Assembly: GCA_900095875.1 (NCBI GenBank)
Contig: LT608311.1
Coordinates: 1,736,001-1,800,000, forward strand
From: Caecibacter massiliensis
Lineage (GTDB): Bacteria; Bacillota; Negativicutes; Veillonellales; Megasphaeraceae
Length of the DNA stretch: 64,000 nt
Direction: 5' to 3'
Both the position numbers and the translations under genes were made by a program. Below are positions 1 through 64,000 of the stretch, piece by piece. Each line of letters starts with the position of its first letter. The stretch's first letter is position 1. Under the pieces are notes generated by a model. That model was not told the DNA's origin and made no database searches. It saw only the letters and a program-made list of their open reading frames with translations.

Positions 1-1
1 C

Positions 2-352
2 AAAGTATACCTGGCCTCGCGGACACAGGGAAACTATCAGGTGGCCCGGGCATCGTGGGTAGCCGATTATGCCGATCCCATGACCTTCCTCGACGTATTT
101 GCCGACGAAGAAAATGACGCCCAGTACCATAACAAGGCCTATGCAGATTTAGTCGGCAAAGCGAAAGAAGAAAAAGACCCGGGGCGGCGTATGGAGTACA
201 TGCATCAGGCAGAGCAGATACTCTTCGACGATTGTGTGCTCATACCGATTTATTATACGACCCAGCCTTTTGTCGTACAGCCTTATGTCAAAGGCTATCA
301 CTGGAGTCCCCTGGGACTGATTGATTTAAAGGAAGCCTATATTGAAAAATAG
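2..352 (+). CDS. Peptide ABC transporter substrate-binding protein, C-terminal part
   Basis: The reading frame is open from the left edge, so this is only the C-terminal ~116 residues of a longer protein; the GTG at 41 is an internal codon. The fragment resembles the end of family 5 extracytoplasmic solute-binding proteins (OppA/DppA type): a W-x-A-D-Y-x-D-P segment followed by a D-x-F-x-x-E stretch, then a pattern of small-lobe helices and a final tyrosine/proline-rich strand. Such proteins bind oligopeptides outside the membrane and deliver them to an ABC permease. The next gene is an LD-carboxypeptidase, which suggests murein-peptide or general peptide uptake. The ligand cannot be read from this piece. 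Confidence 0.8.
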   Translation, partial: KVYLASRTQGNYQVARASWVADYADPMTFLDVFADEENDAQYHNKAYADLVGKAKEEKDPGRRMEYMHQAEQILFDDCVLIPIYYTTQPFVVQPYVKGYHWSPLGLIDLKEAYIEK

Positions 353-379
353 AGAAAACGTGAGAAAGGATTGGTCTTC

Positions 380-1309
380 TTGCAGCAGTATACATTAGGC
401 CGGGCCCTGCAGCCCGGTGACGCTCTGGGAATCGTCGCCCCGTCGGCGCCGCTCGATGAAAAGCGCTTTCAGGCGGGACTGGCCTATCTTCATTCCCTGG
501 GATTTAAGACGAAGTGCGGCCAGTCGGTGCAGGAGCGCTGGGGATATCTGGCCGGGAGCGATGACGTGCGGGCTCGGGATATCAACGGATTTTTTGCCGA
601 TTCCTCTATAGACGGGATTCTCTGCATGCGCGGCGGCTATGGGGCAGCCCGGCTGCTGCCGCTCCTGGATTATGATGCCATTGCCCGCCATCCCAAACTG
701 TTCATCGGATTCAGTGATATCACGGCCCTCCACACGGCTCTCCGCCAGCGGTCCGGCCTGGCTACCATCCACGGAGCGATGCTCACGGGTCTCGGTGGAA
801 AAGCCACGCGCTATACGTATGAACAGTTTGCGGCAGGACTTGCCAATCCGGCCATGACCGGCCCGGTCCGGCTGCCCCGGGGACATCACCTGGAAACACT
901 CGTCGAAGGCGACGCAGAAGGCAATCTTGCCGGTGGCAATATGATGCTCATTTCGTCGCTCATAGGGACACCTTATGAACTGGATGGGAAGGGACAGATC
1001 CTGTTTCTGGAAGAAATCGGGGAAGAAGCCTATGCTATCGACCGCATGCTCTGCCAGTTTGAACAGTCCGGACTCATCGACCGCATAGCAGGACTTGCCT
1101 TCGGCGAATTTACCCGCTGCCATCCCGTAAAGCCGGCAGCAGGCGAATGGACCGTGCGGGAAGTCATTGAACAGTACGTCCGGCGCTGGGGGAAACCGGC
1201 CATCTGGGGCCTGCCCTACGGCCACGACCGCCATAACGGCTGGCTGCCCCTGGGACGGCCGGCTCATCTCATAGCCGGAAAAGAAAAAGCACGGCTGGTG
1301 CTGGGATGA
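380..1309 (+). CDS. LD-carboxypeptidase, peptidase family S66
   Basis: Serine peptidase of the LdcA/MccF family, which removes the terminal D-alanine from murein tetrapeptides (LdcA) or hydrolyses related amide bonds (MccF). Counting from the upstream TTG at 371, the nucleophile serine is S115 in the G-F-S-D motif, the glutamate lies in the L-E-E-I-G-E segment near 214, and the histidine is H285 in Y-G-H-D-R-H-N. This matches the Ser-Glu-His triad of the family, and the length is normal (309 residues). I place the start at TTG 380 because the AAAGGA at 365-370 would abut a start at 371 but sits 9 bases before 380. It follows a peptide-binding protein gene by 27 bases and probably shares its operon. 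LdcA versus MccF activity is not settled by sequence. Confidence 0.88.
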   Translation: MQQYTLGRALQPGDALGIVAPSAPLDEKRFQAGLAYLHSLGFKTKCGQSVQERWGYLAGSDDVRARDINGFFADSSIDGILCMRGGYGAARLLPLLDYDAIARHPKLFIGFSDITALHTALRQRSGLATIHGAMLTGLGGKATRYTYEQFAAGLANPAMTGPVRLPRGHHLETLVEGDAEGNLAGGNMMLISSLIGTPYELDGKGQILFLEEIGEEAYAIDRMLCQFEQSGLIDRIAGLAFGEFTRCHPVKPAAGEWTVREVIEQYVRRWGKPAIWGLPYGHDRHNGWLPLGRPAHLIAGKEKARLVLG

Positions 1310-1351
1310 AACGAATCGGGAAGGACATTTCCAAAGAAAGAAGGACAGGAT

Positions 1352-2545
1352 ATGGATGGAAAGACGATGAAAGATATCAGCGACCGCAAGGTCGATGAGA
1401 TAGAACAGTGTATCTGGGATATAGCAGACTATCTGCACAGTCATCCGGAATTGGGGATGCAGGAGGTCCTGGCTTCGGCCTATTTGCGCCGCGTGCTGAC
1501 AGAGGCGGGATTTACCGTGGGTGATTGCGTGCCCGAAGCGTTCCCGACGGCTTTTGAGGCCGTCTGTGGCAGCGGCCCGGTACATATCGGCTTTCTTGCC
1601 GAATACGACGCACTGCCCGGTATCGGCCATGGCTGCGGCCATAATCTGATTGCCGCCATGAGTGTGGGAGCGGCTATTGCCTTTGCAGCCGCAGCATCGG
1701 ATGAGGCGACGATTCATGTCTATGGCTGTCCGGCAGAAGAAACGGCGGCCAGTAAGGCCTACATGAGTGCCCACCATGTCTTTGATTCTCTTACGGCGGC
1801 GCTCATCATCCATCCCGGGGAAGACAAGACGACTCTGGGAGGGACGTCTTATGCGACCCATCCGCTGGAATTCACCTTTACGGGGAAGCCGGCCCATGTG
1901 GCCGACCCGTCATACCATGGAATCAATGCCCTCGATGCCCTCGTCGATTTTTACGGTCAGTTGAAACAACTGGAACAGACCTTTACGGAACGCCATATCA
2001 TCGGGACGATCATTACCGAAGGCGGGACGGCGCCCAATATCATTCCTGACCGGGCGGTGATGCGGGCGACTATCCGGGCTCTGAAGACGGAATACCTGGA
2101 ACAGACCATGCTGCCCCAGATCAAGGCTCTGGCACAGCGCGTATCCGATGCGCATGGAACGAAGCTCACTATGTATCACTATGAACCGCTGCTCATGGAT
2201 ATGGTCAATGATCCCCGCCTCGATGTCGATTTTGCCGACGCCTTCAGTGAACTCGGGGAAGAATTTGATATTAAAGACGATGATTTCGCCGAAGGGTCTA
2301 CCGATGTGGGCAATGTGAGTTATATCACCAGGGTCAGTCAGCCCAGTCTTTGTATCGGCTATGACATATCGGCCCATACGCCGGAATTTGCCGCCGCTGC
2401 CGGTAGCCGATATGCAAAAATACAGGCACTTGTCGGAGCCAAGGCCATGGCCCGTGTGGCTATCGATGTACTACATGAAAAACCGGTCCGGGAAAATCCG
2501 GCAGATGAACGGGAAGCGGCGTGGCGTCAGGCTTTTGGTGGATAG
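1352..2545 (+). CDS. M20 family amidohydrolase (aminoacylase/AbgB-like)
   Basis: Zinc-dependent amidohydrolase of the M20D group, 397 residues. It shows the metal-site signature A-E-Y-D-A-L-P followed by G-H-G-C-G-H-N (about residues 88-103), the P-A-E-E motif with the catalytic glutamate, a dimerisation-domain histidine in F-T-G-K-P-A-H, and the C-terminal S-A-H-T-P-E-F histidine. Relatives hydrolyse N-acyl amino acids, p-aminobenzoyl-glutamate or small peptides. The start has AAGGA about 8 bases upstream. It follows the LD-carboxypeptidase by 42 bases and is the last gene before a strong terminator, so it likely belongs to the same peptide-salvage operon. The substrate is unknown. Confidence 0.85.
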   Translation: MDGKTMKDISDRKVDEIEQCIWDIADYLHSHPELGMQEVLASAYLRRVLTEAGFTVGDCVPEAFPTAFEAVCGSGPVHIGFLAEYDALPGIGHGCGHNLIAAMSVGAAIAFAAAASDEATIHVYGCPAEETAASKAYMSAHHVFDSLTAALIIHPGEDKTTLGGTSYATHPLEFTFTGKPAHVADPSYHGINALDALVDFYGQLKQLEQTFTERHIIGTIITEGGTAPNIIPDRAVMRATIRALKTEYLEQTMLPQIKALAQRVSDAHGTKLTMYHYEPLLMDMVNDPRLDVDFADAFSELGEEFDIKDDDFAEGSTDVGNVSYITRVSQPSLCIGYDISAHTPEFAAAAGSRYAKIQALVGAKAMARVAIDVLHEKPVRENPADEREAAWRQAFGG

Positions 2546-2583
2546 AACTGATATATGGGCTTGTCATACCAGACGATAGAGAC

Positions 2584-2634
2584 AAAAAAACGGCAGCAAC
2601 ATGACTGTGAAAGTGCATGTTGCTGCCGTTTTTT
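2584..2634. terminator. Bidirectional intrinsic terminator
   Basis: A 13-bp perfect stem (2591-2603 with 2616-2628) is flanked by an A-run on the left and a T-run on the right, so it can end transcription from both the M20 gene and the convergent purine permease. Confidence 0.9.
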
Positions 2635-2654
2635 ATTAGGGGACCTATCGTTCC

Positions 2655-4049
2655 TTATAGCAGGATATATTTTAATACAAAGATGACGGACAGGACGTAC
2701 ATGAGAGGACTGATTTTCTTTTGTCCACCGGTCAGTACGTTGACGACTACGTAAGAAATGACGCCAAATGAGATGCCTTCGGAAATGCTGTAGCAGAACG
2801 GCATGGCAATGATGGTAATGTAGGCCGGGATAGATTCGGAGAAGTCATTGAAATCGATTCCGGCTACGGAAGTGAGCATGAGGAAACCGACGATGACCAG
2901 GGCCGGTGCCGTTGCAAAGGCCGGGATGGCCATGAAAATCGGCGAGAGGAACAACGAGAGCAGGAAGAGAACAGCAACCGTCATGGCTGTAAGGCCCGTG
3001 CGTCCGCCTTCACTGACGCCGGTAGCGCTTTCGACGAAGGTCGTCGTCGTACTCGTGCCGAGGACGGCCCCGATGGTGGTGGCACAGGCATCGGCCATGA
3101 GGGCGCCTTTGATGCGGGGCAGTTTGCCGTTAGCATCGAGCATGTTGGCTTTGGACGATACACCGATGAGTGTACCCAGGGTATCGAAAATATCGACGAA
3201 GAGGAAAGCGAACATGACGACCAGAAAATCAAGGCTGAATACATTGCTGAAATCGAGCTGGCCCAGAATGGGTGTCATGCTGGCCGGGACGAACGAGGCG
3301 GCACCGGCGGAGAGATTGGGGATGACACTGAACATTTTCAGCTCCGGATTGGGTACATAGAGGCCGGCCAGTTCGCAGATGACGGCCAGAATCCACGTGC
3401 CCAGGATGCCCCAGAGAATATTGCCCCGTACTTTTTTGACCATCAGGATGCCCGTGAACAGAATCCCGATCATAGCGATGAGGACGGTGATACCGACGGT
3501 GTGGAAGGTACCGGTTGCCACAGACTGCTTAAAGGAAAACAGGGAAATCTTGGTAGCCGGGTTGGCGACGATGATCTGGGCATTGAGCAGACCGATAAGG
3601 GCGATGAACAGGCCGATACCGGCAGATACGGCTTTTTTCAGTGTCATGGGAATGGCATTGAAGATAGCTTCGCGGACGTTCGTAAGGGATAAGACGATGA
3701 ATATGATGCCTTCAATAAAAACCGCGGCCAGCGCCATTTGCCAGGAATAACCCATCTGCAGGACGACCGTAAAGGCGAAGAAGGCGTTGAGGCCCATGCC
3801 GGGTGCCAGAGCGAAGGGATAGTTGGCAAAGGCAGCCATAAAGACCGTACCCAGACAGGAAGCCAGGGCCGTTGCCGTAAGGACAGCGCCCTTATCCATG
3901 CCGGTGATGCTTAAAATTGCCGGATTGACGGCCAGAATATAGGCCATGGTCATGAATGTCGTGATACCAGCCAGCATTTCTGTCCGGGCTGTCGTGCCAT
4001 TAGCTGATAAATGGAATAGCCGGTCCAGAAAACCAGTTTCAGTTTGCAT
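2655..4049 (-). CDS. NCS2 family purine permease, AzgA/PbuG type
   Basis: Inner-membrane transporter of 464 residues with about 12-14 hydrophobic segments. The N-terminal segment T-E-x-x-A-G-I-T-T-F-x-T-M-A-Y and the P-G-M-G-L-N-A-F-F-A-F motif are typical of the AzgA subgroup, which takes up adenine, guanine or hypoxanthine by proton symport. The later E-S-A-T-G-V-S-E-G-G-R-T-G-L segment is also characteristic. The start is preceded by GAAAGGAG. No purine riboswitch is visible in the ~160-base leader. The gene is monocistronic, between two terminators. The exact nucleobase is not decided. Confidence 0.9.
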   Translation of the reverse strand: MQTETGFLDRLFHLSANGTTARTEMLAGITTFMTMAYILAVNPAILSITGMDKGAVLTATALASCLGTVFMAAFANYPFALAPGMGLNAFFAFTVVLQMGYSWQMALAAVFIEGIIFIVLSLTNVREAIFNAIPMTLKKAVSAGIGLFIALIGLLNAQIIVANPATKISLFSFKQSVATGTFHTVGITVLIAMIGILFTGILMVKKVRGNILWGILGTWILAVICELAGLYVPNPELKMFSVIPNLSAGAASFVPASMTPILGQLDFSNVFSLDFLVVMFAFLFVDIFDTLGTLIGVSSKANMLDANGKLPRIKGALMADACATTIGAVLGTSTTTTFVESATGVSEGGRTGLTAMTVAVLFLLSLFLSPIFMAIPAFATAPALVIVGFLMLTSVAGIDFNDFSESIPAYITIIAMPFCYSISEGISFGVISYVVVNVLTGGQKKISPLMYVLSVIFVLKYILL

Positions 4050-4099
4050 AGTGTATCTCCTTTCAATAAAAACATAAGGAATATAAAAACATATATTTT

Positions 4100-4128
4100 A
4101 TTATAAATTGATTACTCTCAATGGGCAA
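4100..4128 (-). promoter_or_regulatory. Sigma-70-type promoter of the purine permease
   Basis: Read on the minus strand: TTGCCC at 4128-4123, 17-base spacer, TATAAT at 4105-4100, about 50 bases before the start codon. Confidence 0.65.
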
Positions 4129-4175
4129 CAAAAATCTGATATATATGAGAGGAAGATGAGAAAAAGATTTTCGGG

Positions 4176-4207
4176 AAAAGAAAGAGACTGCCTGGAAAGA
4201 CAGTCTC
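4176..4207 (-). terminator. Terminator of the CoA-dehydratase activase gene
   Basis: On the minus strand, GAGACTG (4207-4201) pairs with CAGTCTC (4190-4184) across a 10-base loop and is followed by a T-rich stretch (4183-4176), just after the stop codon of the gene that ends at 4215. Confidence 0.8.
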
Positions 4208-4214
4208 AATAGTG

Positions 4215-7200
4215 TTACTCTTTTATGGCTTCGTTTAAACGGACTCCGTTGAGAAAGGGCAGGGTCGGTTTTTCTTTGGGATCGACCGGTTCGCGGATGC
4301 TTTCAAAGGTCGTCGTAAGCATCAGCTTCAGGCGGTTGGTCTGATTGACCGAGCTGGCACTGGGGTCGTAGTCGATGGCGACGATATTCGTTTCCGGAAA
4401 TGCCGCTTTCAAGGTCTTGATCATGCCCTTGCCAGTCACGTGGTTGGGCAGGCAGGCCCAGGGTTGGAGGCAGACGATATCTTTGGCGCCCCGTTTGATC
4501 AGGTCGATCATATCCCCGGTCAGGAACCATCCTTCGCCGGCTTCATGGCCGAGAGACAGGTATTTCTTTGCGTCTTCGGCAATGTCGTAAATCGACGTGA
4601 TGGGGTCGAAGTGGCGGCTCCGGGCTACGGCTTCCCTGTAGGGTTTGCGGTACCATTCCAGCAGCTTCACGAAGGACTTGCTCTTGAAGTTATTCCACCA
4701 GCTGCCAGACAGGTGTTTGTAACGGAACTGGTCGTCGAGGAGACCGTAGAAGAAGAAGTCAGCCAGACCGGAAACGATGATTTCCCCGCCTTCTTCTTCA
4801 ATCATGCGCACAATGTGGTTGTTAGCAATGGGATGGAATTTGACGTAAATTTCCCCGACCAGTCCGATACGGGGTTTCTTTTCGTCGGTCATATCGATGT
4901 TATCGAATTCCTGCACCATGGCGCGGATATTCTTCACGAAGGTGGAGCGGTCGGCCTTTTTCAGGTCGGCCATGCATTTGTTCTGCCATTTTTTAAACAG
5001 GGCTTCGGCCGTACCTTTTACCTTTTCATAGGGACGGGTCCGGTACAGCACCTGCTGCAGCGTATCGCCGTAAATCATGCCCATGACCAGGCGGTGCCAG
5101 AAGCCGATATGGGGCTGGAATCCCGGCTGTTTGTTCAGTCCCTTGAGGTTCAGGGACAGGATGGGGATATCGCCCAGGTTGGCATCGGCCAGGGCTTTTC
5201 GTATCATGCCGATGTAGTTGGTAGCACGGCAGCAGCCTCCCGTCTGGGAAATCATGACAGACGTATGTTTCAGGTCGTATTTGCCCGATTTAAGCGCCGT
5301 AATAATCTGGCCAAGGGACATGATTGCCGGATAGCAGGCGTCGTTATGAATATACGCCAGGCCGGTGTCGATTGCCTTCTGTCCCTGGTGATGGATCATT
5401 TCTACCCGGTATCCTTCATAATCGAAAGCCGGTTTGAATAAGGGGAAATGAATCGGCGTCATAGACGGTGCAAGGATGACATCCTTTGCCTTGTCTTCTT
5501 TGGTGAAGACGGCTTTTTCATACGTATAAGGTTCGGGTTTGTCCGAAATGGGTTTGCGGTGGTTCATGACGAACAGAAGGGACCGCAGGCGGATACGGAT
5601 AGCACCGAGGTTGGAGCCTTCGTCGATTTTCAGCAGCGTATGGATTTTATGACCGTGTGCCAGAATTTCCTGCACCTGATCGGCGACGATGGCATCGAGA
5701 CCGCAGCCGAAGGAATTCAGTTCCACCAGTTCCAGGTTGGCATGCTGTTCGACGTACTGGGCCGCACGGTAGAGGCGGGAGTGATAAGACCACTGATCTA
5801 CAACGCGCAGGTGGCCCGGGAATTGTCCCAGAGGTGCCACCCCGTCTTCGGTGAGGACGGCAAGGCCCAGGCTGTTGATGAGTTCGGGAATGCCGTGATT
5901 GATTTCCGGATCGACGTGATAGGGGCGTCCGCAGAGGACGATAGCCCGTTCTCCTTTTTTGGCGAGCATGTCCAACGTGGCTTTGGTCATGGCATAGTAT
6001 TGCTGCTTATACGCTTCTTCTTCTTTCCAGGCGGCTTCACAGGCCTCTTTGATTTCGCCTTTTTCCAGTCCCCATATGCGGAGTTCATCCTGCAGGCGCG
6101 GGACAATGCGTTTGGGGTCGTGGAGCGGCAGGAATGGGCACAGGTACCGTGTATTCGTATCGCTCAGCCGTTCGGCCATGTTATTGCGGATGACTTCCGG
6201 GTAACTCATGACCATGGGGCAGTTGAACGTATTGTCTTTACTGCCTTCTTTGGGCCCGTTCTGGATGCAGGGATAGAAGATGCGATCGACCCCTTTTTCC
6301 AGCAGGTTTTCAATATGGCCGTGGACAAGTTTGGCCGGATAGCAGGCCGAATCGGAAGGAATTGTTTCCATGGCCTTTTCAAAGAGCTTTTTAGACGAAG
6401 GATCGGATAAGACGACGCGGTATCCAAGGTGGGTGAAGAAGGTAAACCAGAAGGGATAATCTTCATACATATTGAGCACGCGGGGAATGCCTACGGTACC
6501 GCGGGGAGCGTTTCCTGCTTCCAACGGCTTATAGTGGTTGAACAGGCGGTTGTACTTTACTTTGTACATATTCGGCAGAGGCTTACGCTTTTTAGCCGAC
6601 GAACCGGCAGCGCCCCGTTCACAGCGGTTCCCCGTTATGAAAGACCGGCCGTCATTAAAGGTATTGACCGTGAGCAGACAATTATTGGTGCACAAACCAC
6701 AGTGGCGGATTGATGTCGTGACTTTGAGGCCATCCAGGTCTTCCCGGCTGAGGAGCGTTGATGTGGCATGGTCTTCGTGATAGGTATTCTTGCAAATCAG
6801 TCCCATGCCGAAAGCGCCCATGAGGCCGGCGATAGCCGGACGGATGACGTGGCGGCCCAGAAGCTTTTCAAAGGCACGCAGTACGGCGTCATTATAGAAC
6901 GTGCCGCCCTGGACCACGATATGTTTGCCCAGTTTGGCCGGATCTTTTACTTTGATGACCTTGTACAGGGCATTTTTGATGACCGAGTAGGAAAGGCCGG
7001 CGGAGATATCGGCGAGGGTTGCCCCTTCTTTCTGGGCCTGTTTGACCTTGGAATTCATGAAGACGGTGCAGCGGGAACCCAGGTCAATCGGGCTTTTGGC
7101 AAAGAGTGCCGCTTTGGCAAATTCTTCGATGGATAAGTTCAGCGATTTGGCAAAGGTATCGAGGAAAGAGCCACAGCCCGATGAGCAGGCTTCATTGAGC

Positions 7201-8519
7201 AGGATATCTTCGATGTGGCCGTCCTTCAGGCGGCTGCATTTCATATCCTGTCCGCCGATATCAAGGATGAAATCGACATCAGGGCAAAAATGGGCAGCGG
7301 CCTGATAATGGGCTATCGTTTCTACTTCACCAAGGTCGATGTGCAGGGCTTCTTTTAACAGAAATTCGCCGTACCCGGTGATACCCGATTTGGCGATGAA
7401 GGCACCTTCCGGCAGGAGCCGGTAGATTTCAGCAACGATTTTCTGGGCTGCTTTCAGCGGGCTGCCTTCATTGTTCTGATAATGGGAATAGAGAATTTTG
7501 TTGTCTTCACTCAGGAGGACGGCCTTGATTGTCGTGCTGCCTGCATCGAGGCCGAGATAACATGGGCCACGGTACGATGAAAGGTCGGCTCTGGGGACCG
7601 TATGCTCGCTGTGGCGGCGGTTGAATTCGTCGAATTCTTCTTTGGATGCAAAGAGAGGTTCCACCCGGTCCGACTGTGCCAGAGACGATTCGTCTACATT
7701 TTTCAGCTGCCGCATGAGATGCATGAAGGAGAGCGGTTTTTCTTTAAAACTGCCAAGAGCCGCGCCAATGGCGACATAGACCTGGGCGTTTTCCGGCGCA
7801 ACGACCTGATCGTCGCGCAGATGCAGCGTCCGGGCAAATTGCTTGCGCAGCTGGGGAAGGAAGGTAAGCGGTCCGCCCAGGAAGCAGACTGTTCCTCGGA
7901 TAGGTCTGCCACAGGCAAGGCCTGTAATGGTCTGCAGGACGATGGACTGGAATACGGAAGCTGCTACATTTTCCTTGCTGGCACCATCATTGAGGAGGGC
8001 CTGTACGTCCGTTTTGGCGAAAACACCGCAGCGGGCGGCAATAGGGTACAGGGTATCCGATTTTTCTGCCAGTGCATTGAGGCCGCTGGCGTCGGTGTGC
8101 AGGAGCGTCGCCATCTGATCGATGAATGCGCCTGTTCCGCCGGCGCAGTTACCATTCATACGGTGTTCGTTGCCACCGGTAAGATAGGTGATTTTCGCAT
8201 CTTCCCCGCCGAGTTCGATGATGACGTCCGACTGGGGATGATACGTACGTACGGCTTTGGTGCCGGCAATGACTTCCTGGATAAAGGTAATGCCAAGATA
8301 GTCTGCCAGCGCAATGCCGCCCGAACCGGTAATAGCCATGGTAATCTGCCGGTCGCCAAAAATTTCATAGGCATTTTCCAGCAGATCCCAGACCTTTTGC
8401 CGGATATCCGTATAATGACGGACATAGCAGGCGTGGAGGCAGTGCTTTAATTCATCGAGTACGGCGATTTTTACGGTTGTAGAACCAATATCGATGCCGA
8501 TATGTAATAAATTTTTCAT
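4215..8519 (-). CDS. Giant 2-hydroxyacyl-CoA dehydratase activase-related protein
   Basis: A 1434-residue cytoplasmic Fe-S/ATPase protein related to the activators (HgdC, component A) of 2-hydroxyacyl-CoA dehydratases and benzoyl-CoA reductases. Domain 1 (about 1-258) is a BadF/BadG-type ATPase with G-I-D-I-G-S-T-T at 8-15 and cysteines C125 and C164. Domain 2 (about 318-580) repeats the fold with G-L-D-A-G-S-T-T near 323 and cysteines C445 and C484. Both pairs are 39 residues apart, the spacing of the HgdC cluster ligands. A cysteine motif (C607, C610, C614) follows, then a DUF2229-like region from about 675 and a C-terminal region resembling dehydratase subunits (HgdB/COG3580-3581). It is monocistronic; no dehydratase subunits, CoA-transferase or acyl-CoA dehydrogenase lie nearby, so its partner is unknown. 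Confidence 0.88.
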   Translation of the reverse strand: MKNLLHIGIDIGSTTVKIAVLDELKHCLHACYVRHYTDIRQKVWDLLENAYEIFGDRQITMAITGSGGIALADYLGITFIQEVIAGTKAVRTYHPQSDVIIELGGEDAKITYLTGGNEHRMNGNCAGGTGAFIDQMATLLHTDASGLNALAEKSDTLYPIAARCGVFAKTDVQALLNDGASKENVAASVFQSIVLQTITGLACGRPIRGTVCFLGGPLTFLPQLRKQFARTLHLRDDQVVAPENAQVYVAIGAALGSFKEKPLSFMHLMRQLKNVDESSLAQSDRVEPLFASKEEFDEFNRRHSEHTVPRADLSSYRGPCYLGLDAGSTTIKAVLLSEDNKILYSHYQNNEGSPLKAAQKIVAEIYRLLPEGAFIAKSGITGYGEFLLKEALHIDLGEVETIAHYQAAAHFCPDVDFILDIGGQDMKCSRLKDGHIEDILLNEACSSGCGSFLDTFAKSLNLSIEEFAKAALFAKSPIDLGSRCTVFMNSKVKQAQKEGATLADISAGLSYSVIKNALYKVIKVKDPAKLGKHIVVQGGTFYNDAVLRAFEKLLGRHVIRPAIAGLMGAFGMGLICKNTYHEDHATSTLLSREDLDGLKVTTSIRHCGLCTNNCLLTVNTFNDGRSFITGNRCERGAAGSSAKKRKPLPNMYKVKYNRLFNHYKPLEAGNAPRGTVGIPRVLNMYEDYPFWFTFFTHLGYRVVLSDPSSKKLFEKAMETIPSDSACYPAKLVHGHIENLLEKGVDRIFYPCIQNGPKEGSKDNTFNCPMVMSYPEVIRNNMAERLSDTNTRYLCPFLPLHDPKRIVPRLQDELRIWGLEKGEIKEACEAAWKEEEAYKQQYYAMTKATLDMLAKKGERAIVLCGRPYHVDPEINHGIPELINSLGLAVLTEDGVAPLGQFPGHLRVVDQWSYHSRLYRAAQYVEQHANLELVELNSFGCGLDAIVADQVQEILAHGHKIHTLLKIDEGSNLGAIRIRLRSLLFVMNHRKPISDKPEPYTYEKAVFTKEDKAKDVILAPSMTPIHFPLFKPAFDYEGYRVEMIHHQGQKAIDTGLAYIHNDACYPAIMSLGQIITALKSGKYDLKHTSVMISQTGGCCRATNYIGMIRKALADANLGDIPILSLNLKGLNKQPGFQPHIGFWHRLVMGMIYGDTLQQVLYRTRPYEKVKGTAEALFKKWQNKCMADLKKADRSTFVKNIRAMVQEFDNIDMTDEKKPRIGLVGEIYVKFHPIANNHIVRMIEEEGGEIIVSGLADFFFYGLLDDQFRYKHLSGSWWNNFKSKSFVKLLEWYRKPYREAVARSRHFDPITSIYDIAEDAKKYLSLGHEAGEGWFLTGDMIDLIKRGAKDIVCLQPWACLPNHVTGKGMIKTLKAAFPETNIVAIDYDPSASSVNQTNRLKLMLTTTFESIREPVDPKEKPTLPFLNGVRLNEAIKE

Positions 8520-8731
8520 AGATAAACCTCACACAATTAGTCTGTAGTAGTAACTATATCTGGAAGCTTGTATAGATAGAGTCTACATTATATTTTACCA
8601 TATTATAAAAAAAGAGGAAGCGTTCAAATGAAATATCGTAGAAAAATAGAAAAGAGATTCCTAATAAATAATCATTAGTCGAGGAATTTGTGGTGTGTAC
8701 AGAAAAAATAGAAGAAAATGCAAAAAACATA

Positions 8732-8760
8732 TTGACAGAACGTTCAGGAAATGATAAAAT
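8732..8760 (+). promoter_or_regulatory. Promoter of the tRNA cluster
   Basis: TTGACA at 8732-8737, a 17-base spacer and TAAAAT at 8755-8760 form a near-consensus promoter about 50 bases upstream of tRNA-His. The rest of the 290-base gap between the activase gene and the tRNAs is AT-rich and shows no gene. Confidence 0.85.
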
Positions 8761-8812
8761 CATCTACGTTATCGGCACTCGATACTGTGTGCGAGATAAT
8801 CGAAATGCATAT

Positions 8813-8889
8813 GGCGGGTATGGTGAAGCGGTTAACACGGCGGATTGTGGCTCCGTTATGCTAGGGTTCGAATCCCTATACTCGCCCCA
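8813..8889 (+). tRNA. tRNA-His (anticodon GTG)
   Basis: Cloverleaf with an 8-bp acceptor stem including the extra G at position -1 that marks histidine tRNAs, anticodon loop TTGTGGC, a T-arm with GGTTCGAATCC, and an encoded CCA end. It is the first of three tRNAs. Confidence 0.97.
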
Positions 8890-8890
8890 T

Positions 8891-8965
8891 AGGGGTATAG
8901 CCAAGTGGTAAGGCACCGGACTTTGACTCCGCTATGCGCTGGTTCGAATCCAGCTACCCCTGCCA
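8891..8965 (+). tRNA. tRNA-Gln (anticodon TTG)
   Basis: 7-bp acceptor stem AGGGGTA/TACCCCT, anticodon loop CTTTGAC, T-arm GGTTCGAATCC, discriminator G and encoded CCA. It lies one base after tRNA-His. Confidence 0.97.
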
Positions 8966-8970
8966 GCCAT

Positions 8971-9046
8971 GATCCACTAGCTCAGTTGGCAGAGCACCTG
9001 ACTTTTAATCAGGGTGTCCCGAGTTCGAATCTCGGGTGGATCACCA
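8971..9046 (+). tRNA. tRNA-Lys (anticodon TTT)
   Basis: 7-bp acceptor stem GATCCAC/GTGGATC, anticodon loop CTTTTAA, a T-arm with GAGTTCGAATCTC, discriminator A and encoded CCA. It is the last tRNA before the terminator. Confidence 0.97.
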
Positions 9047-9052
9047 AATAGG

Positions 9053-9079
9053 AACTGTCGCGTATGCGGCAGTTTTTTT
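9053..9079 (+). terminator. Terminator of the tRNA cluster
   Basis: 9-bp stem (9053-9061 with 9066-9074, one G-U pair), GTAT loop and a run of seven T, starting 7 bases after tRNA-Lys. Confidence 0.88.
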
Positions 9080-9139
9080 ATTTATAAGATGGGAAGATGG
9101 CTATTGGTTCAATACTGTCGTCCAGGAGTGAGACATAGC

Positions 9140-9188
9140 AAAAAAGCGCGCTGCACGATAATTCTCTTATCGCGCAGCGCGCTTTTTT
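9140..9188. terminator. Bidirectional terminator
   Basis: GC-rich 9-bp stem (9146-9154 with 9174-9182), extended inward by GATA/TATC, with A6 on the left and T6 on the right. It lies just past the stop codon of the minus-strand antiporter gene. Confidence 0.88.
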
Positions 9189-9203
9189 AGTCATGCCTGT
9201 TTC

Positions 9204-10658
9204 TTAAATGAAAAGCAGGAAGAATACGAAGGTGTCGATGATAAACACCGGAATCAGGATGGAGTTGGACCAGGCCATGTAACCGAAGAAGCTGGGCATC
9301 TTGATGTTGTTTTCTTCAGCAATCGCCTTGACCATGAAGTTAGGAGCGTTTCCGATATACGTATTGGCGCCCATGAATACGGCACCAGCCGAAATGGCTT
9401 CCAGCATGATCTGGCTGACCGTACCGACGGCTGTCTGAATACCTGTTGCAGCGCCGAGAGCACCGGCTGTCTGCAGGAATACGAGGTATGTCGGCGTGTT
9501 ATCCAGGAACGACGAGAGGAAGCCCGTAGCCCAGAACATCTGCCAGGGCTGGTTGATACCCAGTTCGGCACCGTGTGTCTTAAGCAGCATCAGTGCCGGA
9601 ATCATGGTGATGAAGATACCGATGAACAGGACGGCAACTTCGATGATCGGGCCGTTAGTGAATTCGTTGAGTTCACGGGTATGTTCTTTCGTAGTCTTAA
9701 GGGAGAGAAAAGCCGCGATGAGGATGATGATGACTTCCGCCAGTGTAGCAAAGGGGAAGACGATTTCATCGTAGATATGGATACCGGCGCCGTGGGCGAA
9801 GGCAGGAATCATTTCCGGAAGCAGGCCGTTAGCCAGTACGCCGACGATAATCATGGCGATGAAAATCAGGTTGTGGCCCCCTTCGATGCGGATCGGTTCT
9901 TTATGACCTTCTTTCTGCATGTCCATAGGGGAACGGCCGGCAGCGATTTCTTTCTTGTAGTAATGATGATCGATGAGGCAGAATACGGTAAAGAGAAGAA
10001 TCAGGTTGAACACCAGGATGGGCAGCAGGTGGAACGTCCAGGTAAAGGGAACGCCGCGCTGGAAACCCATGAACAGTGGCGGATCGCCAAGGGGTGTGAG
10101 ACAGCCGCCCATATTGGCGACGAGGAAGATGAAGAAGACCATCATGTGGACTTTCTTCTGGCGCCAGGCATTGGCTCGGATGAGAGGACGGATCATCAGC
10201 ATGGCAGCTCCGGTCGTCCCAATCCAGCTGGCAAGTGCCGTGCCGATGAGCAGCAGCAGAGCATTGATCTTTGTCGTGCCGGCCAGAGTACCTTTAATGA
10301 CGATGCCACCAGCGGCGACAAAGAGACCGTAGAGCAGAACGATGAATGGGATGTAATCCAGCAGTACCGATTCGAGGAGACGGAAGGCCCCTTCACCGGC
10401 ACCGTAGGCTGCGGAAAAGGGAATGAGGAAGATGAGCGACCAGCCGAGAGAGACCCACTTCATATTCTTTTCCCACCATTCACCTTTAAAAAGAGGGATG
10501 ATAGCAATAGACAGGAGCATGCCGACGAAGGGGATGATGCTCCAAACGGGCAGTGAATTGTTCACTAATTCATGGGCTGCCTCGTTAGCGAATACCGGTG
10601 GTGCGCTGAGTGTGAGCAAAGCCAGTGAGCCAGACAGTATCCTGCACAGTTTGTTCAT
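9204..10658 (-). CDS. NhaD-like sodium:proton antiporter (ArsB/NhaD superfamily)
   Basis: A 484-residue polytopic membrane protein with an N-terminal signal-like segment ending A-P-P-V-F-A, then about 12 hydrophobic helices. The residues around G-G-C-L-T-P-L-G-D-P-P-L-F and the C-terminal S-S-F-L-D-N-T-P-T-Y and G-N-A-P-N-F segments match the paired half-helix motifs of NhaD and citrate-permease-like transporters (CitMHS_2). The likely role is sodium export against protons, which would fit a cell using an Rnf ion gradient. I place the start at 10658, where AAAGGTGA precedes the ATG; a longer frame reaches 10736 without a ribosome-binding site. A dicarboxylate or arsenite substrate is not excluded. 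Confidence 0.8.
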   Translation of the reverse strand: MNKLCRILSGSLALLTLSAPPVFANEAAHELVNNSLPVWSIIPFVGMLLSIAIIPLFKGEWWEKNMKWVSLGWSLIFLIPFSAAYGAGEGAFRLLESVLLDYIPFIVLLYGLFVAAGGIVIKGTLAGTTKINALLLLIGTALASWIGTTGAAMLMIRPLIRANAWRQKKVHMMVFFIFLVANMGGCLTPLGDPPLFMGFQRGVPFTWTFHLLPILVFNLILLFTVFCLIDHHYYKKEIAAGRSPMDMQKEGHKEPIRIEGGHNLIFIAMIIVGVLANGLLPEMIPAFAHGAGIHIYDEIVFPFATLAEVIIILIAAFLSLKTTKEHTRELNEFTNGPIIEVAVLFIGIFITMIPALMLLKTHGAELGINQPWQMFWATGFLSSFLDNTPTYLVFLQTAGALGAATGIQTAVGTVSQIMLEAISAGAVFMGANTYIGNAPNFMVKAIAEENNIKMPSFFGYMAWSNSILIPVFIIDTFVFFLLFI

Positions 10659-10701
10659 GTAAATCACCTTTCTTGTTAAAATTTTTAATAAACTTAATTT
10701 T

Positions 10702-10710
10702 ATTATAGCA
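10702..10710 (-). promoter_or_regulatory. Extended -10 promoter of the antiporter gene
   Basis: On the minus strand TGcTATAAT lies 44 bases before the ATG. No clear -35 is present, as is common with extended -10 promoters. Confidence 0.55.
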
Positions 10711-10882
10711 CAAATCAATGTCTCGTGGCTATGCATAAATAGCTATGAAATGTGTACATTCCAGACTATACCTGAAACCAGGATAAGGTTATATAGAATT
10801 ATATATGCGCATAATCGTATAAAACGATGGACTGGCAATAGGAGAGATTTTTTTAAAAATTTTCAATAAGTTTTGCAGGAAT

Positions 10883-10910
10883 TTGATAGATAATAGCGAA
10901 TACATATAAT
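10883..10910 (+). promoter_or_regulatory. Promoter of the universal stress protein gene
   Basis: TTGATA at 10883-10888, a 16-base spacer and TATAAT at 10905-10910, 40 bases before the start codon. Confidence 0.7.
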
Positions 10911-10950
10911 AGGAAAGGTCAGTACGATGGTGAGACGAGGAGGGATTTAT

Positions 10951-11397
10951 ATGAAAGCTTACAAAAATATCATTGTCCCAACCGATGGTTCTGTGAACTC
11001 CAAACGCGCATTAGAACATGCTATAGTTCTTGCTTCTTCTTTGGGTGCGTCCATTACGTTGGTGTATGTGGCTAATATCGTATCCGTCATTTCTAATTTT
11101 GATCAGATTCCCAATGCCAGCGGTTATGTGACTGAACAGGTCGCCCTCGATATGGAAGAAGAAGGCAAAGGCGTCCTCGACGATTTTGCTAAGGAAGTAC
11201 CGGAAGGCATCGACGTGAAAACGGTCTTTGAAGTCGGCTCGCCCGGACCAGCCGTCTTATCAGTTGCTAAAAAGTATAAAGCCGATCTGATCGTCATGGG
11301 AAGCCGTGGCCTGGGACCGCTGAAAGGGTTGTTCATGGGTTCGGTCAGTAGTTATGTCGTAACTCATTCCGGATGCCCTGTTCTCATAGTTAAATGA
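10951..11397 (+). CDS. Universal stress protein, UspA family
   Basis: A 148-residue cytoplasmic Usp-fold protein. It starts with the I-I-V-P-T-D-G-S strand and ends with the nucleotide-binding signature G-S-R-G-L-G followed by G-S-V-S and a P-V-L-I-V-K terminal strand, so ATP binding is expected. Such proteins are induced in starvation, oxygen or uncoupler stress; the molecular role is usually unclear. The start at 10951 has GAGGAGGG 8 bases upstream; an in-frame ATG at 10927 has none. It has its own promoter and terminator and is divergent from the antiporter gene. Confidence 0.9.
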   Translation: MKAYKNIIVPTDGSVNSKRALEHAIVLASSLGASITLVYVANIVSVISNFDQIPNASGYVTEQVALDMEEEGKGVLDDFAKEVPEGIDVKTVFEVGSPGPAVLSVAKKYKADLIVMGSRGLGPLKGLFMGSVSSYVVTHSGCPVLIVK

Positions 11398-11472
11398 ATG
11401 CAGGTGGCAGGTTCCCTGTGCCGGTTTGTAACGGAAGGCAGGATTCCTGTACCGATGCCAGGTAGAGACGAG

Positions 11473-11517
11473 AAAGAGACTTTGTTCTGTAAAATAAGGA
11501 CAGAGTCTCTTTTTTTA
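11473..11517 (+). terminator. Terminator after the universal stress protein gene
   Basis: 9-bp outer stem (11473-11481 with 11504-11512) plus an inner CTGT/ACAG helix, followed by a T-run to 11517. Confidence 0.8.
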
Positions 11518-11537
11518 TAGGGAATTTGTAGTTTTTG

Positions 11538-11546
11538 TGATATACT
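11538..11546 (+). promoter_or_regulatory. Extended -10 promoter of the DUF2157 operon
   Basis: TGaTATACT, 66 bases before the ATG at 11613. No convincing -35 element is present. Confidence 0.5.
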
Positions 11547-11612
11547 GATATCGATATAAGCTGATGATACGCTTAGAATGAATACATACTCTGCCTGGGG
11601 GACACATATAAT

Positions 11613-13367
11613 ATGGAACACATGGACACAAAATGGCTGGAACAGCAAATCCGGGAATGGGAATCCAGAGGATGGGTTTCCCGTGAAGGGGCTGTCCAGA
11701 TACGTCATATACTGGAAACGAAAACGGCAGGCATTCCCCTGCCATTGCTGATTGTAGTAACGGCGCTGGGCCTTACTATTGCCGGTATGGCACTGATATG
11801 GGGACTGTCTGGTTTCTGGTACCAGACGAGTTTTGCCGTGCGCATAGGACTGGCGGCAGGACTGCTGCTTTTTTCACAAATCGCCGTTGGTGCCGGGATG
11901 CTCCGCAGTCGGCAGGGAACCTGGGGCGGTGAAGTGATTGCTGTCACTCATGTCCTTATACTGGGCGTTTCTCTGGCGATAGCTTTGCAGACCTATTATG
12001 TGGGCTGGGATACGCCTTCCTATCTTGCTGGATGGGTACTGCTGTCACTGCCAGGTATCTATCTCCTTCGTTCCGCCGGGGCAGTGATTCTCTATGCTCT
12101 GGGGGTACTGCTCTGGGCAGCCAGCGGAGGTCCGGTCAATGCGCCGGGAGGAGCAGCTTTTATGTGGATTCTGCTCGTACTGCTGGTGCCGTTTTATGGC
12201 CTGCTGCAGCGCCACAATGATGAAATCCGCCTGTCCGTATATTCCTGGACCCTTACGATTACGGTGTTCGCGGCATTCGGACTGGCCGCCCTCGATTCAG
12301 AATATATCCCGTTCCTGCTGCTGGCTACCCTGGCGGCGGCGATTATGCTGGCAGGGTATTCCATTGACATCCGCAAAGCCTGGGGCGTGCCGTTCCGCTG
12401 GTTTGGCCGCTGTGCTGCTGCAGGATCGCTGCTCATTTCATCCCTGCCGTCATCGTGGTATGGGATTGCCCGCATCCAGGGATTTCACTGGACGACGATT
12501 ACCGTTACGGTTATATTATTCCTGTCTATTCTGGCGCTGCTCTTGAAAGGTGTCAAAAAACGTTTCTGGGGTCCCGTGCTGTATGCGGGTATCCCGGTCA
12601 TCATCGCAGCAGAAACTATGCTGGTACGGAGCGGCCTTTACTCTTCCGTACCGCTTATCGTTTCCTCTATCTATCTGATTCTCATTGGATTTTATGAAAT
12701 GGTCCAGGGAATCCAGAGCGGTCATACCAAGCATACGAAGTTTGGCATCTGCGCCCTTCTTTGTCTGGTGGCGGCCTTCTTCTGGAGCGGCAGCGTTTCC
12801 CCGCTGGTACCGGTTGTGGCAATTATCATCCTGGCACTGGTGCTGATACAGATACGCCGCACATCAGACAGCCGCCGTGATGCGGCAGAACGGGCGCGGC
12901 ACCGGACAGATCTGCGCCATAATGTAACGACGGTACGTGCAAACCGCAAAGCCCGCAGCCGCCGTAAAAAACAGCCGGCCTCTATCAGAAAAGCTGGATC
13001 TCCTGATGTTCCAGCCGGACAGCCGGCAGAAACGGATGATATGGCTGATGTGGCAGAAGAGATGCCGGAATGGATGAAATCGATTCACATGCCGGAACTA
13101 AAAGAAGAACCGGAACCGCCCGTTCCCCCGGCACAAACGGTTACGCCGAGAGAACCGGAACTATCCCGGTTTACGCCGCCCGTATTTCATAATCCTGATG
13201 ACATCCCACTGCCTCCGTCCGTACCGGCAAAAGAAAAAGCACAGGCGCCGGCTGCCCGGCCGGCACAGCATCACGGTTCGCCCTGGGGCAGTGCTGCGCC
13301 TAAACCGGAAAGGGAAAAACACTTTACCCATTCTCCCTGGTCATCAGAAGGAGGCGATAGAAAATGA
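11613..13367 (+). CDS. DUF2157 domain membrane protein with a charged C-terminal tail
   Basis: 584 residues. The N-terminal ~45 residues form the soluble helical segment of DUF2157 (W-L-E-Q-Q-I-R-E-W then G-W-V-S). About 12 predicted membrane helices follow to near residue 415. The last ~170 residues are cytoplasmic-looking: first strongly basic with repeated R-R and S-R-R-K-K, then acidic and proline-rich with many P-P and P-E-P segments, a low-complexity tail most DUF2157 proteins lack. The function of the family is unknown. The start has GGGGG 11 bases upstream. Its stop overlaps the next start (ATGA), so the two are translationally coupled; the partner is a GDYXXLXY protein, a known co-occurrence. 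Confidence 0.75.
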   Translation: MEHMDTKWLEQQIREWESRGWVSREGAVQIRHILETKTAGIPLPLLIVVTALGLTIAGMALIWGLSGFWYQTSFAVRIGLAAGLLLFSQIAVGAGMLRSRQGTWGGEVIAVTHVLILGVSLAIALQTYYVGWDTPSYLAGWVLLSLPGIYLLRSAGAVILYALGVLLWAASGGPVNAPGGAAFMWILLVLLVPFYGLLQRHNDEIRLSVYSWTLTITVFAAFGLAALDSEYIPFLLLATLAAAIMLAGYSIDIRKAWGVPFRWFGRCAAAGSLLISSLPSSWYGIARIQGFHWTTITVTVILFLSILALLLKGVKKRFWGPVLYAGIPVIIAAETMLVRSGLYSSVPLIVSSIYLILIGFYEMVQGIQSGHTKHTKFGICALLCLVAAFFWSGSVSPLVPVVAIIILALVLIQIRRTSDSRRDAAERARHRTDLRHNVTTVRANRKARSRRKKQPASIRKAGSPDVPAGQPAETDDMADVAEEMPEWMKSIHMPELKEEPEPPVPPAQTVTPREPELSRFTPPVFHNPDDIPLPPSVPAKEKAQAPAARPAQHHGSPWGSAAPKPEREKHFTHSPWSSEGGDRK

Positions 13368-14029
13368 AATTACCAGATATGACTCTTCCTTCTGACAGCC
13401 GGATTAAATGGTTCGTCCTCATCGTGGTTTCTATCGTCCAGCTGGCTGCCCTGGGGTATATTGGCTGGCGCTGGCATAACATCACGGTCGATGGCATCCC
13501 TTACCAGTGGCAGTGCGTGCCCCGTCTGGAAGTGTCCAGCTTTGGCACCGATTATATACGCGTTGTCTTTCCCGAAGACACGGCTCCCTGGATGGATGTA
13601 ACAGAACCAGAAGAACATCAGACTATATACGTACATATTGCCCGTGACGATAAAGGCATGATGGAAATCAAAGGCGCATCGGCTTCTAAGCCGCTCATCG
13701 GAGGCGACTACATGGAAGCGAAAGTCGTTTCATATCATGATGGCAATGTACAGTTCCAGGTAGGCTTTAACCGCTATCGCATAGCTCCGGATAAAGCCGA
13801 TGGCATTTATGACATTGCTTCTGGTGACAGTGTCATAGCCAGCATCCGCATGAAAAAAGGTCTGGGCGTCATTGAAGGTATTTATGTCAATGGCATTCCC
13901 CTGGAAGCATCCAGCAACGGCGCCGCTATGGAGGCAGCCCGGTCAGAACGGCAGGGTGATGGAGAAACAAGGTCCTCCGGCCGGTCCCGTATTGTAGAAT
14001 CGGGAATGGTACCGCCCAAGGAAGAATAA
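13364..14029 (+). CDS. GDYXXLXY-type membrane-anchored protein
   Basis: 221 residues with one N-terminal membrane helix (about 15-33) and a larger extracytoplasmic domain. It has a G-G-D-Y-M-E-A-K-V segment near residue 111 that matches the motif after which the GDYXXLXY family is named, with a second conserved-looking A-S-G-D-S segment later. Members are encoded beside DUF2157 or DUF4401 membrane proteins, as here, and their function is not known. The start overlaps the previous stop by 4 bases and has AGAAGGAGG just upstream. The C-terminal ~40 residues are polar and probably disordered. Confidence 0.7.
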   Translation: MKLPDMTLPSDSRIKWFVLIVVSIVQLAALGYIGWRWHNITVDGIPYQWQCVPRLEVSSFGTDYIRVVFPEDTAPWMDVTEPEEHQTIYVHIARDDKGMMEIKGASASKPLIGGDYMEAKVVSYHDGNVQFQVGFNRYRIAPDKADGIYDIASGDSVIASIRMKKGLGVIEGIYVNGIPLEASSNGAAMEAARSERQGDGETRSSGRSRIVESGMVPPKEE

Positions 14030-14052
14030 TGCATGTAGAAAGAGAGGACTTT

Positions 14053-15348
14053 ATGAAAACCTACCTAAAACTGGGATTGACTGTACTGCTTATAGCCGCC
14101 TTTTGTCTGCTCTCCGGCTTCCGGGCCCAGACAATCATCCACGATGATGGCAGTGAGACGCAGGATGTGCTGAAAGTTTCAGAATCGGCATCCGGTCAGA
14201 AAAAACTCCGGGCTGATGCGGATGAATTTCAGAAGCGGAATTATACGATCATGGATTATGACAACGACAATGGCAAGGGATTCCGGGCTATGAAGACCAT
14301 TACCAAAGATGGTGCCAACCGCAGCTCCGTTGACCGCGTCGTGCATAAGACCCATGACGGATTCTTTTGTTCGACCTATTATATTGATTATAATTTTACG
14401 GCTGACAGCATTAAAGAATTGCGACTGGGAATGCCCATTGAAGAAAATGGGGCGGACCTGGAATATATTGTCTCTTTTCCATCGGGAACGAATGTAAAGA
14501 GCAATGCGTCCAAAGCCGACGACCAGGGCAGTACATATATGTGGAGCCTGAATAATTCGTCTCCGTCTAAAATCAGCCTTCAGGCGACGGTATGGCATAA
14601 ATTGGCGATTTATGTCGCCCTTTTTGCGATTGCAGCCATTCTTCTTTTTGTCATTATCATGGAAATACGCCGCCGGAATACGATCAGCTGGAAGCGGGCC
14701 GCCCACATGCGCCGTGTCGAAATCCTGGCATTGCTGCTTCCCCTGATTATATTCGGCTATATGGGATATGAATATTATACAGGCACGCATATCACGTCAG
14801 ATGCTCTGGCGAAAGTGTCGCAACAGAAACAGGAAGAACTGCTGGAAAGCCGGGAAGAAGATAAAAAACTCCACGATGCAGATACAAAAAAACAGCGCAG
14901 CGATGAGCTGTCTATGAGTAAAATCCGCAGCAAGACGTTGGAACTTTCCAGTGCTCTCCGTGATCTGAACCGCAATTATCAGTCCGGACGCATCAGCCGC
15001 AGCGGGGCCCGGTCGGAGGCCGCCAGCGTCGCGTCCCAGGTACAGGAACTGCTCGACAGCAGCAAGGGCCTGTCCCAGGCTGACCGGGATGAATTGCTGC
15101 ATCTTATTGAAGAAGCGGAATCCCTGGCCAGTGAACAGTCTTCTTCCAGTCAGGAGGAATTCCGTTCAGCTGTTTCAGACGAACAGCGGCGGGCCGATGC
15201 TATTGCATCGGATACGACCGCAGCGGCATCCGGACCGGACAGCCGTGAAGCCGATACCGTCCGTGGCGACAGCGCTTCGTCCAAAACGGACCGTACAGCC
15301 GACAATAATAAGAGTAAAGCGGCAGAAAAAGCAAAATCAGACAAGTAA
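14053..15348 (+). CDS. Membrane protein with signal peptide and long coiled coil, unknown function
   Basis: 431 residues, not recognised as a named family. It has a signal peptide (about 1-23), an extracytoplasmic domain of about 150 residues, two membrane helices (near 180-200 and 220-240), and a C-terminal half that is highly charged and helical, with K-Q-E-E-L-L-E-S-R-E-E-D-type heptads, ending in a Ser/Asp/Ala/Lys-rich low-complexity tail. I start it at ATG 14053 because of GAGAGGAC upstream; an in-frame ATG at 14029 lacks a site. The signal region has a cysteine but no proper lipobox. It is third in the DUF2157 operon and may tether that complex to the wall or another partner; this is inference. 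Confidence 0.6.
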   Translation: MKTYLKLGLTVLLIAAFCLLSGFRAQTIIHDDGSETQDVLKVSESASGQKKLRADADEFQKRNYTIMDYDNDNGKGFRAMKTITKDGANRSSVDRVVHKTHDGFFCSTYYIDYNFTADSIKELRLGMPIEENGADLEYIVSFPSGTNVKSNASKADDQGSTYMWSLNNSSPSKISLQATVWHKLAIYVALFAIAAILLFVIIMEIRRRNTISWKRAAHMRRVEILALLLPLIIFGYMGYEYYTGTHITSDALAKVSQQKQEELLESREEDKKLHDADTKKQRSDELSMSKIRSKTLELSSALRDLNRNYQSGRISRSGARSEAASVASQVQELLDSSKGLSQADRDELLHLIEEAESLASEQSSSSQEEFRSAVSDEQRRADAIASDTTAAASGPDSREADTVRGDSASSKTDRTADNNKSKAAEKAKSDK

Positions 15349-15450
15349 ATCGATAGATTTTCCATATTGATATTTATTACTGCCTGCAAACATGATATGA
15401 TACAGGTAGATGAAAATTCTCTTTACATTTTAAAGGAGGTAACGATACTT

Positions 15451-16686
15451 ATGCAGATTACAGAAGAAATCAAAAATGGCATCTATTGGATGGGATGCAA
15501 TGATTTCCGGACTGAATTATTTGAACGGATTTTCCCGATTCCCGAAGGCGTCACCTACAACTCCTATTTCATTGATGACACAAAGACCTGTGTCATCGAC
15601 GCCATGGACAAAGGATGCCGTGATGAGTTCCTGGAAGATGTAGAATATCTGCTTCATGGCCGCAAGCTCGATTATTTCGTCCTGCAGCATATGGAACCAG
15701 ACCATGCCAGTTCGGCCGTCGCCCTGTTGGAAAAATACCCTGATGCCAAGATCGTAGGCCAGCCCCAGACGTTCAAGCTGTTTGAACAATTTTTCCGCAA
15801 ACCGATGCCGGACCGTTATGTCGCAGTCAAAGAAGGCGACCAGCTGGCGCTCGGCAAACATACACTCCAGTTCGTCAAGGCACCGATGGTTCACTGGCCG
15901 GAAGTTATCATGAGTTATGACCTGACGGACCATGTCCTCTTCAGTGCCGATGCTTTTGGCATGTTCGGTACATTGGGCAATGTTTATGCCGACCAGGTCG
16001 ATTTTGAAGAAAATTATCTCGATTCTGCCCGCCGCTATTATGTCAATATAGTCGGCAAATTTGGCCCCCAGGTCGTCAATGTCCTCAAAAAAGCATCGGG
16101 CCTTCCCATCGATTATATCTGCCCGCTCCACGGTGTCGTATTCCGTACGCCGGCAACCATCAAATACATTATTGAAAAATACCTTCACTGGGCAAAATAT
16201 GTGCCGGAAAAGAAAGGTGTCGTCATTGCTTTTTCGTCCATTTACGGCAATACAGAACGGGTTGCCTGCGCACTGGCCCATAAGCTGAGCCAGCGGGGAA
16301 TCCAGGATGTCCGCCTCTATGATGTGGCTAAGATTCATTCATCCTACATCACGGCGAAGGCCTGGGAATACAGCCATCTCGTACTGGCTGCTCCGACGTA
16401 CAACCTCAATCTGTTCCTGCCTATGGAAAACTTCCTCCACGATCTGAAGACACTCATGTATCAAAAGCGTACTGTTGGCGTCATTGCCTGCCACAGCTGG
16501 GCATCGGCTGCCTATAAGACGATGGTCGATTACGTAGAAAACCAGTTCAAGTGCTGCGAACTGCTGGAACCGACGATGGACATCAAATCGTCTCTGAAAG
16601 ACGATCAGGAATGCGAACTCGATGATCTGGCAGATAAACTCGTCGAAAGCATCAATGAATATCCGGATCCGAAAACACTGATTTAA
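15451..16686 (+). CDS. A-type flavodiiron protein (FprA family)
   Basis: Cytoplasmic enzyme that reduces O2 to water or NO to N2O, protecting anaerobes. 411 residues: an N-terminal metallo-beta-lactamase-like diiron domain with H-M-E-P-D-H-A near residue 80, a ligand histidine in M-V-H-W-P-E, the bridging aspartate in F-S-A-D-A-F-G, and a histidine in C-P-L-H-G-V. A C-terminal flavodoxin domain has S-S-I-Y-G-N-T-E near 267. All ligands appear present. The start has AAAGGAGG 10 bases upstream; the frame extends upstream without a better site. No rubredoxin or NADH:rubredoxin oxidoreductase is adjacent, so the electron donor is encoded elsewhere. Confidence 0.93.
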   Translation: MQITEEIKNGIYWMGCNDFRTELFERIFPIPEGVTYNSYFIDDTKTCVIDAMDKGCRDEFLEDVEYLLHGRKLDYFVLQHMEPDHASSAVALLEKYPDAKIVGQPQTFKLFEQFFRKPMPDRYVAVKEGDQLALGKHTLQFVKAPMVHWPEVIMSYDLTDHVLFSADAFGMFGTLGNVYADQVDFEENYLDSARRYYVNIVGKFGPQVVNVLKKASGLPIDYICPLHGVVFRTPATIKYIIEKYLHWAKYVPEKKGVVIAFSSIYGNTERVACALAHKLSQRGIQDVRLYDVAKIHSSYITAKAWEYSHLVLAAPTYNLNLFLPMENFLHDLKTLMYQKRTVGVIACHSWASAAYKTMVDYVENQFKCCELLEPTMDIKSSLKDDQECELDDLADKLVESINEYPDPKTLI

Positions 16687-16699
16687 CGGGTGTGATGAA

Positions 16700-16734
16700 A
16701 ACGGGACTGCCACAGTAGGACGGTCCCGTTTTTT
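16700..16734 (+). terminator. Terminator after the flavodiiron protein gene
   Basis: AACGGGAC (16700-16707) pairs with GTCCCGTT (16723-16730), followed by a T-run to 16734. Confidence 0.88.
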
Positions 16735-16792
16735 CTCCGGTTGTGCAAAAGGAACGATGATATATTGTTAGAAAGCACAGGAGGTGAGTTCT

Positions 16793-16948
16793 ATGATTAT
16801 TCGTGACAATACGGCTAAAAGCGGTGATCCTCATGAACAGGAAAAAGCCCGCAATAACGGGGAAGAACTGAAAATAGACCTGGGCCGGGACCTGACAGAA
16901 GATGAACAAAAGATTTTTGAAAAGCTGCGGGAAGGCCTGCATATGTAA
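16793..16948 (+). CDS. Small acidic protein of 51 residues, unknown function
   Basis: A short frame with the hallmarks of a real gene: AGGAGGTGA about 5 bases before the ATG, a downstream terminator, and a terminator before it that isolates it from the flavodiiron gene. The product is very polar, rich in Glu, Asp, Lys and Arg, with no membrane segment and no cysteine. A helical C-terminal part contains D-L-T-E-D-E-Q-K-I-F-E-K-L. I do not recognise a family. Similar small acidic proteins can be regulators or anti-adaptors, but nothing here shows that. Confidence 0.6.
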   Translation: MIIRDNTAKSGDPHEQEKARNNGEELKIDLGRDLTEDEQKIFEKLREGLHM

Positions 16949-16958
16949 TGGCGGCGGC

Positions 16959-16993
16959 AAAGAGGATGTCTCAAAGGGCAGCCTCTTTTTTTT
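16959..16993 (+). terminator. Terminator after the 51-residue gene
   Basis: AAAGAGG (16959-16965) pairs with CCTCTTT (16982-16988) across a partly paired loop, and the T-run continues to 16993, 11 bases after the stop codon. Confidence 0.8.
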
Positions 16994-17070
16994 AAGCAAT
17001 GAAAGAACGTATGTTTGAAAGACAGCAGCGGATGTGCTATGATAGGGGAAGAAAAAAGGGGGGAGTCGGT

Positions 17071-18327
17071 ATGGATTGGGACGGAATCCAGGAAAAATTG
17101 CAAATTCTGAGTGATGCAGCCAAATACGACGTTTCCTGTTCATCCAGCGGCAGTCGCAGAGCCAATCAGAAGGGCGGCATCGGCAATGCCGCCTGCTCCG
17201 GTATTTGTCATACCTGGTCCAGTGATGGCCGCTGTGTATCCCTGCTGAAAATACTCATGACGAATTATTGTATCTATGACTGTGCCTATTGTGTCAACCG
17301 CTGCAGCCGGGAGACGAAGCGGGCTATGCTGACACCGGAAGAAATTGCCGATATTACGATACAGTTTTACCGGCGCAATTATATAGAAGGGTTATTCCTG
17401 AGTTCCGGTGTCTACCAGAGTCCCGATACGACGACGGAGCTTCTCATCCGTACGGCGCGGCTGCTCCGCGATGTCTATCATTTTAACGGATACATCCATA
17501 TGAAAGGCATACCCGGGACGGATGAACGACTGATCCGGGAACTGGGACAGTATGTGGACCGGCTCAGCGTCAATATAGAACTGCCTTCATCGGCAGGCCT
17601 CCGGCTTTTGGCGCCGCAAAAAACGAAGCAGAGTATCCTCCTGCCCATGCGTGCTGTCCGCGCAGGCATTGCCGAACGGCAGGAGGAACGGAAAAAGAGC
17701 CGCAAAGTACCTGCTTTCGTACCGGCCGGGCAGACGACGCAGCTCATCATCGGAGCGACGCCGGACAGTGACCGCACGATTTTGCGTCTTAGCGAATCAT
17801 TGTATCGCCATGTGAGCCTGAAACGCGTTTATTATTCAGCCTATGTGCCCATGCTCCATGGGCCGGGACTGCCGGAACTAAGGACGCCGCCGCTCCTGCG
17901 GGAACACCGTCTTTATCAGGCGGACTGGCTGCTGCGTTTTTATCAGTTTACGGCCGATGAAATACTGAGTGACGATATGCCTGATTTTGATCTTCACCTC
18001 GACCCGAAAGCCTGCTGGGCCCTGCGGCATCCGGAAGTCTTTCCCATTGAAATCAACCGCGCTTCCTATCACATGCTGCTCCGCGTGCCGGGCATTGGCG
18101 TACAGTCGGCACGGCGCATCTGCGCGGCCCGCAGGCAGGCCTGGCTTTCCTATGACAGTCTGCGGCGCCTGGGAATCGTCCTCAAACGGGCAAAATATTT
18201 CATCACCTGCCGGGGACGGTACTATGGCGGTCATACAGGGCAGGGGGAAATCCGGCGGCATCTCCTGCAGGATGAGGGGCGGTCCCGCTACGAAGAAGTT
18301 GATTTGTTTTCGGGAGGCACCATATGA
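17071..18327 (+). CDS. Radical SAM protein, putative DNA modification/repair (TIGR03916 type)
   Basis: 418 residues. The radical SAM cluster motif C-x3-C-x2-C is seen as C-I-Y-D-C-A-Y-C near residue 70, preceded by a conserved cysteine-rich N-terminal segment (A-C-S-G-I-C-H-T). The C-terminal part has a helix-hairpin-helix-like R-V-P-G-I-G-V-Q-S-A-R-R, typical of non-specific DNA binding. This layout matches the family described as a radical SAM protein linked to uracil-DNA glycosylase. The start is ATG 17071 after GGGGGAG; an upstream in-frame ATG at 16999 lies in the previous terminator. Its stop overlaps the next start (ATGA), and that gene is the usual partner. The reaction is unknown. 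Confidence 0.82.
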   Translation: MDWDGIQEKLQILSDAAKYDVSCSSSGSRRANQKGGIGNAACSGICHTWSSDGRCVSLLKILMTNYCIYDCAYCVNRCSRETKRAMLTPEEIADITIQFYRRNYIEGLFLSSGVYQSPDTTTELLIRTARLLRDVYHFNGYIHMKGIPGTDERLIRELGQYVDRLSVNIELPSSAGLRLLAPQKTKQSILLPMRAVRAGIAERQEERKKSRKVPAFVPAGQTTQLIIGATPDSDRTILRLSESLYRHVSLKRVYYSAYVPMLHGPGLPELRTPPLLREHRLYQADWLLRFYQFTADEILSDDMPDFDLHLDPKACWALRHPEVFPIEINRASYHMLLRVPGIGVQSARRICAARRQAWLSYDSLRRLGIVLKRAKYFITCRGRYYGGHTGQGEIRRHLLQDEGRSRYEEVDLFSGGTI

Positions 18328-19067
18328 ATTATGAATATGACGGGACGTTTTTCGGCTTTTTGTCGGCTGTATTTGACGCCTGGCATGATGGCATAGAAAA
18401 GACAGAAAATATCCGCACCCAGGGGGAGCTATCGCTGTTTGATCAACCGCGGTTTGTGCCTTCTGATCCCGGCAAAGCCCGGCGGATCCTGGAAGCACTC
18501 CGTAAGCAGTGTGGCGGCAGGGCCAGTCATTTCCTGTACTATGCCTTCATGGCAGAACTGCCCGGGAGGGAAGAGGCGCTCCTCCTGTACCTGAGGCTGG
18601 CCTTTCATTATAAAAAAGAATTTCTCCATCATCTCAGCGATGAACCGGTCTGGGCAGTACGTCAGATGGCCCGCAGGACGGGCAATGAGCGCCACAAGTT
18701 ACTGGGGCTGCTGCGCTTCCGTGAATTGTCCGATGGTATGCTCTATGCCCGGCTGGCACCTTCCTGTGCTGTCGTACCCCTTATGGCACCGCACTTTGTT
18801 TCCCGTTTTCCCGGAGAACGGTGGGTCATCCACGATATACGCCGGCACATGGGTGTCCTCTATGAGAATCACACCCTTTCCCTGATTGAAATCCCAAGGA
18901 CGTTGCAGGAATTATCTCTTTCCCGGGACGAGCAGGGATTCAATCATCTCTGGCAGGCGTATTATAAGACTATTGCTATAAAAGAACGGCGCAATGATAC
19001 GGTGCGGCGCAGCTTTATGCCGGAAAAATACTGGCCCTGGCTCATAGAGGATGCGAAACATTCATGA
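18324..19067 (+). CDS. Probable DNA metabolism protein, TIGR03915 type
   Basis: 247 residues, cytoplasmic. It begins with a Y-D-G-T-F-F-G-F-L-S-A-V-F motif and carries the central P-V-W-A-V-R-Q-M-A and P-L-M-A-P-H-F-V-S-R-F-P segments of the family that accompanies the TIGR03916 radical SAM protein. In other genomes this protein can be fused to or accompanied by a uracil-DNA-glycosylase-like domain; here it ends after M-P-E-K-Y-W-P and no such domain follows. The start overlaps the radical SAM stop by 4 bases, so the two are translationally coupled. The biochemical role is not established. Confidence 0.8.
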   Translation: MNYEYDGTFFGFLSAVFDAWHDGIEKTENIRTQGELSLFDQPRFVPSDPGKARRILEALRKQCGGRASHFLYYAFMAELPGREEALLLYLRLAFHYKKEFLHHLSDEPVWAVRQMARRTGNERHKLLGLLRFRELSDGMLYARLAPSCAVVPLMAPHFVSRFPGERWVIHDIRRHMGVLYENHTLSLIEIPRTLQELSLSRDEQGFNHLWQAYYKTIAIKERRNDTVRRSFMPEKYWPWLIEDAKHS

Positions 19068-19140
19068 TTTGTTATTTCCTTTTTCCCCTGCTTGTTATAT
19101 AATAGTAACATTGAAATAAAAAAAGAAAGGTTGGAATTCC

Positions 19141-19568
19141 GTGAAACCCGTTGTCGTAAGCGTTACGAGCATCCAGCGCAATGAACAAGGTCAGGAGCTG
19201 AAAATGGAGCTCGTATCGGAAGGCAAGTATTATAGGAAAAAAGATACCCAGTATATTATGTATGCCGAAAGCGAAATCACAGGACTTGAAGGTGTGACCA
19301 CCATCATCAAGGTCCTGGATAATGGCAACGTCGTACTGGTACGGACAGGGAAGATGCAGCAGCGGCAGGAATACTGGCCGGGAAGGGAAACCCATTCGTG
19401 GTACGATACGCCTCTGGGCAGGCTTCCGGTCACGCTGAAGACCTATGTGTGCCGCTCCACTCTGTCCGATGGTACGGGACATATAGAACTGGGATACGAT
19501 GTGACAATCGATGGTTTTGCGTCCAATTATAATCAGCTGTCTATTGATGTGCAGGAGGATCATGCGTA

Positions 19569-19569
<1 letters not shown>
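19141..19569 (+). CDS. DUF1934 domain protein (YwiB-like)
   Basis: 142 residues forming a small beta-barrel, lipocalin-like fold in relatives. It contains Y-I-M-Y-A-E-S-E-I-T-G and W-Y-D-T-P-L-G segments typical of DUF1934. The gene precedes argS, as ywiB does in Bacillus. It starts at GTG 19141 after AAAGAAAGG, and TATAAT at 19098-19103 is a possible -10 with a poor -35. Its stop overlaps the argS start (TAATG), implying coupled translation. The molecular function is unknown. Confidence 0.82.
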
Positions 19570-22938
<3,369 letters not shown>

Positions 22939-22956
22939 ATCCGTCTGTATATTCTG

Positions 22957-22990
22957 CTGCTCCGCTATATCATGCGGAGCAGTATTTTTT
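22957..22990 (+). terminator. Terminator after pyrG
   Basis: 9-bp stem CTGCTCCGC/GCGGAGCAG (22957-22965 with 22974-22982) and a T-rich tail. Confidence 0.9.
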
Positions 22991-23128
22991 GTGGCATCCT
23001 GCCCGAAAAGTTTATCGTTTAAGTTATATTTGTTGTCACTTTTTGATATAGTACTTTGTTCTAATTTTTCACATACATGGCCCAGGCTATGGTGATAATT
23101 CCATAAATCAGATAAATTCTCATCTATG

Positions 23129-23259
23129 CATCACGAATATGTGATGAATACAGACCTTTTCTGTATATAAAATACGCATAATCAATATGCGGAATAGGAA
23201 AAATATTTTAGGACAAAAGTCGATAATCATGCGGAATATATAGAAGACACGCGGAAATA
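23129..23259 (+). promoter_or_regulatory. Candidate regulator-binding sites upstream of rnf
   Basis: Within the ~660-base gap before rnfC there is an inverted repeat CATCAC(N6)GTGATG at 23129-23146. There are also three direct repeats: ATGCGGAATA at 23187-23196 and 23229-23238, and a variant ACGCGGAAATA at 23249-23259. The start-to-start spacings are 42 and 20 bases, close to whole helical turns. They lie just upstream of an extended -10 promoter, where activator sites would be expected. The stretch 22991-23128 is AT-rich and shows nothing else. Confidence 0.45.
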
Positions 23260-23270
23260 GGGCAGGAGCT

Positions 23271-23279
23271 TGCTATAAT
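23271..23279 (+). promoter_or_regulatory. Extended -10 promoter P1 upstream of rnf
   Basis: TGcTATAAT with no clear -35, 12-22 bases downstream of the nearest repeated site. Confidence 0.5.
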
Positions 23280-23286
23280 TTTCACA

Positions 23287-23315
23287 TTGAATAATAAAAG
23301 AGATGATGATATAAT
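23287..23315 (+). promoter_or_regulatory. Promoter P2 upstream of rnf
   Basis: TTGAAT at 23287-23292, a 17-base spacer and TATAAT at 23310-23315. It predicts a transcript start near 23322 and a leader of about 280 bases. Confidence 0.75.
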
Positions 23316-23321
23316 GATAAC

Positions 23322-23604
23322 GATTGAAAGTGGATAATTCTGTCCTGATAAAACGTTTATCTGCTTTCGAAAGAGCGGTCACCTAGTGATTGCAGATTTG
23401 TAAGCACCCCTTTGGGATACGATATAGTGCAGTCGGAATTCATCGGCGGCATTACGGCTTTCATGCCGTCTTGTAGAGGCGTCAAGTTATTCGACAGGTT
23501 TTTGACAGACAAGAAATATGCCGGGCCGGAAAACGTATCGCTTCTCTAAATTGGTTGCTTAATGTTTTTATTTTTTCATTATATATTTAATGAGGTGATT
23601 TTTG
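23322..23604 (+). ncRNA. Long structured leader RNA of the rnf operon, class unknown
   Basis: The ~280-base untranslated stretch between promoter P2 and rnfC can fold into a branched structure. CTGTC (23340-23344) pairs with GACAG (23504-23508), and AAAAC (23350-23354) with GTTTT (23498-23502), closing the domain. Inside are ATCTGC/GCAGAT (23359-23364 with 23392-23397) enclosing GTCAC-CTA-GTGAT, then GCAC/GTGC (23404-23407 with 23427-23430), and CGGCAT/ATGCCG (23447-23452 with 23463-23468). No start codon with a ribosome-binding site gives a convincing small protein. I could not match it to the known riboswitch classes I checked by eye, and no intrinsic terminator is obvious. A 6S-like or trans-acting RNA is an alternative. 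Confidence 0.45.
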
Positions 23605-24960
23605 ATGTTGAAAACCTTTAAAAGAGGTGGGGTTCATCCTGACGATGGCAAAATCTATGCAAAAGATAAAGCCATAGAAACCCCAGCAATACCGGATCAA
23701 GTAGTCATCCCGATGAGTCAGCATTTTGGCGCTCCTTGCACTCCGACAGTCAAGGTTGGCGATCATGTCAAGAAAGGGCAGCTCATTGGTACGAGCGATG
23801 CTTTTCTCCATGCTGACATCCATGCTTCTATTTCCGGTGATGTTGTCAAGGTAGCTCCCATGCCGCACAACATGATGGTTAAGTGCATGGCTGTTGTCAT
23901 CAAATCGGATGGTAAGGATGAATGGGCTGATGGCATTCCCCAGGAACGGGACTGGACTAAGCTCGAAAGCAAGGAAATCATCGAACTGATTAAAAAAGCA
24001 GGCGTTGTAGGCTGCGGTGGCGCTACCTTCCCTGCTCATGTAAAATTTACGCCTAACAAACCTGTCGATACTTTCATTGTAAACGGTGCCGAATGCGAAC
24101 CGTATCTGACATGCGACTACCGTGCCATGGTAGAAGATGAATATGTTCAGAAACTGGTAACCGGTGTCCAGATCATCATGAAAGCTCTTGGTGTACATCA
24201 GGGTTATATCGGAATTGAAGATAATAAACCGGAAGCTATCGCCAAACTGACAGAAGCTTTTAAAGATATTCCGGAAGTTACGGTTCAGCCTTGTGTCACG
24301 AAATATCCGCAGGGCGCTGAAAAAATGATGATTGAAGCCATGACGGGCCGTCAGGTCGAACCAGGCGGACTGCCGATGAATGTCGGCTGTGTCGTAAGCA
24401 ATGTCGGTACGGTCATTGCCGTTACCGATGCCGTATGCCATGGTATCCCGTTCATTTCCCGTCTGACGACTGTAACCGGTGACTGCATCAAGGAACCGAA
24501 GAACCTGAATCTCCGTATTGGTACATTGTTCCAGGAAGTCATTGATTATTGCGGCGGTTTCTCCCAGACTCCCGACCGGGTAATCGGCGGCGGCCCGATG
24601 ATGGGTCTTGCCCAGTACCAGCTCGATGTTCCTATTACCAAAGGTGCATCTGGTATCCTCGCATTATCGCCTGAAAAATGCCAGGTTGGTGAAGAATCTC
24701 CGTGTATCCGTTGCGGCCGTTGTGTAGAAGCATGTCCGATGGGTCTTATCCCGAGTCAGCTGAGCATCTTCTCTTCCTGCCAGGCATGGGATAAATGCAT
24801 GGAATACGGTGTTATGAACTGCGTAGAATGCGGCAGCTGCGTTTATACCTGCCCGGCAAAACGCAATATCGTCCAGTATATCCGCAACGCCAAGGCACAA
24901 TGCAAAGCTATGCAGAGAGCAGCACAGGCCAAAGCCGATGCGCAAAAGGCTAAGAACTAA
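23605..24960 (+). CDS. rnfC: Rnf electron transport complex subunit C
   Basis: Membrane-associated cytoplasmic subunit of the Rnf complex, which oxidises ferredoxin, reduces NAD+ and pumps Na+ or H+. 451 residues: an N-terminal barrel-sandwich part (V-K-V-G-D-H-V-K-K-G-Q), the NADH/FMN-binding 51K-like domain with G-C-G-G-A-T-F-P and N-G-A-E-C-E-P-Y, an SLBB region, and two [4Fe-4S] motifs, C-I-R-C-G-R-C-V-E-A-C-P and C-V-E-C-G-S-C-V-Y-T-C-P, near 367-416. The C-terminus is short, without the long alanine-rich repeat of proteobacterial RnfC. The ATG at 23605 has GAGGTG 7 bases upstream. First gene of rnfCDGEAB. Confidence 0.96.
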   Translation: MLKTFKRGGVHPDDGKIYAKDKAIETPAIPDQVVIPMSQHFGAPCTPTVKVGDHVKKGQLIGTSDAFLHADIHASISGDVVKVAPMPHNMMVKCMAVVIKSDGKDEWADGIPQERDWTKLESKEIIELIKKAGVVGCGGATFPAHVKFTPNKPVDTFIVNGAECEPYLTCDYRAMVEDEYVQKLVTGVQIIMKALGVHQGYIGIEDNKPEAIAKLTEAFKDIPEVTVQPCVTKYPQGAEKMMIEAMTGRQVEPGGLPMNVGCVVSNVGTVIAVTDAVCHGIPFISRLTTVTGDCIKEPKNLNLRIGTLFQEVIDYCGGFSQTPDRVIGGGPMMGLAQYQLDVPITKGASGILALSPEKCQVGEESPCIRCGRCVEACPMGLIPSQLSIFSSCQAWDKCMEYGVMNCVECGSCVYTCPAKRNIVQYIRNAKAQCKAMQRAAQAKADAQKAKN

Positions 24961-24977
24961 TTGGAAGAAGGGATATC

Positions 24978-26015
24978 ATGAGTCCAGAAGCGAAAGGACA
25001 AACTATAGGAAAGGATGCTAAAGACATGCAGGAATTAAATCTTACTGTATCATCTTCACCGCATGTTCGCTGTAACGAAAGCATTCCTAAGATTATGTGG
25101 AATGTTGTAGCTGCTCTCGTACCGGCTGCTGCGTTCGGCGTTTACTATTTCGGTGCCAATGCACTTCTTAACATGGTCGTTGCAGTTGTGTCTGCAGTTA
25201 TTTTTGAATTTTTATGGGAAAAAGCACTGCACAAGAAAGTCACTATCACCGATGGCAGTGCCGTCATCACCGGCCTTCTGCTGGCGATGTGCTGCCCGCC
25301 GAGCCTTCCCTGGTGGATGAGCATCGTCGGTTCCTTCCTGGCCATCGTCGTATGTAAACAGTCTATGGGCGGCCTTGGTTATAACCTCTTTAACCCTGCT
25401 CACGTCGGCCGTGCCGGCCTGATGGTTTCCTGGCCGATTGCCATGACGACATGGACTAACATGGACGGCAGTGCTGCTGTCAATGCCGTTGCCGGACCTA
25501 CTCCGCTGAATGCCTTCAAGCATGGCGGTCAGGATGCATTGTTCAATGCATTCAATGCCACCGACTGGGGTACCATTTATCAGCAGATGTTCTTTGGCAT
25601 GCGCAGCGGTTCCGCTGGTGAAACCTGCACGGTCCTGTTGATTCTCGGCGGTCTCTATCTGATCTGGAAAGGTTACATCAAATGGCAGGTTCCGGTTGTC
25701 ATGATTGCAACTGTCGGCGTTCTTACTGCTATTATTTACAGCCCCAATGCTGCTGTATTTGAAATGATGGCCGGCGGCCTCATTATTGGTGCTTTCTTCA
25801 TGGCAACAGATATGGTCACGGCTCCGATTACACTGAAAGGCCAGATTATTTTTGCACTCGGTGCAGGCCTTATTACCGTACTGATCCGTGTACTCGGCGG
25901 GTATCCGGAAGGCGTTTGCTATTCCATCCTGCTCATGAACACACTGACTCCGCTGATTGACCGTCTCGTCAAACCGACCGTCTTCGGTGAAGTAAAGGCA
26001 AAGGGGGCTAAATAA
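24978..26015 (+). CDS. rnfD: Rnf electron transport complex subunit D
   Basis: Integral membrane subunit of 345 residues with about 9-10 helices and one covalently bound FMN. The candidate flavinylated threonine is T175 in the A-G-P-T-P-L segment, aligned with the G-A-T-P-L motif of characterised RnfD. The D-M-V-T-A-P-I-T motif near the C-terminus is also typical. It lies 17 bases after rnfC, and the ATG has GGAAGAAGGGAT upstream. Confidence 0.95.
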   Translation: MSPEAKGQTIGKDAKDMQELNLTVSSSPHVRCNESIPKIMWNVVAALVPAAAFGVYYFGANALLNMVVAVVSAVIFEFLWEKALHKKVTITDGSAVITGLLLAMCCPPSLPWWMSIVGSFLAIVVCKQSMGGLGYNLFNPAHVGRAGLMVSWPIAMTTWTNMDGSAAVNAVAGPTPLNAFKHGGQDALFNAFNATDWGTIYQQMFFGMRSGSAGETCTVLLILGGLYLIWKGYIKWQVPVVMIATVGVLTAIIYSPNAAVFEMMAGGLIIGAFFMATDMVTAPITLKGQIIFALGAGLITVLIRVLGGYPEGVCYSILLMNTLTPLIDRLVKPTVFGEVKAKGAK

Positions 26016-26016
26016 A

Positions 26017-26565
26017 ATGGCAGACAATAATAAGAGCGGTATCTTCAAAATCGCTATGAATCTGGTTTGCACGTGCCTCGTTTCCGGCTGTATCATCGGT
26101 CTCGTATTCTTCATTACCGGCCCGACGGCTGCAGCGAAAGCAGAACAGATGAAACAGGATTCCATGAAAGCCCTGGTCGATGCTGACCAGTTCGTTCCTG
26201 TTCCTGGTGAAACGGATACGTTCATCGCTCAGAAGGGCGGACAGAAAGTAGCGTATATCATTCCGACGGCTCCGAAAGGATATGGCGGACCGATCAAAAT
26301 GCTGACCGCCGTTTCCATGGATGGCAAAGTCATCGATTATACGGTTCTCGAAGCCAATGAAACTCCGGGCCTCGGCGACAGAGGTGCTAAATCCCCGTTT
26401 AAAGACCAGTTCAAAGGCAAAAAAGCAGAAAATCTGGAAGTTACCAAAAATGCCTCTGAAAAGGATAAAATTCAGGCTATGACGGGTGCCACCATTTCTT
26501 CCCGGGCCTTTACAAAAGGCGTAAAAGAGGCTGTTGAAAAAGCAGCGCAGTTAGGGGGTAAATGA
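26017..26565 (+). CDS. rnfG: Rnf electron transport complex subunit G
   Basis: 182 residues: one N-terminal membrane anchor (about 10-33) and an extracytoplasmic FMN-binding domain. The flavinylation motif is T-G-A-T at 156-159, whose last threonine should carry FMN attached by ApbE, encoded three genes downstream. The G-Y-G-G-P-I and E-T-P-G-L-G segments are standard. It lies one base after the rnfD stop. Confidence 0.95.
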   Translation: MADNNKSGIFKIAMNLVCTCLVSGCIIGLVFFITGPTAAAKAEQMKQDSMKALVDADQFVPVPGETDTFIAQKGGQKVAYIIPTAPKGYGGPIKMLTAVSMDGKVIDYTVLEANETPGLGDRGAKSPFKDQFKGKKAENLEVTKNASEKDKIQAMTGATISSRAFTKGVKEAVEKAAQLGGK

Positions 26566-26567
26566 TA

Positions 26568-27191
26568 ATGAATCTTTGGAAAGTATTTACTAGAGGCATT
26601 ATTGAAGAAAACCCGTACTTCGTCCTGGCCTTGAGCCTGTGCCCGGGCCTCGCCGTTACAACCAGTGTCGTCAATGGTCTGACTATGGGTTGTACAGTAT
26701 GGTTCGTTATTACCGCCAACAACACGGTAGTTTCGATTATCCACAAATTGATTAACAAAAAAGTCCGTATCCCTGTATACATCACCTGTATTGCTACCAT
26801 CGTAACGTGCGTACAGTTGTTCCTGCAGGCCTATGCTCCGGACCTGTATAAAGCTCTGGGCGTATACCTCGACCTGGTTGTCGTATTTGCTATCATCCTG
26901 GCACGTGCAGAATCGGTTGCTTCCAAAAACGGCGTCGTCGTTTCGTTCCTCGATGGTATGGGCATGGGCATCGGCTTTACGATTGCTATGTTCCTTATTT
27001 CCTTTATCCGTGAAATCCTTGGCAATGGCACCTTCTTTGGCATGCCGGTCTTTGGCGATGCTTATCAGCCTGCCCTGATCATGGCCCTGCCGCCAGGAGC
27101 TTTCATGCTCATCGGTTTCATCATGGCCGGTTTCAAAATCTGGAATAAGCATGTTGAAAGACAGAGACAATTGAAAGGGGTTGAAGGATAA
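26568..27191 (+). CDS. rnfE: Rnf electron transport complex subunit E
   Basis: Integral membrane subunit, 207 residues, about six helices, paralogous to RnfA and homologous to NqrD. The L-C-P-G-L-A-V-T-T-S and L-D-G-M-G-M-G-I-G-F motifs, with membrane cysteines that ligate the intramembrane iron-sulfur centre shared with RnfA, are present. ATG 26568 is 10 bases after GGGGG; the ATG at 26562, which overlaps the rnfG stop, is a possible alternative. Confidence 0.94.
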   Translation: MNLWKVFTRGIIEENPYFVLALSLCPGLAVTTSVVNGLTMGCTVWFVITANNTVVSIIHKLINKKVRIPVYITCIATIVTCVQLFLQAYAPDLYKALGVYLDLVVVFAIILARAESVASKNGVVVSFLDGMGMGIGFTIAMFLISFIREILGNGTFFGMPVFGDAYQPALIMALPPGAFMLIGFIMAGFKIWNKHVERQRQLKGVEG

Positions 27192-27766
27192 TGGGCGCAT
27201 ATTTTACGCTGTTTATCGGAGCTGTTCTGATTAACAACTTCGTATTGACCAAGTTCCTGGGCCTGTGTATCTTCTTCGGCGTTTCCAAGAACTTAAATGC
27301 ATCCGTCGGGATGGGCTTTGCCGTAACGTCCGTCATTACCCTCAGTACAATCCTGGCCTGGTTGCTTTACACGCAGGTTCTCGTTCCACTTCATCTGGAA
27401 TTCCTGCGTACGATTTCGTTCGTAATTCTGATTGCCAGTTTCGTGCAACTATTGGAAATTGTCATCAAGAAAGAATCTCCGACGCTGTATAACATGTGGG
27501 GGATTTACCTTATGCTGATTGCAACGAACTGTATCGTTCTGTCCGTTCCTGTTATCAGTGTTACCAACAATTACAACTTCGTTGAAAACATCGTATTCGC
27601 CGTTGGTGCCGGCCTTGGCTTTGCTCTGGCTCTGATCCTCATGGCCAGCTGCCGTGAAAAACTGGACTATGCAGATGTACCGGAACCGCTCAAGGGTACA
27701 CCGATTGCCTTCGTTGTAGCTGGTATGCTGTCCCTGGCATTCCTCGGCTTTTCCGGTATGATATAA
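27191..27766 (+). CDS. rnfA: Rnf electron transport complex subunit A
   Basis: Integral membrane subunit, 191 residues, six helices, partner of RnfE. It has the N-N-F-V-L-T-K-F-L-G-L-C motif near the N-terminus and A-T-N-C-I-V-L in the middle, each with a cysteine of the membrane cluster. The start overlaps the rnfE stop by one base (TAATG), so translation is coupled. Confidence 0.95.
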   Translation: MGAYFTLFIGAVLINNFVLTKFLGLCIFFGVSKNLNASVGMGFAVTSVITLSTILAWLLYTQVLVPLHLEFLRTISFVILIASFVQLLEIVIKKESPTLYNMWGIYLMLIATNCIVLSVPVISVTNNYNFVENIVFAVGAGLGFALALILMASCREKLDYADVPEPLKGTPIAFVVAGMLSLAFLGFSGMI

Positions 27767-27791
27767 CGGAGAAAAGGAGATGTACTAGATC

Positions 27792-28655
27792 ATGGATTAT
27801 ACGTTAACCGCGATCATGGCTGTCGTCATTCTGACCTGCATTGGCCTCGTATTTGGCTTTGTCCTGGCCTCGGCAGATAAGAAGTTTGCCATGGAAGAAA
27901 ATCCGCTCATCGGCGAAGTTAAAGAAGCACTGCCGCAAGGTCAGTGTGGTGCTTGTGGTTTTGCCGGTTGTGCAAAATATGCTGAAGCTGTCGTTCTCGA
28001 TCCGGATGTTCCGCCCAATCTCTGCGTACCTGGCAAAGCAGCTGTTGCTGCTGTCGTAGCTAAACTGACAGGGAAAGTCGCTGAAGCAACGGAACCGAAA
28101 TATGCCCACGTCAAATGCCGTGGCGGCAATGGCATTGCCAAACTTGCTTTTGAATACAAGGGCGTACATGACTGTGCTGCTGCCAAGCTGGTCCAGCAGG
28201 GTCCCAAGTTCTGTAAATTCGGCTGCCTTGGATTTGGCAACTGCGTACGCAGCTGTCCGTTCGGCGCTATGACCATGGGCGAAAATGGTCTGCCCCAGGT
28301 CAATAAAGACATCTGCACTGGCTGCGGCAAATGCGCCAGTGTCTGCCCGAACCATGTAATAGAACTGCTTCCTATCAGTGCAAAAGTAAGCGTAAGCTGC
28401 AGCTCCAAAGATTTTGGTGCACCGGCTATGAAGAACTGTAAAGCCCTCTGCCTGGGCTGCGGTTCCTGCATGCGCAACTGCTCGCATAAAGATGAAGAAG
28501 CCATCAAGATTATCGATCACCTCGCCGTTGTCAATCAGGATGTCTGCCACCATTGTGACAATGCTACCTGCCTGACCAAGTGCCCGACTGGTGCTATCGG
28601 TGAAATGATTAAAGGCGTCTATAAGAAAGAAGAAACGAAAGAAAACGTAGGTTAA
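27792..28655 (+). CDS. rnfB: Rnf electron transport complex subunit B
   Basis: Ferredoxin-accepting subunit, 287 residues. An N-terminal membrane helix (about 5-25) is followed by a [4Fe-4S] domain with C-G-A-C-G-F-A-G-C and a later N-L-C, then several ferredoxin motifs: C-L-G-F-G-N-C-V-R-S-C-P, C-T-G-C-G-K-C-A-S-V-C-P, C-L-G-C-G-S-C-M-R-N-C, and a final C-H-H-C-D-N-A-T-C-L-T-K-C-P. That is the multi-cluster clostridial form. It is the last Rnf gene; apbE follows 3 bases later. Confidence 0.96.
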   Translation: MDYTLTAIMAVVILTCIGLVFGFVLASADKKFAMEENPLIGEVKEALPQGQCGACGFAGCAKYAEAVVLDPDVPPNLCVPGKAAVAAVVAKLTGKVAEATEPKYAHVKCRGGNGIAKLAFEYKGVHDCAAAKLVQQGPKFCKFGCLGFGNCVRSCPFGAMTMGENGLPQVNKDICTGCGKCASVCPNHVIELLPISAKVSVSCSSKDFGAPAMKNCKALCLGCGSCMRNCSHKDEEAIKIIDHLAVVNQDVCHHCDNATCLTKCPTGAIGEMIKGVYKKEETKENVG

Positions 28656-28658
28656 TAT

Positions 28659-29717
28659 ATGGATCTGAAACGCTATGCCCGTTATCTCAGCATGGCTGCG
28701 CTTTTGATCGTTATGAGCTGCTCCGGGTGTTCACTGCATCCGGAGCAGTCTTATAATAAGAGCACCATTGCCATGGATACAACGATTCAGCTGCGGGCAG
28801 AAGGAAAAGAAGCAAAAGAAGCCGTAGAACAAGGGCTCGAACGGGTACATCAGCTCGATAGTCTGGCCAGTGCCCAAAATCCGGATAGTGATATAAGCCG
28901 CATCAATGCAGCGGCCGGTCAATCCTATGTCCAGGTAGACCCGTCAGTCTATGAAATGATTGCCATTGCCAAAGAATATTCGGAAAAGACCCAGGGGGCA
29001 TGGGACATCAGTGTCGGTATCATCACAAAATTGTGGGATATCGGAAATGATGACCAGCATGTTCCGTCCGATGAAGAAATTGCATCGGCCCTGACTCACG
29101 TAAATTATAAGGATATCCTGCTCGAACCGGGAACTCACAGCGTCATGCTGGCGAAAGAAGGGATGTGCCTTGATCTGGGCGGTATCGCCAAGGGTTTTGC
29201 TGTCGATGAAGTTCGCAAGATTTATGAAGCCCATCACATTCAGAGCGGGCTCATCAACATGGGGGCCAGTTCTATGTATGCCGTCGGCAGGACGGGCAAA
29301 GATAAGCCATGGAAAATTGGTATCCGCCATCCCCGCAATGATTCTCCCGATACGTATCTGGGCATCGTTTCTATTGAGAATCAGGCCTTAGGCACTTCCG
29401 GGGATTATGAACGGTACTTCATCCAGGATGGCATCCGCTACCATCATATTTTTGATCCGCGGACCGGCCGGCCAGCCCGTTCCGGCGTTATGAGTGATTC
29501 TGTCGTCATTGATGGAAAGGTTGATCATGCCGGTATGCTCAGTGACATGTTTACGACCATTATCTTTGTCCTTGGACCTGAAAAAGGGATGGAATTCCTT
29601 AAAAATCTGGATGGTGTAGAAGGCGAAATAACGGCGGAAGACGGCACTGTATACATGACGGAAGGGTTTAAGGACCATTTTTCTGATCTTAACGAGGACT
29701 TTCATCTGGTGAAGTAA
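28659..29717 (+). CDS. apbE: FAD:protein FMN transferase (ApbE), probable lipoprotein
   Basis: 352 residues. Transfers FMN from FAD to a threonine of target proteins outside the inner membrane; the expected clients here are RnfG and RnfD, encoded just upstream. It has a signal peptide ending in a cysteine-rich V-M-S-C-S-G-C segment that could serve as a lipobox, then the ApbE fold: D-S-D-I-S-R-I-N, D-I-S-V-G, L-D-L-G-G-I-A-K-G-F, I-N-M-G, T-S-G-D-Y-E-R, and H-I-F-D-P-R-T-G-R-P with a metal ligand. Which cysteine is lipidated is uncertain. Confidence 0.94.
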   Translation: MDLKRYARYLSMAALLIVMSCSGCSLHPEQSYNKSTIAMDTTIQLRAEGKEAKEAVEQGLERVHQLDSLASAQNPDSDISRINAAAGQSYVQVDPSVYEMIAIAKEYSEKTQGAWDISVGIITKLWDIGNDDQHVPSDEEIASALTHVNYKDILLEPGTHSVMLAKEGMCLDLGGIAKGFAVDEVRKIYEAHHIQSGLINMGASSMYAVGRTGKDKPWKIGIRHPRNDSPDTYLGIVSIENQALGTSGDYERYFIQDGIRYHHIFDPRTGRPARSGVMSDSVVIDGKVDHAGMLSDMFTTIIFVLGPEKGMEFLKNLDGVEGEITAEDGTVYMTEGFKDHFSDLNEDFHLVK

Positions 29718-29876
29718 ATCCTGTATTCTGTGGATTTTCTCGTTATACGATTGATTATAAAGACATTCAATAAATTTTAAATTATATATTTACATTTCCT
29801 TTATAATGTAAGATAATATATGTATGCAGAAATCTTTTAATCTTGCATTAACTAACGTAAGGGGGATGTAACCTGA

Positions 29877-30326
29877 ATGGATCATATTGACGAAAAAATC
29901 CTGACAATTCTTAAGAAGAATGGCAAGGCTTCAGCTACGGAAATCAGCAAAATAGTCGGCCTGTCTATACCGGCTGTTTCAGAACGAATCCGTAAAATGG
30001 AACACAATGGTATTATTGAAGGCTATGGGGCTAAAATCAGCCGCCGCAAGACGGGCTATAACGTCACGGCCTTTATTATGGTCAACCTGGAACGTTCCGG
30101 TGATGTGGAAGAATTCCGCCAGAAAGTTGTCGAATTTAACCAGGTATTGGAATGCCATCATGTGGTCGGTGCTTTTGACTACCTGCTGAAGGTATTGGTC
30201 AAGACACCGGACGATCTGGAACATTTCCTCATGGAAGAGCTCAATGAAATTCCGACGGTAGCTTCATCTCAGACATTCATGTGTCTTTCTACTTTGAAGG
30301 AAGAATGGAATGTCAATGTGCAGTGA
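29877..30326 (+). CDS. Lrp/AsnC family transcriptional regulator
   Basis: 149 residues: an N-terminal winged helix-turn-helix (about 5-50, with A-T-E-I-S-K-I-V-G-L-S-I-P-A-V-S-E-R) and a C-terminal RAM effector-binding domain (about 65-140). Such proteins sense amino acids or other small metabolites as octamers. The ATG has AAGGGGGATG upstream, and a TATAAT lies at 29802-29807. It stands alone between apbE and a shared terminator. Its targets are not visible. Confidence 0.92.
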   Translation: MDHIDEKILTILKKNGKASATEISKIVGLSIPAVSERIRKMEHNGIIEGYGAKISRRKTGYNVTAFIMVNLERSGDVEEFRQKVVEFNQVLECHHVVGAFDYLLKVLVKTPDDLEHFLMEELNEIPTVASSQTFMCLSTLKEEWNVNVQ

Positions 30327-30336
30327 AAAAAGAAAC

Positions 30337-30379
30337 GGGCGTGCAAAGCAGTTTTGCTTTCGCACGCCCATTTCTTTTT
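30337..30379. terminator. Bidirectional terminator
   Basis: GGGCGTGC/GCACGCCC (30337-30344 with 30362-30369) continues inward as AAAGCA/TGCTTT with one bulged C. It is followed by a T-rich tail and flanked by A-rich sequence on the left, between convergent genes. Confidence 0.9.
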
Positions 30380-30390
30380 ATAGAGCTGAT

Positions 30391-31125
30391 TTATTTATCT
30401 AATATGTTTCCGTCAAGGGAGATGGTAGCCACCTGCCAGGGAATGAACTTGCCACTCTGCTGCAAGGCTTTTTTGGCTGCCATTTCCAGTCCACCGCAGC
30501 AGGGAACTTCCATGCGGACGATAGTTACTTCTTTTATGTCATTGCTGCGGATGATTTCCGTCAACTTTTCTGAATAGTCGATGTCATCCAGTTTGGGGCA
30601 GCCGATAAGGGTGATACGGTTTTTGATGAAGTCTTCATGAAAACGGCCATAAGCATAGGCGGTGCAATCGGCGGCGATGAGGAGCCGGGCACCGTTAAAA
30701 TATGGTGCATGGGCTGGTACCAGTTTGATTTGTACCGGCCATTGGCGCAACCGGGACAGGGACGGCTGGGATGATGCACATCCAGAATCCTGGCCTGTAA
30801 GTACCTGGCTCTTCTGGCCGGGACAGACAGGCTGCTCCTGATGCAGTGTCTGCATGCGGCTTCCGGGGCAGCCCGTTCCGGTATAATGTGCTTTTTGGTG
30901 TTCCGCTACCGCCTGGGCATCATAGGGAGCCGCTTCACGTTCTTCAAAGGTAATGGCATCGGTCGGGCAATGGGGAAGACAGTCACCCAGGCCATCACAG
31001 TAGTCGTCCCGCAGCAGCGTGGCTTTGCCGCTTATCATGGCAATCGCTCCTTCATGGCAGGCCCGGGCACAGGAGCCGCAGCCGTTACATTTATCCTGAT
31101 TGATGTGAATGATTTTACGTTTCAT
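30391..31125 (-). CDS. 4Fe-4S ferredoxin-domain protein
   Basis: 244 residues, cytoplasmic. The N-terminal ~60 residues carry two ferredoxin motifs, C-N-G-C-G-S-C-A-R-A-C and a diverged C-D-G-L-G-D-C-L-P-H-C-P that lacks one of the usual cysteines. A ~60-residue low-complexity linker with several cysteines follows, then a C-terminal domain with A-D-C-T-A-Y-A, I-G-C-P-K-L-D-D and E-V-P-C-C-G-G-L. Proteins of this plan are common in anaerobes as single genes; their partners are unknown. It is divergent from a Crp/Fnr-type regulator with 125 bases between them, suggesting that regulator controls it. GGAGG precedes the start. Confidence 0.8.
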   Translation of the reverse strand: MKRKIIHINQDKCNGCGSCARACHEGAIAMISGKATLLRDDYCDGLGDCLPHCPTDAITFEEREAAPYDAQAVAEHQKAHYTGTGCPGSRMQTLHQEQPVCPGQKSQVLTGQDSGCASSQPSLSRLRQWPVQIKLVPAHAPYFNGARLLIAADCTAYAYGRFHEDFIKNRITLIGCPKLDDIDYSEKLTEIIRSNDIKEVTIVRMEVPCCGGLEMAAKKALQQSGKFIPWQVATISLDGNILDK

Positions 31126-31225
31126 TTGAATTTCCTCCTTAATACACAGGGTTTTATGATATACTTTTATTCAGAGTGCTTTTGTTTATATCATTAGTAT
31201 AGTACAATAAGAAAGAAAAATCTGT

Positions 31226-31240
31226 TGTTATTCTAACAAT
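31226..31240 (+). promoter_or_regulatory. Perfect palindrome, probable Crp/Fnr-type operator
   Basis: TTGTTA-TTC-TAACAA lies immediately before the GAGGTG ribosome-binding site of the regulator gene, roughly 12-26 bases downstream of a TACAAT -10-like element at 31203-31208. Its position suggests autorepression. The symmetry resembles Fnr/HcpR half-sites but the spacer is shorter than usual. Confidence 0.5.
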
Positions 31241-31250
31241 GAGGTGCGAA

Positions 31251-31916
31251 ATGAATCAAAATGTGACTGTATTAAAAAAATTGCCCTTATTTCTGGGAAT
31301 TAACGAAAAGGAAATCGATGTACTCCTTAAAGATATGGGAAGCCGTGTACGTTCATACGATAAGGGAAATTTTATCTTTTATGCCGGTGATGAAGTGCAT
31401 GCATTGGGCATTGTTCTACATGGTAGTGTCCATATTATACAAGAGGATTACTGGGAAAATCGTAATATACTGGCATATGTCCCTGCAGGAGGCATGTTTG
31501 CAGAAGCTTTTGCCAGTCTTCCCGATGCCCGTTCTGCCGTCGATGTCATGGCGGTAGAAAAAAGTGAAGTGCTGTTCATCAATCTCCGCTACATCCTGGG
31601 TGGCCATACGACGCTGACGGAAAGTCAGAAAACATTGGCGGCCAATCTGCTGGCAGTATTGGCTGGAAAAAATCTTGTACTGACTGAAAAAATACGATAC
31701 ATGTCACAGCGTTCGACAAGGCAGAAACTGATGGCCTATTTATCACACGAAGCGAGAAAAAGAGGCAAGGATACGTTTTCCATCGAATTTAACCGGCAGC
31801 AGCTGGCAGATTTTTTATCCGTAGACCGGTCTGCCATGTCGGCTGAATTGGGCAGAATGAAGCGGGATGGCCTTATTGACTATAATAAAGAAACGTTTAC
31901 CCTGTTCCATAGCTGA
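31251..31916 (+). CDS. Crp/Fnr family transcriptional regulator
   Basis: 221 residues: an N-terminal cyclic-nucleotide-like sensor barrel (about 15-125), a dimerisation helix, and a C-terminal Crp-type winged helix with F-N-R-Q-Q-L-A-D-F-L-S-V-D-R-S-A-M-S near 178-195. There is no cysteine cluster at the N-terminus, so it is not a classical Fe-S Fnr; the ligand may be heme, NO-derived or a metabolite. The start at 31251 follows GAGGTG by 4 bases. It is transcribed away from the ferredoxin-domain gene. Confidence 0.88.
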   Translation: MNQNVTVLKKLPLFLGINEKEIDVLLKDMGSRVRSYDKGNFIFYAGDEVHALGIVLHGSVHIIQEDYWENRNILAYVPAGGMFAEAFASLPDARSAVDVMAVEKSEVLFINLRYILGGHTTLTESQKTLAANLLAVLAGKNLVLTEKIRYMSQRSTRQKLMAYLSHEARKRGKDTFSIEFNRQQLADFLSVDRSAMSAELGRMKRDGLIDYNKETFTLFHS

Positions 31917-31976
31917 TTTAGACGGGAAAGGGAACTGCCATATGGAAAAAAATCTGAATATTTCTGTTAGTTAGTG

Positions 31977-31982
31977 TATAAT
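31977..31982 (+). promoter_or_regulatory. -10 element before the nucleotidase operon
   Basis: TATAAT about 60 bases before the start codon. The -35 is weak. Confidence 0.45.
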
Positions 31983-32041
31983 ACTAATGAAAATATATAA
32001 CAAACGCATAGCATTAGAGTAACTTAATTGGAGGGGTACAC

Positions 32042-33634
32042 ATGAAAAAGAAAACTGCAGCCCTGGCGCTGGTTCTGTCCTGTTTAGTTAGTTCAGCATT
32101 TGCAGCAGATTATTCTCATTTGGTCATTATGCATACTAACGATACTCATGGATACGATCAGCGTGCCGATGGTGTCAACGGTATGGCAACCGTTGCGGCA
32201 CTCAGAAAAGATTTTGAAGCCCAGGGAAAACAAGTATTACTGCTCGATGCAGGGGATGCAATCCAGGACAACAATCTGGTCAATCTGAGCAAAGGAAAAA
32301 CGGCTATTGATTTCATGAACGCCGCCGGATACGATGCCATGGCCCTGGGCAATCATGAATTCGATTATGGGGCGGATGTCACACAACAGCGCATCAAGCA
32401 GGCTCATTTCCCCGTCATGTCAGCGAATATCATCGTAGACGCCACGGGAAAGCCGTTTACTCCGAAGACACATGCCATCCTTAAAAAAGGCAATCTGAAC
32501 ATTGGCGTATTTGGCCTGACGACCCCTTCGACGGTGACGACTTCCAACCCGAAAAGTACGCGGGGACTGACGTTCCTGGCTAAAGATAATATGTATACGG
32601 CTGCTCAAAAGGAAGTCAATGCATTAAAAGATGCAGACTGTGATCTGGTCATTGCCATCGGTCATCTGGGAAGTGCTCCCGATGCAGCGGGAGACCGGTC
32701 GGACGATGTGCTCAATCACGTTCAGGGAATTGACATTTTTATTGATGGCCATGATCATGTCATAAAAGACCGTACAGTAAACGGCACACTGTTAGCCGAA
32801 ACGGGGGCACATCTGGCCAATATCGGTGTCATTCAACAGGTTGATGGGAAATGGAAAGAAGACCTGTATCCTTATGGACGATATAATAAGGAAGATCCTA
32901 AAGTAAAAGCTATAGTAGATAAGGCACAGGCCCGTATTACCAAGAAATTGGCCAGTGTGGTCGGCACAACGGCGATGACACTCGATGGCACACGCGCACC
33001 CGGCGTCCGGACTGAAGAAACGAATCTGGGTGATTTTCTGGCCGATGCCTTCCTGTGGCAGGTACGTCAGGCTACAGTGTTACAGCATGTCCGTGTTGAT
33101 GGGGCTATCATGAATGGCGGCAGTATCCGTGCTTCTATCAACAAGGGAAAAATCACAGAAAATGATTTGCTGCTCGTCATGCCTTATCACAACTACCTCC
33201 AATATGTGACGATGAAAGGATCGACGTTATTGGAAATCCTGGAAGCCGCAACCTGTACGACCCCGAAAGCTATTGGTGCATTTCCGCAGGTAGCAGGGAT
33301 TGAATACACCGTCGATACGCGGGTACCTTATGCCAAAGGGGACGTATATCCTCATTCCACCTATTATAGTCCGGCAAAACCGGGAAGCCGCGTGACCATT
33401 ACAAAAGTAGGTGGCAAATCCTTCAACCCCGATGCGACGTATTGCATCGTCGTTCCCGATTATCTGACATCGGGTGGCGATACCTATTCTGCCTTGACAG
33501 ATCCCGCTAAAGTAACGGTTGGTGATGTCGATTATCTCGATGTCGATGCTGCCCGCAATTATATCAAAGAAGCTCTGGGAGGAAACGTGGGAGATACGTA
33601 TGCAAAACCACAGGGCCGTATTACGATTATTTAG
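32042..33634 (+). CDS. Periplasmic 5'-nucleotidase (UshA/NadN-like metallophosphatase)
   Basis: 530 residues with a signal peptide cut after A-F-A (about residue 21). The N-terminal calcineurin-like domain has H-T-N-D-T-H-G near 30, L-D-A-G-D-A, G-N-H-E-F-D-Y-G and a G-H-D-H-V motif, the dinuclear metal ligands. The C-terminal 5'-nucleotidase domain binds the substrate base. It hydrolyses extracellular nucleotides or NAD/NMN to nucleosides. GGAGGGG precedes the ATG. Downstream, 24 and 1 bases apart, are a nucleoside phosphorylase and a PnuC-like transporter, so NMN to nicotinamide riboside is an attractive reaction. Confidence 0.92.
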   Translation: MKKKTAALALVLSCLVSSAFAADYSHLVIMHTNDTHGYDQRADGVNGMATVAALRKDFEAQGKQVLLLDAGDAIQDNNLVNLSKGKTAIDFMNAAGYDAMALGNHEFDYGADVTQQRIKQAHFPVMSANIIVDATGKPFTPKTHAILKKGNLNIGVFGLTTPSTVTTSNPKSTRGLTFLAKDNMYTAAQKEVNALKDADCDLVIAIGHLGSAPDAAGDRSDDVLNHVQGIDIFIDGHDHVIKDRTVNGTLLAETGAHLANIGVIQQVDGKWKEDLYPYGRYNKEDPKVKAIVDKAQARITKKLASVVGTTAMTLDGTRAPGVRTEETNLGDFLADAFLWQVRQATVLQHVRVDGAIMNGGSIRASINKGKITENDLLLVMPYHNYLQYVTMKGSTLLEILEAATCTTPKAIGAFPQVAGIEYTVDTRVPYAKGDVYPHSTYYSPAKPGSRVTITKVGGKSFNPDATYCIVVPDYLTSGGDTYSALTDPAKVTVGDVDYLDVDAARNYIKEALGGNVGDTYAKPQGRITII

Positions 33635-33658
33635 ACAAAAGGGAAAGAAGGATTCAGT

Positions 33659-34399
33659 ATGGAAGCGAAAGAAATTCCTCAGCCCCATACCCAGCTGACC
33701 AAAGCCATTGACACGGATTCTGCCATTATCATGGGAGATCCTGCACGGGTAGATACGATTGCGAAATTGATGGATCATGTCGTTCCCTGGGCCTGTAACC
33801 GGGAATACAAATCCATTATTGGCATGTACAAGGGGAAAAAGATACTAGCTATGTCTACAGGAATCGGAGCACCGTCTGCGGGCATTGCCGTGGAAGAAAT
33901 GCATAATGTCGGTATTAAACGGGTTATCCGCGTCGGTTCTGCCGGAGCCATGCAGCATGATATACCGCTAGGGCAGTTAGTGATTGCCGAAGGAGCTGTC
34001 CGCGATGATGGACTGTCCCGCAAGTATGTGCCGGAAATATATCCGGCCGTACCGTCCTTCCGGCTCCTGGCCCTGGCCCATACATATGCTCCAAAGGCCT
34101 GTTATGGCATTATCCGTTCGCACGATGGATTTTATATGGATGACAATGATAAGACCGAAGCGTTCTGGTCTGAAAAGGGCATTGTCGCCGATGATATGGA
34201 ATCGGGGATTCTGATGATTATCGGCCGCTTGCGCCATATGGAAACATTGTCGATCCTGAATAATGTCGTCCTCTATCAGGGAGACTTGGCAGAAGGTGTC
34301 AATGATTTAGTGAATAGTGCCGATCTCGTGGCAAAGGGAGAACAGGACTCGCTCGTGACGGCTCTGCAGATCCTTTCTGATCCGGAAGGAGAAGCATAA
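33659..34399 (+). CDS. Nucleoside phosphorylase (uridine phosphorylase-like)
   Basis: 246 residues of the PNP/UDP family, cytoplasmic. It has I-I-M-G-D-P-A-R near the start (phosphate site), S-T-G-I-G-A-P-S, R-V-G-S-A-G-A-M, and a late D-D-M-E-S-G motif for ribose binding. It cleaves a ribonucleoside with phosphate to give ribose-1-phosphate and a base. The sequence is nearest the uridine phosphorylase branch, but its operon suggests nicotinamide riboside or another nucleoside. Confidence 0.88.
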   Translation: MEAKEIPQPHTQLTKAIDTDSAIIMGDPARVDTIAKLMDHVVPWACNREYKSIIGMYKGKKILAMSTGIGAPSAGIAVEEMHNVGIKRVIRVGSAGAMQHDIPLGQLVIAEGAVRDDGLSRKYVPEIYPAVPSFRLLALAHTYAPKACYGIIRSHDGFYMDDNDKTEAFWSEKGIVADDMESGILMIIGRLRHMETLSILNNVVLYQGDLAEGVNDLVNSADLVAKGEQDSLVTALQILSDPEGEA

Positions 34400-34400
34400 T

Positions 34401-35120
34401 ATGGAAACAACACAGCATAATTGGTTTTATAGCCAGCTCTTTACCAACTGGAAGCGCTTTGAAGTTACCTATGTGGCCGTGCTGATTTTATTGCAGCTCG
34501 TCGTCTATGCCATCGCCCCCGACAGCATCGTCGGCATGATTTCCGGCGTAGCCGGAGTGCTTTGTCTGGTATACGGCATGAAAGGCCGTAAAATATCTTT
34601 TATCTTTGGCTTTGTACAATGCGTTGCCATGACATACATTGCCTGGATCAGCCATGCCTATGGGTCTTTTGCCATGGATATCGTCTATGTCATTTCCCAG
34701 CCGATAGGATGGTATATGTGGGGGCATCAGGAAACGACTCATTCGTTTCAACCGGGGACGCGGAAAAAAGTATTTATGGCAGCCTTCATTGCTTGGGCGG
34801 CCGGCTGGTTCGTCCTGGCCCAGGTAGGCGGCCAGCTGCCTTATTTTGATTCCATTAACTTCGTAGTCAGCTTTATAGCTCAGATTCTCTACATTCTGAA
34901 GTATAATGAAAACTGGTCTCTCTGGATTTTTGTCAATATTGCCAATTTTATTTATTGGACGATTTTATCGGTTCAGATGGTACTGGGGGACAACACGATT
35001 GGCACCCTGGGAGCCAACTTGTCCCAGGTGGCGTTACAGGCCGCTCTGTTGTTCAATGCCATCTATGCACAGAAAGTATGGTCCAGCGGTGAAGCCGATA
35101 ATGAAGGCGGCGCAGCTTAA
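34401..35120 (+). CDS. PnuC-like nicotinamide riboside transporter
   Basis: 239 residues, about seven to eight membrane helices. The segments Q-P-I-G-W-Y-M-W-G, D-S-I-N-F-V-V-S-F-I-A-Q and E-N-W-S-L-W-I-F-V-N match conserved PnuC positions that bind nicotinamide riboside, which enters by facilitated diffusion and is trapped by cytoplasmic metabolism. It is the last gene of the nucleotidase operon and is followed by a strong terminator. Thiamine (PnuT) or riboflavin (PnuX) specificity is possible within this family. Confidence 0.87.
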   Translation: METTQHNWFYSQLFTNWKRFEVTYVAVLILLQLVVYAIAPDSIVGMISGVAGVLCLVYGMKGRKISFIFGFVQCVAMTYIAWISHAYGSFAMDIVYVISQPIGWYMWGHQETTHSFQPGTRKKVFMAAFIAWAAGWFVLAQVGGQLPYFDSINFVVSFIAQILYILKYNENWSLWIFVNIANFIYWTILSVQMVLGDNTIGTLGANLSQVALQAALLFNAIYAQKVWSSGEADNEGGAA

Positions 35121-35149
35121 GATTACGTAATACACATATGATTCCGCTT

Positions 35150-35198
35150 AAAAAAGCAGTAGCATTACGCAAAAACGCGTAATGCTACTGCCTTTTTT
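35150..35198. terminator. Bidirectional terminator
   Basis: 15-bp perfect stem (35156-35170 with 35177-35191), AAAAAC loop, A6 on the left and T6 on the right, between convergent pnuC-like and ribBA genes. Confidence 0.93.
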
Positions 35199-35206
35199 AC
35201 AATCAC

Positions 35207-36424
35207 TTATTTCAGATGAGTCAAGATATGCCCCATCTTATTTTTCTTAGTTTCCAGATAGAATTCATCAAATTTCTGGGCCGGCATTTCAATGGGAACC
35301 CGTTCGACGATTTCCACGCCAAACCCTTCGAGACCGTAAATCTTGAGGGGATTATTGGTAAGGAGCCGTAATTCCCGGGCACCCAGGTCCTGGAGTATCT
35401 GGGCACCGATCCAGTATTCGCGGAGATCCGGGGCAAAGCCCAGTTTTTCGTTGGCTTCTACTGTGTCATACCCCTGTTCCTGCAGGGCATAGGCTTTGAG
35501 CTTATTGATGAGGCCGATGCCGCGTCCTTCCTGGCGCATATACAGGAGGATGCCCCGCCCTTCCTTATTGATCTGCGTCAGGGCGGCGGCCAGCTGTTCA
35601 CCGCAGTCGCAGCGGCAGGAACCGAAGACATCACCGGTCAGGCATTCCGAATGGACCCGGCAGAGGAGATTTTTGCCATCGCCGATTTCGCCTTTGACGA
35701 GGGCGACATGGTGTTCCCCGGTCAGGTCATTGATATAACCGTAAATCTTGAATTCGCCGTATTTGGTAGGCATCTTTGCCGTAGCTTCCCGCACGACGTG
35801 TTTGTCATGACGACGGCAGTAATTCTGCAGATCGTGGATGGAGACGAAAGTCAGGTGGTGAGTGCGGGCCAGTTCCCAAAGTGCCTTGGAGTGCATGATT
35901 TCGCCGCGTTCATCGAGGATTTCGCAGCATACGCCGACTTGCTTCAGCCCGGCCAGGCGCAACAGGTCCAATGTGGCTTCCGTGTGGCCGTTGCGCATGA
36001 GGACACCGCCCTTGACGCCGGTCAGGGGAAATACATGTCCCGGCCGGGTAAAATCATCAGCTGAGATAGAATCTGTCGCGGCTTTCTGGATAGTACGGGC
36101 CCGGTCTTCTGCCGTGATACCCGAATCTGTATCTTTATAGTCGATAGAAACGGTAAAAGCCGTATGGTTGTTGTTGGTGTTTTCGCCTACCATAGGGAAC
36201 AAGCCCAGCTTATGGGCATATTCCTGACTGACGGGCAGGCAGATGAGTCCCTTGCCATGATTCATCATGAAATTAACGTTTTCCGGGGTGCAGTACTGGG
36301 CAGCGCAGATGAAGTTGGCTTCATCTTCCCGTTCGGGATCGTCGGCAACCATGACGATATGACCAGACTGCAATTCCTGGATTGCTTCTTCAATCGTATT
36401 ATATGTTTGTTCTTTTGTATCCAT
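35207..36424 (-). CDS. ribBA: Bifunctional dihydroxybutanone-phosphate synthase/GTP cyclohydrolase II
   Basis: 405 residues that make the two first intermediates of riboflavin. The N-terminal RibB domain (about 1-200) has [11 protein letters not shown] and the R-x-G-H-x-x-P motif with T-E-A-T-L-D-L. The C-terminal RibA domain has the zinc ligands in G-S-C-R-C-D-C-G and [10 protein letters not shown]. The start is ATG 36424 after AGGAGG; the frame stays open upstream into the riboswitch but is not translated. It is controlled by an FMN riboswitch. No other rib genes are in the window. Confidence 0.96.
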
Positions 36425-36446
36425 CAGAAACCTCCTGTATATAATT

Positions 36447-36482
36447 AAAAGCCCTGTTGCACTATGCATGCACAGGGCTTTA
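36447..36482 (-). terminator. Regulatory terminator of the ribBA riboswitch
   Basis: GCCCTGT (36451-36457) and ACAGGGC (36472-36478) form a stem, extended by AAA/TTT, giving a U-tail on the minus strand between the aptamer and the ribBA ribosome-binding site. Forming it when FMN is bound would stop transcription. Confidence 0.75.
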
Positions 36483-36514
36483 TGACAATAAGAATACACA
36501 TACACTATCATCAT

Positions 36515-36623
36515 ATCTTCTCTCATCCAGACTTTACTGTCGGTTTTGGAATTTCACCAAATCGTACACTGCGTGTTCGCGGACTGTCACCGCCGGTCGG
36601 GGATTGCGCCCTGCCCTGAAGAT
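36515..36623 (-). promoter_or_regulatory. FMN riboswitch (RFN element)
   Basis: On the minus strand, the conserved core is clear: GAAGAT and ATCTTC close P1 (36623-36618 with 36520-36515), with AGGGCAGGG, CCCGACCGGCGGT, AGTCCGCGA, GGTGAAATTCC and CCGACAGT in the expected order. It precedes ribBA and begins right at the predicted transcript start. Confidence 0.97.
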
Positions 36624-36629
36624 TATTCT

Positions 36630-36658
36630 ATTATACCTGCAAATAGAAAGGAAGTAAA
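36630..36658 (-). promoter_or_regulatory. Promoter of the ribBA transcript
   Basis: On the minus strand: TTTACT at 36658-36653, a 17-base spacer and TATAAT at 36635-36630, just ahead of the riboswitch. Confidence 0.78.
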
Positions 36659-36676
36659 GAGACACCTTTCAGGTAT

Positions 36677-38080
36677 TCATTCCACATCAAAGATTTTACC
36701 GGGATTGAGGATGTTGTTTGGATCGAGCGCTTTTTTTACGGCCCGCATCATGGCCAGTTCGTCGGGATTGGTGAATTCTTCCATCAATGCCTTGCGTTTG
36801 CTGCCAATTCCGTGTTCACCAGACAGACGGCCACCCAGCTGATAAATGAAACGATACAGCTCCTGCTGATTTTCCGAAACTTTTTCTTCCCACTGTTCGT
36901 ATGTGAGGTCCTCGTTTTTCAAAATGTTCAAATGAATATTGCCATCTCCGGCATGACTGGCGATGCGTGTGATGAGGCCATATTTCCGGGCCAGTTCCAG
37001 AATCCGGGCCAGAAGCCGCGGCTCCTGATCGACAGGGACGACGACGTCTTCCTTACATACGATAAGGCTTTCGGCACGTACCGCTTCGGCAAAGGCCTTG
37101 CGGGCCTGCCAGATCCGGGCCGGGTCGGCGACCAGTACGGAAGAAGCACCACTGGCCGTGCACAGTTCGTCGAGGACGATGGCTTTATCATCGAGGTCGT
37201 CTTCACTCGTGCCTTCTACTTCCACAATCAGATAATTGCCCGTATCGCTGCCTTGGAGCGTTTCGTTCAGATAGCGTTCTACGGATTTGATGGTGATGTT
37301 GTCCATAAACTCAACGCACGTCGGCGTTATGCCGGCTTTTATGATTTTATTGACGACGCCGATGGACGCTGCTGTGTCGTCGAACACGGCGAGAAGGTCC
37401 AGCTTGTACCGGGGTTTGGGGAGTAATTTCAACGTGGCTTTGGTGATGATGCCCAGTGTTCCTTCTGATCCGATGACCAGCTGATCCAGACAATATCCCG
37501 TCGATTGCTTCTGCAGGCGGGCACCGAGCTGTACAATCCGTCCCGTAGGATTTACGATTTCAATGGAATAGACCTGATGCCGCGTTGTCCCGTATTTTAC
37601 GGCCCGGTTGCCACCGGCATTGGTCGCGATGTTTCCGCCGATGAAACAGGAATCGCCGCTGCAGGGGTCGCCGGCATAGAATAATCCTTTTTCTTCAGCG
37701 GCTTTTTGCAAATCTGACGTGCGCACACCCGGTTCAACGACTGCGTACAGGCTGTCTGTATTGATTTCCAGGATATGGTTCATTTTTTCCAGTGACAATA
37801 CGATGCCTCCATAGATGGGAACAGCTCCGCAGGCCAGCCCTGTTCCGGCACCGCGGGGAACGACAGGGAAATGATACTCGTTGGCCAGCTGTACGATGGC
37901 CGCGGCCTGTTGGGATGATTCGGCAAATACGACGGCTTCCGGCATATGGTGGTATGCCGGATCGGTTACTTCGTCATGGCTGTATGGTTGCATGGCGTCA
38001 GTCTCTGTAAGGACATTTTTGCTGCCGGCAATTTCTTTCAGCCTGGTCAGTATTTCATCGTTTATCGGTGTATATGGCAT
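36677..38080 (-). CDS. FAD-binding oxidase, GlcD/D-lactate dehydrogenase type
   Basis: 467 residues. The N-terminal PCMH FAD-binding domain has P-R-G-A-G-T-G-L near 76-83, G-G-N-I-A-T-N-A-G-G and G-S-E-G-T-L-G-I-I-T. The C-terminal FAD-oxidase domain ends with the S-G-E-H-G-I-G-S-K-R motif and a L-D-P-N-N-I-L-N-P-G-K signature. It oxidises a 2-hydroxy acid, most likely D-lactate or glycolate, passing electrons to a flavoprotein such as Etf or to quinone. In lactate-using Negativicutes such an enzyme feeds lactate catabolism. No Etf or lactate permease is adjacent. AAGGAGG precedes the start. No terminator is evident after it. Confidence 0.9.
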   Translation of the reverse strand: MPYTPINDEILTRLKEIAGSKNVLTETDAMQPYSHDEVTDPAYHHMPEAVVFAESSQQAAAIVQLANEYHFPVVPRGAGTGLACGAVPIYGGIVLSLEKMNHILEINTDSLYAVVEPGVRTSDLQKAAEEKGLFYAGDPCSGDSCFIGGNIATNAGGNRAVKYGTTRHQVYSIEIVNPTGRIVQLGARLQKQSTGYCLDQLVIGSEGTLGIITKATLKLLPKPRYKLDLLAVFDDTAASIGVVNKIIKAGITPTCVEFMDNITIKSVERYLNETLQGSDTGNYLIVEVEGTSEDDLDDKAIVLDELCTASGASSVLVADPARIWQARKAFAEAVRAESLIVCKEDVVVPVDQEPRLLARILELARKYGLITRIASHAGDGNIHLNILKNEDLTYEQWEEKVSENQQELYRFIYQLGGRLSGEHGIGSKRKALMEEFTNPDELAMMRAVKKALDPNNILNPGKIFDVE

Positions 38081-38111
38081 AACGTAGCCTCCTTTTCGAA
38101 TACATATGTCT

Positions 38112-38140
38112 ATTATAGGAGAGATTCTCCTATTTTAAAA
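38112..38140 (-). promoter_or_regulatory. Promoter with an embedded inverted repeat, FAD-oxidase gene
   Basis: On the minus strand, a -10 TATAAT at 38117-38112 and a poor -35 (TTTTAA) 17 bases upstream. Between them, ATAGGAGA-GAT-TCTCCTAT (38115-38133) is a perfect 8-bp inverted repeat, the position of a repressor site. Confidence 0.5.
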
Positions 38141-38215
38141 GGGGATAATCTCTAAGAAATGGGCCCTTTTCGTCAGCCACATTACGGCATTTCCCTTTAA
38201 ATATCGGGAAAAGGC

Positions 38216-38244
38216 TTTATCTTGTAGTCATTTCAAGGTATACT
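38216..38244 (+). promoter_or_regulatory. Promoter of the ftsB-like gene
   Basis: TTTATC at 38216-38221, a 17-base spacer and TATACT at 38239-38244, 40 bases before the ATG. Confidence 0.5.
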
Positions 38245-38283
38245 ATAAGTTAAGATTTTTTTAATCTGAAAAGGAGCTGAGAC

Positions 38284-38616
38284 ATGACGGTGAAACGTAC
38301 AGGACGACCGCGCCTATCCGGGCAGGGCAGGAGACGGAACGTCCGCCGCAGGAAAAAGGCGGGCTGGTCTGCTTATAAGCGGATTGTCGTGGCTATTTTG
38401 ATTTTTGGCGGCCTGTTTCTCGGTTCCAAGATATATGAGTTATGGCAGATTCATCAGGATATGACGATAACGGTCAACCAGGAACGGGAATTGACTGAAG
38501 AAAACCAGAAACTGCATGAAGAAAAAGACCGGCTGTCTTCACCGGAAGAAATCATGCGGCAGGCGCGGGAACAGTTCGGACTGGCAAAGCCGGGTGAAAT
38601 CCCGTACCGTCGCTGA
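38284..38616 (+). CDS. Septum formation initiator, FtsB/DivIC family
   Basis: 110 residues: a very basic cytoplasmic N-terminus (about 1-35), one membrane helix (about 36-52), then a coiled coil (about 60-90, E-L-T-E-E-N-Q-K-L-H-E-E-K-D-R-L) and the A-R-E-Q-F-G-L-A-K-P-G-E motif characteristic of FtsB/DivIC. It links the divisome outside the membrane with FtsL and FtsQ/DivIB. As in Bacillus, an S1-domain gene follows. AAAGGAG precedes the ATG. Confidence 0.88.
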   Translation: MTVKRTGRPRLSGQGRRRNVRRRKKAGWSAYKRIVVAILIFGGLFLGSKIYELWQIHQDMTITVNQERELTEENQKLHEEKDRLSSPEEIMRQAREQFGLAKPGEIPYRR

Positions 38617-38651
38617 TGGGGCGGAAAGGCAGTAGAAAGCATAATTTACGA

Positions 38652-38680
38652 TTGAATTTTTTAATGTTTATTAGTATAAT
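38652..38680 (+). promoter_or_regulatory. Promoter of the S1-domain gene
   Basis: TTGAAT at 38652-38657, a 17-base spacer and TATAAT at 38675-38680. Confidence 0.75.
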
Positions 38681-38737
38681 GTGTGTAAACGCTATTTGCG
38701 ACGCGTGTCTATAGTTAAAGGAGGATGTCTTAGCAGC

Positions 38738-39175
38738 ATGACAATCGAAGTAGGCAGTGTATTGGAAGGAACTGTTACAGGAATAACCAAGTTCGGTGCA
38801 TTTGTCGAACTGCCGGATAAAAAAATTGGTCTCGTCCATATTTCTGAAGTAGCAAATGAATATGTAAAAGATGTTCATGATTTCCTGAAAGTTCAGGATA
38901 AGGTACATGTCAAGGTATTATCTATTGATGAAAAAGGGAAGATCGGCCTGTCTATCAAGCGGACACAGCCGGCTCCGGAAAAGAAAGAGTTTCATTCCAA
39001 GCGGGAATTTCACCACCACAATGGCGGGTTTGACATGAACCGCCGCGCTCCCCAGTCTCTGTCCTTTGAAGATCGGCTGAGCAGATTTTTGAAAGAAAGC
39101 GATGAACGGTTGATGGATCTGAAACGCAATACTGAATCGAAACGCGGCGGCCGCGGTGCCCGGCATGCTGATTAA
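38738..39175 (+). CDS. S1 RNA-binding domain protein (YabR-like)
   Basis: 145 residues. One S1 OB-fold (about 1-75) with G-S-V-L-E-G-T-V-T-G-I-T-K-F-G-A-F-V and V-H-I-S-E-V, then a His/Arg/Lys-rich, probably disordered C-terminal part that suggests RNA binding. Same neighbourhood as Bacillus yabR. The ATG at 38738 is 13 bases after AAAGGAGG, a longer spacing than usual. Function in RNA metabolism or translation is likely but unspecified. Confidence 0.87.
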   Translation: MTIEVGSVLEGTVTGITKFGAFVELPDKKIGLVHISEVANEYVKDVHDFLKVQDKVHVKVLSIDEKGKIGLSIKRTQPAPEKKEFHSKREFHHHNGGFDMNRRAPQSLSFEDRLSRFLKESDERLMDLKRNTESKRGGRGARHAD

Positions 39176-39202
39176 TTCCGTATCCAGGAAGGTATGGAGG
39201 GA

Positions 39203-39233
39203 AAAGAGTATTCCGACAGGGAATGCTCTTTTT
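39203..39233 (+). terminator. Terminator between the S1-domain and Ppx/GppA genes
   Basis: 12-bp stem AAAGAGTATTCC/GGAATGCTCTTT (39203-39214 with 39220-39231, one T-G pair) and T-run. The next gene starts only 32 bases later, so read-through or an unseen promoter must serve it. Confidence 0.75.
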
Positions 39234-39264
39234 GTTTCTTCCTGTTATGCGAAAAGGAGCAGTT

Positions 39265-40173
39265 ATGGAACATGATGTATATGCCGTTATCGATATCGGA
39301 TCAAATTCTCTCCGCTTCATGCGGGGAAAAAGAGACCGGGACGGACAATGGCATTTTTCAAAAAAAGAATTAGTGACGACCCGTCTGGGAAAAGACGTAT
39401 CCAGGACCGGCCGTTTGTCCAGCGAAGGAGTAGAGGCCTCGCTGGAAGCTATGCGGCAGTGGAACGATGCGTACCCGGATCTGTGCGTTTGCGCCGTAGC
39501 GACGAGTGCCGTGCGGGAAGCTTCGGACGGACAGGCATTCCTGGCGGAAGTACGGGCCCGCTTTGGCTGGCACTGCCGCATTCTCAGCGGGCTGGAAGAA
39601 GCCTCGTTCAGCTATCGCGGAGCGGCAGGCAGTGCGCTGCCCGGAATGGTCGTGGCAGTCCTCGATATAGGGGGCGGCAGCAGTGAAATGGCACTGGGAA
39701 AAGAGGGAAGGAGCCTCTGGTCGCATAGTTACCCCATGGGGGCCGTGCGGTTTTGTCAGGACGTATCCGGTCCGGCGGCATGTGACGCGCTGGAACGGCG
39801 CTGCCGCAATCAGTGGCTGCCCATACCGGCTGTTCCTGACCGGCTGCTGGGCGTGGGCGGCACGCTTACGTCACTGGCAGCTATGGAACTGGGACTGGAT
39901 CCCTATGATGCGGACCGGGTAGAAGGCACTGTCATTACCCGGGATTGTCTGTCAGGCTGGATTGACACACTGAAACGTATGACGCCGGAGGAACGGCGTC
40001 ATATAAAAGGACTGCAGCCACGGCGCAGCGATATCATCCTGCCCGGTCTGCTTATAGCCCGTTCGTGCCTTTGCCATTATGATATTACGGAAATCCAGAT
40101 CAGTGAAAAAGATCTCATGGAAGGTATTTTTTACAGCCAGGCGTTCCAGGATGCGGCCTGGCGGAACCGATGA
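39265..40173 (+). CDS. Ppx/GppA family phosphatase
   Basis: 302 residues of the ASKHA-fold exopolyphosphatase/pppGpp phosphohydrolase family: I-D-I-G-S-N-S-L-R near residue 8, the A-T-S-A-V-R-E-A loop, E-E-A (catalytic glutamate), and the second phosphate loop D-I-G-G-G-S-S-E. It lacks the C-terminal HD-like domain of long Ppx forms, as in the short clostridial type. ATG 39265 follows AAAAGGAG. The stop overlaps tilS (ATGA). Whether it prefers polyphosphate or pppGpp is unknown. Confidence 0.88.
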   Translation: MEHDVYAVIDIGSNSLRFMRGKRDRDGQWHFSKKELVTTRLGKDVSRTGRLSSEGVEASLEAMRQWNDAYPDLCVCAVATSAVREASDGQAFLAEVRARFGWHCRILSGLEEASFSYRGAAGSALPGMVVAVLDIGGGSSEMALGKEGRSLWSHSYPMGAVRFCQDVSGPAACDALERRCRNQWLPIPAVPDRLLGVGGTLTSLAAMELGLDPYDADRVEGTVITRDCLSGWIDTLKRMTPEERRHIKGLQPRRSDIILPGLLIARSCLCHYDITEIQISEKDLMEGIFYSQAFQDAAWRNR

Positions 40174-41189
40174 AGTCCACGGCCGGACGCCTCCGGGATA
40201 AAGTAGAGTCATTCTGCCGGCATGAACAGCTGTTCCTGCCGGGTGATCACCTGCTCATTGCCTGTTCCGGCGGGCCGGACTCGCTGACCCTGCTTGATGT
40301 GCTGGCATCTCTGCGCCGTGCGTGGAATCTGACGCTGACCGTGTGTTATGTGCATCACGGCATCCGCCGGGCGGCTGATGATGAGGTTCCGGTAGTTCGG
40401 AAGGCGGCAGAAGAACGGGGCTGTGGTTTCATGTGGGAATTTGTCGATGTGCCCCACGTTGCGGCGGTGACGCATCAGAGTCTGGAGACGGCCGGAAGGA
40501 CGGAACGCTACCGCATTCTACGGCAATGTGCAGCACGATGCCAAGCTTCGGCAATTGCTGTAGCACATCAGCAGAACGATCAGGCTGAAACGGTGTTGCA
40601 GCACCTGTTGCGCGGCAGCGGCCTTCAGGGCCTGGGCGGAATCCGACCTAAAAATGGCGACATCATCCGGCCCCTTCTGGCCTTGACACGGCGGGATATA
40701 GAAGATTATATTAAAGATCGGGGACTGGTTCCCTGCGAAGACGAAACCAATCAGAGCCGGGAATACGGGCGGAACCGCATCCGCCTGGAACTGATACCAC
40801 AACTGGAGAAATATAATCCGGCAGTCATAGCCGATTTGAACAGGCTGGCCGTGCTGGCCGGTGCCGACGAGGAATTTCTTTCCCGCCAGACGGAGCAACG
40901 GGCTGCTTCCCTGGTGCAGGAAGACCAGAAGGGCGCCAGTATCGAAAAGAAGGCCCTGCTGTTACAGCCACTGGCTATGCAGCGACGCCTTATCCGGTAT
41001 TTGTTTTCCCGTGTGCTCCAAAGTTTTCATGATGTGCCATTCCACTATACGGAAACCGTCCGCCAGCTGGCTGCAAAAGGTGCCGGTCATTGCTTTGAAG
41101 GGCTGGGCCTCTGTGTATATACGACAAAAGAACAATTGTGTTTTACCCGTGCTGCCCGGGGGGCATTTAAAAAGCGGCAGCATCATTGA
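40170..41189 (+). CDS. tilS: tRNA(Ile)-lysidine synthase
   Basis: Modifies cytidine 34 of the CAU-anticodon isoleucine tRNA to lysidine so that it reads AUA. 339 residues, clearly shorter than the 430-470 of E. coli and Bacillus. The N-terminal PP-loop A-C-S-G-G-P-D-S and the A-H-Q-Q-N-D-Q-A-E-T motif are intact, and a middle domain with E-T-N-Q-S-R-E-Y-G-R-N is present, but the C-terminal tRNA-binding domain appears reduced, as in the short Aquifex enzyme. Start overlaps the Ppx/GppA stop. Order tilS-hpt-ftsH is the Firmicute arrangement. Confidence 0.92.
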   Translation: MKSTAGRLRDKVESFCRHEQLFLPGDHLLIACSGGPDSLTLLDVLASLRRAWNLTLTVCYVHHGIRRAADDEVPVVRKAAEERGCGFMWEFVDVPHVAAVTHQSLETAGRTERYRILRQCAARCQASAIAVAHQQNDQAETVLQHLLRGSGLQGLGGIRPKNGDIIRPLLALTRRDIEDYIKDRGLVPCEDETNQSREYGRNRIRLELIPQLEKYNPAVIADLNRLAVLAGADEEFLSRQTEQRAASLVQEDQKGASIEKKALLLQPLAMQRRLIRYLFSRVLQSFHDVPFHYTETVRQLAAKGAGHCFEGLGLCVYTTKEQLCFTRAARGAFKKRQHH

Positions 41190-41210
41190 TTCATATTCAG
41201 GAGGAAAATC

Positions 41211-41750
41211 ATGCATAGTGACGTAAAGCAAGTTTTATTTACAGAAGAACAGATCAAGGCCCGCGTACGCGAATTAGGCGCGCAGATAACGAATGACTAT
41301 AAGGGGAAAAATATATTGCTTTGTGGCATTTTAAAGGGGGCCGTCACATTCTTTACCGATCTGGCCCGCTGTATCGATGGTCCTGTTGAATTTGATTTCA
41401 TGGTCTGCTCCAGTTATGGCGCTTCGACGACTTCTTCGGGCTTTGTCAAGATCCGTAAAGACCTGGACAGTGATGTCAGGGGCCGGGATATCCTCATCGT
41501 CGAAGATATCATAGATACGGGGGTTACGCTCAGCAAATTGAAACCCCTTCTCCTGGAACGGGGGGCCGCTTCCGTAAAGATTGCGACGCTGCTCAGCAAG
41601 CCGTCGCGCCGGAAAGTGGATATCCCTGTCGATTATAATGGATTTGAAATCCCCGACGCTTTTGTCGTAGGATATGGACTGGACTATAACAGCCGCTATC
41701 GGAATCTGCCGTATATTGGCATATTGAAAGAAGAAGTGTACAGTCATTAA
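41211..41750 (+). CDS. hpt: Hypoxanthine phosphoribosyltransferase
   Basis: Purine salvage enzyme making IMP or GMP from hypoxanthine or guanine and PRPP. 179 residues with the PRPP loop [11 protein letters not shown] near 99-109, the L-C-G-I-L-K-G-A substrate loop, and the flexible loop S-S-Y-G. AGGAGGAAA precedes the ATG. It complements the purine permease encoded at 2655-4049. Confidence 0.95.
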
Positions 41751-41759
41751 AAAATGTTG

Positions 41760-41788
41760 TTGCTTTCCTTAAAGTGTGATAATATAAG
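41760..41788 (+). promoter_or_regulatory. Promoter of ftsH
   Basis: TTGCTT at 41760-41765, a 17-base spacer and TATAAG at 41783-41788, about 80 bases before the chosen start. Confidence 0.5.
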
Positions 41789-41869
41789 AATATATTTGGT
41801 TACTTCTCTCTCCTTGCGGCAGGGATGAACCTGTATATTCATAAAAACGTGCGCGAAAGGAGCAGTATT

Positions 41870-43852
41870 TTGAGTAAATTTGTGCGGAATGTAAGCCTTT
41901 ACTTACTTATTATTATCGTTGCCGTCTCCATCATAGATGCTTTTACGACTAATAAGTCAGACAAGTCCGAAATCACGTATACGAATTTCATGAATCAGGT
42001 CCAGCAGAAGAAAGTAGATGCTGTACAGATTACGGATGATCATGCCATCGTCGGTCAGTTGAAAGATGGTACGTCCTTCACTTCCTATGCACCGACTGAT
42101 TCGGCCTTGCTGCCGGCACTTCGGGATGCCGATGTCAATATCATTGCCAAGCCGCCTGAACAGCCTTCCTGGTGGATGAGCATGCTCAGCAACGTGCTGC
42201 CTATCCTGATCCTGATCGGCGTGTGGTTCTTCATCATGCAGCAGACACAGGGCGGTGGCGGCCGGGTCATGAATTTCGGTAAAAGTCATGCCAAAATGCA
42301 TGGAGAAGGAAAAATCAAGGTTTCCTTCAAAGACGTTGCCGGTGAAGATGAAGCTAAGGAAGAGCTGTCAGAAATCGTCGAGTTCCTGCGGAACCCGAGC
42401 AAATATAACAATATCGGCGCTAAGATTCCGAAAGGGGTTCTTCTTTTCGGACCTCCCGGGACGGGTAAGACGCTGCTTGCCCGTGCTGTTGCCGGGGAAG
42501 CAGGCGTGCCGTTTTTCAGCATCAGCGGTTCGGACTTTGTAGAAATGTTCGTCGGCGTCGGTGCGTCCCGTGTACGTGACCTGTTTTCCCAGGCCAAGAA
42601 AAATGCCCCCTGCATCGTCTTCATCGATGAAATCGATGCCGTAGGCCGTCAGCGTGGTGCTGGCCTCGGCGGTGGACATGATGAACGGGAACAGACACTG
42701 AATCAGCTGCTGGTCGAAATGGACGGGTTTGGCGCCAATGAAGGAATTATTACCATCGCCGCGACGAACCGTCCGGATATCCTTGACCCGGCATTACTCC
42801 GTCCTGGCCGGTTTGACCGTCAAATTACCGTAGATCGTCCGGATCTGCGGGGACGGATTGCCATCCTGAAAGTACATGCCAAGGGGAAACCGTTGGGTAA
42901 GGACGTCGATCTGGAAACGATTGCCAAGAAAACACCGGGATTTACCGGGGCCGACCTGGGCAACCTGCTCAATGAAGCGGCTCTCCTGGCCGCACGTCAG
43001 GATAAGAAAGTCATCAATATGCCGGAACTGGAAGAAGCCAGTGAAAAAGTATGCTTCGGTCCGGAACGGCGCAGTCATGTCATCAGCGAAAAGGAAAAAC
43101 GCCTTACGGCTGTACATGAATCAGGCCATGCGCTCATTGCCTATCTGCTGCCTGATGCTGATCCGGTCCATAAGGTCACGATTATTCCCCGCGGCCGTGC
43201 GGGCGGATATACGATGATGCTTCCGGAAGAAGACCGGTCTTACGAAACGAAGTCATACTATCTGGCTCAAATCCGCGTCGCCCTGGGTGGCCGGGCTGCA
43301 GAACAGATTGTATTCAACGAAATCAGCAGCGGTGCATCGGGTGATCTTCAGAGCGTTACCCGTATTGTCCGCCAGATGATTACCCGCCTGGGCATGAGCA
43401 GCAAGCTGGGGCCTATGGTATTCGGGGAACAGCAGGAACAGGTGTTCCTGGGTAAGAACCTTGGCCACGAACGCAATTACGGTGAACGCGTAGCCGAACT
43501 GATCGATAAGGAAATGCATGATATAGTTTCCGAAGCCTATGCAGATACACTCCGCATCCTGCGGGAACATCTCGATGCCCTGAAGAGCATGGCAAATGCG
43601 CTGATGGAAGTAGAAACAATCAACAGTGTGCAGGTAAAAAACCTCGTCGAATACGGTACACTGGATGCACCTGAACCGGAAACGGCTGATACAGATGCGG
43701 CCCAGAGTGCAGGCACAGAAAAACAGGAAGCAGGTCAGACTGCACCGGAACCTCTGGCTGATTCCAAGCCAGACGATAATAAAACGGAAACGCCGTCTGG
43801 TTCTGTAGAAGTCAGCCCCTGGGGAAATACACTGAATAAAAAAGATGAATAA
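41870..43852 (+). CDS. ftsH: ATP-dependent zinc metalloprotease FtsH
   Basis: Membrane-anchored AAA+ protease that degrades misfolded membrane proteins and regulators. 660 residues: two N-terminal membrane helices around an extracytoplasmic domain, Walker A G-P-P-G-T-G-K-T near 194, Walker B V-F-I-D-E-I-D, the second region of homology A-T-N-R-P-D, and the zinc site H-E-S-G-H near 415. The last ~60 residues are acidic and low in complexity. I choose TTG 41870 because GAAAGGAGC sits 8 bases upstream and the sequence then begins like other FtsH proteins; ATG 41825 in the same frame is an alternative. Confidence 0.95.
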
Positions 43853-43854
43853 AT

Positions 43855-43890
43855 AAAATAAAGCTGCAGCTATAGTTGCAGCTTTATTTT
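43855..43890 (+). terminator. Terminator after ftsH
   Basis: 14-bp perfect stem (43855-43868 with 43877-43890) whose 3' arm is T-rich. Confidence 0.75.
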
Positions 43891-43960
43891 ATAGAAATTG
43901 CTAGAGCGATTTGTTTATTAACATATCTTAAAGTTTTATCGATTACGTAATTTTATGGTA

Positions 43961-43988
43961 TTGACAGTAAAAACTATTATGCTACAAT
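43961..43988 (+). promoter_or_regulatory. Promoter of birA
   Basis: TTGACA at 43961-43966, a 16-base spacer and TACAAT at 43983-43988. No BirA operator matching the usual GTTAAC half-sites is visible around it. Confidence 0.8.
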
Positions 43989-44052
43989 TGCAGTAGGAAA
44001 TAAAACTGGGTTGCATCCCCGCTGTATCGGACAGGGGAAAGGAGGAACGAAT

Positions 44053-45024
44053 TTGAGACAGGATATCTTGGATTATTTACTGGAACATAAAGGCGAATTT
44101 GTATCAGGACAAAAAATATCAGATATGTTCGGCATATCCCGCACCGCTGTCTGGAAGCATATCCGCGTCCTGAAACAGCGCGGATATGTCATAGAATCAT
44201 TTACAAAAAAAGGGTATTGCCTGAAGGAAGCACCGGAACTCCTGCATCCTGATGCCGTTACACAAGGACTGCCGACTAAAGTCATTGGCCAGAATCTGGT
44301 TTATTACGAAAAAACAGATTCGACCAATTCATTGGCCAAAAAACTGGCCAATGAAGGGGCGGAAGAAGGTACGGTTGTCGTGGCAGAAGAACAGAGCGGC
44401 GGCCGGGGACGGCTGAATCGTTCCTTTTTATCGCCTTTTGCCCAGGGACTATGGTTTTCGCTTATCCTACGCCCTCCTTTCCTGCCTATGGAAGTATCGA
44501 AGATGACTCTTCTCGCTGCCGTGGCGATCACTCATGCTCTGCGCCAGCAGGGACTGGAATGCGGAATTAAATGGCCCAACGATATTCTGGTGCATGATAA
44601 AAAGATTGTCGGTATTCTGACGGAACTCAACGCTTCTATGGAAAAAATCAATTATTTGATCATGGGCATCGGCATCAATACGGGCATTACGAAAAAAATG
44701 CTGCCCCGGGATCTGAAAAAGACAGCAACCAGTTTTGCCATGGAAAATATACCGGTAAACAGGACAAAGCTGCTGCGGGATGTTTTCTGTGACTTGGAAC
44801 GTTACTATTTTGAAGCGGAAAAAGAAGGATTTTCTCCCATATTAGAAGAATGGAAGAAATTATCCTGCATGCTTGGTAAAGAAGTAGAAGTCGTCATGCC
44901 GGACCGCACGTTTTCCGGTGTGGCTTTTGACCTGGATGACAGTGGAAATCTGCTGGTCCGGACTGATAGCGGAGTAGAACGGGTCCTGGCCGGCGATGTC
45001 CGCGTCCGCCCGATTCAGGCGTAA
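44053..45024 (+). CDS. birA: Biotin-protein ligase with repressor domain
   Basis: 323 residues. An N-terminal winged helix (about 5-60, S-G-Q-K-I-S-D-M-F-G-I-S-R-T-A-V-W-K) makes it a Class II BirA able to bind DNA. The ligase domain has S-T-N-S, G-R-G-R-L-N-R-S-F for biotinyl-AMP and K-W-P-N-D-I-L, then a C-terminal SH3-like domain. It attaches biotin to acyl-CoA carboxylase or decarboxylase carriers and may repress biotin genes. The start is TTG 44053, 8 bases after AAAGGAGG; an in-frame ATG at 44011 lacks a site. Confidence 0.93.
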   Translation: MRQDILDYLLEHKGEFVSGQKISDMFGISRTAVWKHIRVLKQRGYVIESFTKKGYCLKEAPELLHPDAVTQGLPTKVIGQNLVYYEKTDSTNSLAKKLANEGAEEGTVVVAEEQSGGRGRLNRSFLSPFAQGLWFSLILRPPFLPMEVSKMTLLAAVAITHALRQQGLECGIKWPNDILVHDKKIVGILTELNASMEKINYLIMGIGINTGITKKMLPRDLKKTATSFAMENIPVNRTKLLRDVFCDLERYYFEAEKEGFSPILEEWKKLSCMLGKEVEVVMPDRTFSGVAFDLDDSGNLLVRTDSGVERVLAGDVRVRPIQA

Positions 45025-45170
45025 AGGCAATTTTTCATAATTTTTATGGTACGTGCTCTGTCTTTTTATGGTAAACTCTGTTATCATATAGGAAGTGTGA
45101 TACAGTGACAGAGACGGTTATTTCATCTGCCGTCTGTTGTATCGAATCGAATACAGAGGTGGATCAAACC

Positions 45171-45935
45171 ATGCTATTAGTTATTGATGTAGGCAATACC
45201 AATATTGTGCTCGGGATCTTTGATGATAAGACACTTCTCGATCATTGGCGTATTTCGACAGATCGTCTGCGCACGACCGATGAATACGGCGTGCTCGTGC
45301 GCAATCTTTTCTATTTAAATCATGTGAATTCGGAAGAAATCGACGCTATCATTATTTCTTCCGTCGTGCCTTCTGTCATGCCGACTTTGGAACGGATGTG
45401 CCAGCGTTATTTTGGCATTGCGCCGCTTATCATCGGCCCGGGCATCCGGACTGGCATGGATATAAAATATGACAATCCCCGTGAGGTGGGAGCCGACCGC
45501 ATCGTCAACGCTGTTGCAGCGTATGAATTATATGGTGGTCCGGTAATCATCATTGATTTTGGTACGGCTACTACGTTCTGTGCCGTCGATAAGAAAGGAG
45601 ATTATCTGGGCGGGTCCATCTGTCCGGGTATCGGCATTTCGACAGATGCACTCGTACAGCGCACGGCTCTGCTGCCCCGTATCGAAGTGCGGCGCACAGA
45701 GCGGGTTATCTGCCGCAATACCGTAGAAAGTATGCAGGCAGGCGTGTATTATGGCTTTGTGGGCCAGGTGGATGGCATCGTATCACGGATGCGCCGTGAA
45801 CTGGGGAGCAATGCCCGTGTCGTCGCAACGGGAGGACTGGCCGTCATTATTGCCCCGGCGACGAAATCCATTGATCTTGTCGAACCCATGCTTACCTTGG
45901 AAGGATTGAGAATTATCTATGAACGCAACCGCTAA
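45171..45935 (+). CDS. coaX: Type III pantothenate kinase
   Basis: First enzyme of coenzyme A synthesis, 254 residues, ASKHA fold. It shows D-V-G-N-T-N near residue 6, G-A-D-R-I-V-N near 104, and I-D-F-G-T-A-T-T near 125. ATG 45171 follows GAGGTGGATC; an upstream in-frame GTG lies in a leader hairpin at 45099-45143. It overlaps the dus gene by 17 bases. The position after ftsH matches Bacillus. Confidence 0.95.
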
Positions 45936-46908
45936 GCCGTTTTATATCGGCACTGTGCGGCTTTCTGCGCCTGTGATACTAGCTCCGATGGCTGGTGTCT
46001 GTGATTTACCGTACCGCGTCATTGCTCATCGCTATGGCGCGGCTTTGGTTTGTACGGAAATGGTCAGCGACAAGGGGCTGCTGTATCATAATGTACATAC
46101 GCAGGACATGCTGCGCATAGCGCCGGAAGAACATCCGGTATCCATGCAGATTTTTGGGGCCGACCCTCATACGATGGCAAAGGCGGCAGCTTCGGTAGAA
46201 GAAGCGGGTGCCGATATAATCGATATCAACATGGGATGTCCTGTAAAAAAAGTAGTGACCAATGGCGAAGGAGCGGCTCTCATGAGAGATCTTCCCCGGG
46301 CGGAAGCGATTATCCGTGCCGTCGTCCAGGCTGTATCCATTCCCGTTACGGTTAAAATGCGTACGGGGTGGAATGAGGAGGAATTTACGGCTCCGGAACT
46401 GGCAAAACGGGCAGAAGCGGCCGGGGCGGCTGCCGTTACGGTCCATGGCAGGACGAGAGAGCAGTTTTATAGCGGGAAGGCCGATTTGAAAAAAATCGCT
46501 GCCGTCGTCCGGGCTGTATCCATCCCGGTCATTGGCAACGGGGACATTATCGATGGACCGTCGGCTGCGCGGATGTTCGATGAGACAGGGTGCCAGGCCA
46601 TCATGGTCGGCAGGGGAGCCCAGGGAAATCCCTGGATTTTTCCACAGATACGGGCTTATCTGGAATCGGGAACCATACAGTCCCCGCCGTCACCGGCTGA
46701 ACGGTACCGGCAGATGCTGGAGCATTTCCAGGCCCTGCGGGCCTATAAGGGCGATTATACAGCTCTCAGGGAAATGCGTTCCCATGCAGCCTGGTACACG
46801 AAAGGATTGTACGGGTCGGCAGCCATACGGGAACGGCTTAACAGGGCAGAAAGTACGGCTGTTTTTGAGTCCCTCATCAGGACATTGCTGGAAAAGGAAG
46901 AACATTGA
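45919..46908 (+). CDS. dus: tRNA-dihydrouridine synthase, DusB type
   Basis: FMN enzyme reducing uridines in the tRNA D-loop. 329 residues: TIM barrel with [20 protein letters not shown] with the catalytic cysteine near 100, [14 protein letters not shown] and I-G-N-G-D-I, then a helical C-terminal domain. It overlaps coaX by 17 bases, and its stop codon lies inside the -35 box of the greA promoter. Confidence 0.95.
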
Positions 46909-46933
46909 CACCAGGCACGTATATGCATATAAT
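46905..46933 (+). promoter_or_regulatory. Consensus promoter of greA-lysS
   Basis: TTGACA at 46905-46910, a 17-base spacer and TATAAT at 46928-46933, a perfect sigma-70 consensus in both boxes. Confidence 0.92.
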
Positions 46934-46952
46934 TAAAGTTACGGTAAAAATA

Positions 46953-46985
46953 ACAGATAGACAGGGCGATGCCTTGTGTATCTGT
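46953..46985 (+). other. Hairpin in the greA leader
   Basis: ACAGATA (46953-46959) and ACAGGGC (46961-46967) pair with GCCTTGT (46971-46977) and TATCTGT (46979-46985), interrupted by a G-G mismatch, with a GAT loop. Only a weak T-run follows, so it may be an attenuator or a stabilising 5' hairpin rather than a full terminator. Confidence 0.6.
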
Positions 46986-47021
46986 TTGTAATTTAAGTAT
47001 CCAATACAAAGGAGTAATAAC

Positions 47022-47510
47022 ATGGCTAACGAAACGCTGATTACCCAGGAAGGTCTGCAGAAGTTAAAAGACGAATTAAATGAATTAAAATCTGTCCGCC
47101 GTATCAAGGTATCGAAACGTATCCAGGAAGCTATCGCCCTGGGCGATTTGAGTGAAAACTCAGAATATGATGATGCAAAAAACGAACAGGCCCTGGTCGA
47201 AGGGCACATTGCCGAATTGGAAGCAAAAATCCGTACGGCAAAAATCATTGAAGAAACGGAAGACAGCAGCGCGAAAGTACGCCTGGGCTCCAAAGTTATT
47301 CTGGAAGACGTAGAAACGGGGGACCGCTTTGATTATACCGTAGTCGGCACAGCCGAAGCGGATCCGTTCAATAATAGAATTTCCAATGAATCTCCGGTAG
47401 GTTCGGCTATTCTGGGACAGCGGATCAGTGCATCCAATCCGGCTGTTGTTACCGTCAAAGCACCGGCAGGTGAATTGAAATACCGTATTTTACCGCCCGA
47501 TGCAGAATAA
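47022..47510 (+). CDS. greA: Transcription elongation factor GreA
   Basis: 162 residues. The N-terminal coiled-coil finger has the acidic tip region G-D-L-S-E-N-S-E-Y-D-D-A-K near 43-55, which enters the RNA polymerase secondary channel to trigger transcript cleavage. The C-terminal FKBP-like domain has P-V-G-S-A-I-L-G. AAAGGAG precedes the ATG; lysS follows 24 bases after the stop, as in related genomes. Confidence 0.96.
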   Translation: MANETLITQEGLQKLKDELNELKSVRRIKVSKRIQEAIALGDLSENSEYDDAKNEQALVEGHIAELEAKIRTAKIIEETEDSSAKVRLGSKVILEDVETGDRFDYTVVGTAEADPFNNRISNESPVGSAILGQRISASNPAVVTVKAPAGELKYRILPPDAE

Positions 47511-47534
47511 ACAACTTAGGAGGAACCAATAATT

Positions 47535-49040
47535 ATGGCTGATACGAAACAGAATACAGCACCGATTGAAGAAGAAAAGTTAAATGACCAGATGAAGGTC
47601 CGCCGCGAAAAAATGCAGCAGTTTATCGATGCGGGCATTTATCCCTTCGGTCAGAAATATAACTGGGATCATCATGCCCAGGACGTCAAAGAACAGGCAG
47701 AACAACTGGAAAAAGATCAGACATTTGTCAGCGTTGCCGGACGCCTGATGGCAATCCGCCGCCATGGCAAGACGGCATTCTGCGTGCTCCGTGATATTAC
47801 CGGGGAAATCCAGCTTTATTTCCGCAAAGATGTATTGGGTGAACAGTCCTACGATTTATTCAAACTGCTCGATATTGGTGATATTGTCGGCGTAGAAGGC
47901 CCTGTCTTTACGACTCACACGGGAGAAACGACAATCCGCGTCGAAAAATGGACGCTCCTTTCCAAATCTCTGCGCCCGCTGCCGGAAAAATTCCATGGCC
48001 TGACCGATAAAGAAACGCGGTATCGCCAGCGTTACCTGGACCTGATTGTCAATCCGGAAGTCAAAGATACGTTTATCAAGCGCTCCCAGATCATAAAGGG
48101 AATCCGTAAATATCTCGACGACCGTCATTTCCTGGAAGTCGAAACGCCGATGCTCCATACTATTGCCGGCGGTGCTGCAGCCCGACCGTTCAAAACTCAT
48201 CACAATGCGCTGGATATGGACATTTATCTGCGTATTGCCCCGGAACTGCATCTGAAACGACTCCTCGTCGGCGGACTGGAACGGGTCTATGAAATGAACC
48301 GCTGCTTCCGCAATGAAGGAATTGATACCCGTCATAATCCGGAATTTACAACCGTCGAATTGTATCAGGCTTATGGTGACCTGGAAGATGTCATTTTTAT
48401 TACAGAAGATATGGTTTCCAAACTGGCACAGATGCTCTATGGAACGATGAAACTGACTTATATTGATAAAGAAATCGACCTGACTCCTCCCTGGGACCGG
48501 ATGACGATGATAGAAGCGGTCAAGAAATACAGTGGAGCCGATTTTGAAGGCGTTACGGATATCGGAGTGGCGCGCAAGATGGCTGATGAACATCATGTCG
48601 AATATGGTCAGTACGATGGCGTTGGCAAAATCATCAATGCTTTCTTCGAAGCATTTGTAGAAGAAAACCTGATTCAGCCGACCATCATTACGGGACATCC
48701 GTTGGAAATTTCTCCGCTCACCAAACAGGACCGCGAAAACCCACTCCTGACATACCGTTTTGAAGGGTTTATTTATGGCCGGGAACTGGCAAATGGCTTT
48801 TCTGAATTAAACGATCCCATTGACCAGCGGAACCGCTTTATCGAACAGATGAAGGAACGGGAACGGGGCGATGACGAAGCTCATCAGATGGATGAAGATT
48901 ACTGCCGCGCTCTGGAATATGGCCTGCCGCCGACGGGTGGTCTGGGTATCGGAATTGACCGTCTCGTCATGTTCCTGACGAACAGTGCCTCTATCCGCGA
49001 CGTCCTCTTATTCCCACTGAGCCGTCCGGAACAGAAATAA
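47535..49040 (+). CDS. lysS: Lysyl-tRNA synthetase, class II
   Basis: 501 residues. An N-terminal OB-fold anticodon-binding domain (about 55-150) is followed by the class II core: motif 1 around F-L-E-V-E-T-P-M, motif 2 with E-M-N-R-C-F-R-N-E-G, and motif 3 G-L-G-I-G-I-D-R near the end. It charges tRNA-Lys, one of which is encoded at 8971. TAGGAGGAACC precedes the ATG. Confidence 0.97.
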   Translation: MADTKQNTAPIEEEKLNDQMKVRREKMQQFIDAGIYPFGQKYNWDHHAQDVKEQAEQLEKDQTFVSVAGRLMAIRRHGKTAFCVLRDITGEIQLYFRKDVLGEQSYDLFKLLDIGDIVGVEGPVFTTHTGETTIRVEKWTLLSKSLRPLPEKFHGLTDKETRYRQRYLDLIVNPEVKDTFIKRSQIIKGIRKYLDDRHFLEVETPMLHTIAGGAAARPFKTHHNALDMDIYLRIAPELHLKRLLVGGLERVYEMNRCFRNEGIDTRHNPEFTTVELYQAYGDLEDVIFITEDMVSKLAQMLYGTMKLTYIDKEIDLTPPWDRMTMIEAVKKYSGADFEGVTDIGVARKMADEHHVEYGQYDGVGKIINAFFEAFVEENLIQPTIITGHPLEISPLTKQDRENPLLTYRFEGFIYGRELANGFSELNDPIDQRNRFIEQMKERERGDDEAHQMDEDYCRALEYGLPPTGGLGIGIDRLVMFLTNSASIRDVLLFPLSRPEQK

Positions 49041-49045
49041 TGTTT

Positions 49046-49080
49046 AAAACACCCTTTGAACCACATCGAAGGGTGTTTTT
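49046..49080 (+). terminator. Terminator after lysS
   Basis: 11-bp stem AAAACACCCTT/AAGGGTGTTTT (49046-49056 with 49069-49079) and T-run. Confidence 0.88.
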
Positions 49081-49111
49081 ACTATATCCCGTTTTGAAAG
49101 GAGGGCGCATG

Positions 49112-50338
49112 ATGAAGTATTCGCTGCGTGTTCTGGCAACCCTTCTGTGCCTGGGTCTGATGGCCTCATCACCGGCCCTGGCGGCAGAGATGCCGGCACA
49201 GGAAACTACCTTGTCTGGGGAAATACCTTTGTTTGTCCCTGCTTCGGTACCGGTACAGCCGGCAGAGCAGCAGAAGGACAAAAAACAAGATCTGAAAAAT
49301 CAGACAGAACGCCCGGGAAAAACGTCGGATCAGCAGGAAAAAGACGGAAAATCCGTTGCAGATCATGACGGACTCGTTGTAGATGAAGTCACACAAGACC
49401 GGACGTTAAGTGAAGCTGATTTTGCCTTTAACGGCCTTCATGCCGGAGATTCTCTGCAAAAAGTAAAACGTATTTTTGGCAGCCCGACGAAATATGCCCA
49501 GAGTGCCCATTATACAGAACTGAAATATAACCGCAAGGACCTGGACATGACGGTACGCCTGCGCAATGATACGCCTCAGATTTTGAAAGAAGCGGCGGCC
49601 GGCCGGAAGGCAGTCCACCCCGGTGTCGATTCTGTCACACTGGCTGAGGGGCCGGATGTCTATATCGGGCCGGGGATTCATCTCGGCCACCCGGCAGAAC
49701 TCCTGGTACGCAAATACGGACGTCCTTTGCAAGTATTGCGCGATGCCGATGCCAATGTCTATTATTTCGTTTATGAAAACCCAGGAAAGGATCATGTCCT
49801 GGTCTTTGCCATCGGGGAACGTAAAGTGGCCCGTGTTGCCCTGTTGCCGCCCAGACCGCCGTATATTGAAGGGCGGCCTCTGGAAAAAATCGGCGGCTGG
49901 ACACCGAGAGATTTTACTCTCGTGGGATATGGTGTCAACGAACCGTTTGTAGCCAATAAATATAATATGTGGACCAATCTGGTCAAACGCAGCGGGGGTA
50001 AATTCTGGCTGTACGGTACGTATGGCGTCGAAGTAGACCGGCATAATATGGTAAAGAAAGTATTTCTCCTTACGAATAGCAGTTATACCGGCCGCGGAGC
50101 CACCCTGGGATACCGCCTCTCAACGATATTTTCCCTTTATGGTGAACCCAGCCGTATAGAAAAAGGACCGGCAGGGGAGCAATTTGTCGATGCCTATTAT
50201 TATGACAGTCCATTCCAAAAAGGCGTTTCCCTCGTGTTCATCAGTAAGCATCAGACGGATTACGTCGATGATGTCCTGCTCATCAGCGAACCCATTAAAA
50301 ATATCCAGGACCCCATGGAACGCTATGGTTTGAAGTAG
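49112..50338 (+). CDS. Secreted protein of unknown function
   Basis: 408 residues with a signal peptide ending A-L-A-A. A ~75-residue Gln/Lys/Glu-rich low-complexity segment follows, then a ~310-residue folded part. It contains repeated short motifs around G-D-S-L-Q-K-V-K-R-I-F-G-S-P, L-G-H-P-A-E-L-L-V-R-K-Y-G-R-P and L-G-Y-R-L-S-T-I-F-S-L-Y-G-E-P: three copies of a pattern in which a helix leads to 'F/Y-G-x-P', as in small SmpA/OmlA-like outer-membrane lipoprotein domains. A periplasmic envelope role is plausible. Start at 49112 or the ATG 3 bases earlier, after GAAAGGAGGG. I do not recognise a named family. Confidence 0.65.
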   Translation: MKYSLRVLATLLCLGLMASSPALAAEMPAQETTLSGEIPLFVPASVPVQPAEQQKDKKQDLKNQTERPGKTSDQQEKDGKSVADHDGLVVDEVTQDRTLSEADFAFNGLHAGDSLQKVKRIFGSPTKYAQSAHYTELKYNRKDLDMTVRLRNDTPQILKEAAAGRKAVHPGVDSVTLAEGPDVYIGPGIHLGHPAELLVRKYGRPLQVLRDADANVYYFVYENPGKDHVLVFAIGERKVARVALLPPRPPYIEGRPLEKIGGWTPRDFTLVGYGVNEPFVANKYNMWTNLVKRSGGKFWLYGTYGVEVDRHNMVKKVFLLTNSSYTGRGATLGYRLSTIFSLYGEPSRIEKGPAGEQFVDAYYYDSPFQKGVSLVFISKHQTDYVDDVLLISEPIKNIQDPMERYGLK

Positions 50339-50395
50339 AAAACGCCGTATTTTACAAGCCGTTTCTAAACTTAATAAAATAAATAGGAAAAATGC

Positions 50396-50425
50396 TTTAC
50401 TTACAAGGCCCGCATCCAGTATAAT
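50396..50425 (+). promoter_or_regulatory. Promoter of the BrxF-like ATPase gene
   Basis: TTTACT at 50396-50401, an 18-base spacer and TATAAT at 50420-50425, 36 bases before the ATG. Confidence 0.6.
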
Positions 50426-50461
50426 AAATATAAATAATAATTGCAGATGAAGGTGATATCC

Positions 50462-50926
50462 ATGGTTACAGATGCAGATGTTTTGAAACGGTGGAAGTAC
50501 ATTGCACAGGAAGAAGAAAAACTTCTCATCATTATTGGCGGACCTGGTTCAGGCAAGAGCAAACTGATTCGTGAACTGACCTTCCAGGATGGCTGGAAGA
50601 TTTGCGAAGCCAAAGACCTCTTTGATGATGAATTTCTTGAAATTCCCCGTGCAGACCGGCCGGAAAAGGCGATTTCCCTTATTTCCGAAGCTATCCACAG
50701 ACTGAATGCCCGTGTCGTAATGATTGATAACGTCGGGTTCTTATTTGCGCCGATTTTAAATTTGAATCCTATTGAAATGCTGAAGAAATTGAGCCGCGAA
50801 TGCCCGATTATCGTCAGCTGGCGCGGTCATCTTGAAGGTAACACTCTGTATTTTGAACACAAAGGCGATCCGAAATACGCTAAATTTACGATTGAAGACC
50901 CGAATCACGTCATGAGTCTTGATTAA
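50462..50926 (+). CDS. BrxF-like small P-loop ATPase, without other BREX genes
   Basis: 154 residues, one compact P-loop domain: Walker A G-G-P-G-S-G-K-S at 26-33, Walker B V-V-M-I-D-N at 85-90, a following L-F-x-P-x-L-x-L-x-P motif, and I-V-S-W-R-G near 117-122 as a sensor-like strand. The order and length resemble BrxF of type 3 BREX phage-defence systems. None of the other BREX components (PglZ, BrxC, methyltransferase, helicase) lies within this window, so it stands alone with its own promoter and terminator. AAGGTGAT precedes the ATG. The resemblance is from memory of the family, so another small AAA-type NTPase is possible. Confidence 0.6.
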   Translation: MVTDADVLKRWKYIAQEEEKLLIIIGGPGSGKSKLIRELTFQDGWKICEAKDLFDDEFLEIPRADRPEKAISLISEAIHRLNARVVMIDNVGFLFAPILNLNPIEMLKKLSRECPIIVSWRGHLEGNTLYFEHKGDPKYAKFTIEDPNHVMSLD

Positions 50927-50956
50927 GGCGGACCAGAAGAAGGTCTGGCCTGTAGG

Positions 50957-50980
50957 TGGCAGGATGTAAGCTGCCATTTT
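50957..50980 (+). terminator. Probable terminator of the BrxF-like gene
   Basis: TGGCAG/CTGCCA (50957-50962 with 50971-50976) and a short T-run. Confidence 0.55.
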
Positions 50981-50989
50981 ATAAGCATG

Positions 50990-51052
50990 AACATAACAGG
51001 AGCTGCAACGAAGTGAAGACGATTCATTTCGTTGCAGCTCCTGTTATGTTTT
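50990..51052. repeat. 28-bp near-perfect inverted repeat
   Basis: 50990-51012 is the exact complement of 51028-51050 (23 bp), and five more pairs (one G-U) extend inward to a 5-base loop at 51018-51022. Only four T follow. It lies between the BrxF-like gene and uppP. Confidence 0.85.
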
Positions 51053-51113
51053 GCCGGATATCCATTTGGTCCGGACATGTTTACGGATTTCTCTATCTTT
51101 CTGTCAAGGTGTG

Positions 51114-51122
51114 TGATATAAT
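51114..51122 (+). promoter_or_regulatory. Extended -10 promoter of uppP
   Basis: TGaTATAAT, about 70 bases before the uppP start; no good -35. Confidence 0.55.
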
Positions 51123-51190
51123 TTTTTCTATGCGTGTGAAAGGTTTTGTTTTCTGACCACTCATGGATTTATGACAAAGGAGTTATATCA

Positions 51191-52021
51191 ATGAACGATT
51201 ATATGATTGCCGTCATCCTCGGCATTGTCGAAGGCTTTACAGAATATCTGCCTGTATCTTCCACCGGTCATATGATTCTTGTCGGTGACTGGCTGGGATT
51301 TGACGGTCCCCGGGCCAGCGTGTTTGAAGTGTTTATCCAGCTGGGTGCGATTCTTTCTGTGCTCATCATTTACAAGGAAAAGTTTATCCGCATGTTGTAT
51401 CAGTATCGCTGTTGGAACTTATTCCGCCGGGAAAATTGGTTCCGCACCGATACGGGACTTACACTGGCCCATGTGGCAGCCGGTATTGTCCCTGTCATGG
51501 GTATCGGCTATCTGGCCCATCATGCCATTAAGACATATCTCTTTTCTGCAGGTACGGTTATTATCGGTCTGATTATCGGAGGCCTGTTCATGCTGGCTGC
51601 GGAAAAGGCTCACATGAAGGTGCGCTGCAAAGATGTAGAAAAGATGACCATCGTTCAGGCATTCCTCGTCGGAGCATTTCAGATGCTGGCTCTCTGGCCT
51701 GGCTTTTCCCGTTCTGGTTCGACCATTGCCGGAGGCTTGTTCCTGGGCATGAGCCGGAAAGCGGCAGCTGATTTTTCTTTTATCATTGCTGTCCCGGTCA
51801 TGATCGTAGCCTGTTTTTATGACTTACTGAAGAGCTTATCTTATCTCAGTGGCAATGACCTGGTCATGATTGCCATCGGATTTGTAACGGCTTTTATTGT
51901 AGCCTACGTGTCCGTCCTGTGGTTCTTGAAATTCCTGAATAAATCGACACTGGCATCCTTTGCCTATTACCGCTTTGTCGTCGCACTGGTGTCGTTCCTT
52001 CATTTCTTTGTGCTGAATTGA
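51191..52021 (+). CDS. uppP: Undecaprenyl-diphosphatase
   Basis: Inner-membrane enzyme that recycles undecaprenyl pyrophosphate for cell-wall synthesis and confers bacitracin tolerance (BacA family). 276 residues, about eight helices. The two signatures are present: G-I-V-E-G-F-T-E-Y-L-P-V-S-S-T-G-H near the N-terminus and W-P-G-F-S-R-S-G-S-T near 170. ATG 51191 follows AAAGGAG; the frame is open 45 bases further up without a site. Confidence 0.95.
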   Translation: MNDYMIAVILGIVEGFTEYLPVSSTGHMILVGDWLGFDGPRASVFEVFIQLGAILSVLIIYKEKFIRMLYQYRCWNLFRRENWFRTDTGLTLAHVAAGIVPVMGIGYLAHHAIKTYLFSAGTVIIGLIIGGLFMLAAEKAHMKVRCKDVEKMTIVQAFLVGAFQMLALWPGFSRSGSTIAGGLFLGMSRKAAADFSFIIAVPVMIVACFYDLLKSLSYLSGNDLVMIAIGFVTAFIVAYVSVLWFLKFLNKSTLASFAYYRFVVALVSFLHFFVLN

Positions 52022-52033
52022 TGGATAATAGGT

Positions 52034-52080
52034 AAAAAACACCGGATTCGTCCTGGATAAGGAGGAATCCGGTGTTTTTT
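52034..52080. terminator. Bidirectional terminator
   Basis: 16-bp stem (52034-52049 with 52065-52080) with A6 and T6 ends, between uppP and the convergent unknown gene; its right end overlaps that gene's stop region. Confidence 0.9.
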
Positions 52081-52546
52081 ACGGGTGATTTGCCAGCTGT
52101 TTCGTAAAATCAGTCATAATGTCTGTAATATAGGGACGGGGATCGACATTTTTGGGGATATCGCGGACGATATTTTCCAGCAGAGTGCGCAGCATGATAT
52201 TGACTCCCTGGGCGTAGACGTAATAATAGTAGCGCAGATGATCGCTGCCTTTCAGTATGAGAGGGGCCAGTTCATCATTGGCGGCAAAGGCGGCATCGTA
52301 AAAATCGAGAATATTGTCTTTGAACCGGTCCATATCGATTTCTTGCTTTTCATATCCCTGGGTGAGGTCTTCCCCTGTTTTTGCAAGCAGTCCGGGGAGT
52401 TCGGAGAGCTTTTCCGGTGCCGTTATCTGTTCATCTTCCATGAGGTGAATGACCGTATGGAGGGAAGATACAATAGATTCGCAGAAAAAATTAAAAGTGA
52501 AATAGCCATCTGAACCGGTTAAATTTGTTATCATATGATTGTTCAT
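52079..52546 (-). CDS. Unknown cytoplasmic protein, 155 residues
   Basis: I do not recognise a family. The product is acidic, mostly helical by composition, without signal peptide, cysteine clusters or membrane segments. A helix-rich pattern (F-C-E-S-I-V-S-S-L-H-T-V-I-H-L-M-E) and a Y-Y-Y-Y-V-Y-A-Q-G-V run stand out. GAAAGGAGA precedes the ATG, and a TATAAT at 52580-52575 on the minus strand could be its -10, so it is probably expressed. It is divergent from the DUF805 gene. Confidence 0.65.
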   Translation of the reverse strand: MNNHMITNLTGSDGYFTFNFFCESIVSSLHTVIHLMEDEQITAPEKLSELPGLLAKTGEDLTQGYEKQEIDMDRFKDNILDFYDAAFAANDELAPLILKGSDHLRYYYYVYAQGVNIMLRTLLENIVRDIPKNVDPRPYITDIMTDFTKQLANHP

Positions 52547-52688
52547 AGCCGTTCTCCTTTCGTGTTGTTGCTATATTATAACATAGATTTGTGGAAAATA
52601 TTTGAGTGCAGGCACAGAATATGATACCATTTAGAAGAAAACAGCTATCATCAGTTGCATTATAAGCGGTTATACAGGAGGTATACAC

Positions 52689-53240
52689 ATGTCCCGCAAG
52701 AAATTGAAGTTAGAAAAGCGGTCCCACCAGTCGGCGCGTATCCATAAAGGTCTGGAAATGCCCGTCGGAATGGGATCGGAAGACAGTATTCTGGGATTCC
52801 GCAATGGCAAGGAACTGAAAGAAAAATATTTTGCCTTTCAGGGACGCATTGCCCGACGACCTTTCATTATGCGGACATTGCTGCTTATCGTGGCGCAGTT
52901 TATGTTTACATTCATTCTCTATAGTAAAATCGTAGAATCGATTATTATCCATCGCATTGATTTTGCCTGGGGATTTGGCATTCTGCTCATCGTATTGACC
53001 ATTCCGACCGTCTGGTCCCAGTTGTCACTGGGATGGAGGCGTTGTCATGATATGAATAAAGGAGGAGCTCTTTTTATCATTCCGTACTTTTGCTATTTAG
53101 GCAGTTATGTAGCTCCCATCCTGGCACTGGATACGCTGGGGACAGCTGTCCAGTCCATTACAGCCGTTTGTTTCCTGGCCTTTTTCACCGTACGGGGAAC
53201 AGAAGGTGACAATGCGTACGGTCCGGAACGGTCCCGGTAA
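52689..53240 (+). CDS. DUF805 membrane protein
   Basis: 183 residues: a basic ~50-residue N-terminal extension, then the DUF805 core with F-Q-G-R-I-A-R-R-P-F, four membrane helices, R-R-C-H-D-M-N-K-G-G and a terminal G-T-E-G-D-N-A-Y-G-P motif. That layout is the standard family pattern; the function is not known. CAGGAGG precedes the ATG. The feoA gene follows 12 bases after the stop, so they may be co-transcribed. Confidence 0.85.
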   Translation: MSRKKLKLEKRSHQSARIHKGLEMPVGMGSEDSILGFRNGKELKEKYFAFQGRIARRPFIMRTLLLIVAQFMFTFILYSKIVESIIIHRIDFAWGFGILLIVLTIPTVWSQLSLGWRRCHDMNKGGALFIIPYFCYLGSYVAPILALDTLGTAVQSITAVCFLAFFTVRGTEGDNAYGPERSR

Positions 53241-53252
53241 GGGGGGAATAGT

Positions 53253-53471
53253 ATGACGCTAGATCAGGGAATAGCAGGACATACGTATATTGTAGAAACG
53301 TTGAACCTGGCGCCGAGAATTGAAAAACGTCTGCAGGCGCTGGGAATGATAGTCAGTACACCCGTCGATGTCCTGAACAATAAAAATGGCGGCACGATGA
53401 TCATCAAAGTACGCAATACGCGGCTGGCTATTGGCAGGGGCATTTCGTCCCGCATTGTAGTAAGGAGCTGA
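53253..53471 (+). CDS. feoA: FeoA domain protein
   Basis: 72 residues, a single SH3-like FeoA domain with I-E-K-R-L-Q-A-L-G-M and V-L-N-N-K-N-G-G-T-M-I-I-K-V segments. It supports ferrous-iron uptake by FeoB, whose gene starts 4 bases after its stop. Confidence 0.9.
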   Translation: MTLDQGIAGHTYIVETLNLAPRIEKRLQALGMIVSTPVDVLNNKNGGTMIIKVRNTRLAIGRGISSRIVVRS

Positions 53472-53475
53472 CACT

Positions 53476-55587
53476 ATGTTGGGATTGGGAAAAAAAGAAA
53501 GGGGAAAGCATATTCCCCAGGGAATGGAACATACGGGTGCAGAGCCGACCGAGGGGATGACTGTCGCCTTTATCGGTAATCCGAATTGTGGCAAGACGAC
53601 CTTGTTCAATGCCTATACGGGAGCAAATCTGAAAGTGGCGAACTGGCCGGGCGTCACTGTCGAAAAAGTGGAAGGGGCCATCGACTCCCACGGCGTTCAT
53701 ATCCATCTCGTCGATTTACCGGGGACGTACAGTCTGACTTCTTATACGATGGAAGAACAGGTATCGCGGAATTTTATCTTAAGTGATGACGTTGATGTCA
53801 TCATCGATGTCGTCGATGCATCGGCGTTGGAACGAAATCTCTATCTGACTTTGCAGCTGCTCGAACTGGGGAGGCCTGTCGTAGTAGCGCTCAACATGAT
53901 GGATATTGTCGAAAAACGTGGTATGGAAATTGACCTGCACCGCCTGCCGGAGATGCTGGGCGTGCCAGTCATTCCCGTTTCCGCGCTGAAGCGGAGGGGA
54001 CTCAGCGTCCTGCTGCATGCGGCTATCCACCATAAGGACCACGTACATCCCGACCGGCTGATTCATAATCATTCCGATGAAACACATCACAAGCACAATC
54101 ATCATCAGGATTTTGCCATGGTGTATAGCGACGGGCTGGAAGATAAAATCGACCAATTGCAGAATATGTTGAAGAGTGCCTATCCGGACCTTTTTAATTA
54201 CCGTTGGCATGCACTGAAACTGCTGGAACAAGACCCGGAAATTACAAAAAAATTCCCGCTGGAAGGGATAGAACGGGTAGTAGACCGCAGTTATGAAACG
54301 GACATTATTAATCAGAAATACAGTTTTATTGAAGAAATTATCCAGGAAGTCGTCGTCAATCAGGCAAAGCGGGCAGCCGCGACGGACTATGCCGATCATA
54401 TTCTGACAAACCGATGGCTCAGTATCCCGATTTTCCTTTTCGTCATGGGCGTCGTGTTTTTCCTGACCTTTTTTATCGGTGATATGCTTCGGGATTATTT
54501 TGAGTCGGCTATCGATATCCTGTCGGTCTATGCGACAGACGGCCTGCTGTCCCTCGGGGCAGATGAGATGCTCATCTCTCTTGTATGTGATGGCATCATT
54601 GCCGGCGTAGGCGGCATCCTGACATTTCTGCCTAATATCTGTATTTTATTTGTTACGCTGGCTGTCCTGGAAGACAGTGGATACATGTCGCGGGTGGCAT
54701 TTATCATGAATGACATCATGAATCATCTGGGCCTTTCTGGCCGGGCATTCATTCCCATGATCCTGGGATTCGGCTGCAGTGTACCGGCTATCATGGCATC
54801 GCGGGCTCTGGAAAATAAGACCGACCGCTATCGTACCATGCTGGTCACGCCTTTTATGTCCTGCAGTGCCCGCCTGCCCATTTATATTTTATTTTCGGGC
54901 ATGTTCTTTCCGGAACATGCCATGGTCGTTGCCTATTCGATGTACCTCATCGGTATTGTAGTAGCACTCATCTGCCTGCTGCTGCTGAATCTGTTCCACC
55001 GGCAGCAGGCAGATAATGCCCTGCTCATTGAATTACCGGAATACAAGCGGCCCAGCAGCCGCACCGTAATGATTTCCGTAAAGGAAAAAGTCAAAGATTA
55101 TCTGAGCCGTGCGGGTACGATAATTTTTGCCGCATCTATCCTCATGTGGTTCATCCTCAATTTCGGGCCTTCCGGTTATGGTGACATGGCCCACAGTTTC
55201 GGGGCAATCCTCGGACGGGGACTGGTGCCGTTCTTTGCGCCGATTGGTCTGGGATACTGGCAGATTTCCCTGGCGCTCCTTGCCGGTATTTCGGCCAAGG
55301 AAGTTGTCGTTTCCAGCTTTGCCGTACTCTTCGATGGCGTCAATATTAATTCTACAACGGCACTGGCTACTCTGGCGGCCAGCATGGGACAGATGGGGTT
55401 CACAGAACTTAACGCGTACTGTATGATGTTGTTTTCCCTGCTCTATATCCCCTGTGCGGCGACGATTGCCACCATCCATGCTGAATCACACAGCTGGAAA
55501 TGGACGGCCCTTTCTGTCGTATTCCAGATTGCCGTAGCCTGGGTGCTGACTTTTATTGTCTACCAGACAGGAAGCCGTCTGTTCTGA
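53476..55587 (+). CDS. feoB: Ferrous iron transporter B
   Basis: 703 residues. A ~30-residue polar extension precedes the G-protein domain: G1 G-N-P-N-C-G-K-T-T near 34, G3 D-L-P-G-T-Y, G4 N-M-M-D. A histidine-rich insertion (N-H-S-D-E-T-H-H-K-H-N-H-H) lies near 196-210 and could bind metal. The membrane part has the two gate motifs with cysteines, G-F-G-C-S-V-P-A and S-C-S-A-R-L-P. Uptake of Fe(II) suits anaerobic growth. A Fur box was not evident upstream of feoA. Confidence 0.95.
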   Translation: MLGLGKKERGKHIPQGMEHTGAEPTEGMTVAFIGNPNCGKTTLFNAYTGANLKVANWPGVTVEKVEGAIDSHGVHIHLVDLPGTYSLTSYTMEEQVSRNFILSDDVDVIIDVVDASALERNLYLTLQLLELGRPVVVALNMMDIVEKRGMEIDLHRLPEMLGVPVIPVSALKRRGLSVLLHAAIHHKDHVHPDRLIHNHSDETHHKHNHHQDFAMVYSDGLEDKIDQLQNMLKSAYPDLFNYRWHALKLLEQDPEITKKFPLEGIERVVDRSYETDIINQKYSFIEEIIQEVVVNQAKRAAATDYADHILTNRWLSIPIFLFVMGVVFFLTFFIGDMLRDYFESAIDILSVYATDGLLSLGADEMLISLVCDGIIAGVGGILTFLPNICILFVTLAVLEDSGYMSRVAFIMNDIMNHLGLSGRAFIPMILGFGCSVPAIMASRALENKTDRYRTMLVTPFMSCSARLPIYILFSGMFFPEHAMVVAYSMYLIGIVVALICLLLLNLFHRQQADNALLIELPEYKRPSSRTVMISVKEKVKDYLSRAGTIIFAASILMWFILNFGPSGYGDMAHSFGAILGRGLVPFFAPIGLGYWQISLALLAGISAKEVVVSSFAVLFDGVNINSTTALATLAASMGQMGFTELNAYCMMLFSLLYIPCAATIATIHAESHSWKWTALSVVFQIAVAWVLTFIVYQTGSRLF

Positions 55588-55616
55588 TTTACAAGGACGC
55601 TTAAACCCTGTATAAT
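55588..55616 (+). promoter_or_regulatory. Promoter of the ecf-truA operon
   Basis: TTTACA at 55588-55593, a 17-base spacer and TATAAT at 55611-55616. Confidence 0.8.
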
Positions 55617-55652
55617 AGGTGCGGATATATTCACGTGTAAGGAGACAGGTAC

Positions 55653-56486
55653 ATGAGTACACCTATGATTAAACTCGATCATATGAGTCATACCTATGAG
55701 GATGAAAACGGGCAGACCGTCTATGCCCTGAAGGATATTTCTTTGGAAATACAGCCCGGCGAATTCGTCGCTGTCATCGGTACGAACGGCTCGGGAAAAT
55801 CGACATTAGCCAAGCATTTCAACGTCTTGCTCGTACCGACGGAAGGAACGTGTGAAGTCCTGGGGATGCGGACCGATGATCCGGCTAATTTGTGGAAAAT
55901 CCGCCAGAACGTGGGCATGGTTTTTCAGAATCCTGACAATCAGATTGTCGCGGCCGTCGTAGAAGAGGATGTTGCTTTTGGACCGGAAAATCTGGGTGTC
56001 CCGCCGGAAGAAATCCGCCAGCGTGTCAGTGACGCCCTGGCCAGAGTCCGCATGACAGCTTTTGCTAAGCATGGCCCCCATCTTCTGAGCGGCGGCCAGA
56101 AACAGCGGGTGGCCATTGCAGGCATCCTGGCGATGCAGTCTCGCTGTATCGTCCTGGATGAACCGACAGCCATGCTGGATCCTGTGGGGCGGAAGGAAGT
56201 CATGGACACCATCCGCCAGCTGAACCAGGAAGGCATTACGGTCATCATTATTACACATTTTATGGAAGAAGCCGTACAGGCTGGCCGGGTCATCGTCATC
56301 CACCACGGAGAAGTCAAAATGGATGGCACGCCCCGCGAGGTATTTACTCATGTCGATGAACTGCTGGAACTGGGGCTGGATGTGCCTGTACCGGCAGAAC
56401 TGGCTGCCCGCCTGCGCAGAAAGGGAATCCCCATTGAAGGGAGTATTATCAGCAAGGAAGAATTGGGAGACGCATTATGTCAATAA
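55653..56486 (+). CDS. ecfA1: ECF transporter ATPase EcfA1
   Basis: 277 residues, ABC ATPase of the energy-coupling factor module for vitamin and metal uptake. Walker A G-T-N-G-S-G-K-S near 43, Q-loop V-F-Q-N-P-D-N-Q, signature L-S-G-G-Q-K-Q-R, Walker B C-I-V-L-D-E-P-T. The tandem of two ATPases plus EcfT without an S component is a shared group II module, whose substrate subunits lie elsewhere. AAGGAGACAGG precedes the ATG; the stop overlaps ecfA2 by 10 bases. Confidence 0.94.
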   Translation: MSTPMIKLDHMSHTYEDENGQTVYALKDISLEIQPGEFVAVIGTNGSGKSTLAKHFNVLLVPTEGTCEVLGMRTDDPANLWKIRQNVGMVFQNPDNQIVAAVVEEDVAFGPENLGVPPEEIRQRVSDALARVRMTAFAKHGPHLLSGGQKQRVAIAGILAMQSRCIVLDEPTAMLDPVGRKEVMDTIRQLNQEGITVIIITHFMEEAVQAGRVIVIHHGEVKMDGTPREVFTHVDELLELGLDVPVPAELAARLRRKGIPIEGSIISKEELGDALCQ

Positions 56487-57343
56487 AGCTGGAACATGTT
56501 ACGCATACGTACGGCCTGGGGTCGCCGTTTGAAAAAACGGCCCTGCATGACGTGAGTCTGGAAATCAAATCGGGTGAGTTTGTCGGTATTATCGGGCATA
56601 CGGGATCGGGTAAATCGACACTGGTCCAGCTTTTAAATGGTCTTTTGCAGCCTACGCAGGGTACGGTTACCGTCGATGGCACGGACATCAGCCAGAAAAC
56701 AAAGGAAGCCATGCAGATGCGCCATAAAGTGGGCATGGTTTTCCAGTATCCGGAATATCAGCTCTTTGAAGAAACCATAGCCAGAGACATCGCCTTTGGT
56801 CCCCGTAATTTCGGCCTTAATGACGATAAAATAGAAGAACGGGTCAGGGAAGCGATGGAATTTGTCGGCCTGGATTACCAAACCTATGCCGACCGGTCGC
56901 CGTTCCGCCTGAGCGGTGGTCAGATGCGCCGTGTCGCCATTGCCGGCGTCATTGCCATCCATCCACAGTATCTCATCCTGGATGAACCGTCGGCCGGACT
57001 GGACCCGGCAGGACGGCGGGAAATTTTTGCGGAAATTCAGCGCTGGCACCGGGAAAAGAATATTACAGTAATCCTCGTTTCTCACAATATGGACGACATA
57101 TCCCGCATGGCAAGCCGCCTCATCGTCCTTTCCCAGGGAAAAATCTGTATTGATGGGGAACCTCTGTCTGTTTTTGCTACGGAACAGGAAACGCTCCACC
57201 GTGCCGGCGTTTCCGTGCCACCGGTGACGGAAGTGATGCAATATCTGAAACAACGAGGCCTGCCACTCGAGGACCGGGTGCATACGGTAGAAGAAGCTGC
57301 TGATTCCATTTTTCAATGTATAAGGGGGAAAGACCATGCTTAA
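56477..57343 (+). CDS. ecfA2: ECF transporter ATPase EcfA2
   Basis: 288 residues. Walker A G-H-T-G-S-G-K-S near 42, Q-loop V-F-Q-Y-P-E-Y-Q-L-F-E-E, signature L-S-G-G-Q-M-R-R, Walker B L-I-L-D-E-P-S. The Y-P-E-Y-Q-L-F-E-E Q-loop separates EcfA2 from EcfA1. Overlaps both neighbours, so the module is translationally coupled. Confidence 0.94.
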   Translation: MSIKLEHVTHTYGLGSPFEKTALHDVSLEIKSGEFVGIIGHTGSGKSTLVQLLNGLLQPTQGTVTVDGTDISQKTKEAMQMRHKVGMVFQYPEYQLFEETIARDIAFGPRNFGLNDDKIEERVREAMEFVGLDYQTYADRSPFRLSGGQMRRVAIAGVIAIHPQYLILDEPSAGLDPAGRREIFAEIQRWHREKNITVILVSHNMDDISRMASRLIVLSQGKICIDGEPLSVFATEQETLHRAGVSVPPVTEVMQYLKQRGLPLEDRVHTVEEAADSIFQCIRGKDHA

Positions 57344-58136
57344 AGATATTACGCTGGGACAGTATTTTCCTGGTACTTCTTTTCTCCACCAGCTGGATCC
57401 GCGTTGCAAGATCATAGCGACGCTGATTGTTATTGTAGCTATTTTTCTGGCGGAATCGCTCCCGGCGTACGGTTTGATAACGGTATTTATCCTGGCATGC
57501 TTTTTTATTTCCCATCTGCCATTAAAGCTTATATTGAAGTCACTGAAACCGCTATGGGTCATCATCATCCTGACTATGGGGATCCATGTCTTTACGACAC
57601 CTGGTACGGTCATCTGGCAATGGGGCATCCTGCATATTACCTGGGAAGGAATCCGCCAGGGCGCGCTTATGACGGCACGGCTTATTTATCTGATTGTGTT
57701 CTCTTCCCTGCTTACGTATACGACATCGCCCATCGTCCTCACCGATGGAATCGAACATCTGCTGAACCCTTTCCGGCGCATCGGCGTGCCAGCTCATGAA
57801 CTGGCGATGATGATGACCATTGCCCTGCGTTTTATACCGACTCTTCTGGAAGAAACGGACCGCATCATGAAAGCTCAGACGGCGCGTGGTGCTAACTTTA
57901 CCAGCGGCAGTATCATGCAGCGGGGCAGAAATATGATACCCCTTCTGGTACCTTTGTTTGTCAGTGCTTTCCGAAGGGCTGACGATCTGGCTACGGCGAT
58001 GGAAGCCCGGTGTTACCGTGGCGGGGAAGGGCGGACGCGTATGCACGAACTGGCATATACCTTCCGCGACAGCATTGCCATGGTCATAGTGATAGGTCTG
58101 ACAGCTGTTTTAGTGGTTATGCGGTGGTTTGTATGA
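57336..58136 (+). CDS. ecfT: ECF transporter transmembrane protein EcfT
   Basis: 266 residues, about five membrane helices and cytoplasmic coupling helices with the conserved A-R-G-A motif (Q-T-A-R-G-A near 186) and M-E-A-R-C-Y. It couples the two ATPases to interchangeable S components. Overlaps ecfA2 and truA by 8 and 4 bases. Confidence 0.93.
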   Translation: MLKDITLGQYFPGTSFLHQLDPRCKIIATLIVIVAIFLAESLPAYGLITVFILACFFISHLPLKLILKSLKPLWVIIILTMGIHVFTTPGTVIWQWGILHITWEGIRQGALMTARLIYLIVFSSLLTYTTSPIVLTDGIEHLLNPFRRIGVPAHELAMMMTIALRFIPTLLEETDRIMKAQTARGANFTSGSIMQRGRNMIPLLVPLFVSAFRRADDLATAMEARCYRGGEGRTRMHELAYTFRDSIAMVIVIGLTAVLVVMRWFV

Positions 58137-58930
58137 AAAAAAACATCTGTCTCATCGTCGCCTATGATGGCACGGACTTTCACGGTTTTCAGCGCCAGAC
58201 GAATGCCTCTTCCATACAATGGCATCTGGAACAGGGATTATCGCAGATTTTTTCTTCTCCTATTACGGTGTATGGCGCGGCCCGTACTGATGCGGGCGTA
58301 CATGCCCGGGGGCAGGTTGTCAATTTTTATGGCGAAGGAACGATTCCCGTAGAAAAGATCCCTTATGCCATGAAAGGGTATCTGCCTCTTCAAATTGCCG
58401 TCCTTTCGGCCAGGGAAATGCCGGAACACTTCAGTGTGCGCCATGATAACGTAGGCAAACATTACCGGTATACGGTTGTCAACAGCCGTATACACGATCC
58501 GTTCCGCCTCCGCTATGCCTGGTTCATCCGCAACGCCCTTGATCTGGAAGCTATGCGCCAGGGGGCAGAAATACTGCTGGGAACTCACGATTTCTCAGCT
58601 TTCGAGGGAAAAAATACGACGCCTATGAATCCCGTAAAAACCATGTATGCTGTCCTTGTGGAAAAAGAGGGGGCCATCGTCCATATAGATGTCCTGGGTG
58701 ACGGATTCCTCTATCATATGGTACGCAATATTGCCGGCGGACTGGTTGATTTAGGACTTCACCGGCTGACGCCTGTACGCTTTCGGGAAATATTGGAAAG
58801 CAGGGATAGAAATCAGCTGGGGGCTACGGCACCTGCCCAGGGCTTGTGCCTGGAAGAAGTGTTTTATGATGAACGGCGTTTACATCAGTGCCTTGATGAT
58901 CTGCGTGCCGGCCATTGGCTGGCACGGTGA
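58133..58930 (+). CDS. truA: tRNA pseudouridine(38-40) synthase
   Basis: 265 residues. The catalytic aspartate is in A-R-T-D-A-G-V-H-A near 50, with the N-terminal Y-D-G-T-D-F-H-G-F-Q motif. The ATG overlaps the ecfT stop (ATGA). The truA position after ecfT follows the Firmicute order, though rplM and rpsI, which usually follow, are not here. Confidence 0.95.
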   Translation: MKKNICLIVAYDGTDFHGFQRQTNASSIQWHLEQGLSQIFSSPITVYGAARTDAGVHARGQVVNFYGEGTIPVEKIPYAMKGYLPLQIAVLSAREMPEHFSVRHDNVGKHYRYTVVNSRIHDPFRLRYAWFIRNALDLEAMRQGAEILLGTHDFSAFEGKNTTPMNPVKTMYAVLVEKEGAIVHIDVLGDGFLYHMVRNIAGGLVDLGLHRLTPVRFREILESRDRNQLGATAPAQGLCLEEVFYDERRLHQCLDDLRAGHWLAR

Positions 58931-58966
58931 AAACGTATATTTACCCTATCGTAACGGTGGAAACTA

Positions 58967-58975
58967 TGGTATAAT
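58967..58975 (+). promoter_or_regulatory. Extended -10 promoter before the VTT gene leader
   Basis: TGgTATAAT; the predicted transcript start is near 58982. Confidence 0.55.
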
Positions 58976-58981
58976 ATTATT

Positions 58982-59088
58982 TAGTCTGTATTGTCATGGT
59001 GCTGAACGTCTGCTGTATTATGCAGACAACGGATGATACAGTCGTACAAAAGAAGGTGTCTGCCTTGTCTGTCAAGGCAGCCTTTTTA
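58982..59088 (+). ncRNA. Leader RNA with a terminator, or a short small RNA
   Basis: Between the promoter and the VTT gene lies a structured ~105-base stretch. CTGTAT (58985-58990) pairs with ATACAG (59035-59040) around an inner GTCTGC/GCAGAC hairpin. A second hairpin, CTGCCTTG/CAAGGCAG (59060-59067 with 59073-59080), flanked by AAGG/CCTT, is followed by five T and forms an intrinsic terminator. This is the layout of an attenuator or riboswitch, but I do not recognise a class. A free-standing small RNA is equally possible. Confidence 0.5.
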
Positions 59089-59125
59089 AGGTTATTGCAA
59101 AGGGTAAAAAGAGGATAGTATCCAT

Positions 59126-59812
59126 ATGACTGATAAGACAATAGGCTGGACTGTACGGATTATCGGCGTATTGGCGGTAATTCTGTTCCTGTGGTCCATC
59201 CAGTGGTTTCTGCCAGATTTTTATTCGACCATGTGGCGGCTGACTGTGGAAGGCGATCTGGATGGTCTGACCGATTATATTGCGTCTTTTGGCTATAGTG
59301 CCATTCTGGTCAGTGTATTCATGATTGTATTTGCCAATGCGCTGGCTATTCCGTCTATTCCCTTTCTGACGGTAAATGGCGTTATTTTCGGACTGGTGCC
59401 GGGGATTATTATTTCCTGGATCGGTGAAGTACTGGGAATTGAAGTGAGTTTCCGGCTGACGCGGACGCTGCTGAGGAATCAGGCAAAAAAAGTGATTCAG
59501 CGCAGCAATAAGCTGGAAAAACTGGACTCTTACAGCTGTATACGTACCATCATGCTGGGACGGGCTATCCCGTATTCTCCCAATGTAGTAGTGACGGCGT
59601 TCAGTGCTTTGAGCCATATTTCCTACAGGGATCATTTTATTGCCAATGCCATTGGAAAAATTCCGGCGGTCGTTGTCGAAGTGTGGTTTGGCCACGATTT
59701 ACTGCGGATTAATGAACATTGGGAACGACTGCTCGTTCTGACGGTTATTGTCGTCGCCATTTATGGATTTTTATGGTGGCGTAAAAAACAGGCAAACAAA
59801 CGCCGGGCGTAG
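59126..59812 (+). CDS. VTT domain (TVP38/TMEM64, DedA-like) membrane protein
   Basis: 228 residues, about five to six membrane helices. The VTT region shows F-A-N-A-L-A-I-P-S-I-P-F-L-T-V-N-G and G-E-V-L-G-I-E-V-S-F-R-L-T-R with the later R-A-I-P-Y-S-P-N motif. Family members act as scramblases or flippases for lipid carriers, or in proton-dependent transport; the substrate here is unknown. It is preceded by a leader with a terminator, so expression may be conditional. Confidence 0.88.
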   Translation: MTDKTIGWTVRIIGVLAVILFLWSIQWFLPDFYSTMWRLTVEGDLDGLTDYIASFGYSAILVSVFMIVFANALAIPSIPFLTVNGVIFGLVPGIIISWIGEVLGIEVSFRLTRTLLRNQAKKVIQRSNKLEKLDSYSCIRTIMLGRAIPYSPNVVVTAFSALSHISYRDHFIANAIGKIPAVVVEVWFGHDLLRINEHWERLLVLTVIVVAIYGFLWWRKKQANKRRA

Positions 59813-59834
59813 AAGGCAGGAAAAAGTAAACGAG

Positions 59835-59875
59835 GCATCGCATTGTGGCCGGGACCGGAATGCGATGCTTTTTTT
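59835..59875 (+). terminator. Terminator after the VTT gene
   Basis: 10-bp stem GCATCGCATT/AATGCGATGC (59835-59844 with 59859-59868) and T7. Confidence 0.92.
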
Positions 59876-59932
59876 GTTACTTCGATGTTCCTGACGGCAG
59901 GATGGACACGCAGGTTATTATTACTGCTAGTG

Positions 59933-59961
59933 TTGCTTTTTACATATGAAACCGATATAAT
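59933..59961 (+). promoter_or_regulatory. Promoter of the envelope-protein operon
   Basis: TTGCTT at 59933-59938, a 17-base spacer and TATAAT at 59956-59961. Confidence 0.55.
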
Positions 59962-60037
59962 TATATAGAATAGACAAAAAAATTTATACGAATGCTATGG
60001 CATACGATGTATGTGACATATAATGGAGGGATGCAGC

Positions 60038-61174
60038 ATGTGGAGAAAGAAAGCGGCCTGCTTACTGGCTGTCCTGGCAGTATGCGGTACGATGGCTGCC
60101 GGTGCGGCCGACTATACAATTCTGGAAAAAGCCGAAAAGGTAGAAACGACTGTATATGGTGCTCCGCAGAGCGGGTCACTCAACGACCGGATCCGGGCAC
60201 TGGATAAGACATTGAATGGACAAGCCGGCCTTTCTGGCAGTGTCCAGAGCCGGACTGATTCCTTATATACCGATGTATACGGAAATTCAGGTTCTGATTT
60301 ATCACTTTTGGCAGCTGTCAATATGATGCAGTGGCAGTATTCCGGCAAAATCACGGAAGAACCACTGGTAAGCCGCGTTTCCGAATTAGAAGAAGGTCTG
60401 GACGGCAAAGCAGCTACGGGATCTCTTTCCGGGCGTGTCCATGCATTGCGGACGAGCCTTCTGGGAAATAAGAAATTCACCTCGGAAACCGTATCGGTTC
60501 CGGCCGGAACAATTGTTACGATGAAAAATATGGATCCCATTCAGTCCAAGACACTGACGGAAGGTGATACGGTACGGTTCATTGTAGCTGAAGACGTTCA
60601 GGTGGGAGATGTCGTGGCTATTCCCCGGGGAATGGAAACAGACGCGACAGTCAGCAAGGCACGCAAGGCTGGACGGTTCGGCCGCGATGGAAAAATAGAA
60701 ATTTCGTATCATACGGTACGGGCTGCCGATGGAACCCCGGTGGAACTGACTGTGGGAGAAAAGACGAAAGAACAGTATAAACGTACTGCCGGGGCTGTCG
60801 GAGCATCGGCAGCGGGTGCTATCATCCTCGGACCGGTTGGCCTGGTAGGCGGGCTTTTTGTCAAGGGAAATGATGTCGATATTCCTGCGGGTACGGTCAT
60901 GTATGCAGAAACGAAGGCGAATACGGATGTGGTCGGATTCCGCCAGGATGGGGAAAAAACAGATACGGCTACGGCGGATATGGCAGCCAGTGGCGTCGCT
61001 GTACCGTCTTCTTCTGTAAGCCGTACCGTACCGGATGAAAACCCGGCGACAGACACGACAACAGCGGAATTAAAACAGGCGGAAGCGGTGACTCCTGTGC
61101 CGCTGGAACACGATGATGCGGCAGACTCCGACGATATCCAGTCTACTGTGACGATTACACCGACTAATGAATAA
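60038..61174 (+). CDS. Secreted protein with repeated N-terminal segments, unknown function
   Basis: 378 residues: a signal peptide ending A-G-A-A; two to three degenerate repeats of a V-Y-G-x-x-x-x-x-S-L-x-x-R-x-x-x-L-x-x-x-L-x-G pattern (about 30-140); a beta-rich domain with V-P-A-G-T-I-V and G-D-V-V-A-I-P-R-G (about 150-250); a glycine-rich segment G-A-V-G-A-S-A-A-G-A-I-I-L-G-P that could insert in a membrane; and a Thr/Ala-rich tail. Start 60038 follows GGAGGG. I do not recognise a named family. It precedes an LptD-like gene by 16 bases, suggesting an outer-envelope role. Confidence 0.6.
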   Translation: MWRKKAACLLAVLAVCGTMAAGAADYTILEKAEKVETTVYGAPQSGSLNDRIRALDKTLNGQAGLSGSVQSRTDSLYTDVYGNSGSDLSLLAAVNMMQWQYSGKITEEPLVSRVSELEEGLDGKAATGSLSGRVHALRTSLLGNKKFTSETVSVPAGTIVTMKNMDPIQSKTLTEGDTVRFIVAEDVQVGDVVAIPRGMETDATVSKARKAGRFGRDGKIEISYHTVRAADGTPVELTVGEKTKEQYKRTAGAVGASAAGAIILGPVGLVGGLFVKGNDVDIPAGTVMYAETKANTDVVGFRQDGEKTDTATADMAASGVAVPSSSVSRTVPDENPATDTTTAELKQAEAVTPVPLEHDDAADSDDIQSTVTITPTNE

Positions 61175-61190
61175 CTGACAGGTGACATAG

Positions 61191-62717
61191 ATGAATAAAC
61201 GTTTGACAGTGGCTGTCCTTTCGGCATTACTGCCTCTTTCTTTGCAGATTTCTGCCCAGGACGTTCCGGCTGACAAGAGCAGCATTACAATAAAAAATCA
61301 TAGGGAAGACGTATTACCGGTAGCCCGGACGACAGCGGGCGGCGTGCAGGCCGTCAATCTGGATGAAGCTTCGGCTGCCCATGATGTAGTCCTGCCTCAG
61401 CAGCCTGTCCATATGACGGCAGACAAACTCCTGGTCCGCGGCAATGACGGATTCGTTGCAGGTCGTGGCAATGTGGACGTCATGCGGGGCATGGATGAAA
61501 TCCATGCCAATACGATAGAAGGCAATACCAAGTCCCAGGTGTATCATACATCGGGAAAAGCGGTCTATCTGGATAGTACGATGGCTTTGGAAACGACAGG
61601 CCTTACCTATTCTGGTACAGGTCCTGCCGCTTCCATGGATACGGTTCAGGGCTTTATTGATCCTACGACCTATATCCGCGGCACCGGGGCAGAAATGTAC
61701 GATGGCTCGGGATATGTCAGACACGGGCTCATTACGACACCTCATGCCGTAGCTAAGACGCCGGATTATTATATTACCGGTGATGATATTCATATTTATC
61801 CCGGCGAAAAGTTTACTGCAGAAAATACGAAATTGTGGTTCAAGAATATCTGCCTCTTCACGTATGGACATTATGAAGGCCGGCTGGACAAAGACCGGAA
61901 TCAGAAACCGTGGATTTTTTCGCTTCTTCCACGGCCTACGTATAATAATGATAATGGCATCGGCCTTCGCGGCGATGCCCGGTTCCCCATGAATCGCAAC
62001 GGGGACCTCTATATGGATGTGAACTATGCCGTTTACTCTAAAGAAGGGTTTAAGCCAGGCCTTAAAGTCGGCAAAAGGACGCCTGTCGGTACTTTTACAT
62101 TCGGGTACAGCAAGGAAGAAAGTACCGATAACGACGATCATATCTGGGCTACGCGCTGGCCGGAACTGCGCTATTATATGCCCCGTATCTATGCGGGAAA
62201 TTCTGGTATTTATATCGATGGCAGTGCCAGCTGGGGCCGTTGGGCCGAAGGAGACCGGGAAGGTACGCATAAGGGGTTCCGGACAGAACTGACCCATAAT
62301 CCCATTCATTTATGGTCAAAGGCCAATCTCCGCTTCTTTACGGGATACCGGAAGGATCTGTATTCTTACCGCGATGCCGTACGGAAGGATCCGTACTGGG
62401 GCGTTGTCCTCAATCAGGGTATCAATTCGCGGCTGTGGACGAGTTTCTGGTATAAAAAACATAATCTGAGCGGATATACGCCGTACCGGTTCGATACGAT
62501 AGATCATCCCCGCCAGAAAGGGTTCTCGGTAGGATATGTCCTGACGCCTCTCGATACGATTATGTTCACCTTTAACAAGAATCTCGATAATGGCAATATT
62601 GACGACCGTAACTTTACATGGGTCCGTGATCTTCACTCTTTTATCGCCACCGTTACGTACAAGCAGGTGGATAAAGAATGGGAAGTTCAGCTTATATCTA
62701 AAGATTTAGATTTCTAA
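61191..62717 (+). CDS. Short LptD/OstA-like outer-membrane protein
   Basis: 508 residues: signal peptide (about 1-22), an OstA-like jellyroll domain (about 70-200: M-T-A-D-K-L, G-R-G-N-V-D-V, I-H-A-N-T-I), a segment T-P-D-Y-Y-I-T-G-D-D-I-H-I-Y-P-G-E-K typical of LptD, then a beta-barrel half ending in a C-terminal phenylalanine, the usual outer-membrane signal. LptD proteins are normally ~750-800 residues, so this barrel is short, yet the frame is intact and ends naturally. It could insert lipopolysaccharide or another glycolipid in this diderm Firmicute, or be a paralogue. Confidence 0.78.
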   Translation: MNKRLTVAVLSALLPLSLQISAQDVPADKSSITIKNHREDVLPVARTTAGGVQAVNLDEASAAHDVVLPQQPVHMTADKLLVRGNDGFVAGRGNVDVMRGMDEIHANTIEGNTKSQVYHTSGKAVYLDSTMALETTGLTYSGTGPAASMDTVQGFIDPTTYIRGTGAEMYDGSGYVRHGLITTPHAVAKTPDYYITGDDIHIYPGEKFTAENTKLWFKNICLFTYGHYEGRLDKDRNQKPWIFSLLPRPTYNNDNGIGLRGDARFPMNRNGDLYMDVNYAVYSKEGFKPGLKVGKRTPVGTFTFGYSKEESTDNDDHIWATRWPELRYYMPRIYAGNSGIYIDGSASWGRWAEGDREGTHKGFRTELTHNPIHLWSKANLRFFTGYRKDLYSYRDAVRKDPYWGVVLNQGINSRLWTSFWYKKHNLSGYTPYRFDTIDHPRQKGFSVGYVLTPLDTIMFTFNKNLDNGNIDDRNFTWVRDLHSFIATVTYKQVDKEWEVQLISKDLDF

Positions 62718-62724
62718 TTATCCG

Positions 62725-62753
62725 GCAGCTGTGCCTGGGCGCAGCTGCTTTTT
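62725..62753 (+). terminator. Terminator after the LptD-like gene
   Basis: GCAGCTG/CAGCTGC (62725-62731 with 62742-62748) and T5. The T-run is shared with the first TTTACA repeat of the putative PhoP box. Confidence 0.8.
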
Positions 62754-62787
62754 ACATATCTTTTACAGAGGTTACATAGTGTATACA
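62751..62787 (+). promoter_or_regulatory. Putative PhoP-type tandem repeat box
   Basis: Four hexamers TTTACA (62751), TTTACA (62762), TTACA in GTTACA (62771) and TATACA (62782) recur at steps of 11, 9 and 11 bases. This resembles the tandem TT(A/C/T)ACA repeats bound by Bacillus PhoP. It ends 28 bases before the -10 box. Confidence 0.5.
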
Positions 62788-62815
62788 TATTTTGTTTGTA
62801 TACTTTACTGTAACA

Positions 62816-62821
62816 TATAAT
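62816..62821 (+). promoter_or_regulatory. -10 box of the two-component operon
   Basis: TATAAT 23 bases before the GTG start; the -35 is poor, as in activator-dependent promoters. Confidence 0.5.
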
Positions 62822-62844
62822 GACCTGAAGGAAGGGTGGTACAC

Positions 62845-63522
62845 GTGTCTTTAATTTATTGTGTAGAAGATGATGCAAGTATCCGGGAGCTCATAGGGTA
62901 TGCGCTGGAAAGTCAGAATTTCGCTGTAAAAACGATGGCAGACAGCCATGAATTCTGGCAGGCGATGGAAAGTGAAAAACCAGATCTTGTTCTCCTCGAT
63001 ATCATGCTGCCTGGCGAAAGCGGCCTGAGTATCCTGAGCCGTCTGCGTGATCAGGCCGCATATAAAACGCTGCCGGTTATCATGCTTACAGCGAAAACCA
63101 GTGAATTTGATATTGCCAAGGGACTGAATGAAGGAGCTGACGATTACGTCAAAAAACCCTTTGGTATCGTAGAACTGACATCCCGTATCCATGCCGTACT
63201 CCGCCGCTGCCAGGCGAGAAAAGAAATGCCGCATATATTAGAATGCGGACCAATCCGTATGGATGAGGAACGGCATGAAGTGACGGTAAATGGTATGGCG
63301 TGTCCTCTTACTGTTAAAGAATTTGAATTGCTGCGCTATATGATAATTAACCAGAACATTGTCCTGACGCGGGAACGTATTATGGAGGCCGTCTGGGGGT
63401 TTTCCTATGAAGGGGAAACACGCACTATCGATATGCATATCCGCAGCCTGCGTCAAAAGTTAGGCACCAATAACCGGATCATTTACACCATACGCGGTGT
63501 CGGTTATGTCCTTAAAAACTAA
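62845..63522 (+). CDS. OmpR/PhoB-family response regulator
   Basis: 225 residues: a receiver domain with paired acids E-D-D near the start, the phosphorylation aspartate in L-L-D-I-M-L-P-G, T-A-K and the K-K-P motif, then a winged-helix output domain with R-T-I-D-M-H-I-R-S-L-R-Q-K-L and a C-terminal R-G-V-G-Y. I choose GTG 62845, 8 bases after AGGAAGGG, rather than GTG 62836 within the site itself. The sensor that follows is PhoR-like, so phosphate limitation is the likely signal. Confidence 0.93.
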   Translation: MSLIYCVEDDASIRELIGYALESQNFAVKTMADSHEFWQAMESEKPDLVLLDIMLPGESGLSILSRLRDQAAYKTLPVIMLTAKTSEFDIAKGLNEGADDYVKKPFGIVELTSRIHAVLRRCQARKEMPHILECGPIRMDEERHEVTVNGMACPLTVKEFELLRYMIINQNIVLTRERIMEAVWGFSYEGETRTIDMHIRSLRQKLGTNNRIIYTIRGVGYVLKN

Positions 63523-63528
63523 AATAAA

Positions 63529-64000
63529 ATGAAAAAGCGCATTTATCTCAGCCTGCTGGCCATCGGATTTGCCTGTATGGCGGTTACGATGATCCTGTAT
63601 AGTATCCTTGTCTGGCACTCCCTGCAGGGACAGGCTGAGGAAGAGCTCAAAAATACGATGACCGTGCTGACGGCAGGAATAAAGCAGGTGGATAGTCCCT
63701 TAGCCTATCTGCAGGAAACGGGCCATGCGGAAAAGGGAATCATACGGATTACTTGGATCGGGCCGGATGGCAGTGTGTTATACGAGTCAGATTATGACCG
63801 GGCGTCGATGGAAAATCATCTGGAACGGCCGGAAGTGCAGCAGGCTATGCGTACGGGGGCTGGTTCTTCCGTCAGGGATTCTCATACATTGTCGAAGATG
63901 TTGTATTATCAGGCCCGGAGGCTGGATGATGGATCCGTCCTCAGGCTCAGCCTGGAACGAGACTCTCTGTATGCTCATTTTGTATCTCTGCTGCCTCTCT
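63529..64000 (+). CDS. PhoR-like sensor histidine kinase, N-terminal part
   Basis: The first 157 residues; the gene runs off the right edge, so the HAMP, kinase and ATPase domains are not seen. It has one membrane helix (about 6-27) and an extracytoplasmic sensor region with I-G-P-D-G-S-V-L-Y-E-S-D and E-N-H-L-E-R-P-E-V-Q motifs common to PhoR of Gram-positive bacteria. It starts 6 bases after the response regulator stop with no visible ribosome-binding site, so translation is probably coupled. Confidence 0.85.
   Translation, partial: MKKRIYLSLLAIGFACMAVTMILYSILVWHSLQGQAEEELKNTMTVLTAGIKQVDSPLAYLQETGHAEKGIIRITWIGPDGSVLYESDYDRASMENHLERPEVQQAMRTGAGSSVRDSHTLSKMLYYQARRLDDGSVLRLSLERDSLYAHFVSLLPL

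Follow-up and report, generated by a model that had tools for sequence, protein, structure and literature searches.

A fossil rseC reading frame within the rnfC leader of Caecibacter massiliensis and the possible retention of part of it as folded RNA

Many anaerobes rely on the Rnf complex as a central ion pump. For C. ljungdahlii, regulation of the rnf genes was described as largely open in passages of a report on this organism (PMC9124969). A similar question is raised by a 64,000-nt stretch of the 2.65-Mb Caecibacter massiliensis genome (contig LT608311.1, positions 1,736,001 to 1,800,000; hereafter the window), in which a predicted leader separates the operon promoter from rnfC. We asked what this leader is made of and whether it may act as RNA.

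Promoter, leader and gene order at the rnfC locus

The features of the region are collected in Table 1. Upstream of the leader lies an ORF (21247-22938) that we take to be pyrG, and a pattern scan placed a terminator-like site (22955-22984) after this ORF and ahead of the leader. Immediately 3' of the rnf genes, an ORF (28659-29717, + strand) was observed that presumably encodes a flavin transferase (ApbE) carrying a lipoprotein signal; it is followed at 29877-30326 by what we take to be an Lrp/AsnC-like regulator.

By exact-pattern search, TTGAAT-N17-TATAAT was found upstream of rnfC in all 16 family genomes that have this rnfC (one further family genome, G016, is without such an rnfC and stands outside the 16), and the same promoter stands ahead of an intact rseC gene in M. 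paucivorans. From this promoter, an earlier, sequence-only reading had predicted a leader of about 280 nt, which was thus upheld. The pattern scan alone gave no excess of promoter-like sites in the region (3 vs 3.0 expected). The scan also detected no + strand terminator-like site within 23322-23604, and an intrinsic terminator in the leader, as a transcription attenuator would need, was therefore rejected.

Leader length varied widely among the 16 loci, six of which, all from Megasphaera, are those of G011 (M. cerevisiae), G002 (M. sp. NM10), G013 (M. massiliensis), G012, G009 and G015 (M. paucivorans). The -10 box and the rnfC start are separated by 67 nt in G002, G006, G009, G012 and G013, by 276 to 412 nt in ten genomes (289 nt in the window) and by 552 nt in M. 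paucivorans.

Table 1. Coordinates of the rnfC leader region, in window positions
Feature	Position	Strand	Basis or remark
Operon promoter, TTGAAT-17-TATAAT	23287..23315	+	TTGAAT 23287-23292, TATAAT 23310-23315, spacer 17 nt; TG one base ahead of -10 box
Untranslated leader, ~283 nt	23322..23604	+	start site predicted
Hairpin P0, 14-bp stem 23324-23337/23357-23370	23324..23370	+	pair probabilities 0.74-0.99
Hairpin PB, GCGGUCAC-CUA-GUGAUUGC	23375..23393	+	fold
rseC relic, codons 87-137 and TAA stop (23547-23549)	23394..23549	+	tblastn, open frame, codon-position counts
P1 5' arm: UAAGCACC 23401-23408, GGGA 23414-23417, CGAUAU 23420-23425	23401..23425	+	
Hairpin P2, AGUGC-A-GUCG / CGGC-G-GCAUU, stem 23426-23435/23444-23453	23426..23453	+	
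P1 3' arm: GUAUCG 23535-23540, UCUC 23543-23546, GGUUGCUUA 23553-23561	23535..23561	+	
GUUGCUU, anti-Shine-Dalgarno-like	23554..23560	+	within outer P1 of the predicted window fold; letters conserved in alignment A5
Shine-Dalgarno sequence of rnfC, GAGGTG	23592..23597	+	
rnfC	23605..24960	+	first intact gene 3' of the promoter; name fits gene order

A relic of rseC between the promoter and rnfC

In M. paucivorans, the space between promoter and rnfC is occupied by an intact rseC gene of 137 codons that ends 59 nt ahead of rnfC. Its product scored 81.3 bits against Pfam RseC_MucC (cut-off 24.4), and its NCBIfam match fell under the cut-off. When this protein was compared by tblastn to the 16 upstream regions, it matched the window over 51 residues at 57% identity, with no gap and no stop (23394-23546; E 9.4e-18), and the TAA that follows in the window occupies the stop position of the intact gene. 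No counterpart of rseC codons 1-86 was found in the window leader. According to the abstract of PMC11729352, the full-length RseC/MucC protein has an N-terminal cysteine motif and two transmembrane helices. The leader, in which only codons 87-137 remain, holds no working RseC/MucC gene; by homology, shared stop position and the same place before rnfC, it holds a pseudogene relic. Segment 23394-23549 is a fossil of rseC, an assignment that leaves us very little doubt, and the claim of the sequence-only reading that the leader has no protein-coding content has to be corrected, as the 3' third of rseC is present in one open frame. The 51-residue relic on its own matched no Pfam or NCBIfam family and is thus visible by comparison only.

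The relic differed from the intact rseC at 17, 11 and 18 sites in codon positions 1, 2 and 3, compared to 64, 43 and 197 for rnfC of the same two genomes, which points to relaxed selection on the RseC protein.

Among 250 genomes of the class, 98 were found to carry rnfC, including the 16 of the family. The best 14 of the 82 rnfC loci outside the family were fetched, all from one family (f14), which we guess to be Acidaminococcaceae. All 14 carried a full-length rseC directly upstream of rnfC (36-47% identity), and promoter-rseC-rnfC is thus the older order. Inside the family, weaker rseC traces were detected by blastn in G007 (E 5e-6) and G011 (E 2e-4), those in G008 and G001 were not significant alone, and the similar-length leaders of G003, G004, G010 and G014 had no detectable rseC similarity. 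The whole rseC segment was absent before rnfC in 5 of the 16 genomes. M. paucivorans fell in a basal polytomy of the rnfC tree, compatible with one or several losses of rseC. In all 15 genomes without a linked rseC, an RseC gene is present at another place and shares 50-67% identity with the linked protein of M. paucivorans, which may be why the linked gene could be lost.

Several further observations were made on these loci. The second RseC gene of the window genome (C2:1911508-1911873; L074 1426-1887) encodes a protein that shares 58% identity with the linked one of M. paucivorans, sits after an ORF that reads like galU, and is likely a stand-in for the lost linked copy. In the short leaders (G006, G002, G012, G013, G009), a hairpin, GAAAGCAUG-AUU-CAUGUUUUU, remains at the join, as seen in the folds of G002 and G012. 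In G007, UUC occurs on either side, as would be expected if the deletion took place between short repeats. G004, G003 and G014 have 323-351 nt before rnfC in leaders without rseC similarity, and the leader bodies (minus the last 58 nt) were strongly folded in G004 (z -5.6) and G003 (z -4.8).

Predicted fold of the leader and its comparative support

In the predicted fold of the window leader, hairpins P0 and PB come first and are followed by helix P1, which encloses P2 and more hairpins. Segments chosen after seeing the fold gave z -4.0 for P0 (23322-23373) and z -3.8 for PB (23374-23393). Several hairpins were thus predicted, as in the sequence-only reading, but the fold energy of the whole leader was just z -1.68 (at least as good in 13 of 200 and 7 of 150 shuffles). 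The relic alone gave z -0.38, an energy reached by 97 of 300 shuffles. Ten leaders without rseC all had negative z scores (mean -2.7, seven below -2), and the leader with the intact rseC had z -0.68. Control stretches were also analyzed: the mean z was -1.26 for 20 intergenic stretches, 35% of them below -2, and -0.61 for 40 coding stretches. Since the controls, too, were more stable than shuffles, little weight can be given to energy by itself, and the case rests on covariation.

The sequence-only reading had closed this domain by two specific helices, 23340-23344/23504-23508 and 23350-23354/23498-23502. These segments are complementary, yet every pair had an ensemble probability of 0.0. The leader contains 53 helices of 5 bp and the 100 shuffles an average of 43.4 (sd 8.1); in the frequency of nested pairs of these helices, 19% of the shuffles matched the leader. 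Thus, the two helices are at chance level and were rejected, and what stands of the proposed structured, closed and branched domain before rnfC is its outline, for which P1 and P2 provide the comparative support described below.

Seven species form P1 between the anchors UGCAGUC and GUUGCUU, with differing letters, e.g., CGAUAU/GUAUCG in the window, CGGCG/CGCCG in G005 and GAUAUGAU/AUCAUAUC in G008. P1 duplexes of the seven species were stronger when both arms came from one species (mean -16.9) than across species (mean -13.2; permutation p 0.006); P1 was noticed by eye before testing, and the permutation tests ignore the tree. When both arms were slid, P1 ranked first by energy gap among 268 pairs of segments (p 0.0012), adjacent positions of the helix came next, and 5.2% of the 268, P1 included, were at p < 0.01. 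At the homologous place in 15 rseC paralogues elsewhere, no P1-type effect was detected (0.68). In a test of 31 pairs in six sequences, from which the structure itself had been drawn, 88.0% of cells paired compared to 82.9% in shuffles (0 of 500), and 8 of the 31 pairs were changed on both sides compared to 3.6 in shuffles (2 of 500 reach 8). Six of these doubly changed pairs lie in P1, two in P2 and none in the anti-Shine-Dalgarno helix, where 8 of 9 pairs are invariant among the six sequences. Unconstrained RNAalifold of the six sequences found P1, P2 and the anti-Shine-Dalgarno helix with an energy that beat 149 of 150 shuffles. For the sister species G007 and G008, RNAalifold gave 10 doubly changed pairs of 73. 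Shuffling of this alignment gave 4.6 +- 2.0 such pairs, the observed number being attained in 1 of 150 and the observed energy in 0 of 150.

Other results run against a kept fold. With the structure taken from one sequence, substituted pairs that were still paired numbered 18 of 37 and 25 of 40 for G007/G008, but only 5 of 19 and 4 of 22 for G000/G015. The latter values lie under the coding control of 372 of 818 (rnfC-rnfD); a second control, the stretch ahead of the promoter, gave 11 of 43 and 19 of 57. RNAalifold of all seven sequences gave a weak result (7 of 150), and that of six sequences contained no doubly changed pairs. Compensations among G003, G004 and G014 were not in excess (11 vs 10.3), and when the partner was slid by -1 in the 31-pair test, 10 doubly changed cells were counted compared to 9 unslid. 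Thus, compensatory changes across species were found for P1 and P2 only, at moderate strength, in sets of six to seven sequences that afford little power, and with contrary results present, and we conclude that a fold comprising P1 and P2 is probably conserved in part of the leader. Conservation outside near-identical strains, which the sequence-only reading had set as its own test, thereby received some comparative support.

Possible control of rnfC translation and competing explanations

Some leaders that act in cis, translational riboswitches among them, use an anti-Shine-Dalgarno platform, and the rnfC leader resembles this type in having a closed domain with a 3' arm that lies next to, or overlaps, a segment able to mask the ribosome site. 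It differs from the type in being largely a dead gene, at one locus, in one family and with no Rfam match. In the window, UAAGCA is predicted to pair UGCUUA in outer P1 (0.57-0.96), by which GUUGCUU would be held, and the probability of anti-Shine-Dalgarno:Shine-Dalgarno pairing was 0.00. By prediction, this pairing reached 0.70 in G003 and 0.62 in G004, and in G005, G007 and G008 GUUGCUUCAU can pair AUGAGGUGAU across the ribosome site (0.59, 0.38 and 0.31). The leader 5' end competes for the anti-Shine-Dalgarno segment in G007 and G008 (0.32 and 0.37). A helix that closes the 5' end onto the 3' part (last 120 nt) was predicted for G003 (0.98), G014 (0.93), G004 (0.64), G008 (0.64) and G007 (0.58), and had a probability of 0.00 in the window. 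The anti-Shine-Dalgarno pairing in G005, G007 and G008 and the competing 5' end in the last two suggest translational tuning, against which stands the probability of 0.00 for this pairing in the window.

From these data, the following course may be proposed. The ancestral operon had the order promoter-rseC-rnfCDGEAB. In the window genome, the start and first 86 codons of rseC have disappeared, and the last 51 codons with the rseC-rnfC spacer account for most of the ~283-nt untranslated leader. An RNA domain in which P1 encloses P2 and a variable arm has probably been kept, with P1 maintained in several Megasphaera species despite letter changes and with its 3' arm bordering or including GUUGCUU, which in some relatives can pair the rnfC ribosome-binding site. 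This domain would then most likely set the level of rnfC translation: with P1 closed, GUUGCUU would be held or spaced away and the ribosome site left free, and with P1 open, the site would be masked by GUUGCUU. A role of the leader in rnfC expression we judge evenly poised. The reading as a whole, in which a pseudogene turned into an untranslated leader and kept a partial fold, perhaps for translational control of rnfC, is in our estimate about as apt to be right as wrong.

The C. ljungdahlii rnf locus has the same order, with rseC next to rnfCDGEAB, and a putative terminator is mentioned between rseC and rnfC in passages of PMC9124969 and PMC6203783. In that organism, according to parts of PMC9124969, rnfC is directly preceded by rseC, autotrophy is abolished when rseC is deleted, and the effect of RseC on rnf expression is positive. 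Passages of PMC6203783 place rnfC under strict translational control, with a translation efficiency of 0.1 on fructose compared to 0.9 and 1.3 on gases. By contrast to C. ljungdahlii, where rseC is intact and needed for autotrophy (same passages of PMC9124969), the linked rseC is a relic here and a related RseC gene is found elsewhere in the genome; the passages of the two reports on C. ljungdahlii do not describe a leader RNA fold. The matches listed from the open-licence literature included no paper that deals with an rnf leader RNA or an rseC relic in Megasphaera.

The most serious competing explanation is that the leader is plain pseudogene debris, i.e., a decaying rseC whose structure is incidental or merely protects the untranslated message, with no regulation. 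The tblastn identity of the relic, a window fold energy near that of shuffles, controls from the same genomes that also fold better than shuffles, pair retention of G000/G015 under the coding control and loss of the whole segment in 5 of 16 genomes all fit this explanation. Against it stand the covariation of P1, which was absent in the paralogues, and the G007/G008 compensations. Furthermore, the relic and M. paucivorans rseC differ at 9 of 69 sites in the first 23 codons and at 37 of 84 in the last 28, a split that uniform decay does not predict; the better-kept first 23 codons were observed to hold the P1 5' arm and P2. We consider debris a substantial possibility, somewhat short of an even chance. 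More tentative is the proposal, which we think improbable though worth stating, that the coding sequence of a dead regulatory-protein gene was taken over as a cis-acting RNA switch of rnfC translation that works without RseC; P1 and P2 would then have been formable inside the end of rseC while it was still a gene, as in M. paucivorans.

A ligand-sensing riboswitch of unknown class that responds to a redox or flavin signal, as suggested by the sequence-only reading, is very unlikely, even though a closed junction-like domain is combined with a competing anti-Shine-Dalgarno/Shine-Dalgarno arrangement in some species. No Rfam 15 covariance model matched the leader at gathering score, and the known riboswitch classes were rejected; up to E 5, only two snoRNA families appeared in 23000-23700 (E 2.5 and 4.3). 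The same window does hold another leader RNA, an FMN riboswitch (RF00050, 36511-36627, - strand), which unlike the rnfC leader matches its Rfam model (107 bits) and lies before an ORF (35207-36526, - strand) that presumably is a bifunctional riboflavin gene of the ribBA type. A covariance model trained on six leader sequences (R1) was searched in the family, in 61 order genomes and in 250 class genomes. It recovered its six training sequences and G001 (E 1.7e-9), matched the five short leaders at E 6e-6 to 3.5e-5, with the match confined to the 3' end in two of these, reached only E 1.9 on the G004 leader and left those of G003, G010 and G014 unmatched. Outside the family, the best match was at E 0.22 among the 61 order genomes, and two weak matches (E 0.006 and 0.024 per genome) were obtained from the 250 class genomes, all of which we take to be chance. 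No counterpart of P1/P2 was seen by eye in folds of the 14 rseC-rnfC junctions outside the family, and by these folds and the 250-genome search no element shared with the class was found. With no convincing match away from rnfC, the leader appears to be a local element of one operon and not a spread RNA class. As its sequence is moreover mostly derived from a coding region, is absent as a segment in 5 of 16 genomes, and, apart from the block around UGCAGUCGG, shows no unpaired core of strong conservation, the riboswitch reading is unsupported.

Still less probable is that the relic is translated as a short peptide, e.g., from TTG 23412, whose upstream ORF would be coupled to rnfC. The frame is open for 51 codons and 45 codons can be read from this TTG; on the other side, no Shine-Dalgarno-like sequence was read before it, the differences noted above are spread over all codon positions, and the other leaders lack an equivalent 51-codon match. 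Insertion of a mobile or repeated element into the stretch from promoter to rnfC, as presence or absence between species with clean edges might suggest, has next to no likelihood and was rejected, since the window genome gave a single match and 23394-23549 is homologous to the gene that holds the same place in relatives.

Taken together, across related species the linked rseC occurs intact, in half-eroded form or not at all, and a partial RNA fold seems to outlast the protein. If this is true, the rnfC locus would be a test case for how a working RNA can remain from a dying gene; in any case, it cautions that a fossil reading frame can pass for a 'structured leader'.
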